Of a DNA stretch of 43,599 nucleotides, positions 1 through 43,599 are shown piece after piece. The first letter of the stretch is position 1. Every line of letters starts with the position of its first letter. The notes under the pieces are model-generated. The model saw only the letters and a program-made list of their open reading frames with translations. It did not search any database and was not told the origin of the DNA. A program made the position numbers and the translations under genes. This DNA comes from Antarctobacter heliothermus (lineage in GTDB: Bacteria; Pseudomonadota; Alphaproteobacteria; Rhodobacterales; Rhodobacteraceae): NCBI RefSeq assembly GCF_900188425.1, contig NZ_FZON01000046.1, forward strand, positions 1-43,599. Reading direction: 5' to 3'.

Positions 1-261
1 TGGAAGCCATCGACTGCAGGGGCTATCGCTCGGAACGAGGCGCTGCGCGCTTCGAAATACCTTGGCCGCGCCATCTGGAGAAAATGGAGCGGATACCACC
101 GACGAAGCCGCGCCGAGACGAAGATGCATTGCGTGAAGCTGCTGGGGCAGAGCCTCATGGCGCGCGACTTCGATCGTCAGGTCGCCGAACTTCAGATCCG
201 CGCCGCCGTGCTCAACGGCTACACCGCGCTCGGCATACCCGTCACAGAGCCTGTGGGATAA
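1..261 (+). CDS. IS5-family transposase, C-terminal fragment (runs off left edge)
   Basis: Frame 1 is open from the first base to a TAA at 259-261 and encodes the last 86 residues of a DDE transposase. Recognisable stretches are WKPSTAGAIARNEALRASKY near the edge, then KWSGYHRRSRAETKMHCVKL and LMARDFDRQVAELQIRAAVL, which match the C-terminal region I know from IS5-type transposases of alphaproteobacteria, including the final catalytic-Glu neighbourhood (RRSRAETKM). The start lies outside the window, so I cannot say whether the gene is intact. A terminal inverted repeat follows about 40 bases after the stop, as expected for an IS end. The ATG-initiated frame that overlaps it from position 84 is a shadow. 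Confidence 0.85.
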   Translation, partial: WKPSTAGAIARNEALRASKYLGRAIWRKWSGYHRRSRAETKMHCVKLLGQSLMARDFDRQVAELQIRAAVLNGYTALGIPVTEPVG

Positions 262-294
262 TTGCGTCCGGGGAAAGGGGAACTCCGGACGTTA

Positions 295-316
295 CCGACT
301 TTGCGCAACAAAGCCC
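295..316 (+). mobile_element. Right terminal inverted repeat of the IS5-type element
   Basis: Read on the minus strand this end is GGGCTTTGTTGCGCAAAGTC, a typical IS5-group terminus (GGCTTTGTTGC...). It sits about 35 bases beyond the transposase stop, which is the right place. The partner repeat and the target-site duplication lie outside the window, so the exact last base is approximate. Confidence 0.7.
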
Positions 317-322
317 TTCGGC

Positions 323-598
323 ATGGAAAAAGAGCTATTCGAAACTGCCTGCTCTCTAATTGCATCCAAGCAATCCATTATTGGCCTTACCGGTGAATTC
401 GACGCCTATCAGAGCAAGCTTGTGGCAGCAGGAATTTTGACAGAATCCGTCACTGTTTTCGAAAACGTTTCCAGGATTACCGGGGGTTTCGACGAGGCGA
501 TTGCACGCCTGAAACCGGATCAGGCGAAGCTTTTAACCGAGTACACAATCTGGGATGATAAATTGATCGCCTTTGCTCGATCAATCGAAAACTCCTGA
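323..598 (+). CDS. Hypothetical protein, possibly the remainder of a gene cut by the IS
   Basis: An open frame of 91 codons ends at TGA 596-598. It contains well-formed mixed alpha-helical sequence (ELFETACSLIASKQSIIG ... FDEAIARLKPDQAKLLTEY) with a composition unlike a shadow frame, and it is clearly less GC-rich than the rest of the window. The ATG lies only 7 bases after the IS end, there is no ribosome-binding site before it, and the frame stays open back into the IS repeat. I infer that the IS either cut the 5' part off a longer gene or provides the expression signal. I do not recognise the family. It could also be a small stand-alone gene of foreign origin. Confidence 0.4.
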   Translation: MEKELFETACSLIASKQSIIGLTGEFDAYQSKLVAAGILTESVTVFENVSRITGGFDEAIARLKPDQAKLLTEYTIWDDKLIAFARSIENS

Positions 599-1091
599 AT
601 CATAATGGCAAAAGGCTGAGCTGGCTGGTGTGCCCCTAACACCGCAGGCACTTAAGTTAAGCGTTCCCCGTTCTGTCAGTTTTCGATGATCGATGTGCGT
701 ACTCTTAAAGGTACCCTTGCTTAACTCGTCTCTCCAGAACGGCTAAATGGTGCAAAATTCATGAATCTCGCACTCCCCATGATCACAAATGATTTCAATA
801 CCTTAGGTCATGTTGCCCCCGTACGCTGCGCAGCACTCCGGACAATGGGTTCATCTCTGCCGAATACCGCGATCGATCAGGATGCTCGCTCTCTCATCAC
901 ACCCCTGCCCCAACCAAAGCACCGTCCGCCTGTAAGCCTTCATACGCCGAAAATTGCGCCTCACCCCCGGCCTGAAACACCCCACTCCAAAGCGGGAAAC
1001 CCTAACAAAACCTAAAAACGTCTCTGTAACCCATTGATTTCTCACAGGCGCAGACGTGTCCACGCGTGGACACGCCCTCAAAGCCCTCAGA
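599..1091. other. Gene-poor stretch beside the IS
   Basis: About 490 bases with no convincing coding sequence. The open frames here have poor composition (one is proline and histidine rich) and no ribosome-binding sites. The left part is comparatively AT-rich, like the preceding ORF. The one structured element is a palindrome at 1055-1074, annotated separately. The stretch ends at the 3' end of the minus-strand aldo/keto reductase. Confidence 0.5.
1055..1074. repeat. Perfect 20-bp palindrome
   Basis: The core GTGTCCACGCGTGGACAC is its own reverse complement and extends by one more C-G pair on each side. It lies 18 bases beyond the stop of the minus-strand aldo/keto reductase. No T-run follows on either strand, so it is not a classic intrinsic terminator. 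A dyad operator, a recombination site or an exported repeat are possible. Confidence 0.6.
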
Positions 1092-2138
1092 TCAATAGGG
1101 CATCGGATGCGCCTTGTGCGCCTCATCCAGCGCCGCCAAAAGCTCCTCAGACAGCGTCACATCCACGGCCCCCAACAGATGCTCCAGCTGCTCAAAAGTC
1201 GTCGCGCCAAAGATCGAGGAGGCCACAAAAGACCGCCGCGCCGACCACGCCAGCGCCATGTGCGAGGGATCAATATCAAAGTCCCGCGCCACCTTCAGAT
1301 AGGCGTCCACGGCGGCAAAAACCCGGTCCGTCTTGCGCCCGCCCATGCCCTCATTCAGGCTCATCCGCGAGCCTTCAGGGATGGCCCCGCCCTGATACTT
1401 GCCGGTCAAAAACCCCGCCCCCAAAGGCGAGAACGGCAGCAGGCCCACATCCTCATAGATCATCATCTCGGCCAGATCCGTATCGGCCAGACGGCAGAGC
1501 AACGAATATTCGTTCTGAATGGACGCCACCCGCGGCCCGCCCACACGCTCGGCCGCCTCCAGCCACATCTGCGTGCCCCAAGCGCTTTCATTCGACAGGC
1601 CAAAGGCGCGGATCGTCCCGCGCTTGACCTCATCCTGCAGCGCGCCCAGACAATCCTCCATGTCGGCGATCACCTGCGCCCGCGTCCACCCCGACTGCGC
1701 CGGATCGTAGCTCCAGTTCTTGCGGAACATATAGCTGCCCCGGTTCGGCCAGTGGAATTGATAGAGGTCGATGTAGTCGGTCTTGAGCCGCTTCAGCCCG
1801 GCCTCGACCGTCTCACGGATCGTCTTGGACGAGATCGGCGCCCCATCGCGGGCAAAGCTGCCCTCGCCGGAATGTTTGGTGGCCAAAATCCACTCACCCC
1901 GCCGCCCCGAGGCCGCGTTCCAATCGCCGATGATTTCCTCCGTCCGCCCCAGAGTTTCGGCCCGCACCGGGTTCACCGGATACATCTCGGCGGTGTCGAT
2001 AAAGTTGATGCCCGCCTCCAGCGCGCGGTCGATCTGGCGAAACGCCTCAGCGGGCGAAGTCTGGTTGCCAAAGGTCATTGTGCCAAGGCAAAGCTCGGAC
2101 ACCTGCAGGCCGCTTTGGCCCAGCGGGTTCATTTTCAT
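1092..2138 (-). CDS. Aldo/keto reductase (Tas/YajO type)
   Basis: 348 residues, the length usual for Tas-like cytoplasmic NADPH-dependent oxidoreductases that reduce aldehydes and ketones; the real substrate is not evident. The N-terminus is MKMNPLGQSGLQVSELCLGT. The catalytic tetrad can be read: Asp and Tyr in FIDTAEMYP, Lys in ILATKHSG, and His in YQFHWPN. The C-terminal cofactor region (SSIFGATTFEQLEHLLGA) is also present. The long insertion YMFRKNWSYDPAQSGWTRAQ after the catalytic His is typical of the Tas subgroup. Translation may begin at Met1 or Met3. It is transcribed alone, divergently from the ImuA-like gene, with a 147-base gap that contains a LexA box oriented toward the other gene. 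Confidence 0.93.
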   Translation of the reverse strand: MKMNPLGQSGLQVSELCLGTMTFGNQTSPAEAFRQIDRALEAGINFIDTAEMYPVNPVRAETLGRTEEIIGDWNAASGRRGEWILATKHSGEGSFARDGAPISSKTIRETVEAGLKRLKTDYIDLYQFHWPNRGSYMFRKNWSYDPAQSGWTRAQVIADMEDCLGALQDEVKRGTIRAFGLSNESAWGTQMWLEAAERVGGPRVASIQNEYSLLCRLADTDLAEMMIYEDVGLLPFSPLGAGFLTGKYQGGAIPEGSRMSLNEGMGGRKTDRVFAAVDAYLKVARDFDIDPSHMALAWSARRSFVASSIFGATTFEQLEHLLGAVDVTLSEELLAALDEAHKAHPMPY

Positions 2139-2249
2139 GGGATCGTCCCGTCATCTGTTTGCTTTGGACGCAAAATGACACCTCCCGCCCGGATGGCAAG
2201 GGGGGCCACGCGCCGCACGTCCCATGTTGGACCTTCAACATTCAAAGTC

Positions 2250-2278
2250 TTGAGAACAAAGTGCGAACATGCTATGGA
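2250..2278 (+). promoter_or_regulatory. Predicted promoter of the ImuA-like gene
   Basis: A -35 candidate TTGAGA (2250-2255) is followed after exactly 17 bases by TATGGA (2273-2278). The LexA box lies between the two hexamers, the position at which a repressor blocks polymerase. The predicted transcription start falls at about 2284-2286, on or next to the ATG at 2286, so the message may be leaderless or begin at the second ATG (2292). Confidence 0.55.
2254..2268 (+). promoter_or_regulatory. LexA (SOS) operator, GAAC-N7-GAAC
   Basis: GAAC AAAGTGC GAAC is an exact match to the direct-repeat LexA box of alphaproteobacteria (GAAC-N7-GAAC). It lies about 18 bases upstream of the ImuA-like start and inside its predicted promoter. 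DNA damage, through RecA-driven LexA cleavage, would therefore induce this gene. The divergent reductase starts 116 bases away and is less likely to be the target. Confidence 0.85.
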
Positions 2279-2285
2279 TTCGGAC

Positions 2286-2900
2286 ATGACCATGGCCTCT
2301 GCCCCCGCCCTTCTGTCCCGCCGCCCTCACACGCCGCCGCCCGCGCTAGTGCTGTGGCGCGACCTCATCTTGCCGCTGTGCCGGGTGCATGAGCTGTGCG
2401 GTCAGGCGCGGCGCACGCTGGCGCTGCATATTGCGGCGCAGGCGGGGGGGCCGGTGATCTGGATCACCCGCCGCCACAGCCCCGATCAACTGAACCCCTG
2501 CGGCATGGCCGGTATCCTGCCCCCCGGCGATGTGATCTTTGCCGCCACCGACCGCGCCACGGACAGCCTGTGGGCGATGGAAGAGGCATTGCGCAGCGGG
2601 GCCGCGCCGGTGGTGGTCGCCGATCTGGCGGAACCACCCGGCATGACCCCCGTGCGGCGCCTGCATCTGGCCGCCGAATCCGGCGCCGAGGTCGGATTGT
2701 GCCGTCCGCTGGGGCTGATCCTGACGCCGGGCGCGGGCGGCGCACCGGGGGTCGAAACACGGGTCCGCTGCGATGCCGCCCATGGCCCCGGACAAACCGC
2801 CTGGCGGATCGAACGGCTGCGCGCACGGATGCTGCCGCCCAAGGTGTGGCGGCTGGCCGACAATCGGCTGCCCCCCTGGGCCGCCCCCTCATCCACCTGA
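2286..2900 (+). CDS. ImuA-like SOS protein (RecA/SulA-related)
   Basis: 204 residues from the chosen ATG. The sequence resembles ImuA, the RecA-fold accessory factor of the ImuA-ImuB-DnaE2 mutagenic repair complex: RVHELCGQARRTLALHIAAQ, then GPVIWITRR, DQLNPCGMAGIL, DSLWAMEEALRSGAAPVVVA, PVRRLHLAAESG and a late WRIERLRARM. No clear Walker A motif is visible, as is usual in ImuA. An upstream ATG at 2274 is in frame but lies inside the predicted -10 hexamer, so I prefer 2286 (or 2292). The gene has an exact LexA box. Unlike the common cassette, no imuB or dnaE2 follows; the next gene is an MFS carrier. The long frame extending upstream from 1056 is antisense to the reductase and not real. Confidence 0.8.
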   Translation: MTMASAPALLSRRPHTPPPALVLWRDLILPLCRVHELCGQARRTLALHIAAQAGGPVIWITRRHSPDQLNPCGMAGILPPGDVIFAATDRATDSLWAMEEALRSGAAPVVVADLAEPPGMTPVRRLHLAAESGAEVGLCRPLGLILTPGAGGAPGVETRVRCDAAHGPGQTAWRIERLRARMLPPKVWRLADNRLPPWAAPSST

Positions 2901-2984
2901 CCGCCCCCGGAAAAAGACCGAAACGACGAAATTTATGTCGCAAGGCCACCTGACTTCCGTTTGCGAAAGGCGCAGAACGGGGCC

Positions 2985-4220
2985 ATGCGCCTGGTCATCT
3001 CATTTGCCTCCCTCTTTCTGTCCGTCATCCTGCTACAGCTTTCCTCGGGCAGCGTCGGGCCGCTGGATGCGCTGTCTGGCCTGAGCCTGAACTTTACCAA
3101 CGCCCAGATCGGCTTTCTCGGCTCGGCGCATTTCGCCGGGTTCTTTGTTGGCTGCTGGTGGGCGCCGCGCCTGATGGGCAATGTCGGCCATTCACGCGCC
3201 TTTGCCGCCTTTACCGCGCTGGGGACCATCGGCATCCTGGGCCACATCCTGACCGACAACCCCTACGCCTGGGCCGCGCTGCGGATTGGTCAGGGGATCT
3301 GTGTGGCAGGCTGCTACACCGTGATCGAGGCCTGGCTGCACGCCAAGGTCACAAACGAGAACCGCGGCCGCGCCACCGGGGCCTACCGGCTAGCCGACAT
3401 CACCGCCTCACTGGGCGCACAGTTGATGATCTCTGTCCTGCCGCCCGCGCATTACGTCAGTTACACACTGCTGGCGCTGCTGTGCACCGCAGCCCTGCTG
3501 CCGCTGACACTGTCCCGACTGCGCCCGCCGGAAACACCAGAGGCGCCGCGCCTGACACCGGGACTTGCCTGGGCGCGGTCGCCATTGGCGGTGGCGGGTG
3601 TGCTCGTCTCTGCGCTGTCAAGCGCGTCCTTCCGCATGGTCGGGCCGATCTACGCCACCGGAGTCGGGCTTCAGACCGGGCAGATCGCGCTGTTTCTGGC
3701 CTCTTTCGTTGCGGGTGGCGCGCTGGCGCAATACCCGGCGGGCTGGCTGGCGGACCGATATGACCGGCGCTGGGTGCTGATCTGGCTGTCCGTCGCCGCC
3801 ATTGCCAGTTGCACCCTGACCGCCACCGCCACGGGGCTGCCCACGGCCGGAATCATGCTGACGGCGGCGCTGTTCGGGCTGACGACCTTTCCGATCTTCT
3901 CGATCGCCGCCGCCCACGCGCATGACTTTGCCGCATCGGAAGAGCGTATCGCCCTCTCGGCGGCGTTGATGTTCTGGTACGCCGTGGGCGCCATCGCCGC
4001 GCCCTGGATCGCCTCGCTGCTGATCGAGTGGTATGGCCCGCCCGCGCTGTTTGTCATGATCGCCGTGGGCCATGCGTTCCTGGTGATCTTTGGCCTGATC
4101 CGGATGCAAAGCCGCCGGTCCTCGGACAGCCGCACCCGCTATATCTATACGCCGCGCTCCAGTTTCATGGTGGGCCGCCTGCTGTCCAGCACGCGCGAGC
4201 GCACCAAAAAGGACACCTGA
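2985..4220 (+). CDS. MFS transporter, YcaD-like
   Basis: About 411 residues with roughly twelve hydrophobic segments, typical of a major facilitator inner-membrane carrier. Features of the YcaD-like group are the early SSGSVGPLDALSGLSLNFTN segment, the helix-4 region RIGQGICVAGCYTVIEAWLH, NRGRATGAYR in the central loop, and the repeat of the motif A pattern as GWLADRYDRRWVL in the second half. The C-terminus is basic and cytoplasmic (RRSSDSRTRYIY). The substrate is unknown. A TTG start at 2961 is possible, but ATG 2985 preceded by AACGGGG gives the better N-terminus (MRLVISFASLFLSVILLQ). It follows the ImuA-like gene by 84 bases and may be read through from it, although nothing suggests a functional link. 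Confidence 0.9.
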   Translation: MRLVISFASLFLSVILLQLSSGSVGPLDALSGLSLNFTNAQIGFLGSAHFAGFFVGCWWAPRLMGNVGHSRAFAAFTALGTIGILGHILTDNPYAWAALRIGQGICVAGCYTVIEAWLHAKVTNENRGRATGAYRLADITASLGAQLMISVLPPAHYVSYTLLALLCTAALLPLTLSRLRPPETPEAPRLTPGLAWARSPLAVAGVLVSALSSASFRMVGPIYATGVGLQTGQIALFLASFVAGGALAQYPAGWLADRYDRRWVLIWLSVAAIASCTLTATATGLPTAGIMLTAALFGLTTFPIFSIAAAHAHDFAASEERIALSAALMFWYAVGAIAAPWIASLLIEWYGPPALFVMIAVGHAFLVIFGLIRMQSRRSSDSRTRYIYTPRSSFMVGRLLSSTRERTKKDT

Positions 4221-4325
4221 GACACCGCGCAACGGAACGAGACTCGGTTTGCAACACGCTCTGGCCTCTCGGGCGCAGGGTCGGTACACCATGCGCAAAC
4301 CTCAGGACGGACAAGCGCGCAGATC

Positions 4326-6038
4326 ATGGCACGACATCTCATCACTTCCGCCATTCCCTACATCAATGGCATCAAGCATCTGGGCAACCTTGTGGGCAGC
4401 CAACTGCCTGCGGATCTGTATGCCCGCTACCTGCGCGCCCGTGGGCATGAGGTGCTTTACCTGTGCGCCACGGATGAACACGGCACCCCAGCCGAACTGG
4501 CCGCCACCAAGGCGGGCAAGCCGGTGGCCGAGTATTGCGCCGAGATGTGGGAGGTACAGGCCAAGCTGGCCGAGGGGTTCCGCCTGTCCTTCGATCACTT
4601 CGGGCGGTCGTCGTCGGAACAGAACCGCAAGCTGACGCAGCATTTCGCCAAGGTGCTGGACGAACAGGGCCTGATCCGCGAAGTGTCCGAGACGCAGATG
4701 TATTCCAAGGCGGACGGGCGTTTCCTGCCCGACCGTTATATCGAGGGCACCTGCCCCAACTGCGGCTTTGAGAGCGCGCGCGGCGACCAATGCGACAACT
4801 GCACCAAGCAGTTGGATCCGGTCGACCTGATCAATCCGCATTCGACCATCTCTGGCTCGACCGATCTGGAAATGCGCGAGACCAAGCATCTGTACCTGCG
4901 CCAATCGGCGATGAAGGAGCAGATCGAGGAGTGGATCGACACGCGCGTCGGCTGGCCCGTGCTGACCACCTCCATCGCCAAGAAATGGCTGAACGATGGG
5001 GACGGGTTGCAGGACCGGGGCATCACCCGTGACCTTGACTGGGGCGTGCCAGTCCAAAAGGGCGATGAGCCCTGGCCCGGCATGGAGGGCAAGGTCTTTT
5101 ACGTCTGGTTCGACGCGCCCATCGAATACATCGCCTGTTCCCAGGAATGGGTCGAGGCGGGCAAAGGCGACGACTGGGCGCGCTGGTGGCGCACCGACAA
5201 GGGTGCCGACGACGTGCGCTATACCCAGTTCATGGGCAAGGACAACGTGCCCTTCCACACGCTGTCGTTCCCGGTCACGATTCTCGGGAGCGGTGAACCG
5301 TGGAAGCTGGTCGATTACATCAAGTCCTTCAACTACCTGAACTATGACGGCGGTCAGTTCAGCACCTCGCGCGGGCGCGGCGTGTTCATGGATCAGGCGC
5401 TGGACATCCTGCCCAGCGACTATTGGCGTTGGTGGCTGCTGTCTCATGTGCCGGAAACCTCGGACAGCGAATTTACTTGGGAATCCTTCCAGTCGGGCGT
5501 GAACAAGGATCTGGCCGATGTGCTGGGCAACTTCGCATCGCGCGTCACCAAATTCTGCCGTTCGAAATTTTCCGAGGCGGTGCCGGACGGTGGCGCCCCC
5601 GGCGAGGCCGAGGCCAAGTTGGTTGCAGACATCACCGCCAAGGTGCGCGAGTATGAGACGCACATGGAGGCCGTCGAGATCCGCAAGGCCGCCGCCGCCC
5701 TGCGCGGGGCCTGGGTGCTGGGCAACGAATACCTGCAAGAGGTCGCGCCGTGGACCACCTTCAAGACGGACCCGGAACAGGCTGCGATGCAGATCCGTCT
5801 GGCGCTGAACCTGATCCGGCTTTACGCGGTGATCTCTGCCCCGTTCATTCCGGACGCCTCTGCCGAATTGCTGACCGCCATGCACGCCGAGGGCGCCGAC
5901 TGGCCCGATGACGTCGCGGCCGCGCTGACCGCTCTGCCCGCCGGTCACGCCTTTGACGTGCCCGAGGTAACCTTTCGCAAGATCACGGATGCAGAGCGCG
6001 AAGAGTGGCAAGAGCGGTTCGCAGGCAAAAGGGACTGA
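4326..6038 (+). CDS. metG: Methionyl-tRNA synthetase
   Basis: 570 residues. It charges tRNA-Met with methionine in the cytoplasm. The class I signature region appears as HLGNLVGS close to the N-terminus (HIGH equivalent). A zinc-binding knuckle is formed by Cys143, 146, 156 and 159 (CPNCG ... QCDNC). FDAPIEY and the anticodon-binding alpha-helical domain (about 390-520, including the [13 protein letters not shown] region) follow. The KMSKS loop is replaced by [10 protein letters not shown] near residue 345, the variant of the MetRS group that resembles archaeal and eukaryotic enzymes. There is no C-terminal tRNA-binding (EMAP-like) domain, so the length is normal for the short form. Two unknown membrane-protein genes follow closely and may be co-transcribed. 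Confidence 0.97.
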
Positions 6039-6047
6039 GCGGCGGCG

Positions 6048-6818
6048 ATGCCTGCGCGCCTCGCCACCCCGGTCCTGACACTCTGCCTGGCCGGGGCGGC
6101 GACAGCGGTCTGGCGTCTTCTCTACCCACTCACGGATTGGGCCGGGGTGGCCTTGGGCCTGTTGGCCCTGCTCGTCTTCATGAGCAACTGGCAGGTCGGC
6201 ATCACCCTCCACCGCGCTCGGCTGCAGGCCGCGCTGCAGCCGGATTCGCCCTTGCGGCACTGGCTGACAGGACGGGTGCGGACGTTCCTGTCCGCGTTTG
6301 CCTTTGCCTGCGCGTTCCTCGTGCTGGCCGCCGCGCAGGTGCTGGAGGCCGATCCGCTTGAATTGACCCTTTACGGTGTCCTGACCGGTCTCACGGCCCT
6401 TACCACCTGCGGCTCCCGCCATATCCTGCTGCGCCATCTCCGCCCGCCATTTGCAGCGGCGGCGGCCGTGACCCTGTCCACTCTGATCTGCGGGCTGATC
6501 TTCACGCCGCTACTCTTCGTCGCCGCCTGGACGTACAAGAGCTTTCCGGGCGAGATTCGTGGCGCCGCCACACTGGCCGAGGCCGCGCTGGCCGGGTTGC
6601 GGGATCTTCCGCCGCGCGGCGGCTGGATCGCCGAGGCACTGGCCCCGATCCGCGCCTTTGAGGCGGCCAAGCTTTGGCTGGCCACGCGCGCGGCATGGGC
6701 CGGGTGGGGACCCCTGCTGTTTGCAGCCGAAAGCGCGGTTTTTTCCTTTGTTCTCGCGCGCGCGGCGGCTTTAATGTCCCTGATCGTCGCGTCGACAGCA
6801 GGATCCAAAGACCCGTGA
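6048..6818 (+). CDS. Integral membrane protein, unknown function
   Basis: 256 residues with hydrophobic segments at about 5-25, 28-48, 77-100, 105-120, 137-160 and near the C-terminus, so probably four to six membrane spans. The cytoplasmic-looking loops are rich in arginine (HRARLQ, RHWLTGRVR, CGSRHILLRHLRPP). I do not recognise the family. It starts 9 bases after metG and its stop overlaps the GTG of the next gene, which also encodes a membrane protein. The two are almost certainly translated together and probably act together. Nothing in the sequence suggests an enzyme active site. Confidence 0.8.
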   Translation: MPARLATPVLTLCLAGAATAVWRLLYPLTDWAGVALGLLALLVFMSNWQVGITLHRARLQAALQPDSPLRHWLTGRVRTFLSAFAFACAFLVLAAAQVLEADPLELTLYGVLTGLTALTTCGSRHILLRHLRPPFAAAAAVTLSTLICGLIFTPLLFVAAWTYKSFPGEIRGAATLAEAALAGLRDLPPRGGWIAEALAPIRAFEAAKLWLATRAAWAGWGPLLFAAESAVFSFVLARAAALMSLIVASTAGSKDP

Positions 6819-7765
6819 CACCGCCGAAAACAGATAGGACCAGAACCACGACGCGGTTCTTCTGGGGAACGCTGGTCGCCCTTTTCGCAGTTGTGTCCAT
6901 TGCCGCAGTCGCGGCCTTTCTGCACAAGCCAGCACCCACCCACTTAGACATCCCGCCCACCCGGCTGGAAACCGCGCTGACCGAAAGCGTGGAAAAGGCC
7001 CGAGCAGAGGTTGTCAGCGACCTCGATACCTATCTCGACCCCGTCTATGCCCCGGCCTATGCCGCCATCCCGCGTTACGCGGATTTCCACTATTCCATCC
7101 TTGGCGAATATGTCGAACTGGGCGAAGCCGCGTTGGGCCAGTCCAGCGAGGCGTTGGAACAACGGCTTCTGGCCGGGTTTGACGCGCGCTTGACCAATGC
7201 CGCTGCCGGGATCGACGCAACCTTTGTGCAGGCCTACCGGGACACGGTCGAAACCCGAATCCGGCAAGAGGCCGCGCCCGAGACGTTCGATCTGCCTTTG
7301 GGAGAGATGACCGCCAGCGCCATTTCAGACGCGGTGCAACGGGCCAAAGTTACGGCGCCCGTCGCCGCAATGGTCGCGCTTGGCGGCAAAAGCGCGCTCA
7401 AGGCGACGGCCAAGCTCTTTGCCAAGAAGTTGGCCACCAAGGTTGCGTCCAAGGCCGCCGCCAAGGGCATCGCCAAAGGCGGCGGCATCGCCGCCGGCGC
7501 GGGCGGCGGGGCCCTGCTGTGCAGTTGGTTGGGGCCCGGTGCCGCCATCTGCGGTGCTGCCGGGGCACTGGTGGTCTGGCTGGCGACCGATGCGGCGATC
7601 ATCGGCCTGGACGAATATTTCAACCGCGACGAATTCGAGGCCGAGCTGCGCCTCATGCTGGACAAGGACCGCGCCGCAAAGCGTCTGGTGCTGGAAAACG
7701 CCCTGACCCGCAAAGCGTCGGCGATGGAGGACTTTCGCCTGAATCAGCTTGCCCCCGCCAAGTGA
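6815..7765 (+). CDS. Membrane protein with glycine-rich hydrophobic segment
   Basis: 316 residues from GTG 6815, which overlaps the previous stop (GTGA); longer upstream starts would lie inside the preceding gene. A basic N-terminus is followed by one membrane segment (FFWGTLVALFAVVSIAAVAAF). A long, probably helical periplasmic region holds acidic repeats (TRLETALTESVEKARAEVVSDL). Then comes a Lys/Ala-rich stretch (KLFAKKLATKVASKAAAK) leading into a glycine-zipper-like hydrophobic hairpin (GGGIAAGAGGGALLCSWLGP, then ICGAAGALVVWLATDAAIIG) that contains two cysteines. The C-terminus is charged. The family is unknown to me. The glycine-zipper pattern is seen in pore-forming and membrane-spanning oligomers, but this is inference only. 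Confidence 0.75.
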   Translation: MTPPKTDRTRTTTRFFWGTLVALFAVVSIAAVAAFLHKPAPTHLDIPPTRLETALTESVEKARAEVVSDLDTYLDPVYAPAYAAIPRYADFHYSILGEYVELGEAALGQSSEALEQRLLAGFDARLTNAAAGIDATFVQAYRDTVETRIRQEAAPETFDLPLGEMTASAISDAVQRAKVTAPVAAMVALGGKSALKATAKLFAKKLATKVASKAAAKGIAKGGGIAAGAGGGALLCSWLGPGAAICGAAGALVVWLATDAAIIGLDEYFNRDEFEAELRLMLDKDRAAKRLVLENALTRKASAMEDFRLNQLAPAK

Positions 7766-7833
7766 CCCCTGCGATTGACAGCCCCCCGCCTGCTTGATAC
7801 CTCGCCGCCTTCCAATTCATGCAGGGGCATCAC

Positions 7834-8745
7834 ATGGCACGCAAACGCAAGGGACGCGATATTTCGGGCTGGCTGGTTGTCGACAAACCCGCAGGCCTGA
7901 CCTCGACCGCCGTCGTCAACAAGGTCCGCTGGGCGCTGGACGCGAAAAAGGCCGGCCACGCCGGCACGCTGGACCCCGAGGCGACCGGCGTTCTGGCCGT
8001 GGCGCTGGGTGAGGCGACCAAGACGGTGCCCTACATCACCGACGCGCTCAAGGCGTACCGCTTTACCGTGCGCTTCGGACAGGCGACCAACACCGACGAT
8101 GCCGAGGGTGAGGTGATCGCCACATCCGACCTGCGCCCCACCGACGACGACATCAAGGAGGCGCTGCACGGTTTCGTCGGGGACATCATGCAGGTGCCGC
8201 CGCAGTTCTCCGCCGTCAAGATCGACGGCGAACGCGCCTACAAACGCGCCCGCGACGGCGAGGAAATGGACATCGCCGCCCGCCCTCTGTGGGTTGAGGA
8301 GTTGGTGCTGACCGACCGGCCCGACGCGGACACCGCCGAACTGGAGATGATCTGTGGCAAGGGCGGCTATGTCCGGTCCATCGCCCGCGATCTGGGCAAG
8401 ATGCTGGGCTGCCACGGCCATGTGCTGCGGTTGCGTCGGGTCTGGTCCGGCCCGTTTGAGGCTCATAACGGCCTGACCCTGGAGGCGATCGAGCAAATGG
8501 CGCGGACGCCCGAACTGGACGACCATATCCTGCCGTTGGAACTGGGCCTGACCGATCTTCCGGAACTGCACTGCACCGCGCAGGGGGCCGCGCGTTTGCG
8601 CAACGGCAACCCTGGCATGGTGATCCCCGGCAATGTCGAATACGGCGATGAGGCATGGGTATCGTTCGAGGGCCGCCCCCTGGCTGTGGGCCGCTACAAG
8701 GCGGGTGAGTTGCACCCCTCAAGGGTCTTCAACCTCACCGACTAG
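7834..8745 (+). CDS. truB: tRNA pseudouridine(55) synthase
   Basis: 303 residues. It converts U55 in the T-loop of tRNAs to pseudouridine. The catalytic Asp47 lies in the family motif [12 protein letters not shown], the N-terminal motif is [14 protein letters not shown], and the Lys/Tyr region [19 protein letters not shown] is intact. A second motif, [14 protein letters not shown], and a C-terminal PUA-like segment ([20 protein letters not shown]) complete the enzyme. I chose ATG 7834 ([12 protein letters not shown]) with AGGGG upstream; an in-frame ATG at 7819 adds five residues that the family lacks. The gene stands 68 bases after the membrane-protein pair and converges on a hydrolase gene. 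It is not next to rpsO or rbfA here. Confidence 0.97.
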
Positions 8746-8769
8746 GGGTCTTTCTGCCGGGGACGGTGG

Positions 8770-8789
8770 GCGGGGCGACTTGGCCCCGC
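8770..8789. terminator. Hairpin between convergent truB and hydrolase genes
   Basis: GCGGGGC (8770-8776) pairs with GCCCCGC (8783-8789) around a six-base loop, between two genes that face each other. No clear T-run follows, so termination strength is uncertain. Confidence 0.4.
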
Positions 8790-8820
8790 AGGGGGCAAGA
8801 GCGCCGCTCCCGTGTCCCGG

Positions 8821-9642
8821 CTATTTCAGCATGCCCAGCCACTTGTGCAGCGCCTCCAGCGCCTCGGGCTCATCCAGAAACGGGATATGCCCGCGGCCCT
8901 TGACCTCGACCGCGATCATGTCCGGGCGCCGCTTTTGCATCTCGGCAAAGCACGCAGGCGTCAGCAGGTCTGAATTTTCGCCTCTGAGCGTACACAGCGG
9001 CAGGCCTGCCAGGGCATCGAAATAGGGCCACAGATCCGGGGCGGGCTGCACATTGCCGCCCAGCACCGCCTCACGCAGCTTGGCATCATAGGGCAGGTCC
9101 AGCCCGTCCTCTTCCTGCACAAACAGCCGCTCGGCCTCTTCCAGCCAGCGGCTTTCGGGCACGCCGACAAATCCGGTCATCACCTCTGCCCGCCGCTGCG
9201 CCACCTCAGCCAAGGTCTTTTGTGGCGGCCTGCGCCCCAGATAGCCTTTGATGACCTCCAGCCCCGTCTCCGCGATCTCCGGCCCGATGTCGTTCAGCGC
9301 CACGCCCAGCAACCTGTCCTTGACCGTTGCGGCCAGAACCATGGCGATCAGCCCGCCACGCGACGTGCCCAGCACCGCCGCCTTGTCCAGCCCAAGATGG
9401 TCCAGCAGTTCCATCGCGTCGCGCCCTTCGACAGGGATCTGATAGGTCTCGTGCGGACCCCGGTCCGACTGCCCGCGCCCGCGATAATCCAGCCGGATCA
9501 GCCGCACGCCCGTCAGATGCGGGGCTACGAAATCGAAATCCCGGCTGTCGCGCGTCAGCCCCGCAAGGCACAACAGCGGAAGGCCTTCGCCCTCATCGCG
9601 ATAAAACAGCGACAACCCGTCAGAGGTGGTGAAATGTGGCAT
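8821..9642 (-). CDS. Alpha/beta hydrolase
   Basis: 273 residues with the standard alpha/beta-hydrolase order: an oxyanion region LLCLAGLTRDSRDF, the conserved RLDYRGRGQSDRG strand-helix, the nucleophile elbow GTSRGG (Ser), an acid in the GENSDLL region, and the catalytic His in GRGHIPFLDEPE near the C-terminus. No signal peptide is seen, so it is probably cytoplasmic. The substrate cannot be read. Its ATG overlaps the stop of the upstream HAD dehalogenase gene (TGATG), so the two form a translationally coupled operon. A role in handling small halogenated or esterified acids is an inference from that pairing. Confidence 0.9.
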   Translation of the reverse strand: MPHFTTSDGLSLFYRDEGEGLPLLCLAGLTRDSRDFDFVAPHLTGVRLIRLDYRGRGQSDRGPHETYQIPVEGRDAMELLDHLGLDKAAVLGTSRGGLIAMVLAATVKDRLLGVALNDIGPEIAETGLEVIKGYLGRRPPQKTLAEVAQRRAEVMTGFVGVPESRWLEEAERLFVQEEDGLDLPYDAKLREAVLGGNVQPAPDLWPYFDALAGLPLCTLRGENSDLLTPACFAEMQKRRPDMIAVEVKGRGHIPFLDEPEALEALHKWLGMLK

Positions 9643-10319
9643 CAGACAAGCTCCGGTATGGTAGTCAGATCACTCAGGACGTGGGCCGGTTGCGCCATCA
9701 GGCGATCCATCGGCAGGCCCATGCGGTTCACCCAGACCGTGTCGAACCCATAGGCCGCCGCGCCCGCCGCATCCCATCCGTTGGACGACACGAACAGCAC
9801 CTCCTCCGGCGCACAACCGAATTCCTGCCCGACAAGATCATAGACCGCGCGCGCGGGTTTGAAGGTGCCCACCGTTTCCACCGACAACACCGCGTGCAGG
9901 AACTCCCCGACACCCGCGCTGTCGACCGCGCCGTCCAGCATGTCGCGGCTGCCGTTCGACAGGATCGCCGTGCCGACACCCTTGGCGTTCAGCTTGGCCA
10001 GCATCATCGGCACTTCGCGGTAGGCGGGCAGTTCCCAGTACAGCGCCAGCAACCGTTCGCGCAGTTCCAGATCGTCCAGACCGGCGCGTTCCATCGCCCA
10101 GTCCAACCCGTCCTTGGTGACCTGCCAGAACGGCACATAATCCCCCGTGACCGCCCGCAGCCAGCTGTATTCCAGCTGCTTGGCGCGCCAGTCGGCAGCC
10201 AGTTGCGGCCAGACCTCTGCCAACGCCGCGCGCCCCGGTTCCTCCGCCGCCACAAGCGCGGCCCCTGCCACGTCGAACAGCGTGCCATAGGCATCGAATA
10301 CGCAAACCTTAGTGGCCAT
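9642..10319 (-). CDS. Haloacid dehalogenase, type II
   Basis: 225 residues. Type II L-2-haloacid dehalogenases hydrolyse short 2-haloacids through an aspartyl ester. HAD motif I is FDAYGTLFD with the nucleophilic Asp near residue 8. Motif II is ILSNGSRDML. The motif III Lys is in GTFKPARAVYDL, and motif IV is LFVSSNGWDAAGA, the form that separates dehalogenases from HAD phosphatases. The ATG at 10317-10319 follows GAGAGGAGGG, a strong ribosome-binding site; the longer frame to 10544 is not needed. It is the first gene of an operon with the hydrolase at 8821-9642, and is divergent from the FKBP gene across a 190-base gap containing the short palindrome GTTTGCAAAC (10409-10418). Confidence 0.92.
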   Translation of the reverse strand: MATKVCVFDAYGTLFDVAGAALVAAEEPGRAALAEVWPQLAADWRAKQLEYSWLRAVTGDYVPFWQVTKDGLDWAMERAGLDDLELRERLLALYWELPAYREVPMMLAKLNAKGVGTAILSNGSRDMLDGAVDSAGVGEFLHAVLSVETVGTFKPARAVYDLVGQEFGCAPEEVLFVSSNGWDAAGAAAYGFDTVWVNRMGLPMDRLMAQPAHVLSDLTTIPELV

Positions 10320-10509
10320 GAATGCCCTCCTCTCGGGATTTTGCGGCACCCTGACACGGGCCGCTGCCGCCGAAAACCCCGATCCGGGCGAAAGCCGCGC
10401 AGACAATCGTTTGCAAACCGCGCTCCGGATGCTTAGTTTACTGCAAATCTTGAGCACCCGGGACGCCCCCGGCCTCACCCAATCACCCCCCAAACATCGA
10501 GGTTCCCCC

Positions 10510-10938
10510 ATGACGCAGGTCAAATCCGGCGACACCGTGCGCATTCACTACACCGGCACTCTGACAGACGGCACCAAGTTCGATTCCAGCGAAGGCCGCG
10601 ACCCGCTGGAATTTACCGTCGGTGAGGGCCAGATCATCCCCGGCCTGGAACAGGCGATCCCCGGCATGGCCGTGGGCGACAAGAAAACCGTCGCCGTCCC
10701 GGCAGAAAACGCCTATGGCGACACCAACCCCGACGCCCGTCAGGATGTGCCGCGCGCCGAGATCCCCGACGACATCCCGCTGGACCTTGGCACCCAGTTG
10801 CAGGTGCAGGCCCCCGACGGCCAGGTGCTGCCGGTGACCGTGGTCGCCGTGACCGAAGAGGTCGTGACACTGGACGCCAACCACCCGCTGGCGGGCAAGG
10901 ATCTGACCTTTGACATCGAACTGGTCGAGATCGCCTGA
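10510..10938 (+). CDS. FKBP-type peptidyl-prolyl isomerase, SlyD-like
   Basis: 142 residues. It catalyses prolyl cis-trans isomerisation and probably acts as a folding chaperone in the cytoplasm. The FKBP core is read in VRIHYTGTLTDGTKFDSSEG and GQIIPGLEQAIPGMAVGDKK. The inserted flap (IF) domain runs from about residue 70 to 120 (VPRAEIPDDIPLDLGTQLQV). The SlyD-type ending LDANHPLAGKDLTFDIELVE is present. The His/Cys-rich metal-binding tail of E. coli SlyD is missing. The start is ATG 10510; the in-frame extension to 10312 overlaps the divergent gene and has no support. It is monocistronic, and a hairpin follows at 10981. Confidence 0.95.
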   Translation: MTQVKSGDTVRIHYTGTLTDGTKFDSSEGRDPLEFTVGEGQIIPGLEQAIPGMAVGDKKTVAVPAENAYGDTNPDARQDVPRAEIPDDIPLDLGTQLQVQAPDGQVLPVTVVAVTEEVVTLDANHPLAGKDLTFDIELVEIA

Positions 10939-10980
10939 CTTTCGCCAGACACTTGCATCTCCCGAATCGAGAGCAGATTG

Positions 10981-11011
10981 ATGGGCCTGTTATTCCAAAT
11001 GACAGGCCCAT
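10981..11011 (+). promoter_or_regulatory. Strong hairpin directly before the 11015 start codon
   Basis: ATGGGCCTGT (10981-10990) pairs perfectly with ACAGGCCCAT (11002-11011) around an 11-base loop, followed by TTC and then the ATG of the next gene. It lies 43 bases after the FKBP stop, so it may terminate that transcript. It also covers the only purine stretch where the ribosome-binding site of the next gene could be, so it could instead control translation. Confidence 0.6.
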
Positions 11012-11014
11012 TTC

Positions 11015-12133
11015 ATGACCACGATTGTCCGTCTCCTTACTTCTCTGACCTTCTTGGTTATTGCCGGCCCAGCGCTGGCCGGAACGTGGAGCAAATTGAC
11101 CCCGACCGGGTACGGCGACTGCGCTCTGTTGTTCGAGGGCCCCATTGCCAAAGGGGATCTGACCCGCGCCATTGACGACGGGCTGCTGGACGACTTCGCC
11201 CCCCGTATCTGCCTCAACAGCCCCGGCGGATCACTGGCTGAAGTGCTGGCCTTTCTCGAAGCGTCGGATCGACCCGAAAACGGGTTCTACTTTGGAACGC
11301 GTGTGCGCACGGGAGACGAATGCCTGTCCTCTTGCGCGATCCTTTTCATGTTCGGGTTGAGCTTCGGCGCCAACAGCCCCTCCCCCAGCCGACAGTTGGC
11401 CCCTGGCGCAAGGCTGGGTTTCCACTCGCCCTTCATTCGGGACGGCGCAGCCCCTGCAACGTCGGACGCAGAGGTCTTCTCCGTCGCGCTGCAGGTCGTC
11501 AAACTGTTGGCAGACCGTTCTTACAAGGCCACATCAACTGCGGGACCGGCATTGCCGCAGGAGCTATTGGCGCTGGTGCTGGGAACACCGTCGGCAGAGA
11601 TGCATTACGTCGACACCTTCGCCGAAGCACGACTGTTGGGCATCGAGATGACGCAAAACATCGAATCCAACACCATTTTCACCGACACACCGGAAAACAT
11701 GGACCGGTTGGCGCGACAGATCTGCCAATCGAGTCACACCCTGACATTTCGGCAGTCTTTCGTGAAGGAGGGGTACGATTTCGATGATCTCATTGCCCGT
11801 GCCTCGGACCCGACCAAGGCCGACATCGTCTTTCCCGGGAACCATCAAGTCCATTTCAGAGGTCGCGTCCAACCGCAGACCAACCAACCCGAAAAGTACA
11901 TCTCTGTCCTGACGGGTCCGGGCTATTTTCAACCTCACTGGAACAGCGCTGGGTCATCCATGTACTGCCGCGTCGAACTCCAGATCAAACGCGTCCGCGG
12001 CGGCGCCCAAATCCCCTACTACACTGCAGACTTTAGTTTTCTCGGCCTTGTAGATCTGACCAGAGACCCAGGACAAACAACGACGTTTTGGGAAATGAGC
12101 ATTGGTCTACTTCCGCTCTCCACACGGTACTGA
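11015..12133 (+). CDS. Secreted ClpP-fold protein (COG3904-like)
   Basis: 372 residues. A cleavable signal peptide is predicted (MTTIVRLLTSLTFLVIAGPALA). The ClpP/crotonase-like core follows: ICLNSPGGSLAEVLAF (about 65-80) matches the oxyanion loop, CLSSCAILFMFG (103-114) the nucleophile helix with Ser105/106, and LGFHSPF the region of the active His137. This is the arrangement of COG3904-type periplasmic proteins in alphaproteobacteria. A cysteine on each side of the serines suggests a disulphide in the periplasm. The C-terminal half (about 190-372) is extra sequence that I do not recognise, with an aromatic/Cys-containing region (GPGYFQPHWNSAGSSMYCRV). The biological substrate of this family is not known to me. 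No ribosome-binding site is free of the preceding hairpin. Confidence 0.8.
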   Translation: MTTIVRLLTSLTFLVIAGPALAGTWSKLTPTGYGDCALLFEGPIAKGDLTRAIDDGLLDDFAPRICLNSPGGSLAEVLAFLEASDRPENGFYFGTRVRTGDECLSSCAILFMFGLSFGANSPSPSRQLAPGARLGFHSPFIRDGAAPATSDAEVFSVALQVVKLLADRSYKATSTAGPALPQELLALVLGTPSAEMHYVDTFAEARLLGIEMTQNIESNTIFTDTPENMDRLARQICQSSHTLTFRQSFVKEGYDFDDLIARASDPTKADIVFPGNHQVHFRGRVQPQTNQPEKYISVLTGPGYFQPHWNSAGSSMYCRVELQIKRVRGGAQIPYYTADFSFLGLVDLTRDPGQTTTFWEMSIGLLPLSTRY

Positions 12134-12200
12134 GCTGCGGCAAGCCCCTTTCTCCTCACCCGGACTTCGGGGTAGACCGAAACCAACGGAGGGACACGAC

Positions 12201-12989
12201 ATGCACATGGCTCAATTCGGCGACCTGCGCCTGCACTACGACGTTACCGGCCCCGAGGATGGCACGCCTGTCGTCTTTGCCAACTCGCTTGGCACTGACT
12301 TCCGGCTTTGGGACAAGATCCTGCCGCTGCTGCCCGCTGGTCTGCGTATCCTGCGGTTCGACAAACGCGGGCACGGGCTGTCGGATGTGCCGGACGGACC
12401 CTACAGCATGGGCGCGCTGATCTCGGACACCGAAAAGCTGATGGAGCATACCGGGTTCAAGGACGCGATCTTTGTCGGGCTGTCCATTGGCGGCATGATC
12501 GCGCAGGGGCTGGCGGCCAAGCGTCTGGATCTGGTGCGCGCGATGGTTCTGTCCAACACCGGGGCCAAGATCGGCACCCGCGACATGTGGGCAGAGCGGA
12601 TCAATGCTGTGAATGAGGGCGGGCTGGCGTCGGTTGTGGACCCGACGATGGACCGCTGGTTCTCCAAACCCTTCCATGCGGACCCCGAATTCCCGGCCTG
12701 GCGCAACATGTTCCTGCGCACGCCTGCGATGGGCTGGACCGGCTGCGCTGCTGCCATTGCGGGCACCGATTTCATCAGCACCACCAGCGGGCTGCGCCTG
12801 CCGACACTGGCCATCGCCGGGTCCGAGGACGGATCGACCCCGCCCGATCTGGTGTTCGAGACCGCAGACCTGATCCCCGGCGCGCAAAAGGAACTGATCC
12901 GGGGCGCGGGCCACCTGCCCTGCGTGGAAAAGCCCGAGGAATACGCGGCTATTCTATCCGCTTTCCTTAAGGCCCAGGGCGCGGCCTGA
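12201..12989 (+). CDS. pcaD: 3-oxoadipate enol-lactonase
   Basis: 262 residues. This alpha/beta hydrolase opens 3-oxoadipate enol-lactone to 3-oxoadipate in the beta-ketoadipate pathway. Family features are FANSLGTDFRLWDKILPLLP, the RFDKRGHGLSDVPDG segment, the nucleophile elbow GLSIGGMIAQGLA, MVLSNTGAKIGTRDMW, the Asp of AGSEDGSTPP, and the final His in GAGHLPCVEKPEE. The start ATG 12201 has GGAGGG 7 bases upstream; the longer frame from 12102 overlaps the previous gene. It heads a tightly spaced plus-strand run with a second hydrolase (4 bases on) and pcaB. The usual partners pcaC, pcaH and pcaG are not here, so the pathway must be completed elsewhere. Confidence 0.9.
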   Translation: MHMAQFGDLRLHYDVTGPEDGTPVVFANSLGTDFRLWDKILPLLPAGLRILRFDKRGHGLSDVPDGPYSMGALISDTEKLMEHTGFKDAIFVGLSIGGMIAQGLAAKRLDLVRAMVLSNTGAKIGTRDMWAERINAVNEGGLASVVDPTMDRWFSKPFHADPEFPAWRNMFLRTPAMGWTGCAAAIAGTDFISTTSGLRLPTLAIAGSEDGSTPPDLVFETADLIPGAQKELIRGAGHLPCVEKPEEYAAILSAFLKAQGAA

Positions 12990-12993
12990 CCCG

Positions 12994-13704
12994 GTGGCGC
13001 GCATCCTGCTGATCCACGGCGCGGCGCATGGTGCATGGTGCTGGCGCGACACGCTGCCCGCGCTGACTGCGCTTGGCCACGAGGTCCGCGCCATCGACCT
13101 GCCCTCACATGGGGACGACCCGACCCCGGCGGGCGAGGTCACGCTGGAGGATTACGGACGCGCGATCATTGATACTCTGGACGGACCAACGGTGCTGGTG
13201 GGGCATTCCATGGCCGGCTATGCCATCACGCAGGCGGCCGAAATGGACCCGACGCACATCGCCGGACTGGTCTATCTGTGCGCGTACGATCCGTGGCCCG
13301 GACTGGGGCTTGCCCAGATGCGGATGGAGGCGGACGAACAGCCGCTATTGCCGGCGATCCGCATGGCCGAGGATCGACTCAGCTTTACTTTCGATCCGGA
13401 TATGTCCTCCGATCTGTTTTACCACGACTGCCCGTCAGAGACGGTCGCCTACGCGCTGGACAACATCTGCCCGCAATCGGTTGCCGCCTCGAACACGCCC
13501 GTAGACCTGACCGAAAACTCCCGTGCCCTGCCGCGCAGCTATATCATCTGCGCCAAGGACCGCGCCATTCCGCCCGCCTTTCAGTGCGTGATGGCATCGC
13601 GGTTCGACCCCACCCGCGTGGCCAACCTGCCCAGTGGCCATTCGCCGTTTTTCTCCATGCCTGATGCGCTTGCCCGCACCATCGACACCCTAGTGAAAGC
13701 CTGA
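12994..13704 (+). CDS. Alpha/beta hydrolase, esterase-like
   Basis: 236 residues from GTG 12994. The N-terminus (ILLIHGAAHGAWCWRDTLPA) and VRAIDLPSHGDDPTP are the pattern of the methylesterase/hydroxynitrile-lyase-like branch of the alpha/beta hydrolases. The nucleophile elbow is VGHSMAGYAI, the acid probably Asp in CAKDRAIPP, and the His is in PSGHSPFFSMP near the end. It starts 4 bases after pcaD and ends 6 bases before pcaB, so it belongs to the same transcript. Its insertion between pcaD and pcaB suggests that it hydrolyses an ester or lactone feeding the aromatic-acid route, but no substrate can be read from the sequence. Confidence 0.87.
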   Translation: MARILLIHGAAHGAWCWRDTLPALTALGHEVRAIDLPSHGDDPTPAGEVTLEDYGRAIIDTLDGPTVLVGHSMAGYAITQAAEMDPTHIAGLVYLCAYDPWPGLGLAQMRMEADEQPLLPAIRMAEDRLSFTFDPDMSSDLFYHDCPSETVAYALDNICPQSVAASNTPVDLTENSRALPRSYIICAKDRAIPPAFQCVMASRFDPTRVANLPSGHSPFFSMPDALARTIDTLVKA

Positions 13705-13710
13705 CCGCCC

Positions 13711-15042
13711 ATGCCCGCAACGCCCTTTGACAGCGCCCATCTGACCCGCCTTTTCGCCACCGGCGACACCGCCCGCCTGTTTTCGGACAGCGCCGAGATC
13801 CGCGCCATGATGCTGGTCGAGGCGGCGCTGGCCAAGGCGCAGGCGGCACAGGGCATGATCCCCGAAATCGCCGCCGCCGCGATCCAGCGCGCCAGCGTCG
13901 AATGCCAGATCGACCCGGCGCAACTGGCCGAGGCGACGGGACAGAACGGCGTCATCGTGCCCGCCTTTGTCAGCGCGTTTCGCGCCGCGATGAGCGCACC
14001 GGAACACGCGCAGTACCTGCACTGGGGTGCAACCTCGCAGGATATCCAGGACACCGGGCTGATGCTGCGACTGCGGCAGGCTCTGGCCCAGCAAGAGCAC
14101 CGCCTGCGCGCCACCCTGACGGCACTGGCGCAGCTGGCAACAGACCATGCAGAAACGCCCATGGCCGGGCGCACCTACGGTCAGCACGCCACGCCCGTCA
14201 GCTTTGGTGCCCAGGTGGCCGCATGGGGTTGGCCGCTCATGGACGCGTTGAAGGCACTGCCCGCCCTGCGTGACAGCGCGCTGCGCGTGTCGCTGTCGGG
14301 CGCTGCGGGCACCGGGTCCGCACTGGGCCCTGATCCGGCGGGTCTGCGAACCCATATGGCCGAGGCGCTGGGGCTGACCGATCCCGGCCATAGCTGGCAC
14401 AGCGACCGCACGCCGCTCCTGTCCATCGCCGGGTGGTTCACCCGCACCGCGCTGGTCGCCGGCAAGATGGGTGAGGACCTGATCCTTGCCACCCAAAGCG
14501 GCATCTCCGAAGTCCGCCTTGGCGGATCTGGCGCGTCCTCGACCATGCCGCAGAAACAGAACCCCGTGGCCCCCTCGGCCCTTGTTGCGCTGGCCCGTCA
14601 CGCGCAGGGTCTGGATGCCACGCTGCAGGGTGCCAGCCTGCACCGCCAGCAACGCGACGGCGCGGCGTGGTTCACCGAATGGCTGTGCCTGCCGCAACTG
14701 GTGCTCAGTTCCGCCGCCGCGATGACCCACGCACAAAAGCTGGCCGAGACGTTAACCCCCGACGCGGACGCGATGCAGGCCACGCTGGACGCCACCGGCG
14801 GCTTGCTCATGGCAGAGGCGCTGTCCTTTGCGCTGGCCGAAACAATGCCCCGGCCAGAGGCTCAGGCCCTGTCAAAGGCCCTGTGCAAAGAGGCCATCTC
14901 CAGGGGAAGCCCCCTGTCAGAGGTCGCCCGAGCCGCCCATCCCGATCTGCCAGCCTCCCTGTTTGATCCAGCCACGCAGATGGGCACCGCCCCGGCGGAG
15001 GCCCGCACCTTTGCCAAGGCCGTCACCGCCCTGACGGACTGA
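13711..15042 (+). CDS. pcaB: 3-carboxy-cis,cis-muconate cycloisomerase
   Basis: 443 residues, as expected for PcaB, which cyclises 3-carboxy-cis,cis-muconate to the muconolactone in protocatechuate breakdown. It belongs to the fumarase/aspartase superfamily: conserved region 1 is YLHWGATSQDIQDTGLML, region 2 is MAGRTYGQHATPVSFGAQVA, and the signature loop is GGSGASSTMPQKQNP at about 271-285. The C-terminal helical domain (about 350-443) is alanine rich and of normal length. An adenylosuccinate lyase is excluded by the muconate-type region around residue 150. It is co-oriented with pcaD and the intervening hydrolase and precedes an MFS gene by 7 bases. No PcaQ-type regulator is seen. Confidence 0.92.
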   Translation: MPATPFDSAHLTRLFATGDTARLFSDSAEIRAMMLVEAALAKAQAAQGMIPEIAAAAIQRASVECQIDPAQLAEATGQNGVIVPAFVSAFRAAMSAPEHAQYLHWGATSQDIQDTGLMLRLRQALAQQEHRLRATLTALAQLATDHAETPMAGRTYGQHATPVSFGAQVAAWGWPLMDALKALPALRDSALRVSLSGAAGTGSALGPDPAGLRTHMAEALGLTDPGHSWHSDRTPLLSIAGWFTRTALVAGKMGEDLILATQSGISEVRLGGSGASSTMPQKQNPVAPSALVALARHAQGLDATLQGASLHRQQRDGAAWFTEWLCLPQLVLSSAAAMTHAQKLAETLTPDADAMQATLDATGGLLMAEALSFALAETMPRPEAQALSKALCKEAISRGSPLSEVARAAHPDLPASLFDPATQMGTAPAEARTFAKAVTALTD

Positions 15043-15049
15043 CACCGGA

Positions 15050-16255
15050 ATGCGCCTGCACGTTGTCTTTCTGTTGGCCACGGTGACGCTGAACGCCATG
15101 GGGATCGGGCTGATCCTGCCGGTCATCCCGGACCTGATCCGCGACGTCACCGGCCAGCCGCTGTCACAGGCAGCCCTGATCGGCGGCGTCCTCAGCACCG
15201 TCTTTGCCACGATGCAGTTCCTGTTTGCACCGTTCATGGGCCGTCTGTCGGATGCCTATGGGCGGCGGCCCGTTCTGTTGGGGACACTGGCGATCATGGT
15301 GCTGGACTATGCCGTTCTGGCGCTGGCGAACACGCTCTGGATGCTGGTGGTGGCGCGGATGATCGGCGGCTTTGCCTCATCCACGCAATCCACCGCCAGC
15401 GCCGCCATCGCCGACCTGTCAGAGCCGGGGCACCGCGCGCGCGGCTTTGGCCTGATCAGCGCGGCATTCGGGCTGGGCTTTGTGCTTGGCCCGGTGCTGG
15501 GCGGCCTGCTGGCAGAACTGGGCACGCGTGCGCCATTCTGGGCGGCAGGGGGTCTGTGTGGCGCGGGCGTCTTGCTTGGCCTGATGAGCTTTCCCGAAAC
15601 CCATGCCGCCGCAAACCGCCGCCCCGTCACCTGGCGTGGCAGCAACCCTTTCGGGGCCTTTCGCGCCCTGAACCGTCTGCCCGGCCTGACCCGTTCGCTG
15701 ATCGTGTACTTCCTGTACAACGTGGCCTTTGGCACCTACCCGGCGATCTGGTCGTTCTTTGCACAGGCGCAATTCGCCTGGTCGCCTGCCATGGTCGGCC
15801 TGTCTCTGGGGATCTTCGGGATTTCCTTTGCCGTGGTCCAAGGCGGCCTGATGGGCCTGATCCTGCGCGCCCTGGGCGAGCGTGGCACCGCCGCGATGGG
15901 CCTTGCCGTCTCAGCGGTGGGGTTCGCAGCGCTCGGCGTGGTCAGCAACGGCACACTGGTCCTGTTCTTTGCGCCCATCGCCGCCCTTGGGGCGACCTAT
16001 GCCCCGGCGCAGCAGGCCCTTCTCAGCCAACGTCTGGGGCCGGACGAACAGGGGGCCTTGCAGGGGGTTCTGACCTCGACCGTGGCCGTTGCCATGATGG
16101 TGGCCCCCGCGCTGATGTCTCAGGTCTTTGCGCACTTCACCGCCCCTGAAAGGATAAATCCTTTGCCCGGTGCGCCGTTCCTGCTGGCGATGCTCCTTGT
16201 GCTGGCCGCCTGCGTGCTCTTTGTCTGGCCCCGCCGCGCGCCTGTCGTGGCGTAA
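15050..16255 (+). CDS. MFS transporter, TetA-like (DHA1 family)
   Basis: 401 residues with twelve predicted spans. The first helix ends in GIGLILPVIPDLIRDVTG, the DHA1 signature region of the tetracycline-type exporters. Motif A is GRLSDAYGRRPVLLGTL, and motif C is GFVLGPVLGGLLAE. The central loop contains the TetA-like PETHAAANRRPV pattern. TetA-like carriers in roseobacters often have no tested role in resistance, so the substrate is uncertain. It begins 7 bases after pcaB and may be its co-transcribed carrier; whether it exports or imports an aromatic acid or intermediate is inference. A weak ribosome-binding site (ACACCGGA) precedes the ATG. Confidence 0.9.
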   Translation: MRLHVVFLLATVTLNAMGIGLILPVIPDLIRDVTGQPLSQAALIGGVLSTVFATMQFLFAPFMGRLSDAYGRRPVLLGTLAIMVLDYAVLALANTLWMLVVARMIGGFASSTQSTASAAIADLSEPGHRARGFGLISAAFGLGFVLGPVLGGLLAELGTRAPFWAAGGLCGAGVLLGLMSFPETHAAANRRPVTWRGSNPFGAFRALNRLPGLTRSLIVYFLYNVAFGTYPAIWSFFAQAQFAWSPAMVGLSLGIFGISFAVVQGGLMGLILRALGERGTAAMGLAVSAVGFAALGVVSNGTLVLFFAPIAALGATYAPAQQALLSQRLGPDEQGALQGVLTSTVAVAMMVAPALMSQVFAHFTAPERINPLPGAPFLLAMLLVLAACVLFVWPRRAPVVA

Positions 16256-16348
16256 CCGTCCGCATCCGACATGCACAATGTCGGTTTTTGACGCGCGACG
16301 CCCCCAACCCGACCTCAGGTTCAGCCCAAACACGGAGAAATTCCCACC

Positions 16349-17437
16349 ATGCCACGCATTCGCGCCGCGGTTTGCACCGCCTTCGACGCCCCCCTCCAGA
16401 TCGAAGAGCTTGACCTCCGCGCGCCCGGCGCCGGAGAGATCGAGGTCACGCTGGAGGCGGTCGCCATCTGCCATTCCGACATCTCATACGCCGAAGGTGC
16501 CTGGGGCGGCGATCTGCCCGCCGTCTACGGCCATGAGGCGGCAGGGCATGTCACCGCAGTGGGTGGCGGCGTCACGGACTTGCACCCGGGTGACCGTGTT
16601 GTCGTTACTCTGATCCGCGCCTGCGGCACCTGCCCCAATTGCGCCGGCGGCCAACCCACGATCTGCATCGGCGACCGCCGCAGCGACCCGGTTCTGACCC
16701 GCCCCGATGGCACCCCGGTGATCCCGGCCATGTTCTGCGGGGCTTTTGCCGAAAAGGTGGTCGTCGACCAGAGCCAGGTTGTCGTCATGCCAGCGGATAT
16801 GCCCGCCGAGGCGGTCTGCCTGCTGGCCTGTGGCGTGATCACCGGCATTGGCGCGGTGATCAACGCGGGCAAGATGCGCCCGGGCGACGACGTGGTGGTG
16901 ATCGGTGCCGGGGGCGTGGGCCTCAACGCGATCCAGGGAGCGCGCATCGGCGGCGCACGCCGGATTGTCGCCGTCGACATGAGCGAGGAAAAGCTGGAGA
17001 CCGCCCGTGCCTTTGGTGCGACCGACGGCGTGCTGGCCAGCGAAGCGGCCCCGTGGAAAACCGCCACCGACATCATGGGTCGTGGCGCGGACGTGGTTGC
17101 CGTGACCGTGGGCGCGATCCCGGCCTACGATCAGGCGCTGCGCTATCTGGGCTGGGGTGGCCGCATGGTGATGGTCGGGATGCCGCATTCCGGCGCGATG
17201 GCCAGCTATGAGCCGGTGGTGCAGGCCTTCATGGGGCAACAGATGGTCGGGTCCAAGATGGGCGATGTGGTGATCCAACGTGACATCCCGTGGATGGCCG
17301 ACCTGTACCGACAGGGCCGCCTGAAACTGGATGAACTGGTCTCTGGCCGCTGGTCGCTGGAACAGATCAACGAGGCGATTGCCGATACCAAGGGTGGCGG
17401 CGCGCGCCGCAATGTGATCGTCTTCGACAAAACGTAA
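16349..17437 (+). CDS. Zinc-dependent alcohol dehydrogenase, class III-like
   Basis: 362 residues of the medium-chain dehydrogenase family. Catalytic-zinc ligands are the Cys in AICHSD and the His in YGHEAAG, with a third ligand Cys near CLLACGVITG. The structural zinc site is complete: four cysteines in ACGTCPNCAGGQPTIC. The nucleotide-binding fold is VVVIGAGGVGLNAIQGARI with an Asp in VAVDMSEEKLE, indicating NAD preference. The C-terminal EELVSGR-like segment is LDELVSGRWSLEQINEA. The substrate is not clear; glutathione-dependent formaldehyde dehydrogenase is related but this copy lacks its usual long loop. It stands upstream of an enolase-superfamily gene (62 bases) and may be part of a sugar or sugar-acid route. 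Confidence 0.9.
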   Translation: MPRIRAAVCTAFDAPLQIEELDLRAPGAGEIEVTLEAVAICHSDISYAEGAWGGDLPAVYGHEAAGHVTAVGGGVTDLHPGDRVVVTLIRACGTCPNCAGGQPTICIGDRRSDPVLTRPDGTPVIPAMFCGAFAEKVVVDQSQVVVMPADMPAEAVCLLACGVITGIGAVINAGKMRPGDDVVVIGAGGVGLNAIQGARIGGARRIVAVDMSEEKLETARAFGATDGVLASEAAPWKTATDIMGRGADVVAVTVGAIPAYDQALRYLGWGGRMVMVGMPHSGAMASYEPVVQAFMGQQMVGSKMGDVVIQRDIPWMADLYRQGRLKLDELVSGRWSLEQINEAIADTKGGGARRNVIVFDKT

Positions 17438-17499
17438 CCCGGGTTTTCCACCGAAAATCCGGCGCTGCGCCCAGACCCCTATCCGCAGGAAGGCCCGCC

Positions 17500-18732
17500 T
17501 TGAAACTCCGCGATCTCGATATCATCGTCACCGCCCCCCCGGCCCCCGGCTGGGGCGGGCGCTACTGGATCCTTGTCAAGCTGACCACGGATGACGGCAT
17601 CACCGGCTGGGGGGAATGTTATGCCTCATCCATCGGGCCGCAGGCCATGCGCGCCGTGATCGAGGACGTCTTTGCCCGCTACTTTGAGGGCGAAAACCCC
17701 GAAAACATCGAACGCATGTTCCGCCGCACCTATTCCTCCGGCTTTACCCAGCGCCCGGACCTGACGGTCATGGGGGCCTTTTCAGGGCTGGAGATCGCCT
17801 GTTGGGACATTCTGGGCAAGGCGCGCAATCGCCCTGTCTGGGCGCTGTTGGGCGGCATGATGAACGAACGCGTGCGCGCCTATACCTATCTCTACCCGCT
17901 GCCCGCCCACAATCTGGACGATTTCTGGACCTCGCCGGACATGGCCGCCGAATCGGCGCTGGACTGCGTCAATCGCGGCTATACGGCGGTCAAGTTCGAC
18001 CCCGCCGGCCCCTACACCATGCGCGGCGGCCACCAGCCCGGCATGCGCGACATTTCCATGTCCGTCGCCTTTTGCAAGGCGATCCGTGAGGCGGTGGGCG
18101 ACCGCGCCGACCTGCTGTTCGGCACCCACGGCCAGTTCAACACCGCAGGCGCCATCCGTCTGGGGCAGGCGCTGGAACCCTACCTGCCACTCTGGTTCGA
18201 GGAACCGGTCCCGCCTGACAACCCGCTTGAATTTGCCGAGGTAGCGCGTGCGGTCCGCATCCCCATCGCCACCGGCGAACGGCTGACCACCCGCGCCGAA
18301 TTTGCCTCCCTGTTGCGCACCGGCGGGGCCAGCATCCTGCAACCGGCACTGGGCCGCGCGGGCGGCATCTGGGAAATGCGCAAACTGGCCGCCTTGGCCG
18401 AAAGCTTTAACGCGCAGATGGCCCCGCATCTGTACGCCGGTCCCATCGAATGGGCGGCCAACATCCAGCTAGGTGTGTCGATCCCCAATCTGCTGATCGC
18501 CGAATGTATCGAAACACCGTTCCATGACGCCCTGATCAAAAGCACCATCAAGGTCGAAGACGGCTTTATTCCTGCCCCGCAAGCCCCCGGTCTGGGCATC
18601 GAGGTCGATGAGGATCTGGCGCGCGCGCATCCCTACACCGGCGACGGTCTGCATCTGCAGATGCAGGATGCGCCTTGTGATTATGCAAACGGCAACGCGT
18701 TTCAGGGTGGAGCACCGGCAACCGAATCATGA
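17500..18732 (+). CDS. Mandelate racemase / muconate lactonizing enzyme family protein
   Basis: 410 residues in the enolase superfamily. These enzymes abstract a proton next to a carboxylate, usually to dehydrate or cyclise sugar acids. Readable parts are the capping domain with GWGECYASSIGP, the second-strand region TAVKFDPAGPYTM (catalytic Lys), GTHGQFNTAGAIRLG, the metal-binding Glu in WFEEPVPP and TGERLTTRAEF, and the late catalytic His in MAPHLYAGPIEWAAN. The sequence fits the sugar-acid dehydratase side rather than muconate cycloisomerase. The start is TTG 17500 with AGGAAGG six bases upstream, which is better than any ATG. It follows the alcohol dehydrogenase and precedes the ArsR-type repressor. 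Exact substrate unknown. Confidence 0.88.
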   Translation: MKLRDLDIIVTAPPAPGWGGRYWILVKLTTDDGITGWGECYASSIGPQAMRAVIEDVFARYFEGENPENIERMFRRTYSSGFTQRPDLTVMGAFSGLEIACWDILGKARNRPVWALLGGMMNERVRAYTYLYPLPAHNLDDFWTSPDMAAESALDCVNRGYTAVKFDPAGPYTMRGGHQPGMRDISMSVAFCKAIREAVGDRADLLFGTHGQFNTAGAIRLGQALEPYLPLWFEEPVPPDNPLEFAEVARAVRIPIATGERLTTRAEFASLLRTGGASILQPALGRAGGIWEMRKLAALAESFNAQMAPHLYAGPIEWAANIQLGVSIPNLLIAECIETPFHDALIKSTIKVEDGFIPAPQAPGLGIEVDEDLARAHPYTGDGLHLQMQDAPCDYANGNAFQGGAPATES

Positions 18733-18790
18733 TCTCGCATTTCTGGAACGAGGTGTTTATATTGTTCGGAAAGAGCAAACCGCGAGTCCC

Positions 18791-19126
18791 ATGGAAGATC
18801 TGACCAAACTGCCGCCTCCCCCGGAGGAAATGCAAGCCAATGCCCAGCACGCCGCCGCCTTTCTCAAGACGTTGGCGCATGAAGGGCGGCTGATGATCCT
18901 GTGTCATCTGGGGTCGGGCGAAAAGTCCGTCGGAGAACTCGAAGAGTTGCTCAGCATCCGGCAGGCGGCCGTCAGCCAGATGCTGGCACGCCTGCGCGAA
19001 GAGGGGCTGGTGCAAACTCGACGCGACGGAAAGACAATTTACTACAGCCTGGCAGACGACAACACAAACCGGGTGATCGGTCTGTTGTACGACATCTTCT
19101 GCGCCCAGTCCGATGAGCCCTGCTGA
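18791..19126 (+). CDS. ArsR-family repressor, SqrR/BigR-like
   Basis: 111 residues with a winged helix-turn-helix (LEELLSIRQAAVSQMLARLR at about 50-69, wing RRDGKTIYYSL). Two cysteines, Cys38 (MILCHL) and Cys104 (IFCAQ), are 66 residues apart. That is the same spacing as Cys41/Cys107 of SqrR and Cys42/Cys108 of BigR, where a disulphide or tetrasulphide between them relieves repression when sulphide or persulphide is present. I infer a reactive-sulphur sensor. A third Cys is the last residue. The start ATG 18791 is chosen because the frame upstream (to 18608) lies inside the enolase-superfamily gene. Its stop overlaps the ATG of the amidase remnant (19113), so the pair is coupled. The target genes are not obvious here: no sulphide:quinone reductase or sulphur dioxygenase is in view. 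Confidence 0.82.
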   Translation: MEDLTKLPPPPEEMQANAQHAAAFLKTLAHEGRLMILCHLGSGEKSVGELEELLSIRQAAVSQMLARLREEGLVQTRRDGKTIYYSLADDNTNRVIGLLYDIFCAQSDEPC

Positions 19127-20536
19127 CCCGCCTTTTACCGGCCCTGGGCTGTGTCGCCTGACCGCCTGCGCCGTGGTCGATCTGCTCAAAAGCGGCGAGG
19201 TCAGCTCGCGCGACCTGATAGAGGCTAGCCTGTCGCGCATTGCCACGACCAGTCCCGCCATCAACGCCATGGTCACGCCCTGCCCTGATCGCGCACGGCG
19301 GGCCGCCGACCCGGCGAACCCGGCCAGCCTGCTGGCGGGTCTGCCCATCGGCATCAAGGACCTGACCCCGGTCGCCGGGGTCCGCAGTACCTGCGGCACG
19401 CCCGCGCTTGCCGACCATGTGCCTGACACCTCGGACCCGATGGTCCTGCGGCTAGAGGCCAATGGTGCGGTGATCCTTGGCAAAACCAATACGCCGGAAA
19501 TGGGCGCCGGGCCAATACCTTCAATCCGGTCTTCGGCATGACGCGCAACCCGTGGAACACCGCCATGAACGCCGGTGGATCCTCTGGCGGCGCGGCGGCG
19601 GGGCTTGCCACCGGCGAGGTCTGGCTCAGCCAAGGGTCAGACGTGAGCGGATCGCTGCGCACCCCGGCCAGCTTTTGCGGCATCGTCGGGCTGCGCCCGT
19701 CCCCCGGCGTGGTCGCCAGCCCCGGCGGCGACGGATTCAACCCGTTCGGCGTCGAGGGGCCAATGGCCCGCACGGTCGAGGATTGCGCCCTGATGCTGGA
19801 CGCGATGGCAGGCTGGGATGCGGTGTCACCGCTGGCATTCCCTGCCCCGGCGCAAAGCTATCTGGACACATGCCGCGCCGATGCTGGCAACATCCGCATC
19901 GCCTACGCCCCCGACCTTGGCGGGCTGGCCCCGGTAGAGCCGGACATGACGACGCTGCTGTCAGACGCGTTGACCCGGCTGCAAGCGCCGGATGTGACGG
20001 TGGTCGAGGCCGCGCCGGACACCACAGGCACCGAAACCGCCTTTCGCACGCTGCGCGGGCTGGGAATGTGGACCGGGTTCCGCGCCACACCCAGCGCCGT
20101 GTCGGACCGCTACAAGGCCACATTGCGCCAGAACATCGCCGAGGGCGGCGCGCTAACTGTCGACGATATCGCCGAGGCCCACCTGACCCGCGCGCGCCTT
20201 TACGACACCATGCGCCGGTTCTTTGGCACTTTTGATGTTCTGGCCGGTCCCGTCACCGGCATCGGCCCACTGCCGGTCGAGATCGAATACCCGACAGAGG
20301 TCGCAGGCCACGCCAGCCACGATAACATCGACTGGCTGCGCTTTGCCTTTCTGGCCACGCTCTGCGGATTGCCCGCCCTATCGCTGCCCGTGGGCCGCGA
20401 CGCGCGCGGCCTGCCGGTGGGCCTGCAACTGATCGGCCCGCCCCGGGGCGAGGCGCGTCTGTTGCAGATCGCCCGGCGGCTGGAACAGGCGACGGGGTTT
20501 CCCCCGACGCCCATTGATCCGGTTGTGACACACTAG
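19113..20536 (+). pseudogene. Amidase with single-base frameshift
   Basis: Two abutting frames make one amidase-signature enzyme of about 474 residues. The first frame (19113-19541) carries the catalytic Lys in GLPIGIKDLTPVAG and ends with KTNTPEMGAG followed by nonsense. The second (from about 19512) continues as ANTFNPVFGMTRNPWNTAMN, then GGSSGGAAAG with the catalytic Ser region and SDVSGSLRTP with the cis-Ser. The normal family sequence is GAGANTFNPVF, so one base (a G or C) is missing at about 19509-19512 in GCCGGGCCAAT. Either this is a real disabling mutation or a sequencing error in a G/C run. The rest is full-length and well conserved, which suggests a very recent event. It overlaps the ArsR-type gene upstream. 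Confidence 0.85.
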
Positions 20537-20543
20537 CGACGCG

Positions 20544-22439
20544 CTACGCGACCGCCTTGGCCTCTGCCCAGTCCCAGGGCCGGACAAAATCGCCCAGCAC
20601 CTTGCCGACCTCATCGCTGGTCGCGCCATTGGCCTGAACCTGCGCGACCAGACCCCGGCTCTTGTCATCGACCACCGCCACAACACGCGCGGCGCAACCC
20701 GCCTTTTCCAGCGCGCCGTTGTAGACACGCGTGATCGCATGTTTGCGCAGGTCCGGCTTGAACACCTTGCCGACCGCCGTCTTGGGCAGTTCCGGCAGGA
20801 TGGTCATGTGTTTGGGGTGTGCGGCGCGTTCATGCACATGAATGCGGGCGTGTTCCAGCAACTCTGCCTCCGTCACCCCGGCTCCGGTCACCAGTTCGAC
20901 AAAGGCACAGGGCAGTTCGCCCGAATGCGCATCGGGCTGACCGATGGCCCCGGCAAAGGCCACCGCCGGATGCGCCAACAGCGCCTCTTCGATCTCTGCC
21001 GGGTCGATGTTGTGGCCGCCGCGAATGATCAGATCCTTGGCCCGCCCGGTAATCCAGATGTAGCCGTCTGCATCAATGCGTCCCAGATCACCGGTCCGCA
21101 GATGGGTGCCATAGTGGAACAGCTCTGCGTTCTTGGCCGCCTCTGTATAGGTGTGGCCCGCATAGACGCCGGGGTTGGACACGCAGATCTCACCGATCTC
21201 GTCAACACCACACTCCACCGGCTCGCCCTCGACCAGTCGGATGATCCGGACATCCGTATAGGGCAAGGCAATCCCGACCGACCCGATCTTCTTTTCGCCG
21301 TCCACCGGATTGACGGAGACCAGACAGGTTGCCTCGGTCAATCCATACCCTTCGCAAACCGTTACGCCGCAGGCCGCCTCGAACCGTTTGAACAGCTCCA
21401 TCGGCATCGGAGAGGACCCGGAAAACGCCGTCTTGATAGAGGAAATATCGGCATCCACCTTGCGCTGCATCAGCGCCGACACTGCCGTGGGCACGGTAAT
21501 GACAAAGGTCGTCTTCCAACGTTCGCACAGCTTCCAGAAATTGTCGAAGACGCCCTCGCCGCGATAGCCCGCAGGGGTCGGGAACACCACATGCGCGCCG
21601 GAAAACACCATGGCCATCAGGATCACATGGCAGGCAAAAACGTGGAACAGCGGCAAGGGGCACATGACGCTGTCTTCTTCGCCGAACAACAGCGTGTCGC
21701 CCAGCCAGCCATTGTACAGCATCCCGGAATAGGTGTGCTGTGCGACCTTGGGCATACCCGTCGTGCCGCCGGTATGAAAATAGGCCGCCACACGGTCCGC
21801 CGTGCCATCGGCAAAGGCCAGCGTCTTGGGCTGTTTCGCCATTTCCTTGCGGAAATCCTTGATGTCGGCGTGATGGTTGCCCGGATTCTTGGGGCGCACA
21901 AACGGCACGATCCAGCTTTTCGGCGGGGTCAGATAGCGATTGAGATCGACCTCCAGCACCGTATGCACATGGGGCGCATTGCGCACCGCCTCTGCCATCT
22001 TCTGCGCGATGTCGGACTTGGGAAAAGCCTTGAGCGTGACCACAACCTTGGCATCCGTCTCGCGCAGGATTGACGCGATCTGCTCCGGCTCCAGCAGCGG
22101 ATTGATCGGGTTCACGATGCCCGCAACCGTGCCGCCCAGCAGCGCGGCGATGGTCTCGTTGCAGTTCGGCAGCACATAGGCGACGACGTCGTTTTCGCCC
22201 ACGCCAAGACTGCGGAACAGGTTCGCCGCCTGCGCGGTCTGCGCCTGCACTTCGGCCCATGTCAGGGTTTCTGCCTTGTCGGTCGGACCGGACAGCAGCT
22301 GATAGCTGACCGCAGGTCGGCCCGGAAACCGCGTCGCCGTGCGCGTCAACTGCCCCCACAGCGTCGGCGGGATGTCCCGCTCTGCCCAAGGGCCCTCGGC
22401 CACGATTGCATTGCGATCGTCCACTCCCGCATAGGACAT
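20544..22439 (-). CDS. Acyl-CoA synthetase (AMP-forming)
   Basis: 631 residues. It activates a carboxylic acid to its CoA thioester through an acyl-adenylate. The ATP-binding motif is YFHTGGTTGMPKVAQHTY near residue 210, followed by the A-loop region EGYGLTEATCLVS, the Asp of HLRTGDLGRIDADGYIW, and GRAKDLIIRGGHNIDPAEIE near the hinge. The C-terminal catalytic Lys is expected in PKTAVGKVFKPDLR. The substrate is probably a fatty or branched/aromatic acid. The start ATG 22439 has GGGAGGAGAG upstream; the frame to 22523 has no such site. It converges on the amidase with only 7 bases between stops, and is divergent from the DUF1992 gene. Confidence 0.93.
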   Translation of the reverse strand: MSYAGVDDRNAIVAEGPWAERDIPPTLWGQLTRTATRFPGRPAVSYQLLSGPTDKAETLTWAEVQAQTAQAANLFRSLGVGENDVVAYVLPNCNETIAALLGGTVAGIVNPINPLLEPEQIASILRETDAKVVVTLKAFPKSDIAQKMAEAVRNAPHVHTVLEVDLNRYLTPPKSWIVPFVRPKNPGNHHADIKDFRKEMAKQPKTLAFADGTADRVAAYFHTGGTTGMPKVAQHTYSGMLYNGWLGDTLLFGEEDSVMCPLPLFHVFACHVILMAMVFSGAHVVFPTPAGYRGEGVFDNFWKLCERWKTTFVITVPTAVSALMQRKVDADISSIKTAFSGSSPMPMELFKRFEAACGVTVCEGYGLTEATCLVSVNPVDGEKKIGSVGIALPYTDVRIIRLVEGEPVECGVDEIGEICVSNPGVYAGHTYTEAAKNAELFHYGTHLRTGDLGRIDADGYIWITGRAKDLIIRGGHNIDPAEIEEALLAHPAVAFAGAIGQPDAHSGELPCAFVELVTGAGVTEAELLEHARIHVHERAAHPKHMTILPELPKTAVGKVFKPDLRKHAITRVYNGALEKAGCAARVVAVVDDKSRGLVAQVQANGATSDEVGKVLGDFVRPWDWAEAKAVA

Positions 22440-22604
22440 GGGCGTCTCTCCTCCCGTTTTTTCATTGCGAACCAGTGTGTGAGCCTTTGCCGTTTCACGC
22501 AAGAGCGCGCAACGCGGCGGCACTCATGTGGTGACGCAGCGTTCTGCCCGACGTCATGCCAGTAGCCTGCCGTTTCCGGGCGTTCCGGCCCGGGGTATCG
22601 CATC

Positions 22605-22946
22605 ATGTCTTTCACAGAGGCCGGTTTTGTGGCAATGAACCGCGCCATGGACCACCCGTTGCTCGACCTCATCAACGCCCGCATAGAGGCGGCGGAACGC
22701 TCTGGCGCCTTTGAAAATCTCGAAGGCGCGGGCCGCCCCCTGCCCGCCAGCGATGACCCGGACAACGCGGTCCTGACCCGCATCCTGAAGGAGAACGGCG
22801 CCGTCCCCGAAGAGGTCGCCCTGCTCCGCGAACTGGCCGACTTGCGCGCACGCCTGCGTGACACACATGACCGCACCGCCCGAGCGGCGCTGATCCGCGA
22901 CATCGCGCTGGCCGACACCCGCCTGGACATCGCCAAGCGCCGCTGA
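22605..22946 (+). CDS. DUF1992 (DnaJ-C28-like) protein
   Basis: 113 residues. The conserved core starts at MDHPLLDLINARIEAAERSG (residues 15-34) and continues AFENLEGAGRPLPA, as in the DUF1992 domain of DNAJC28-like proteins. The rest is charged and probably helical (ELADLRARLRDTHDRTARAA). I see no signal peptide. Function is not established. The second copy in this window (42637-42951) begins directly at the core, so the first 14 residues may be untranslated and the start could be 22647 or 22635. I kept 22605 because GGGG lies 9 bases before it. Divergent from the acyl-CoA synthetase. Confidence 0.8.
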   Translation: MSFTEAGFVAMNRAMDHPLLDLINARIEAAERSGAFENLEGAGRPLPASDDPDNAVLTRILKENGAVPEEVALLRELADLRARLRDTHDRTARAALIRDIALADTRLDIAKRR

Positions 22947-23027
22947 CGGCGCACCTCTCACGATCAAGACTTGTCCCCCGCCGTCCTTCTGGGGCAAACC
23001 GGGGCGCAGCAGCAGGGAGACGCGCGC

Positions 23028-24221
23028 ATGGTATCGGTCAAGGAACAGTACGAAAGCTATCCCTACCCCGAACGCGACCCGGCGGATGAGGCAAAGCGCC
23101 TGATCATCGGATCACCGTCGCATCCGCTGGAAATCGACCACTACCTGTATCAGGGCCGGCGCGACTGGACCCAGACCCTGCGGGTGCTGGTCGCGGGCGG
23201 CGGCACCGGCGACGCGCTGATCCAGATCGCCCAGATGATGACCAGCGCGGGCGCACCCTATGAGATCACCTATCTGGATCTCTCCAAGGCCTCGCGCGCC
23301 ATCGCAGAGGCACGGGCCAAGGCGCGCGGACTGACCGGCATCACCTTTGTCACCGGCAGCCTGCTGGATGCACCGGACCACGGCCCGTTTGACTACATCG
23401 ACTGCTGCGGCGTGTTGCATCACCTGCCGGACCCGGACGCGGGCTTTGCCGCCCTGCGCGCCGCCGTCGCCCCCGGCGGCGGCATGGGGTTCATGGTCTA
23501 CGCGCCCTACGGCCGCTCCGGCATCTACGCGTTGCAAGAGGCCTTTGGCACGCTGTTTGATGGCATGGCCCCGCAGGCGCGGCTGGCCAAGGCGAAAAAA
23601 CTCGTCGGCGCGCTGCACAAGGGGCACCCTTTTGCCGCCAACGGCAATGTCACCGATCACAAACAAAGCGACGCGGGGTTCTACGACCTGCTGCTGCACG
23701 GTCAGGACACGCCCTTTGACATCCCGCGCTTGCTCGGCACGCTGGACCGGACAGGCTGGAAACTGCAATCGCTACTGCCGCCGGGCCTCTATGATCTGGC
23801 CCGGATCACCGACCGGCCCAAGGACATGGACGACGCGACCGCCATGGCCCTGGCGGAAAAGCTGCGCGGTACGATGAAAAAGCACCTTGGCTATCTTGTC
23901 CCGGCGGATGAGGACCGCCCCATCGCCCGCGGCTCCAGGCAAAGCCTGATCCCCCGCTCGCCCACCAGCGACATGCGCAAACCGGCGCAGGCGGTGGCAC
24001 AAGGCCGCCCGCTGCCGATCACCCTGAAAGAAGCCGATGTGCAAATACGCATCCCGCGCGACTGTGCTCCGCTGATGGCCGCCATCAACAACCGCCGCAG
24101 CCTTGCCGAAATCCGCGAGGTCACAAAGATGGACCCGCTGCGCTTTGCCGATCTCTGGGGGCGGCTGGAACGCGAACTGACCGCCTGGGGACTGCTGCAC
24201 TACTCCCGCTTCGGGCTCTGA
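23028..24221 (+). CDS. SAM-dependent methyltransferase
   Basis: 397 residues. A class I Rossmann methyltransferase domain occupies about 45-180: motif I is VLVAGGGTGDALIQIA, followed by YLDLSKASRAIAEARAKARG, FVTGSLLDAP, and FDYIDCCGVLHHLPDPDAGF (motifs II-III). The N-terminus VSVKEQYESYPYPERDP is a family hallmark of methyltransferases that act on small molecules or peptides. The C-terminal half has no close domain I can name; it contains a basic segment (RQSLIPRSPTSDMRKP) and ends with a winged-helix-like segment (AAINNRRSLAEIREVTKMDP). The start is ATG 23028; the frame to 22971 is poor. It is followed after 3 bases by the SRAP gene, and they are probably co-transcribed. The substrate is unknown. 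Confidence 0.85.
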   Translation: MVSVKEQYESYPYPERDPADEAKRLIIGSPSHPLEIDHYLYQGRRDWTQTLRVLVAGGGTGDALIQIAQMMTSAGAPYEITYLDLSKASRAIAEARAKARGLTGITFVTGSLLDAPDHGPFDYIDCCGVLHHLPDPDAGFAALRAAVAPGGGMGFMVYAPYGRSGIYALQEAFGTLFDGMAPQARLAKAKKLVGALHKGHPFAANGNVTDHKQSDAGFYDLLLHGQDTPFDIPRLLGTLDRTGWKLQSLLPPGLYDLARITDRPKDMDDATAMALAEKLRGTMKKHLGYLVPADEDRPIARGSRQSLIPRSPTSDMRKPAQAVAQGRPLPITLKEADVQIRIPRDCAPLMAAINNRRSLAEIREVTKMDPLRFADLWGRLERELTAWGLLHYSRFGL

Positions 24222-24224
24222 CCC

Positions 24225-24881
24225 ATGTGCGGGCGGTTTGCGATCACCCTGCCCCCCGACGCCATGGCGCAGCTGTTCCAGGCGGTGCCCTCAAACGACC
24301 TGCCAGAGGTACCCAACTACAACGTCTGCCCGACAACGCAGATCCACGCGGTAATGGCGGACGATGGCCGTCGCCTGGTCTCCATGCGCTGGGGATTCCT
24401 GCCGCATTGGTACAAGGCCCCCAACGGCGGCCCGCTGTTGATCAACGCGCGGGCGGAAACCATCGCCGAAAAGCCCGCCTTCAAGGCCGCGTGCCGCGAA
24501 CGGCGCTGCCTGATCCCCTGCACCGGCTTTTTTGAATGGACCAAGGACATGGACGGCAACCGCCTGCCCTGGTACATCCACGCGGCGGATAACGCCCCGC
24601 TGGTCTTTGCCGGGGTCTGGCAGGACTGGGAACGGGACGGACAGGCCTTTCACAGCTGCGCCATCGTCACCTGCGCCGCAAATGACACCATGTCGGAAAT
24701 CCACCACCGCATGCCGGTGCTCCTGTCCCCCGACATCTGGGGCAAATGGCTCGGCGAAGACGGCCCCGGCGCGGCCACCCTGATGACCCCTGCACCAAAT
24801 GATGCGCTCCGGTACTATCGTGTCGATCCTGAGGTAAACTCGAACCGCGCCAAAGGCCCCGACCTGATCGCGCCCATCTGA
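24225..24881 (+). CDS. yedK: SOS response-associated peptidase family protein (SRAP/HMCES, YedK-like)
   Basis: 218 residues. It shields abasic sites in single-stranded DNA by forming a thiazolidine crosslink. Cys2 (MCGRF), the active-site nucleophile after Met removal, is present. Asn in NARAET, Glu in GFFEW and His in EIHHRMP complete the active site. RWGFLPHWYKAPN and the tail HHRMPVLL are also family motifs. The protein is close to the usual length of about 220 residues. There is no visible LexA box upstream. It lies 3 bases after the methyltransferase gene. A different name than yedK would be equally acceptable for this copy. Confidence 0.95.
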   Translation: MCGRFAITLPPDAMAQLFQAVPSNDLPEVPNYNVCPTTQIHAVMADDGRRLVSMRWGFLPHWYKAPNGGPLLINARAETIAEKPAFKAACRERRCLIPCTGFFEWTKDMDGNRLPWYIHAADNAPLVFAGVWQDWERDGQAFHSCAIVTCAANDTMSEIHHRMPVLLSPDIWGKWLGEDGPGAATLMTPAPNDALRYYRVDPEVNSNRAKGPDLIAPI

Positions 24882-24908
24882 CCTCGGATTGCGCCCGTCC
24901 GCCCACAC

Positions 24909-24957
24909 GGCCCCCGCCCCGGCTTCTTCTGTCCTGAAATATCCCGGGGGCGGGGCC
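24909..24957. repeat. Rhodobacterales intergenic repeat, copy 1
   Basis: The core (24923-24949) reads CTTCTTCT, six variable bases, AAATA, one base, CCCGGGG. It has GC-rich arms on each side (GGCCCCCGCCCCGG and CCGGGGGCGGGGCC) that can pair with a small bulge. The same core is at 36703-36729. It occupies the gap after the SRAP gene and before the minus-strand glycosidase gene, where it could act as a terminator. Confidence 0.6.
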
Positions 24958-25005
24958 GCAGGCCAAGGGGGTCATGCTGCGAGCATACCTCTGGCATAAC
25001 GCCCC

Positions 25006-27225
25006 CTAACCCAACCCCGCCATGGCAAACAACGGCAAGGCAGCCAGCGCCCAGCTGAGACCCAAATCATCCAGCCCCGCCCCCGGCGCATCACTGTCGA
25101 GTTCCGCGTCTTCGTCCGGCAGGCCCTCAAACAGGCTTTCATCCCCCTCTGCCTGAGCGCCTTGTCCCGGTGCAAATCCCATCAGCCGCAATAGCTCCTG
25201 TGCAGCCTCGGCAGGGTCAGCGACGGTTGTTGTGGCAGACGTCGGGGCCTCGCGCGGCACCAGATCGTGTATCTCGGCCCACAGATCGCGCGCCTCGTCC
25301 TCCGCGCGCGCCGGGCCGGTTGCGCCTTGCATCGGTCGCGCGGCAGAGGCCGTGGGCTCCGGCCCGCCAAACGACAGAATGTCCGCCCAGTCTTGCAGGG
25401 CTGCCCCGGGCTCGTCGTCCTGCACCGCCGAAACCCGGTCGCCGGATCCGGTGTCGAGGGCACGCAAATTCGCGAATGCGTCCGGTTCCGCGCCATCGCG
25501 CGCCACGTCCGGGGTCTGGCCACTCTCTGTGAACCCCATGACCATGGCCAGTTCCGGCTCGGTGTTCACGGGGGGCAGCCCGGGTGCGGCGGGGGTTATG
25601 TCGGGCCGCACATCGACCTGGGCGCTATCCGCCAGCTCAACATCCACCGGTTCAACATCGGACAGACCAACATCGCTCAGGTCATCCGGCACCGCCCCTG
25701 GCGCGGTGCTGTCGAACACCGGCGCAAACTCTGCCGTCGGGATCACGTCGAACAGCCGCAATTGCAAGATCTCGCCCTCGGCCAGCACCACATCCACCTG
25801 TCCGCCGTCATAGACGTCCTCCGGGTCCAGCCGCTCCAGCACCGCATCGGATGAGGTATCGCCCGGCGCCTGTCCGGGTGCGACGCCCAGCACCACGGCC
25901 TCGACCCCGCCAACATCCGCCACCAGCGCGCGCAGATCCACACCGCCTTGCACAACCCCGCCGCCCTGTGGCGCGGTGACATACAGCAGCATGTCGTCGC
26001 CATCGGCAAAGCCATGCACCTCGATCCCCGCGCCCTCATACTCTGTCTCGCGCGCATCGGCGGGGGCGAAATCCAGCATCGTCATGCCGGGCAGATTCTC
26101 CGACATCAGGGCAAACATCTCTCCCGGTGGCGTGTTGCCGGAATAGCTCATCCCTTCGCTCAGCGCCGACGGCGTGTTCTGGATCAGCGGCCAGACCTGC
26201 GCGGCGTCCACCCCCTCGGCCATGAATGCCTCGACCTGTTCCAGCATCTCCTGTGCCTGAAACAACCCATAATCCTGCGCCTCATCCAGCGAGGAGGAGT
26301 TTGACCGCAGGTTCCATTCGGTCACATGGATCTCAAGCTCCGGGTTTTCCTCAAACCATGTGTCCTGGATCTGATCGAGGTGAAAATACCGCGTGTGCGG
26401 CGCATCGGGGCCGCGCGAATAGACATGCGCGATGATCCCGTCGACGGCGTCCAGCTCCGCGGCGTCGAACTGTTCCAGCACCAGCAGGTTGTTGACCTCG
26501 GTCCAGTCGATCCGCGCGCCGGGCGACAGGTCCAGCCCGTAAGTGGCGTTCAGATCGGCGGCAATTTCAGCGTCGGTAAAGCCGCCATAGACCTCATCCA
26601 GCGAGGATTCGCCAAAGTTGGTCCCCATCTGCACCAGAATATCGACCTCTGCCGCCTCGGGGTACAGCGGCGCCAGCGCCTGCAATTCACTGTCGATGAT
26701 GCGGGTCATCTCGGACGCGACACGGCCATATTCGACCGCGTTCATCCGCCCCGATCCCCAGTATTCATTGCCGATCTCGAACCCCGCGACCGGCGCGTCG
26801 CCATATTCGCCGGTGATCACCTCGCGCACGAAACCCCGCAACTCCGTCTCATCCACTGCCGCGAATCGGTCACCATTGTCGTCAAAGCGCGTGTCGGAGA
26901 TCTGCTCACGCGTGGGCAGCACGATGGTCACCGCGCGGCCCGAGTCGCCCGCGTAATCCATGACGTCCGACAGCGGCATGAAATCCACCACTTCGCCAGT
27001 TTCATTGTCGGTGGCGGTGCGGGCATCAGGGTTGGACAGGTCGAAAAAGCTCTCTGTCAGCGACCCGCCGGGATAGCGCAGACTGGTGACGCCCAACGCC
27101 TCGACCGCCTCGGCATGACTGCCGGGGCCGGTCATCGGCGCGCGTGGCGCAAGAAGGTTGCCGCCGAACAGCCAAGCGGTCGCGGCCTCGCCAGCGCTGG
27201 CAAGGGGTACGGAAAGAATGGGCAT
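25006..27225 (-). CDS. Glycoside-hydrolase-like protein with acidic C-terminal region
   Basis: 739 residues. The N-terminal 400 residues look like a clan GH-A (beta/alpha)8 glycoside hydrolase of the GH39/GH51 sort: FGGNLLAPRAP, LRYPGGSLTE (42-58), acid/base Glu154 in EIGNEYWGSG, and nucleophile Glu303 in IHVTEWNLRS. A small beta domain follows (VLRYVTAP-like DMLLYVTAPQGGGVV). Residues 500 to 720 are strongly acidic and low in complexity (DLSDVGLSDVEPVDVELADS), and the last 18 residues are hydrophobic (LSWALAALPLFAMAGLG). I see no N-terminal signal peptide and no RTX repeats. Related proteins that I know in roseobacters are usually secreted by type I systems with RTX repeats; this one may use the hydrophobic tail for anchoring or be a shortened form. 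The substrate is unknown. Confidence 0.72.
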   Translation of the reverse strand: MPILSVPLASAGEAATAWLFGGNLLAPRAPMTGPGSHAEAVEALGVTSLRYPGGSLTESFFDLSNPDARTATDNETGEVVDFMPLSDVMDYAGDSGRAVTIVLPTREQISDTRFDDNGDRFAAVDETELRGFVREVITGEYGDAPVAGFEIGNEYWGSGRMNAVEYGRVASEMTRIIDSELQALAPLYPEAAEVDILVQMGTNFGESSLDEVYGGFTDAEIAADLNATYGLDLSPGARIDWTEVNNLLVLEQFDAAELDAVDGIIAHVYSRGPDAPHTRYFHLDQIQDTWFEENPELEIHVTEWNLRSNSSSLDEAQDYGLFQAQEMLEQVEAFMAEGVDAAQVWPLIQNTPSALSEGMSYSGNTPPGEMFALMSENLPGMTMLDFAPADARETEYEGAGIEVHGFADGDDMLLYVTAPQGGGVVQGGVDLRALVADVGGVEAVVLGVAPGQAPGDTSSDAVLERLDPEDVYDGGQVDVVLAEGEILQLRLFDVIPTAEFAPVFDSTAPGAVPDDLSDVGLSDVEPVDVELADSAQVDVRPDITPAAPGLPPVNTEPELAMVMGFTESGQTPDVARDGAEPDAFANLRALDTGSGDRVSAVQDDEPGAALQDWADILSFGGPEPTASAARPMQGATGPARAEDEARDLWAEIHDLVPREAPTSATTTVADPAEAAQELLRLMGFAPGQGAQAEGDESLFEGLPDEDAELDSDAPGAGLDDLGLSWALAALPLFAMAGLG

Positions 27226-27320
27226 GATCGCCTCTGCCTGAGGGAAACTCAGAGGCAGATTGGCGAAGAAATGGAAACGAAGTGTCTACGCAGGCCGGAC
27301 AATGCCTAAAACTGGAACAG

Positions 27321-28400
27321 TCACGCCTCGCGCCCGCCCGCCAGCAGCGCCGCCGCCAGCATGTCCGCCGCCGAAGTGCTCAGCGCCAGCGGCGTGTCGT
27401 GCAGCATCGACAGCCGCGTCAGCGCCTGCAAATCCACGTCCCCGCCATGCGGCACGGTCGGGTCGGCGAAAAAGATCACCGCATCCAGCTCTCCGGTGGC
27501 CACCAGCGCGCCCAATTGCTGATCGCCGCCCCGATCGCCGCGTTGCAACCGGCGGATGGCCAGTTCCGGGGCCAGTTCGGACAGCATCCGCCCGGTGCTC
27601 CCGGTACAGATCAGCCGGTGCCCCGCCAGCGCCGCGCGGTGCCGCAGCACCCAGGCGCGCAGTTGCGCCTTGCGCGTGTCATGCGCCACCAGCGCCAGCC
27701 GCCGGGGTGCTGTGGACACCGCCCGCGCCCGCGCCGTGATCGCCAGGATCGCGCGCACCTGCGCCGCGAACCCGCTGCCCTCTGCCGGAAACACCCCGGA
27801 CAGCGCCGCGGTGCCCACGGTAAACCCCGCCGCCCCCGCCCCGGCGCAAGCGGCCACACGGGCCTCGCTGTCGATGCTGCCCGCCATGATGACAGGTTTG
27901 CCCACAGCATCGCAGACCGCCTTCATCAGCGCCGGAACCGCGCCGTCGAACCGGTAAGCCAGCAGGTCCAACCCGTGTACATGCTCAAAATCCGCCAGTT
28001 CGCGGGCCGAGGCGGCGATCTCCTCGACCGGCCCTTCCAGCACGCTGGGATGGCCGGTGATCTTGCCCGGAAACGGGTAATACCGGACCGGATGATGGCG
28101 CGTGACCTCCGTCACCTCGCGCGCGCGCGTCCCGCCCAGCAGACAATCCACGTCGATCTCGACCGCCGCGCGGGCCGAGGCCAGCTCACTCTCCGCGTCC
28201 AGACTGACCACCTCCAGATACGACCGCCCCCCGGCGCTGCGAATCGCGGCGGCGAGGCTTTTGAGTTCGGACAGCGGCAGTCCCACGTCCTTGAACCCGA
28301 TATGGCGCACGCCGCCTTCCAGCGCCTCTTCCAGACGCGCGCGGGCATCGGGGATGGTGCGGTCATTGGCGGTCAGCATCAGGATAAAGTCAAAGGCCAT
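27321..28400 (-). CDS. Fusion of (beta/alpha)-barrel domain and methylglyoxal synthase
   Basis: 359 residues with two domains. Residues 1-205 look like a phosphate-binding (beta/alpha)8 barrel: HIGFKDVGLPLSELKSLA, YYPFPGKITGHPS, GLDLLAYRF and AGSIDS...GFTVGTAALSG, the last being a HisA-like phosphate loop. I cannot name its reaction. Residues 232-350 are MgsA, which turns dihydroxyacetone phosphate into methylglyoxal. All active-site residues of the E. coli enzyme can be aligned: VAHD (His240, Asp241), GGDQQ (Asp293), FFADP (Asp313), PHGGD (His318 and Asp321). The usual MgsA is a stand-alone protein of about 150 residues. The gene begins 3 bases after a short pyridoxal-kinase-like gene and the two form an operon. 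A phosphorylated C3-C5 substrate channelled between domains is an inference. Confidence 0.85.
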   Translation of the reverse strand: MAFDFILMLTANDRTIPDARARLEEALEGGVRHIGFKDVGLPLSELKSLAAAIRSAGGRSYLEVVSLDAESELASARAAVEIDVDCLLGGTRAREVTEVTRHHPVRYYPFPGKITGHPSVLEGPVEEIAASARELADFEHVHGLDLLAYRFDGAVPALMKAVCDAVGKPVIMAGSIDSEARVAACAGAGAAGFTVGTAALSGVFPAEGSGFAAQVRAILAITARARAVSTAPRRLALVAHDTRKAQLRAWVLRHRAALAGHRLICTGSTGRMLSELAPELAIRRLQRGDRGGDQQLGALVATGELDAVIFFADPTVPHGGDVDLQALTRLSMLHDTPLALSTSAADMLAAALLAGGREA

Positions 28401-28403
28401 GGC

Positions 28404-28898
28404 TCAGATCTCCGTTGCGGTCAGGGGGGCGGCGCGGGTCCATGTCGCGGCGGTCTCGGCAATGCGCAGGTGCGGCGCGTGCAGGCTGTTGTCGATCAGC
28501 GCGGACAGATGCCCCAGCGCCATACCCAGCGGCACGCCCGCCGCAATCAGCGCGGCAAAAACATCGCCCACCCCATGCGGCACCCCGTCCCGCAGGGGCG
28601 CCGGGTGGATCCGCGCATCGGCGGCCACCACCACATGCGCGGGCGTCGGCAGATACCCCACCAACAGCGCGTCCTGTTCTGTCAGCCAGCCATTCGCCGC
28701 CAGCGCCGCCATCATCTCATACAGGCATTCGGGCGGAACCGGGGCCCCGGCAACCTGCGGCCAGCCGGGATGATTGGACAACATCACCGTCGGCAATTGC
28801 GTGACCGTATGGCCCAGTGCCTGCAACGCCGGGACGCCAGCACACAGCCCGACGTGACCATGCGCCACCCAGCTGGACAGGATCAGGACACGGGCCAT
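28404..28898 (-). CDS. Short pyridoxal-kinase-like protein (internal deletion)
   Basis: 164 residues from ATG 28898. The N-terminal part matches PdxY/PdxK: VLILSSWVAHGHVGLCAGVP, TVMLSNHPGW, and LLVGYLPTPAHV. The C-terminal part carries the ribokinase-fold active-site motif as VPHGVGDVFAALIAAG (Asp112 is the expected base). About 100 residues between them that hold the DPVMGD and nucleotide-contact regions of a normal 280-residue pyridoxal kinase are absent, and no frameshift shows them nearby. The gene may therefore be a degenerate kinase or a small binding protein that retains the lid and catalytic loop. An alternative TTG start at 28949 would add 17 residues. It precedes the barrel-MgsA fusion by 3 bases and is divergent from the tRNA-Gly gene. 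Confidence 0.7.
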   Translation of the reverse strand: MARVLILSSWVAHGHVGLCAGVPALQALGHTVTQLPTVMLSNHPGWPQVAGAPVPPECLYEMMAALAANGWLTEQDALLVGYLPTPAHVVVAADARIHPAPLRDGVPHGVGDVFAALIAAGVPLGMALGHLSALIDNSLHAPHLRIAETAATWTRAAPLTATEI

Positions 28899-29015
28899 GC
28901 GCACCGCCTGTGGTCCCCAGTCGACATCCCACTGCGGCCTTCCCTGCAAACGCCGTCATCCGCTTTGATCATCCAGCTTTCTCCCAGCTTTCCCCACAGA
29001 TGCCCCTGCACGACC

Positions 29016-29044
29016 TTGACCCCGATTTGAGTCTATCATAGGAC
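29016..29044 (+). promoter_or_regulatory. Predicted promoter of the tRNA-Gly gene
   Basis: TTGACC (29016-29021) and TAGGAC (29039-29044) are separated by 17 bases, placing the transcription start about 6 bases before the tRNA 5' end. The -10 match is only moderate. Confidence 0.45.
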
Positions 29045-29056
29045 ATAACCCGCTGA

Positions 29057-29130
29057 GCGGGCGTTGTGTAATGGTAAGACCTCAGCCTTCCAAGCTGATG
29101 ATACGGGTTCGATTCCCGTCGCCCGCTCCA
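29057..29130 (+). tRNA. tRNA-Gly, anticodon TCC
   Basis: A 74-base cloverleaf. The acceptor arm GCGGGCG pairs with CGCCCGC, followed by the discriminator T and an encoded CCA. The anticodon arm TCAGC/GCTGA encloses a seven-base loop CTTCCAA with anticodon TCC, which reads GGA and GGG. The T-arm contains GGTTCGATTCC. It is a single tRNA gene between the kinase-like gene (minus) and the ABC exporter (plus). No integrase or attachment repeat is visible next to it. Confidence 0.96.
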
Positions 29131-29229
29131 TAATTCTTCCCTGCCCGCCCCTCCCCCGCGTCAAGACAGCGCTTGACCCTCACGCCCCGCGTGGCAAAAC
29201 GCCCTGTGCGTGACAAGGAAGGAGCCCCC

Positions 29230-31029
29230 ATGGCCGCCAAGACCACCCCCGGCACAGGTGAGCAGGAGCGTGAGAAGTCACGCCGGCTGAAATCCCTGCG
29301 CGCGCTCTGGCCTTTTCTGGCACCTTACCGGTTGTTGATGCTGGCCGCGCTTGCCGCGCTGACCGCCACCGCCACGGTGTCGCTGATCCTGCCGCTGGCG
29401 GTGCGCCGCGTCGTGGACAATTTCAACACCGAGGACGGCGCGCTGCTGGACCAGTATTTCGGCGCGGCGCTTCTGATCGCGGCCCTTCTGGCAACCGGCA
29501 CCGCGCTGCGCTACGCGCTGGTGACGCGGCTGGGCGAACGGGTGGTTGCCGACATCCGCAAGGCCGTCTTTGACAAGGTCATCGGCCTGTCGCCCTCGTT
29601 CTATGAAAAGATCATGACCGGCGAGGTGCTCAGCCGGATCACCACCGACACCACGCTGATCCTGTCGGTCATCGGCTCGTCGATCTCGATCGCGCTGCGC
29701 AACGTGCTGTTGTTCGTCGGCGGCATTGTCCTGATGCTGTTCACCTCGGCCAAGCTGACCGGTCTTGTGCTGCTGATCGTGCCCGCCGTCGTCATTCCGA
29801 TCCTTGTGCTGGGCCGCCGCGTGCGCAAGCTCAGCCGCGAAAATCAGGACTGGATCGCTGCGTCGTCGGGCAATGCCTCCGAGGCGTTGACCAGTGTGCA
29901 GACAGTTCAGGCCTACACCCATGAGACCCAGTCGCGCGGCACCTTCGCCGACGTGACAGAGAAAAGCTTTGACGCCGCGCGCAAACGCATCTGGACCCGC
30001 GCGCTCATGACGATGATCGTCATCTTTCTTGTCTTCACCGGCATTGTCGGAGTGCTCTGGATCGGCGCATGGGACGTGCGCGCAGGCGGGATGAGCGCGG
30101 GCACCCTGATCCAGTTCGTGATCTATTCCGTCATGGTGGCCGGTGCCGTTGGTGCCCTGTCCGAAGTCTTCGGAGAGTTGCAACGCGCTGCGGGGGCCAC
30201 CGAACGCCTTGTGGAATTGCTACAGGCCGAAGACACCGTCAGCGACCCCGCCGCACCAGTCCCCGCCCCCACACCCGTGCGCGGTGAGATCACCTTTGAC
30301 CACGTCAGCTTTTCCTACCCCTCGCGCCCCGGAGTCTCTGCCCTGGCAGAGGTCGATCTGACCATTGCACCGGGGGAAACCGTGGCGCTGGTTGGCCCGT
30401 CCGGCGCGGGCAAAACCACCATCATCCAGTTGATCCAGCGCTTTTACGATCCCGCGCAGGGCCGCATCCTGCTGGACGGCGTTGCGCTGGACGCGATGGC
30501 GCGGCATGACTTCCGCCGCCACATCGCACTGGTCCCACAAGACCCGGTGATCTTTGCCGCCTCCGCGCGCGACAATATCCGCTTTGGCCGCCCCGATGCC
30601 TCTGATGCGCAGGTGGATGCCGCCGCCCGCGCCGCTGCCGCGCATGAGTTTCTCACTGCCCTGCCAGACGGCTATGACAGCTATCTGGGCGAACGCGGCG
30701 TGATGCTGTCGGGGGGGCAGAAACAACGCGTCGCCATCGCCCGCGCCATCCTGCGCGACGCACCCGTCCTGCTGCTGGACGAAGCAACCAGCGCGCTGGA
30801 CGCCGAAAGCGAACGCGCGGTGCAACAGGCCGTCGACACACTGGCCGAGGGGCGCACCACGATCATCGTCGCCCACCGCCTGGCCACCGTGAAAAAGGCC
30901 GACCGCATCGTCGTGATGGAAGACGGCCGCATCGTCGCCACCGGCACCCATGACGCGCTGGTCGCCGAAGGCGGGCTTTACGCGCGCCTCGCCCGGTTGC
31001 AGTTCACCGAAGGCATGGCGGCGGAATAG
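29230..31029 (+). CDS. ABC exporter, permease-ATPase half-transporter (MsbA-like)
   Basis: 599 residues. An N-terminal six-span export domain (about 45-330) starts with FLAPYRLLMLAALAALTATA. The coupling-helix region EALTSVQTVQAYTHE is typical of the MsbA/LmrA type. The nucleotide-binding domain has Walker A GPSGAGKTTII, Q-loop, signature LSGGQKQRVAIARA, Walker B VLLLDEATSALD and the switch His in VAHRLATV. The protein should homodimerise and export a lipid, drug or similar hydrophobic molecule across the inner membrane. The start is ATG 29230 with AAGGAAGGAG before it; the upstream frame to 29173 lies in the gap after the tRNA. It is transcribed alone and converges on the LysR gene. Confidence 0.93.
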   Translation: MAAKTTPGTGEQEREKSRRLKSLRALWPFLAPYRLLMLAALAALTATATVSLILPLAVRRVVDNFNTEDGALLDQYFGAALLIAALLATGTALRYALVTRLGERVVADIRKAVFDKVIGLSPSFYEKIMTGEVLSRITTDTTLILSVIGSSISIALRNVLLFVGGIVLMLFTSAKLTGLVLLIVPAVVIPILVLGRRVRKLSRENQDWIAASSGNASEALTSVQTVQAYTHETQSRGTFADVTEKSFDAARKRIWTRALMTMIVIFLVFTGIVGVLWIGAWDVRAGGMSAGTLIQFVIYSVMVAGAVGALSEVFGELQRAAGATERLVELLQAEDTVSDPAAPVPAPTPVRGEITFDHVSFSYPSRPGVSALAEVDLTIAPGETVALVGPSGAGKTTIIQLIQRFYDPAQGRILLDGVALDAMARHDFRRHIALVPQDPVIFAASARDNIRFGRPDASDAQVDAAARAAAAHEFLTALPDGYDSYLGERGVMLSGGQKQRVAIARAILRDAPVLLLDEATSALDAESERAVQQAVDTLAEGRTTIIVAHRLATVKKADRIVVMEDGRIVATGTHDALVAEGGLYARLARLQFTEGMAAE

Positions 31030-31045
31030 CGGCGCAGGGCGGCGG

Positions 31046-31936
31046 TCACCCCGCCGCCTCCTCTGTCACCCAGTCGCGAAACTTGCGCACCTTGGGCATC
31101 TGCCACCTGTCGCGGGCGCCCAACAGGCAAACCCCGCCCAGGGGTGAGCCGCTGACCAGATGCGGGAACGGCGCGACCAGCGTTCCGGACGCCAGTTCAT
31201 CGCGGCACAATTCCAGATCCGCCATCACCACCCCGGTTCCCATGACTGCGGCGCGCGTGGCAATATCGAGGTTGGGGAAATCGTCGCCCGCCCCGGCATC
31301 GACCCCCGCAACCGGAAAGGCCGTCAGCCACGCCGTCCAGTCCGCATGGTCAGGCGTTTCGTGCAGCAGCACCGCATTGGCCAGATCTTCGGGCCGGTCC
31401 AAGCGTACCCTGTCCAGATAGGATGGCGTGCAGGCCGGGGTCAGGCGTACATCAAACATCACCTGCATCTGGATGTCCGGCGCGCGGGTCGTCCAGTGTT
31501 CGACCGAAAACCCCAGGTCATATTCGATCCCGTCAAAGCCGATGTCACCGTGAAAATCCGTGGTCAGACGCACCCGGATCTCCGGATGTCTTTCCCGGAA
31601 ACGCCCAAGGCGCGGAATAAGCCAGCGGATCGAGGTGGCGGGCGGGCAGATGATCCGCAGGTCCGACGCATCGGATGTGATGCGCCCCGCCTCAGACGCG
31701 ATCCGCGCGAAACTTTCGGTCAGCACCGGCAGCAGACGCCGCCCCGCCGCCGTCAGGCTGACGCCGCGCGCATGACGGCGGAACAATGGCACGCCCAGAT
31801 GATCCTCCAGCAGCTTGACATGGCGGCTGACCGCGCCGCGTGTGACGTGCAACTCCTCTGACGCGCCGATGAAACCCTCGTGACGGGCGGCGGCCTCAAA
31901 GGCGCGCAGGGCATTCAAAGGCGGCAGTTTCGGCAT
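31046..31936 (-). CDS. LysR-family regulator, GcvA-like
   Basis: 296 residues. The N-terminal winged HTH is LNALRAFEAAARHEGFIGAS then EELHVTRGAVSRHVKLLEDH, with GVPLFRRHARGVSLTAAGRR following. The LNALRAFEAAARH start is typical of the GcvA-like group. The effector domain has the expected substrate-binding form (ICPPATSIRWLIPRLGRFRE). The start is ATG 31936 (MPKLPPLNALRAF); the frame to 32002 adds an unlikely leader. It is divergent from a small gene at 32061, so the 124-base gap is the likely operator region. The regulated genes are not clear; a beta-lactamase/AmpR-like role is possible in this group, but I see no support here. Confidence 0.92.
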   Translation of the reverse strand: MPKLPPLNALRAFEAAARHEGFIGASEELHVTRGAVSRHVKLLEDHLGVPLFRRHARGVSLTAAGRRLLPVLTESFARIASEAGRITSDASDLRIICPPATSIRWLIPRLGRFRERHPEIRVRLTTDFHGDIGFDGIEYDLGFSVEHWTTRAPDIQMQVMFDVRLTPACTPSYLDRVRLDRPEDLANAVLLHETPDHADWTAWLTAFPVAGVDAGAGDDFPNLDIATRAAVMGTGVVMADLELCRDELASGTLVAPFPHLVSGSPLGGVCLLGARDRWQMPKVRKFRDWVTEEAAG

Positions 31937-32060
31937 CACACAGGCCCCGTCATGGATCAGGAAAACTATGCCATGATAAGAGAAACCTTGGCTTGCGGGC
32001 AAGACCCGGACGGCGATATCAAGAGGCTATCCCTAGAAAACCGTCCTCAAGAGGGTTCGC

Positions 32061-32345
32061 ATGAACAGTATGACACGCCTTCGTGCATGGCCGCAGATCC
32101 TGCCCGGACTGGAATGGATCAGGAAAGCTGCGCACGCACTGGACAACCGAAACACCGACCGCCACATGCGGCAGCACCTTGCCCGCCTTGTAGAGACCGC
32201 CCCGCATCTGCTCGAGGACGCGGGTCTCTGCCGCTCCGGAACCGCAGAGCGAACCACCAGTGTCTGGCTGGGGCGTGGACTGCGCGTGACACGTCGCTCC
32301 GCCCTGCAAGGCGCGCCCCGCATTACCGTCGAGACCGGACGCTGA
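32061..32345 (+). CDS. Small basic protein, divergent from the LysR gene
   Basis: 94 residues, basic and arginine rich. RHMRQHLARLVETAPHLLED followed by AGL resembles the short DUF1127 pattern (LARLxDxLLxDxGL) of small alphaproteobacterial proteins, but the match is loose. The ribosome-binding site AGAGG lies 6 bases before the ATG. It is divergent from the GcvA-like regulator, which suggests that the regulator controls it. The C-terminal part (VWLGRGLRVTRRSALQGAPR) is unlike the usual DUF1127 proteins. I cannot assign a function. Confidence 0.55.
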   Translation: MNSMTRLRAWPQILPGLEWIRKAAHALDNRNTDRHMRQHLARLVETAPHLLEDAGLCRSGTAERTTSVWLGRGLRVTRRSALQGAPRITVETGR

Positions 32346-32358
32346 ACCCCACGAAAAA

Positions 32359-32380
32359 GGCCGCCCCACATGGGGCGGCC
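32359..32380 (-). terminator. Intrinsic terminator of the 5'-nucleotidase gene
   Basis: GGCCGCCCC and GGGGCGGCC form a perfect nine-base stem with a four-base loop. On the minus strand it is followed by TTTTTCG, the classic rho-independent form. It lies 26 bases beyond the stop of the minus-strand nucleotidase gene. Confidence 0.85.
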
Positions 32381-32405
32381 CTGGGACGCGCGAAGCGATC
32401 CGCGC

Positions 32406-33962
32406 TTATTTCTTCAGCGTGATCCGGCCATCGGTGTAGGGCTGATAGGCCCCGTCCTTGGCAAGGTACTCTGCCGTCACATCCGCCAGATCCGGGCCAA
32501 AGTCATAGGCGTTCTCGGCATCCTTGAACATGGCATAGCCATCGCCGCCGTTGCGCACATAGTTGTTCGACACGGCACCATAGACCTTGTCCATCTCGAC
32601 CGGCGCGCCGCCGACCATCACGTCGGAAATCCGGCTGCCCGGCTCTGCGGTCAGATCGGCGGTAAATGTCATGCCCGCCACCTGCGGGAAACGACCAGCG
32701 CCCTCTTCCACCTGTGACACACCGTTTTCCAGCGCCTCGACCAGCGTCGCGCCGGTGATCTGGAAGGTCGACAGCGTGTTCTGGAACGGCAGCACGGTCA
32801 GCACCTCGCCCATGGTCACTTCGCCCGCGTCAATCGAGGACCGCAACCCACCGCTGTTGGCGATGGCGACATCGATGCCCTGCGCCTTGACCCGGTCCAG
32901 CATGGCGTCAGCCACAAGGTTGCCCATCGAACATTCCATCGCGCGGCAAACATCGCGGCTGCCGTCGATGGCTTCGGCGGACTCGGCCACCACCTTGTTG
33001 CGGATCTCTTCCAGCGGCGCGGCGGCCTCTGCGATGCGTGCCTTGACGGCGTCATCCTCTGTCACCGATGCGTCAATCAGGATCGGCGCACCTTCGGCAG
33101 AGATCACCTCGCCTGCGTCGTCAAAGGTCACGTTCAGCTCACCCAGGAACTTGCCATAGGCATAGGCCTGCACGATTTGAACGCCGTTCACGACCGTCGG
33201 ATATGCGCCCGCAGCCCCGTCCATGTCGCCCAGCAGGGTGTTGGAGTGGCCGCCGACGATCACGTCGACACCGGTGGTGTTCTCGGCCACGCGCTGATCG
33301 ACACCATATCCGGAATGCGACAAGACGATGATCTTGTTCACGCCCATCTCGGTCAGCTTGTCGACCTCGCCCTGCACCGCGTCCGACGGATCGGTAAAGA
33401 TGATGTTGTCGCCCGGGCTGGCCAGTTCATCGGTGTCCTGCGGTGTCAGGCCGATCAGGCCCAGCTTTTCGCCGCCGCGTTCGATCACGGTGGATTTCAT
33501 CAGCGCACCGGCCAGCAGCGGCTCACCGGAGACATCGGCGTTTGACATCAGGATCGGGAATTCCAGCGCATCCATGAACCCGCGCAGCACTTCGGGGCCG
33601 TCATCGAATTCATGGTTGCCGACGGTCATGCCGTCATAGCCCATGAGGTTCATCATCTCGGCGGCCAGCTTGCCCTTGTAGTAGGTGTAGAACAGCGTGC
33701 CCTGGAACTGGTCGCCGCCATCCACAAGGATGTGGTTGTTTGTGCGTGCCTTGGCGGCATTGATCGCCGTGATCATCCGCGCGGACCCGCCAAAGCATTC
33801 ACCAGCGGTGTTGTCCTCTGCGCTGCAGCCCGAATCATACTTGCTGATCGGTTCAAAGCGGGCGTGAAAATCGTTGGTGTGCAGGATCGTCAGCGAATAG
33901 TCGGCCTGTGCGGCCCCGGCGATCAGCGCCAGCGTGGCGGCGCCTGTCATCATGCGAAACAT
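32406..33962 (-). CDS. Periplasmic 5'-nucleotidase (UshA-like)
   Basis: 518 residues. A signal peptide (MFRMMTGAATLALIAGAAQA) directs it to the periplasm, where it removes phosphate from nucleotides or UDP-sugars. The metallophosphatase core has ILHTNDFHARFEP, DGGDQFQGT, VGNHEFDDG, LSHSGYGVDQ and VGGHSNTLL, which hold the two-metal ligands. The C-terminal 5'-nucleotidase domain has IANSGGLRSSIDAGEVTMGE and LPFQNTL, then NNYVRNGGDGYAMF. The start is ATG 33962 with AGAGGAAAC before it. It is monocistronic with its own terminator. No Pho box is evident upstream. Confidence 0.95.
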   Translation of the reverse strand: MFRMMTGAATLALIAGAAQADYSLTILHTNDFHARFEPISKYDSGCSAEDNTAGECFGGSARMITAINAAKARTNNHILVDGGDQFQGTLFYTYYKGKLAAEMMNLMGYDGMTVGNHEFDDGPEVLRGFMDALEFPILMSNADVSGEPLLAGALMKSTVIERGGEKLGLIGLTPQDTDELASPGDNIIFTDPSDAVQGEVDKLTEMGVNKIIVLSHSGYGVDQRVAENTTGVDVIVGGHSNTLLGDMDGAAGAYPTVVNGVQIVQAYAYGKFLGELNVTFDDAGEVISAEGAPILIDASVTEDDAVKARIAEAAAPLEEIRNKVVAESAEAIDGSRDVCRAMECSMGNLVADAMLDRVKAQGIDVAIANSGGLRSSIDAGEVTMGEVLTVLPFQNTLSTFQITGATLVEALENGVSQVEEGAGRFPQVAGMTFTADLTAEPGSRISDVMVGGAPVEMDKVYGAVSNNYVRNGGDGYAMFKDAENAYDFGPDLADVTAEYLAKDGAYQPYTDGRITLKK

Positions 33963-34145
33963 GAAGTTTCCTCTCTGTCGGTTTTGTTTATGCCAATAGC
34001 AGACCCCGGCGCGTGCCAAGAGTCAAAGCCTGACTGTGCGTTTCCCTCACGGCTGTAACAGGGGGATGAACCCCGGCCCGCTGCTGTGCCGCAACAGCAA
34101 CCGCCATGCTTGACCCCGGACACGCGGCGCGGCATCACTCGGGCC

Positions 34146-34487
34146 ATGGAAATCTACAAGATCCTCCGCGCCGACGAATGGTCGGCCCTGCGCAGCCAAA
34201 AGCAAACCAGCGGCGCGCCGATCGACGTCTCTGACGGATTCATCCACTTTTCCACCGCTGCGCAGGCGCGCGAAACCGCGGCCAAGCATTTCGCCGGGGC
34301 CGACGGGCTGTTCCTGGCCGCGCTGGACAGCGACGCGCTGGGGGAGGCCCTGAAATGGGAGGTGTCGCGCGGCGATGCCCTGTTCCCGCACCTCTACGGC
34401 CCGCTGCGCCTGTCGGACATCCTGTGGTGCCAGCCCTTGCCGCTGGGGGCCGACGGCACCCACGACTTTCCCGCCGGTATTGCATGA
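34146..34487 (+). CDS. DUF952 protein
   Basis: 113 residues. The DUF952 pattern is clear: IYKILRADEWSAL at the start, PIDVSDGFIHFSTAAQARET with the conserved His, then LKWEVSRGDALFPHLYGPLR and the final segment. Proteins of this family are small and cytoplasmic, with unknown biochemical activity. The start is ATG 34146, the frame upstream being unlikely. The stop overlaps the ATG of the next gene (ATGA), and that gene in turn overlaps pyrD, so the three are co-translated. This DUF952-pyrD arrangement suggests but does not prove a link with pyrimidine metabolism. Confidence 0.9.
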   Translation: MEIYKILRADEWSALRSQKQTSGAPIDVSDGFIHFSTAAQARETAAKHFAGADGLFLAALDSDALGEALKWEVSRGDALFPHLYGPLRLSDILWCQPLPLGADGTHDFPAGIA

Positions 34488-34915
34488 CCGGCCACATCGA
34501 CCCGACGCGCGCCCAGTTCGACGCCTTCAAGGCGCTGGACCGGGATGAACCCTGCGAAATGCTGAACCTCGTTCGCTTGCGCGACGCCGCCCAGTACCCC
34601 GAGGGACACGCACAAGCTGGATCAACCCTCACCGGGGCCGAGGCCTATCGCCTCTACGGCAAACACAGCGGCCCGATCTTTGCCCGCGTCGGCGGCGCGA
34701 TTCTCTGGCGTGGCGAGTTTCGCACCACGCTGACCGGCCCGGACGGCGACCAGTGGGACCACGTCTTTGTCGCCCGCTACCCCACCGCGCACGCCTTTCT
34801 GGCCATGGTGACCGACCCGGAGTACCAGCACGCCGTCATCCACCGGCAGGCCGCCGTACAGGACTCGCGCCTGATCCGCTGCGCCCCCGCTTCCGCCGGG
34901 GAGGTCTTTGGATGA
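34484..34915 (+). CDS. DUF1330-like protein
   Basis: 143 residues. The sequence [63 protein letters not shown] matches the DUF1330 / dimeric ferredoxin-like fold. Members are small cytoplasmic proteins of unknown role. The ATG overlaps the DUF952 stop and the TGA overlaps the pyrD ATG, so it is translated in step with both. Confidence 0.88.
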
Positions 34916-35970
34916 CCCCGCTGGAACGCCTTGGCCTTGCCGCCCTGCACCGTCTGGACCCGGAAACCGCCCATGGCCTCGCGCTGAAGGCGCTTCAGGC
35001 CGGTGCGGCACACAGCCCCGGCCTTGTGACCTCAAACCGGCTGCGGACCACGCTGGCGGGCCTGCCCCTGCCCAACCCTGTCGGCCTCGCTGCCGGGTTC
35101 GACAAGAACGCCACCGCCCTGCAGGGCCTGTCCCGTGCCGGGTTCGGCTTTGTCGAGGTGGGGGCCGCAACGCCCCGCCCGCAGCCCGGCAACCCACGCC
35201 CGCGCCTGTTCCGCCTGACAGAGGACCGCGCCGCGATCAACCGCTTCGGCTTCAACAACGACGGGATGGAGGCAATCGGCGCGCGGCTGACCACCCGCCC
35301 CCGCGACCTGGTGCTTGGCCTGAACCTGGGTGCCAACAAGGACAGCGACGACCGCGCCGGGGATTTCGCCCGCGTGCTGGCGCACTGCGGCGCCAACGTC
35401 GATTTCGCCACCGTCAATGTCAGCTCTCCCAACACCGAAAAGCTGCGCGACCTGCAAGGCAAGGCCGCGCTCGCCGCTCTGCTGGCGGGCGTCATGCAGG
35501 CGCGTGACTCCTTGGCCACGCCCATCCCGGTCTTCCTGAAAATCGCGCCGGATCTGGACGATGCGGAACTGGCTGACGTCGCAGAGGTCGCGCTGTCCTC
35601 CGGCGTGGCAGGCATCATCGCCACCAACACCACCCTGTCCCGCGCCGGGCTGTCCTCGCGCCACGCGACAGAGGCGGGCGGGCTGTCCGGTGCGCCGCTT
35701 TTTGACCGCTCCACCCGCGTGCTGGCCCAGCTGTCGCACCTGACCGAGGGCGCGCTGCCGCTGATCGGGGTCGGCGGCGTCGGCTCTGCCGAACAGGCCT
35801 ATGAAAAGATTCGCGCGGGTGCCAGCGTGGTGCAGCTTTACACAGCGCTGGTCTACAGCGGCCTCAGCCTCGTGCAGGAGATCGCAGTAGGGCTGGACGC
35901 GCTGCTGGCGCGCGACGGGTTCGACACCGTTGCGCAGGCCGTGGGCAGCGGACGCGGCGCGTGGCTGTGA
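34912..35970 (+). CDS. pyrD: Dihydroorotate dehydrogenase (quinone), class 2
   Basis: 352 residues. It oxidises dihydroorotate to orotate in pyrimidine synthesis, passing electrons to quinone at the inner membrane. The N-terminal amphipathic part ([20 protein letters not shown]) is the class 2 membrane-associated helix. Then come [43 protein letters not shown] with the catalytic Ser nearby, [19 protein letters not shown] and the FMN phosphate site [20 protein letters not shown]. The start is ATG 34912 overlapping the previous stop. It ends before a hairpin that separates it from trpF (convergent). Confidence 0.96.
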
Positions 35971-36007
35971 CACCCGCCTGACGGTGCCTTCCTGACCGTG
36001 CCTTATC

Positions 36008-36026
36008 GGCCGCGCGAAACGCGGCC
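36008..36026. terminator. Hairpin between convergent pyrD and trpF
   Basis: GGCCGCG (36008-36014) pairs with CGCGGCC (36020-36026) with a five-base loop. It lies 38 bases after the pyrD stop and directly beyond the trpF stop. No long T-run is present, so it may serve as a weak bidirectional terminator. Confidence 0.5.
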
Positions 36027-36028
36027 CT

Positions 36029-36691
36029 TCACAAGCGCGGCGCGACCTCCGCCACCCGTGCCGCACTCACAAAACCCCGGATCAGGGCCGCGTCCTTGAT
36101 CCCCGGCGCGCTCTCCACGCCGGACGATACATCCACCTGCGTCACACCTGTCATCGCCACGGCGCGCGCCACGTTCTGCGGCGTCAGGCCCCCGGCCAAC
36201 ATCCACGGCCGCGACCAGCGCCGCCCGGCAATCAACCGCCAGTCAAAAGCCAAACCGTTGCCGCCCGGCAGATCCGCCCCCTTGGGCGGCTTGGCATCCA
36301 CCAAAATCTGATCCGCAACCCGCTGATAAATATCCAGCTTGTCCAGATCCGCCGCATCGGCAACGCCAACCGCCTTCATCACCGGCAACCCATAGCGCGC
36401 GCGCACCTCGGCCACCCGCTCCGGCGGCTCTGACCCGTGCAACTGGATCATGTCCAACGGCACCTGCGCGGTGATCTCATCCAACAACGCGTCGGAGGGG
36501 TTCACCACCAGCCCGACCTTGGCCAGCCCCACGGGTGCCCGCACCGCCAGATCGCGCGCCACCGCGACAGAGACATTGCGCGGACTCTTGGGGAAAAACA
36601 CCAACCCCGCATAAGAGGCCCCCGCCGCTGCCACCGCATCGACATCCTCAGGCCGCGTCAGGCCACAGATCTTCACGCGCACGTCCGCCAT
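36029..36691 (-). CDS. trpF: Phosphoribosylanthranilate isomerase
   Basis: 220 residues. It carries out the Amadori rearrangement in tryptophan biosynthesis. The (beta/alpha)8 markers are [20 protein letters not shown] with the catalytic Cys, [70 protein letters not shown] and the phosphate site [15 protein letters not shown] with the catalytic Asp. The start is ATG 36691; an in-frame extension to 36742 runs into a repeat. It is the last gene of the ihfB-lapA-trpF group, separated from lapA by 91 bases that hold the second intergenic repeat. Confidence 0.96.
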
Positions 36692-36702
36692 GCAGGCCCC
36701 TG

Positions 36703-36775
36703 CTTCTTCTTTGCAAAAATACCCCGGGGTGAATGCGCCCAAAGGCGCAGAGGGGCAGCGCCCCTCCTCCCCCGG
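36703..36775. repeat. Rhodobacterales intergenic repeat, copy 2, with adjoining hairpins
   Basis: The core 36703-36729 is CTTCTTCT, TTGCAA, AAATA, C, CCCGGGG and agrees with copy 1 at 22 of 27 positions. Beyond it are hairpins GCGCC CAAA GGCGC (36735-36748) and GAGGGGC AGC GCCCCTC (36750-36766), then CCTCCCCC. On the minus strand the core reads CCCCGGGGTATTTTTG, a terminator-like form between lapA and trpF. Confidence 0.6.
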
Positions 36776-36782
36776 CGACGGG

Positions 36783-37142
36783 TCAGCTGGCCTGATCCAG
36801 GATCGCCAGCACCTCGTCCTTGTCCTTGTCGCGCTCGGCCTGCGTCTTCTTCAACTGACGCTCCAGCTTGCGCACCTCGGTCTTCTTGGCAGAGGCCTCG
36901 GCGCGGTACTTGTATTCGCGCAGCCACTCATAGACCTCGCCCAGAACCCACCCCATCACAAGGAATCCCAGCGCCACGGCAAACAGCGGCACCTCGACGG
37001 AAAACGCCAGCCTGTCCATCTGCGGAAGACGCGCCAGCCCCTCGGGCAGCGTGTTCAGCGTCACCCACTGCAAGTTCGCGACACAGACAACCGTCAGAAC
37101 AATGAGCAGGATCGCGTAAAAGGCGTATAGAGCGTAGCGCAT
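36783..37142 (-). CDS. lapA: LapA-domain membrane protein (lipopolysaccharide assembly protein A-like)
   Basis: 119 residues. Two membrane spans (about 1-25 and 52-70) are followed by a long charged coiled coil ([20 protein letters not shown] and [20 protein letters not shown]). This matches the LapA domain, a small inner-membrane component associated with envelope homeostasis. Location directly downstream of ihfB (3 bases) is typical of alphaproteobacteria. The tail lacks the zinc-finger partner LapB, which is a separate protein and is not in view. Confidence 0.88.
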
Positions 37143-37145
37143 GGA

Positions 37146-37427
37146 TTACTTTCCGTTCAGGCGGTCCCGCAAGAGCTTGCCGGTCTTGAAAAACGGAACG
37201 TGCTTTTCCTCGACCTCGACCGACTCCCCGGTGCGGGGGTTCCGCCCGACGCGCGCGTCCCGCTTCTTGACCGAAAAGGCCCCGAAGCCCCGCAGCTCGA
37301 CCCGGTCGCCCCGGGCCATGGCGTTGGTGATCTCTTCAAAGATCGTGTTCACGATCCTCTCTACGTCACGCTGATACAGATGTGGATTCTCATCCGCAAT
37401 CTTCTGGATCAATTCAGATCTGATCAT
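37146..37427 (-). CDS. ihfB: Integration host factor, beta subunit
   Basis: 93 residues. DNA-bending nucleoid protein, acting as a heterodimer with IHF-alpha. Motifs are [55 protein letters not shown] and the beta-ribbon arm [20 protein letters not shown]. The start MIRSEL at 37427 is the normal one; the frame upstream to 37475 adds 16 residues not found in the family. It heads the lapA-trpF group in the minus direction. In related genomes the gene directly follows rpsA, but here 2.2 kb of secreted-protein genes intervene. Confidence 0.97.
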
Positions 37428-37800
37428 ACCCCACATCCCCCGTGGACTCGGCATTTGCCTTGTACTTTTCCGCAACTATACGCGCCGATAGTGGAAACGG
37501 GAACCGCCTAAGATCGTGAAAAAATCTGGATTCGCAGCAGTTTGCAGGCCAAATCCCGGCCACCGGCGGGAATCCCCGCTGTCCTGCCGGCCTTGGCACG
37601 GCACAACACCACCGCATCAAGGTGTGCGATTCGCCCTGCGCGGCCCATCGGCCAGAGCGTGGCCAGAGCATGGCCAGAGCATTTCCCTCGCATTGTATCC
37701 GTTAGGGGTTGCTCAAGAAATCGCTCTCATAGTCGCCCCAACGATTGACTGAACGGGCCGCCGCCTTGGCTTGTTATCCGTTGCATGGACTGGAGAGAAT
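37428..37800. other. Divergent gap between ihfB and the caspase-like gene, with a triple 11-base repeat
   Basis: 373 bases without a credible gene. At 37650-37682 the unit GGCCAGAGCRT occurs three times in a row (R is G or A). The sequence upstream of ihfB on the minus strand has TATAGT near 37480, but I find no matching -35 at the right distance, so no promoter is claimed. The frames in this stretch are shadows. Confidence 0.5.
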
Positions 37801-38688
37801 TTGACACCCTTCTTTTTTCCGGGCGCGTTGCGCCGGGCCTTGCTGTGCGCCTTGCGCAAACCTGCTGCCTCCGTCGCAACGACCGGCCTGCTCCTGGCCT
37901 GCTATGTTGCCAGCGCAGGCAGCGCACAGGCTGACGACCACATTCTTGCCATTGGCGCCTGTCCGGCCTGGGCTGGCGTGCCGCCGACCGTTTGCGAAAC
38001 CGCCGTGACAGAGGTGACGGCAGCATTGTCTGCGCGTTACGCTGTTCCGGATACACAGGTCCACACTCTGCTGAATGCGCAGGCCACGGTCACAGGTTTT
38101 GTGGACTTTCTGAATGCCCTGCCCGCCATTGCCGCCGATGACCGCGTGTTTCTCTACATTGTCATGCACAACGGCGCCGGTCATCAGGATCGCGCCGCCT
38201 CGGCCAAGGATGACATCCTGGTGTTCTGGTCCGACAGCGACCCGGGCGTGATCGAATTTGCCCTCGCCGAAGGCAAATGGCTCCGCGCCAGCGACTTTGC
38301 CGACGCAATCGGGCAGCTCGGGATGGGGACGCTGGTCGCATTTCTCGAAGATTGCCAATCCGGCGCACTGGGTCTTGAGATCCTGCATGAGACGACCCCG
38401 AAAACCGAACATGTCGCCACCATCGCCTCCGCGCAGGCTGGCCAATACGCGAACCTGACACTGGACTACAAACGACCGCTGTTCAGCAGCCTTCTGGTCG
38501 CCGCGATGGGCGGCCCAAAGGAGACGCTGTCAGAGCTGCTGACCACTGTTTCCGGGCAGGTCACCGACGCCTCGGGACCAATCTGCGCCGCGCACAAGGT
38601 CAAATCATCAACCGCTGGTGGCTTCACGCCCCAATGCCGACAAACCCCCGTCATCCGGGATCCGCAGGCTGTTTTACCCGGCCTTTGA
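37801..38688 (+). CDS. Secreted caspase-fold (clan CD) protein
   Basis: 295 residues from TTG 37801, chosen because GGAGA is 7 bases upstream. A long basic leader and hydrophobic segment end in AGSAQA (residue 44), a probable signal-peptidase site, so the mature protein is periplasmic or secreted. The caspase-like dyad fits: YIVMHNGAGH (His123 or His128) after a beta strand, and LVAFLEDCQSGAL with Cys185 in the usual (D/E)xCxSG form. The strand-helix order (about 45-190) is that of the C13/C14 clan CD peptidases. The remaining 100 residues have no named domain. The usual caspase pocket cannot be read from the sequence. It is transcribed divergently from ihfB and is followed by a gene for a 67-residue exported protein. 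Function is unknown. Confidence 0.72.
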   Translation: MTPFFFPGALRRALLCALRKPAASVATTGLLLACYVASAGSAQADDHILAIGACPAWAGVPPTVCETAVTEVTAALSARYAVPDTQVHTLLNAQATVTGFVDFLNALPAIAADDRVFLYIVMHNGAGHQDRAASAKDDILVFWSDSDPGVIEFALAEGKWLRASDFADAIGQLGMGTLVAFLEDCQSGALGLEILHETTPKTEHVATIASAQAGQYANLTLDYKRPLFSSLLVAAMGGPKETLSELLTTVSGQVTDASGPICAAHKVKSSTAGGFTPQCRQTPVIRDPQAVLPGL

Positions 38689-38788
38689 TCCCGCACCAGA
38701 TGTGGTCACGCCCGCGCGTGACCTCATGCCCGGCCATTCCGGCCTTCTTCGAGCGTCCGTCGCTCATCCCCCAAAGTGGAGAATGACT

Positions 38789-38992
38789 ATGAAATATGCA
38801 ATGGCAGCCGCAATCCTCGCAGCATCGACCCTGTCCGCTCATGCATTCCACATCAGCATCGGTTTTGCCGAGGAAGGCGCAAACGCCGTACTCTGCGTCG
38901 TCAACGATGTGACCGTGCTGGCCGAAAAGGCCGGTGATTGCGATGCCATCGGTGGCGCGACCAGCCATGAGGTGACCCCGGTCGCCAAGTAA
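38789..38992 (+). CDS. Small exported protein with two cysteines
   Basis: 67 residues, too short for confident family assignment. A signal peptide (MKYAMAAAILAASTLSAHA) is clear, leaving a mature chain of about 48 residues with two cysteines (LCVVND ... GDCDAIGG) that may form a disulphide. GTGGAG lies 8 bases before ATG 38789; another ATG (38783) is too close to it. It lies 100 bases beyond the caspase-like gene in the same direction and is followed by a strong hairpin. I do not recognise it. Confidence 0.65.
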   Translation: MKYAMAAAILAASTLSAHAFHISIGFAEEGANAVLCVVNDVTVLAEKAGDCDAIGGATSHEVTPVAK

Positions 38993-39014
38993 GCGCGCCG
39001 CTTTCGTCGCACTT

Positions 39015-39042
39015 CAAGACCCCGCGTCATGGCGGGGTCTTG
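39015..39042 (+). terminator. Hairpin after the small exported-protein gene
   Basis: CAAGACCCCGC and GCGGGGTCTTG form an eleven-base stem with a six-base loop, 22 bases after the stop. TTGT and then a C-run follow, so the U-tract is weak, but the stem is strong. Confidence 0.65.
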
Positions 39043-39157
39043 TCCCCCCCCCCGCAAGGGATCGCCTGCCTCCGGCTATAGCGCGCCTCGCGCCTTGCAC
39101 CGACTGAAACGCCGCGAAGCCCAAACGCCCGATTGACCCTTCCGGGGCCATGCACAC

Positions 39158-39193
39158 CGACACGGGCACCGACACAAGCACCAACACAGGCAC
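39158..39193. repeat. Three copies of a 12-base tandem repeat
   Basis: Units are CGACACGGGCAC, CGACACAAGCAC and CAACACAGGCAC, lying in the gap between the small exported-protein gene and the minus-strand gene at 39230. Nothing suggests that they are coding. They may be a recent slippage event. Confidence 0.55.
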
Positions 39194-39229
39194 CGTCGCC
39201 CCTCAAAACCGACCCCCTGTCGGGTCCTG

Positions 39230-39547
39230 CTACTGGCAGACCGCCGCAAACTCGGTCCAGTCACCATCCGCTTTTTCCGCCGGCTTGAAATAGACCAGCC
39301 GCAGTCCCCCCTCGGCACAGGTCTTGGCGGCCTGTTCCTTGACGTCCTGCGCCGTCCAGGCAGAACCATAACGTCCCCGAAGCTGCTTTTGCCCCTGCAC
39401 CTCGACCCGGCGCATGGTCATCCCTGTGCCGCCTGCGGGCCGGACCTGCGTGACTTCTGTCCCATCGTCAGGGAGCACAATCTGGTCTTGCGCGGCCCCC
39501 GGCCCCGCCAAGATCAGCCCAAAGACCAACAGCACAACATGCTTCAT
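39230..39547 (-). CDS. Small exported hypothetical protein
   Basis: 105 residues with a signal peptide (MKHVVLLVFGLILAGPGAAQ) and a mature domain with two cysteines (KTCAEGG and the final VCQ). The rest is polar, with the segment GRYGSAWTAQDVKEQAAKTC. I do not recognise the family. It lies in the opposite direction to the two preceding small exported genes and immediately downstream of rpsA on the minus strand, with the rpsA terminator between them. Confidence 0.7.
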   Translation of the reverse strand: MKHVVLLVFGLILAGPGAAQDQIVLPDDGTEVTQVRPAGGTGMTMRRVEVQGQKQLRGRYGSAWTAQDVKEQAAKTCAEGGLRLVYFKPAEKADGDWTEFAAVCQ

Positions 39548-39595
39548 TCAGATCCCCTGTCCCAAGCGCCCCCTCGGCGTCCTTGGCACAAAAGC

Positions 39596-39625
39596 AAAAA
39601 GGCCCCGCAAATGCGAGGCCTTTTC
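39596..39625 (-). terminator. Intrinsic terminator of rpsA
   Basis: On the minus strand AAAAGGCCTCGC, ATTT and GCGGGGCCTTTTT form a stem of about eight GC-rich pairs plus A/T pairs, ending in a T-run. It lies 20 bases beyond the rpsA stop. The flanking A and T runs make it usable in both directions. Confidence 0.85.
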
Positions 39626-39645
39626 GATGTCTTCACGGTACGAGA

Positions 39646-41322
39646 TTACTCGTCGCGCTTGAGCGCCGCGCCGAGGATGTCGCCCAGCGACGCACCCGAA
39701 TCGGAGGAACCGAACTGTTCCACGGCTTCTTTCTCTTCGGCGATCTCGCGTGCCTTGATCGACAGACCCAGACGACGGGTCTTGGTGTCGATGTTGGTGA
39801 CGCGCACGTCGACCTTGTCACCGGTCGAGAAACGCTCGGGGCGCTGCTCGGCACGATCACGCGACAGGTCAGAGCGGCGGATGAAGGATTTCATGCCCTC
39901 ATATTCCACCTCGATGCCACCATCCTCGATCGCGGTGACCTCAACGGTCACGATCGAACCGCGGCGCACGCCATCAGCCGCTTCGGCGAACTTGTCGCCG
40001 CCCAGCGCCTTGATCGAGAGCGAGATACGCTCTTTCTCGACGTCCACTTCGGAGACAACCGCCTGAACGATGTCGCCCTTGCGGTATTCCTGAATGGCTT
40101 CTTCGCCACGCTGGTCCCAAGACAGGTCCGAAAGGTGGACCATGCCGTCGATCTCGCCGTCGAGGCCGATGAACAGACCGAATTCGGTGATATTCTTGAC
40201 TTCGCCTTCGACCTGCGTGTTCTCGGGGTGCGTTTCTGCAAACACTTCCCACGGGTTGCGCATGGTCTGCTTGAGACCCAGCGAAACGCGACGCTTGGCA
40301 CCGTCGATTTCCAGCACCATGACGTCCACTTCCTGCGAGGTGGAGACGATCTTGCCGGGGTGCACGTTCTTCTTGGTCCAGGACATCTCGGAGACGTGGA
40401 CCAGACCTTCGACACCGGGCTCCAGCTCAACAAATGCGCCGTAATCGGTGATGTTGGTCACGCGGCCCTTGTGGACCGAGGCCAGCGGATACTTGATCCC
40501 GACCAGATCCCACGGATCTTCCTGCAGCTGCTTCATGCCGAGGCTGATACGGTGGGTTTCCTTGTTGATCTTGATGACCTGCACTTTGACAGTTTCACCG
40601 ATCGACAGGATCTCGGACGGGTGGTTGACCCGGCGCCATGCCATGTCGGTGACGTGCAGCAGGCCGTCAACGCCACCCAGATCGACGAATGCGCCGTACT
40701 CGGTGATGTTCTTGACCACGCCGTCAACCGAATCGCCTTCTTGCAGCTTGCCGATAACCTCGGCGCGCTGCTCGGCACGCGATTCTTCGAGGATCGCGCG
40801 GCGCGACACAACGATGTTGCCCCGGCGACGGTCCATTTTCAGGATCTGGAACGGCTGCTTGAGACCCATCAGCGGGCCGGCGTCGCGCACGGGGCGCACG
40901 TCAACCTGAGAGCCGGGCAGGAACGCAACTGCGCCGCCAAGATCGACAGTAAAGCCGCCTTTGACCCGACCAAAGATCGCACCTTCGACGCGGGCGTCGT
41001 CGGCGTATGCTTTTTCCAGACGGTCCCAGGCTTCTTCGCGGCGGGCCATCTCGCGCGAGATGACGGCTTCGCCACGGGCGTTTTCGGCGGAGCGGAGGTA
41101 AACCTCGACTTCGTCGCCAACTTTGACCTCGGGGTTTTCGCCCGGTTCAGCGAATTCTTTGAGATCGACGCGGCCTTCCATCTTGTAACCGACGTCGATG
41201 ATGGCTTGTCCCGCTTCAATCGCGATGACTTTGCCTTTGACAACCGTACCTTCGTCCGGTGTGTCCATTTCGAGGCTTTCATTAAGGAGGGCCTCGAATT
41301 CCTCCATCGATGCGCTAGGCAT
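39646..41322 (-). CDS. rpsA: 30S ribosomal protein S1
   Basis: 558 residues with six S1-type OB-fold repeats (about 32-100, 115-185, 195-270, 280-355, 365-440 and 455-525). S1 binds the leader of messages and brings them to the small subunit. Repeat hallmarks are EGTVVKGKVIAIEAGQAIID, GRVKGGFTVDL, GVVKNITEYGAFVDLGGVDG, KGRVTNITDYGAFVELEPGV and GEVKNITEFGLFIGLDGEID. The start MPSASMEEFEALLNES is usual (Met6 is also possible). A promoter lies about 180 bases upstream and the leader has no strong ribosome-binding site near the ATG, as is known for rpsA genes that S1 itself regulates. The usual upstream gene cmk is not in this window. Confidence 0.98.
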   Translation of the reverse strand: MPSASMEEFEALLNESLEMDTPDEGTVVKGKVIAIEAGQAIIDVGYKMEGRVDLKEFAEPGENPEVKVGDEVEVYLRSAENARGEAVISREMARREEAWDRLEKAYADDARVEGAIFGRVKGGFTVDLGGAVAFLPGSQVDVRPVRDAGPLMGLKQPFQILKMDRRRGNIVVSRRAILEESRAEQRAEVIGKLQEGDSVDGVVKNITEYGAFVDLGGVDGLLHVTDMAWRRVNHPSEILSIGETVKVQVIKINKETHRISLGMKQLQEDPWDLVGIKYPLASVHKGRVTNITDYGAFVELEPGVEGLVHVSEMSWTKKNVHPGKIVSTSQEVDVMVLEIDGAKRRVSLGLKQTMRNPWEVFAETHPENTQVEGEVKNITEFGLFIGLDGEIDGMVHLSDLSWDQRGEEAIQEYRKGDIVQAVVSEVDVEKERISLSIKALGGDKFAEAADGVRRGSIVTVEVTAIEDGGIEVEYEGMKSFIRRSDLSRDRAEQRPERFSTGDKVDVRVTNIDTKTRRLGLSIKAREIAEEKEAVEQFGSSDSGASLGDILGAALKRDE

Positions 41323-41506
41323 ATGTACTTACAGTCCTTTACAACGGTTTTCTGGCCATGCGGTTGTCTCCGCCGGTCTAGGTGATGTCCGCACTTGCGG
41401 CGAAACGGGTTGGTCAGTGGGCATGCCGCAAAACAAAGAGGGCCGGAAGATGTCCGACCCTGCTCGATCTCTTTGCCGCGGCGATTTTGCCTTGTCGACG
41501 CGCGCG

Positions 41507-41535
41507 GGTATAGATGAGGTTGACGCGGGGATCAA
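41507..41535 (-). promoter_or_regulatory. Predicted promoter of rpsA
   Basis: On the minus strand TTGATC (41535-41530) and TATACC (41512-41507) are separated by 17 bases. Transcription would start near 41500, giving a leader of about 180 bases. The -35 lies in the right arm of a GCGGGG/CCCCGC hairpin (41525-41542). Confidence 0.6.
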
Positions 41536-41714
41536 GCCCCGCAACCCCAAAGCCCCCGCCGGGCCGCGCTGTCCGGGGGTCATGTTCTCCTGACTTGAGC
41601 GATCCCATCGAATCCATGACCCTGAGGGCGGGATCACCCTATCCCAAAGCAGGACGAGTACCGGGTCCGTTTCACCCATCCCCTTTTGCAACGCAAACAT
41701 TTCGGGAGAGGACC

Positions 41715-42110
41715 ATGAAAATCTTGACCACCTTGACCGCGGCCTTGGCCATCTGGACCACCGTCGCGGGCGGCGCGACCGCCCAGAACTGCGACAGCAA
41801 GGGCTCCAACTGGCAGGGGCGCATCGACATCGGCAGCACGATCTACGGCTTTGAACTGCGCCGCCTCACCTGCGCCACGGACAGCATGTGGAACTACTAT
41901 GTCTGGACCACCAGTACCCGCTGGGAAGGCACGGCAACGGTCGACAAGGCCGGCACAAACCTCTCCGTGGTGACTGTCACGGGCGGTCTGGCCGGCTGCT
42001 CGCTGTCCGGCACCTGGTATCCGCGCGACGTCATCAACGCACGCCCATACCGGGGCAACGGATCGGCCAACTGTGGCGGCGGCGGCAGCTGGAGCGCGAA
42101 CATCCGCTAG
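41715..42110 (+). CDS. Exported Cys-rich hypothetical protein
   Basis: 131 residues. A signal peptide (MKILTTLTAALAIWTTVAGG) ends at about ATA-QN. The mature chain has four cysteines (QNCDSKG, RLTCATD, AGCSLSG, ANCGGGG), many Trp and Tyr residues and a glycine-rich C-terminus, so it may be a small disulphide-stabilised beta protein. The ribosome-binding site GGGAGAGGA ends three bases before ATG 41715. It is divergent from rpsA. I do not recognise the family. Confidence 0.75.
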   Translation: MKILTTLTAALAIWTTVAGGATAQNCDSKGSNWQGRIDIGSTIYGFELRRLTCATDSMWNYYVWTTSTRWEGTATVDKAGTNLSVVTVTGGLAGCSLSGTWYPRDVINARPYRGNGSANCGGGGSWSANIR

Positions 42111-42135
42111 GGTCGCCCCCCAGCCCGTCCCTTGG

Positions 42136-42420
42136 TCAGCCCGCCGCAAAGACCTCGCCGGACATCACGGCGGTCATCTTCATCGGCAGTTCTTCGGCCG
42201 CCTGTGACCGGATCTCGGCGATCTTTGCCTGCGCCGCCTCTGCCGTGGCGGCGTCCGCGTATTCTGTCACAACCATGAAACTGCGGTCCGCCACGCGAAC
42301 CATCGACACCCGCAGCGCCCCGACCGCCTTGACCAGAGGCACGTATTTGTCGCGCGCAAGGGCCTCCATCTCGTTGGTCCAATCGTCTGTTTCCCAATGC
42401 GAAATAGCAAAATAGGCCAT
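42136..42420 (-). CDS. ABM-like small protein (dimeric ferredoxin-like fold)
   Basis: 94 residues. The pattern (YFAISHWETDDWTNEMEALA, then VSMVRVADRSFMVVTEYADA, then AEELPMKMTAVMSGEVF) suggests the antibiotic-biosynthesis-monooxygenase-like or stress-response ferredoxin-like fold. No catalytic residues can be named. The start ATG 42420 is preceded by GGGGGAGATG; the upstream frame to 42558 is not supported. It is divergent from the DUF1992 gene at 42637. Confidence 0.65.
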   Translation of the reverse strand: MAYFAISHWETDDWTNEMEALARDKYVPLVKAVGALRVSMVRVADRSFMVVTEYADAATAEAAQAKIAEIRSQAAEELPMKMTAVMSGEVFAAG

Positions 42421-42636
42421 AACAACATCTCCCCCTTCAATGCCGCGCCGGGATGGCCCGGTGCGGTCATACTGCGCCTTTCCGGGCGAATCAGGTAGAA
42501 AAACCGCCACCGCACAGGCCTGCCGCAGTTGGCACCAAAGGGCCGCATGGCCGAACATGGCCCGCTGCTGACGGCAGGCTACAAAACTCAGCCAGATTGA
42601 CTATCTTCACAGTGTAGAAACCAAAAGGCCTTGGTC

Positions 42637-42951
42637 ATGTCGCACCCTTTGAATGCCGCAATTGAAATGGCGATGAACGCCGCAGAGCGGGCGGATGAGT
42701 TCAAGAACCTCCCCGGCGCAGGCAAGCCGTTGGGGTTTCTCGCCACCCCCAAGGACGCGGTCATTGATCGTCTCATGAAGGAAAATCAGGCCAAGCCCTT
42801 GGCCGTTCTGTTGAAAAACAAGATCGCAGAGCTGCAAAAGGCGCTGAAATCCGCCCCGAATGAGGATGCGCGTCGCGCCGTGATGAAAGAGATCGCCGAT
42901 CAGCAATTGAGACTGGATCTCGAACTCGAAGCGCTCCGCAAATACGGCTGA
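42637..42951 (+). CDS. DUF1992 protein, second copy
   Basis: 104 residues. The DUF1992 core starts at the Met (MSHPLNAAIEMAMNAAERAD) and continues EFKNLPGAGKPLGF, then a helical region (LLKNKIAELQKALKSAPNED). It aligns with the gene at 22605-22946 (HPL-x(5)-I at the start, AGxPL in the core). Ribosome-binding site AAAAGG lies 8 bases before ATG 42637. The role of the domain is not known to me. Confidence 0.8.
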   Translation: MSHPLNAAIEMAMNAAERADEFKNLPGAGKPLGFLATPKDAVIDRLMKENQAKPLAVLLKNKIAELQKALKSAPNEDARRAVMKEIADQQLRLDLELEALRKYG

Positions 42952-43097
42952 TGCGGCGCGGCCCGCTCGGGTGCCGAAATCGTGCGTCTGTACGCTGTGT
43001 TGCCAGTGGCCGTCCTGTGACGGCCTCTTAACATTGGCGTCTCGGACCCTATCTTAATCGCATTAACATCAAACCGCCGCCGCAACCGGAGCCCGGA

Positions 43098-43274
43098 ATG
43101 AACTACGTTCTCGCCCTCTTTCTGCCGCCGCTTTCGATCCTGTTGAACGGGCGGGTGATCCTGTCGATCATCGTTTTCTTGATCTGGGTTCCGGCGATTA
43201 TCTTTTCCGGCGGGCTGACGCATCCGATGTTCATCGCGCTGGCCTGGCTCCTGATTTGTATCCGTCCGTTGTGA
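43098..43274 (+). CDS. YqaE/Pmp3-family small membrane protein
   Basis: 58 residues: MNYVLALFLPPLSILLNGRV, then two hydrophobic segments (ILSIIVFLIWVPAIIFSGG and MFIALAWLLICIR). LFLPPLSILL is the family signature of Pmp3/YqaE proteolipids, which sit in the inner membrane and affect ion permeability. The length is that of the family. It ends with the TGA at 43272-43274, at a point where the IS66-type element may begin, so the last residues could be altered. The ATG has CCCGGA upstream. Confidence 0.75.
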   Translation: MNYVLALFLPPLSILLNGRVILSIIVFLIWVPAIIFSGGLTHPMFIALAWLLICIRPL

Positions 43275-43305
43275 CCGCTCTGACGGTGAGCCTCTGCTGT
43301 CGATA

Positions 43306-43329
43306 ATGTCCATGATCGATAATGGACAT
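43306..43329. repeat. Inverted repeat overlapping the TnpA start region
   Basis: ATGTCCAT and ATGGACAT form an eight-base stem with an eight-base spacer, and CGATAATG occurs twice (43301-43308 and 43317-43324). It lies in the leader of the IS66-type gene and may limit its translation. The outer IS terminal repeat cannot be fixed from this sequence. Confidence 0.5.
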
Positions 43330-43599
43330 CTTGAGGCACTCCATGACGGGCATGAAGGGACAGAAGAAGCGGTTCTGGTCTGACGAGGAGAAACGCTCGA
43401 TCTGCCGGCAAACATGCGCGCCCGGTGTGTCGGTGGCGCAGGTTGCGCGCCGGTATGCGATGAACTCGAACCTGATCTTCACCTGGCTGCGGGATCCGCG
43501 TTTCGCGCCGGCCGAAGCCGAAGCGTCCAGTGGTGCCAAGGATGACACTCTCTTCCTGCCGGTCGAGATCACCGGCTTGGCCGCCGAGCCTGAGCCGGG
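43322..43599 (+). CDS. IS66-type TnpA (HTH protein), N-terminal part (runs off right edge)
   Basis: The frame is open to the end of the window. It encodes an N-terminal HTH of the COG2963 type: MKGQKKRFWSDEEKRSICRQ, then TCAPGVSVAQVARRYAMNSN and LIFTWLRDPRF, the pattern of the first protein of IS66 elements (about 120-130 residues in full). The likely start is ATG 43343 (MTGMKGQKKRFW); ATG 43322 is in frame but lies inside a palindrome. TnpB and TnpC would be expected to follow outside the window. Confidence 0.85.
   Translation, partial: MDILRHSMTGMKGQKKRFWSDEEKRSICRQTCAPGVSVAQVARRYAMNSNLIFTWLRDPRFAPAEAEASSGAKDDTLFLPVEITGLAAEPEP

Follow-up and report, generated by a model that had tools for sequence, protein, structure and literature searches.

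The window, as the analysed DNA is called here, is a stretch of 43,599 nucleotides from a contig of Antarctobacter heliothermus (NZ_FZON01000046.1). It contains a gene in which a TIM barrel is joined to a domain of the methylglyoxal synthase (MGS) superfamily, and directly upstream of it the remnant of a gene for a PdxY-like kinase (Table 1). The nearest neighbours of the fusion gene are this remnant, a tRNA-Gly gene, an ABC transporter, a LysR regulator and an open reading frame (ORF) of 739 codons. The tRNA-Gly gene (anticodon tcc, positions 29057-29130) separates the kinase remnant from the ABC transporter gene. The 739-aa ORF (25006-27225) lies downstream of the fusion; its N-terminal part resembles by eye a glycoside-hydrolase-type barrel, and searches with Pfam (E-values up to 1) and NCBIfam (E-values up to 0.01) gave no match. 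A D-threonate-type pair of DUF1537 kinase and PdxA2 is absent next to the fusion in the window.

Table 1. Features of the fusion locus in the window
Feature	Position	Strand	Basis
Fusion gene, TIM barrel plus MGS-superfamily domain, 359 aa	27321..28400	-	ORF, family matches, AF2 model
Barrel domain, residues 1-222	27735..28400	-	Alignment A4, AF2 strand order, HisA-like C-terminal part
MGS-like domain, residues 231-352	27345..27710	-	NF003559 (126 bits), phmmer alignments, residue table
Codon of Arg287, replaces phosphate-binding Ser65 of E. coli MgsA	27540..27542	-	Arg in 80/80
Codon of Gly320, replaces His98 of E. coli MgsA	27441..27443	-	His in 0/80
Remnant of the PdxY-like kinase gene, product of 164 aa, located 3 bp upstream of the fusion	28404..28898	-	ORF, PdxY match
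Junction of the private 306-nt in-frame deletion	28616..28617	-	DNA alignment with four relatives

The gene is a genuine fusion encoded by one ORF, as had been claimed in the first-pass annotation, and structural modelling, which had been proposed there as a check, likewise yielded two domains. The AF2 model of the whole protein, computed with 44 sequences, reached a mean pLDDT of 90.6 and a pTM of 0.87 and places a barrel in front of an MgsA-like domain. When this model was submitted to Foldseek, MgsA structures ranked first (1b93_C, E-value 2.5e-10, 40% identity), and the barrel matches among the 50 listed included ThiE, KDPG aldolase, ribulose-phosphate epimerase and HisA. The MGS-like domain scored 126.2 bits with NF003559, which is above the cut-off of 84, and 102.1 or 105.3 bits, depending on the run, with TIGR00160, which is below the cut-off of 146.9; PDB entry 1vmd was matched with an E-value of 6.8e-28.

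A scan of genome contigs detected 89 relatives of the fusion, of which the best 80 loci were kept. These include near-copies, such as L100 and L103, and the identity of their best segments to the fusion ranges from 66 to 91%. An open frame of 353-373 codons is present in 79 of the 80 loci. The sole fetched fusion locus with a broken frame is L108:5001-6076, the break being situated inside the MGS domain. The hosts are Rhodobacterales, Stappia, SAR116 and Rhizobiales-type metagenome-assembled genomes; two records with Verrucomicrobia in their titles (L078 and L081) may be mis-binned. Alignment A2 was composed of the window's protein and 43 of the 80 loci. Within the family of the window's host, 65 of 394 genomes gave some match: the whole fusion occurs in 26 of them, its own genome counted, the barrel alone in eight, with a distant barrel in one more (G343), and the remaining matches represent mostly MgsA alone. 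A maximum-likelihood tree was built from 72 barrels, those of 27 fusions sampled from the 80 and of every one of the 45 stand-alone loci described below. It united the sampled fusions on one branch (support 97/99, 98% of the bootstrap trees), and therefore the fusion most likely arose once. A chance event confined to this genome, which had been allowed for initially, or a local artefact is thus ruled out by the 89 relatives, the 26 of 394 genomes and the single branch. At 80% coverage the fusion was found in none of the 70 plasmid records with a match. Since simple gene callers missed some genes because of antisense ORFs, neighbourhood counts were taken from tblastn; beyond the kinase, no wider conserved operon was seen in the neighbourhoods of the fetched loci. 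The titles and displayed abstracts of the papers found in open-licence literature, in which absence weighs little, contained no description of the fusion or of the barrel beside PdxA2.

The search for the same gene pair in other genomes, also proposed in the first-pass annotation, located a kinase gene upstream of the fusion and in the same orientation in 29 of the 80 loci. In 27 of these 29 the two genes overlap by up to 11 bp or are up to 13 bp apart. All 29 adjacent kinases are full length (254-281 aa, with start codons placed by the analyst), so that the kinase lacking its middle, once described as part of the unit, is indeed short in the window and is not a feature of the unit. Compared with four relatives, exactly 306 nt (102 codons) are missing in frame. 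The remaining protein matches PdxY with 75.5 bits over residues 2-89, and its C-terminal GVGD stretch aligns weakly. The lost codons include the DPxxGD and TPNxFE blocks of the relatives, and blocks conserved in at least 90% of the aligned relatives lie in the deleted part (alignment A5, comprising the window and 22 of the 29 adjacent kinases). In five of five congeners the kinase matches the profile from position 2 to 233-239 of 288, as against 2-86 in the window's copy. Three other kinase matches in the window's genome are weak (20-41 bits) and lack the N-terminal third.

Members of the full-length kinase subfamily, recognised by a profile score of at least 384 bits, are present in 14 of the 26 fusion genomes, to which the window's remnant is additional, versus none of 40 family genomes without the fusion. 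The latter were picked by handle number, passing over G008, G021 and G028, and contained two weaker hits of 150 and 171 bits, which are probably other kinases. The resulting Fisher p-value of 1.2e-7 is too small, since the genomes are related members of one family and the bit-score line was set afterwards. In G239 the two genes lie on one contig at a distance of more than 3 Mb, and therefore the co-occurrence rests on more than adjacency. On these counts the gene pair is a genuine unit, and the shortening of the kinase is a loss private to the window. The first-pass annotation had assigned the two genes to no recognised pathway; the unit proved to be conserved, and the neighbourhoods of the fusion provided no pathway name either. 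The full-length kinase is absent from 12 of the 26 fusion genomes, including that of the window, and is therefore dispensable.

According to the alignments, the deletion is private to the window and probably recent, and the window probably combines a dead kinase with an intact fusion. A base-calling error, one of the explanations considered at the outset, is unlikely, because precisely 306 nt are missing, the frame is preserved and the flanking codons have ordinary substitution rates (dN 0.21 and dS 0.70 against L032, compared with 0.24 and 0.78 between L032 and L031); an assembly error is possible. The alternative that the short kinase is a working protein of new shape would agree with the precise frame, with the dN and dS values like those of relatives and with an AF2 model of pLDDT 80.4 and pTM 0.74. 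However, full-length kinases made up 22 of the 23 input rows of that model, a recent deletion leaves too little time for decay to show, and the full length of all adjacent homologues, the congeners' profile matches far past the break and the loss of highly conserved blocks render this alternative very improbable. PdxY-like kinases belong to a family acting on ring hydroxymethyl groups. The window's kinase shares the N-terminal half and GVGD with pyridoxal kinase PdxY (NF004398, TIGR00687) and differs from it in being incomplete, lacking the 102 codons. A full-length relative, that of L032, aligns over most of the PdxY profile, and the intact kinases that were scored remain under the curated cut-offs: the kinase of L032 scored 158.3 of 292 bits (NF004398) and 119.8 of 144.5 (TIGR00687), and those of the five congeners 118.8-136.8 of 144.5 (TIGR00687). 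Pyridoxal is therefore not assured as the substrate.

The active-site residues of the MGS-like domain were tabulated for 80 fused domains, namely the window and 79 loci, L108 with its broken frame being left out. Equivalents of His19, Lys23, Thr45, Gly46, Thr48, Gly49, Gly66, Gly69, Gly70, Asp71, Gln72, Asp101 and Arg107 (E. coli numbering) are invariant in 80 of 80, the Asp71 equivalent of the window being Asp293. The equivalent of Asp91 is retained in 78 domains, and position 20 is occupied by Asp in 55 and by Asn in 25. Four positions of MgsA are changed throughout: Thr47 is replaced by Gly (73), Ser (4), Asp (2) or Glu (1), Ser65 by Arg in all 80, and neither Pro at position 67 nor His in the column of His98 occurs in any domain. 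The standard pattern of the phosphate loop TGTTG and of SGP together with His98 was accordingly not found in the fused domains. The earlier claim that every catalytic residue of MgsA is kept thus had to be abandoned. All four residues, Ser65 among them, are kept in four of four PDB sequences. The same holds for 13 of the 14 MgsA-type ORFs from alphaproteobacteria that stand alone; for this set 20 loci were fetched, seven had no ORF by the filter, and L204 was added. The exception is L204, a further unusual MGS variant, in which a 510-aa frame contains a divergent MGS-like domain that has lost His19, Lys23 and TGTTG.

According to one paper on MgsA, Asp71 is the base, His19 stabilises O3, the phosphate is bound by Lys23, Ser65 and Thr45-Gly49, the carbons are covered by Gly66-Pro67, and His98 is accessory and perhaps not critical (PMC7843640); another lists His19, Asp71 and His98 as the catalytic residues (PMC1877815). 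Compared with MgsA (EC 4.2.3.3; NF003559, TIGR00160, PDB 1b93 and 1vmd), the fused domain has the same fold and shares the equivalents of His19, Lys23, Thr45, Thr48, Gly66, Asp71 and Asp101, but it stands behind a barrel and has Thr47, Ser65, Pro67 and His98 replaced. On residue conservation, it is a distinct MGS subfamily, in which the phosphate pocket is rebuilt and the residues for proton abstraction are kept. With such an incomplete active site, the conversion of dihydroxyacetone phosphate (DHAP) to methylglyoxal cannot simply be assumed.

Two other readings of the domain have to be weighed at this point. The changes might be tolerated, the fusion being the MgsA of its lineage and the barrel merely supplying or sensing DHAP. 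This would suit the NF003559 score above the cut-off, the conservation of the D71, H19, K23, G66 and D101 equivalents, the accessory role ascribed to His98 in PMC7843640, and a TIGR00160 search that hit nothing but the fusion in the window's genome and five of five other genomes of the genus. The scores in these six genomes (105.3-108.5 bits) are all under the TIGR00160 cut-off, however, G125 has a canonical stand-alone MgsA besides the fusion, and the exchange of Ser65 for Arg in 80 of 80 domains is more suggestive of selection for a new ligand than of drift, so that plain MgsA activity is somewhat unlikely. The MGS-like domain of carbamoyl-phosphate synthetase (CarB) is a ligand-sensing, allosteric domain, and the fused domain might have the same role, leaving the barrel as sole catalyst. 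The rebuilt phosphate pocket and the loss of His98 in all 80 domains would be in line with such a sensor, as would the occurrence of the same barrel, in other lineages, with another C-terminal partner, a cupin. Nevertheless, the invariant equivalents of Asp71, His19, Lys23 and Asp101 would be needless in a mere sensor; we regard this reading as unlikely.

No Pfam or NCBIfam model reached its cut-off on residues 1-222, and the same was true of the other barrels scanned. HisA (phosphoribosyl isomerase A) and other ribulose-phosphate-binding barrels have a C-terminal phosphate site resembling that of the window's barrel, and the barrel profile matched the HisA structure 1vzw over half-barrel stretches with E-values of 2.1e-9 (alignment A1) and 2.3e-7 (alignment A4). 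The barrel nevertheless differs from HisA in falling far under every HisA cut-off, with 14.4 bits for TIGR00007 (cut-off 228.95) and 15.2 bits for NF010112 (cut-off 243). HisA or another named barrel family was rejected on these low scores, and what survives of the HisA-like barrel originally proposed for residues 1-205 is a weak similarity at the phosphate site, the extent being 1-222. Among the residues invariant in 20 barrels (four fusion and 16 stand-alone, alignment A4) are T10, D13, K37, D38, E63 and R150. In the AF2 model K37 ends strand 2 and E63 ends strand 3, and T10 and R150 follow at most three residues after strands 1 and 6, respectively.

The lysine of strand 2 together with an AGS motif prompted a comparison with the 4-HFC-P synthase MfnB (PF04476), which is a single barrel without an MGS domain; no homology to the fusion barrel was detectable (hhalign probability 1.3%), so that the suspicion gained no support, and PF04476 has no match in the window's genome. 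For the archaeal MfnB, phosphate elimination to enol-methylglyoxal and a subsequent aldol reaction with DHAP have been proposed to take place in one barrel (PMC11365854). In a corresponding coupled reaction, the MGS domain would make enol-methylglyoxal, and its condensation with DHAP in the barrel would lead to a product of the furan or deoxyketose type, which the PdxY-like kinase would handle. The MfnB proposal and the weak resemblance that stand-alone barrels bear to ADH synthase (E-values of 0.001 for L111 and 0.00026 for L260) speak for such a reaction, but the profile comparison with MfnB, the missing ADH synthase match of the window's barrel at E-values up to 1 and the failure to recognise a ring-forming gene near the fusion make it quite improbable. 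A split MfnB-type chemistry can be envisaged, in which an MGS domain with a rebuilt pocket would feed enol-methylglyoxal or a longer dicarbonyl directly to a new class of barrel aldolase using DHAP, and a dedicated kinase of the PdxY subfamily would act on the hydroxymethyl ring or deoxyketose so formed. It is very improbable; if true, alphaproteobacteria would draw on triose phosphates for a biosynthetic or salvage route that is new.

Outside the fusion, the barrel was found without an MGS domain in 45 loci, the neighbours of which were determined by tblastn; some barrel hits were left unextended, among others G772 and the second copies in G664 and G682. PdxA2 adjoins the barrel in nine of the 45 loci, a cupin follows it in ten, forming one ORF with it in L113, and five of the loci contain a DUF1537 kinase. 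The barrels of PdxA2/DUF1537 operons share the invariant residues with the window's barrel and are 52-62% identical to it (eight family genomes), but in place of the MGS domain they have a cupin, PdxA2 or no partner at all, and they are accompanied by a different kinase family; PMC9997740 is a paper on DUF1537/PdxA2. Five plasmid regions were opened: in those of Rhizobium, Roseateles and Mesorhizobium the order is LysR, four-carbon acid sugar kinase, PdxA and barrel, in that of Gluconobacter it is the same minus the kinase, and Staphylococcus warneri has none of the three genes. Of the 45 stand-alone barrels, 27 form one deep clade, none of whose members adjoins PdxA2. Among the members that were checked, some have as neighbour a gene resembling glycerol-1-phosphate dehydrogenase (172.8 bits, cut-off 413) or type 2 glycerol-3-phosphate oxidase (195 of 460 bits), a class II aldolase or RraA. 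The aldolase and RraA, like a PEP-mutase family member and an FGGY kinase also seen beside the barrel, fit many pathways.

The PdxA2, four-carbon-acid kinase and cupin genes beside stand-alone barrels point to triose-phosphate chemistry of the DHAP type. PdxA2-type routes, G3P routes with glycerol-phosphate oxidation and MgsA meet at DHAP, and for this reason we presume that the barrel acts on DHAP or a close ketose phosphate; in the deep clade the DHAP theme comes from few loci and was partly read by eye. The reading we prefer is that the fusion is a lineage-fixed two-domain enzyme of triose-phosphate-type metabolism, to which we assign a probability of roughly 40%, the reaction itself being deduced from sequence. 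The kinase would load phosphate onto a small polyol, a keto compound or a ring alcohol. The barrel would hold this phosphate at strands 7 and 8, and Lys37, Glu63, Asp13 and Arg150 might drive chemistry of the isomerase, epimerase or aldolase type, with a DHAP-like ketose phosphate as the presumed product. In the MGS domain, Asp293 would abstract a proton and phosphate would be eliminated to give a methylglyoxal-type dicarbonyl. The substrate would be an altered one, given that the domain has lost Ser65, Thr47, Pro67 and His98. The fusion may serve to transfer a reactive intermediate from one site to the other, the barrel handing its product to the MGS domain or possibly taking one from it; the direction as well as the substrate and product are conjectural.

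The product of MgsA is a toxic dicarbonyl, and the fixed combination of an MgsA-like domain with a sugar-phosphate barrel in many alphaproteobacteria suggests a controlled handling of its substrate or product. The changed residues along with the co-occurring kinase make this question directly testable. Since the barrel family recurs beside DUF1537/PdxA2 operons, solving the fusion would also help to explain the barrels of these operons, some of which are labelled as dehydrogenases in RefSeq.

The records of the plasmid barrels carry the names '4-hydroxythreonine-4-phosphate dehydrogenase', 'cupin domain-containing protein' and 'hypothetical protein'. The first name is attached to L260:5983-6711, L262:5995-6693 and L264:5989-6669 and is likely an annotation error, judging from L260, the one barrel of the three that was scanned, which gave no match to a PdxA model. 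The record named 'hypothetical protein' on the Staphylococcus warneri plasmid (L261:5992-6654) is 37.7% identical over part of the barrel, and the barrel family therefore reaches the Bacillota. A second kind of fusion is represented by L190:4855-6666, in which PdxA2 and the barrel form a single ORF (TIGR00557, 379 bits, residues 46-368). Barrel-cupin fusions in PdxA2/DUF1537 operons are encoded by L113:7611-8663 and L263:6001-7056, and the barrel-cupin gene of Mesorhizobium adjoins genes for threonine aldolase, threonine dehydrogenase and threonine synthesis.
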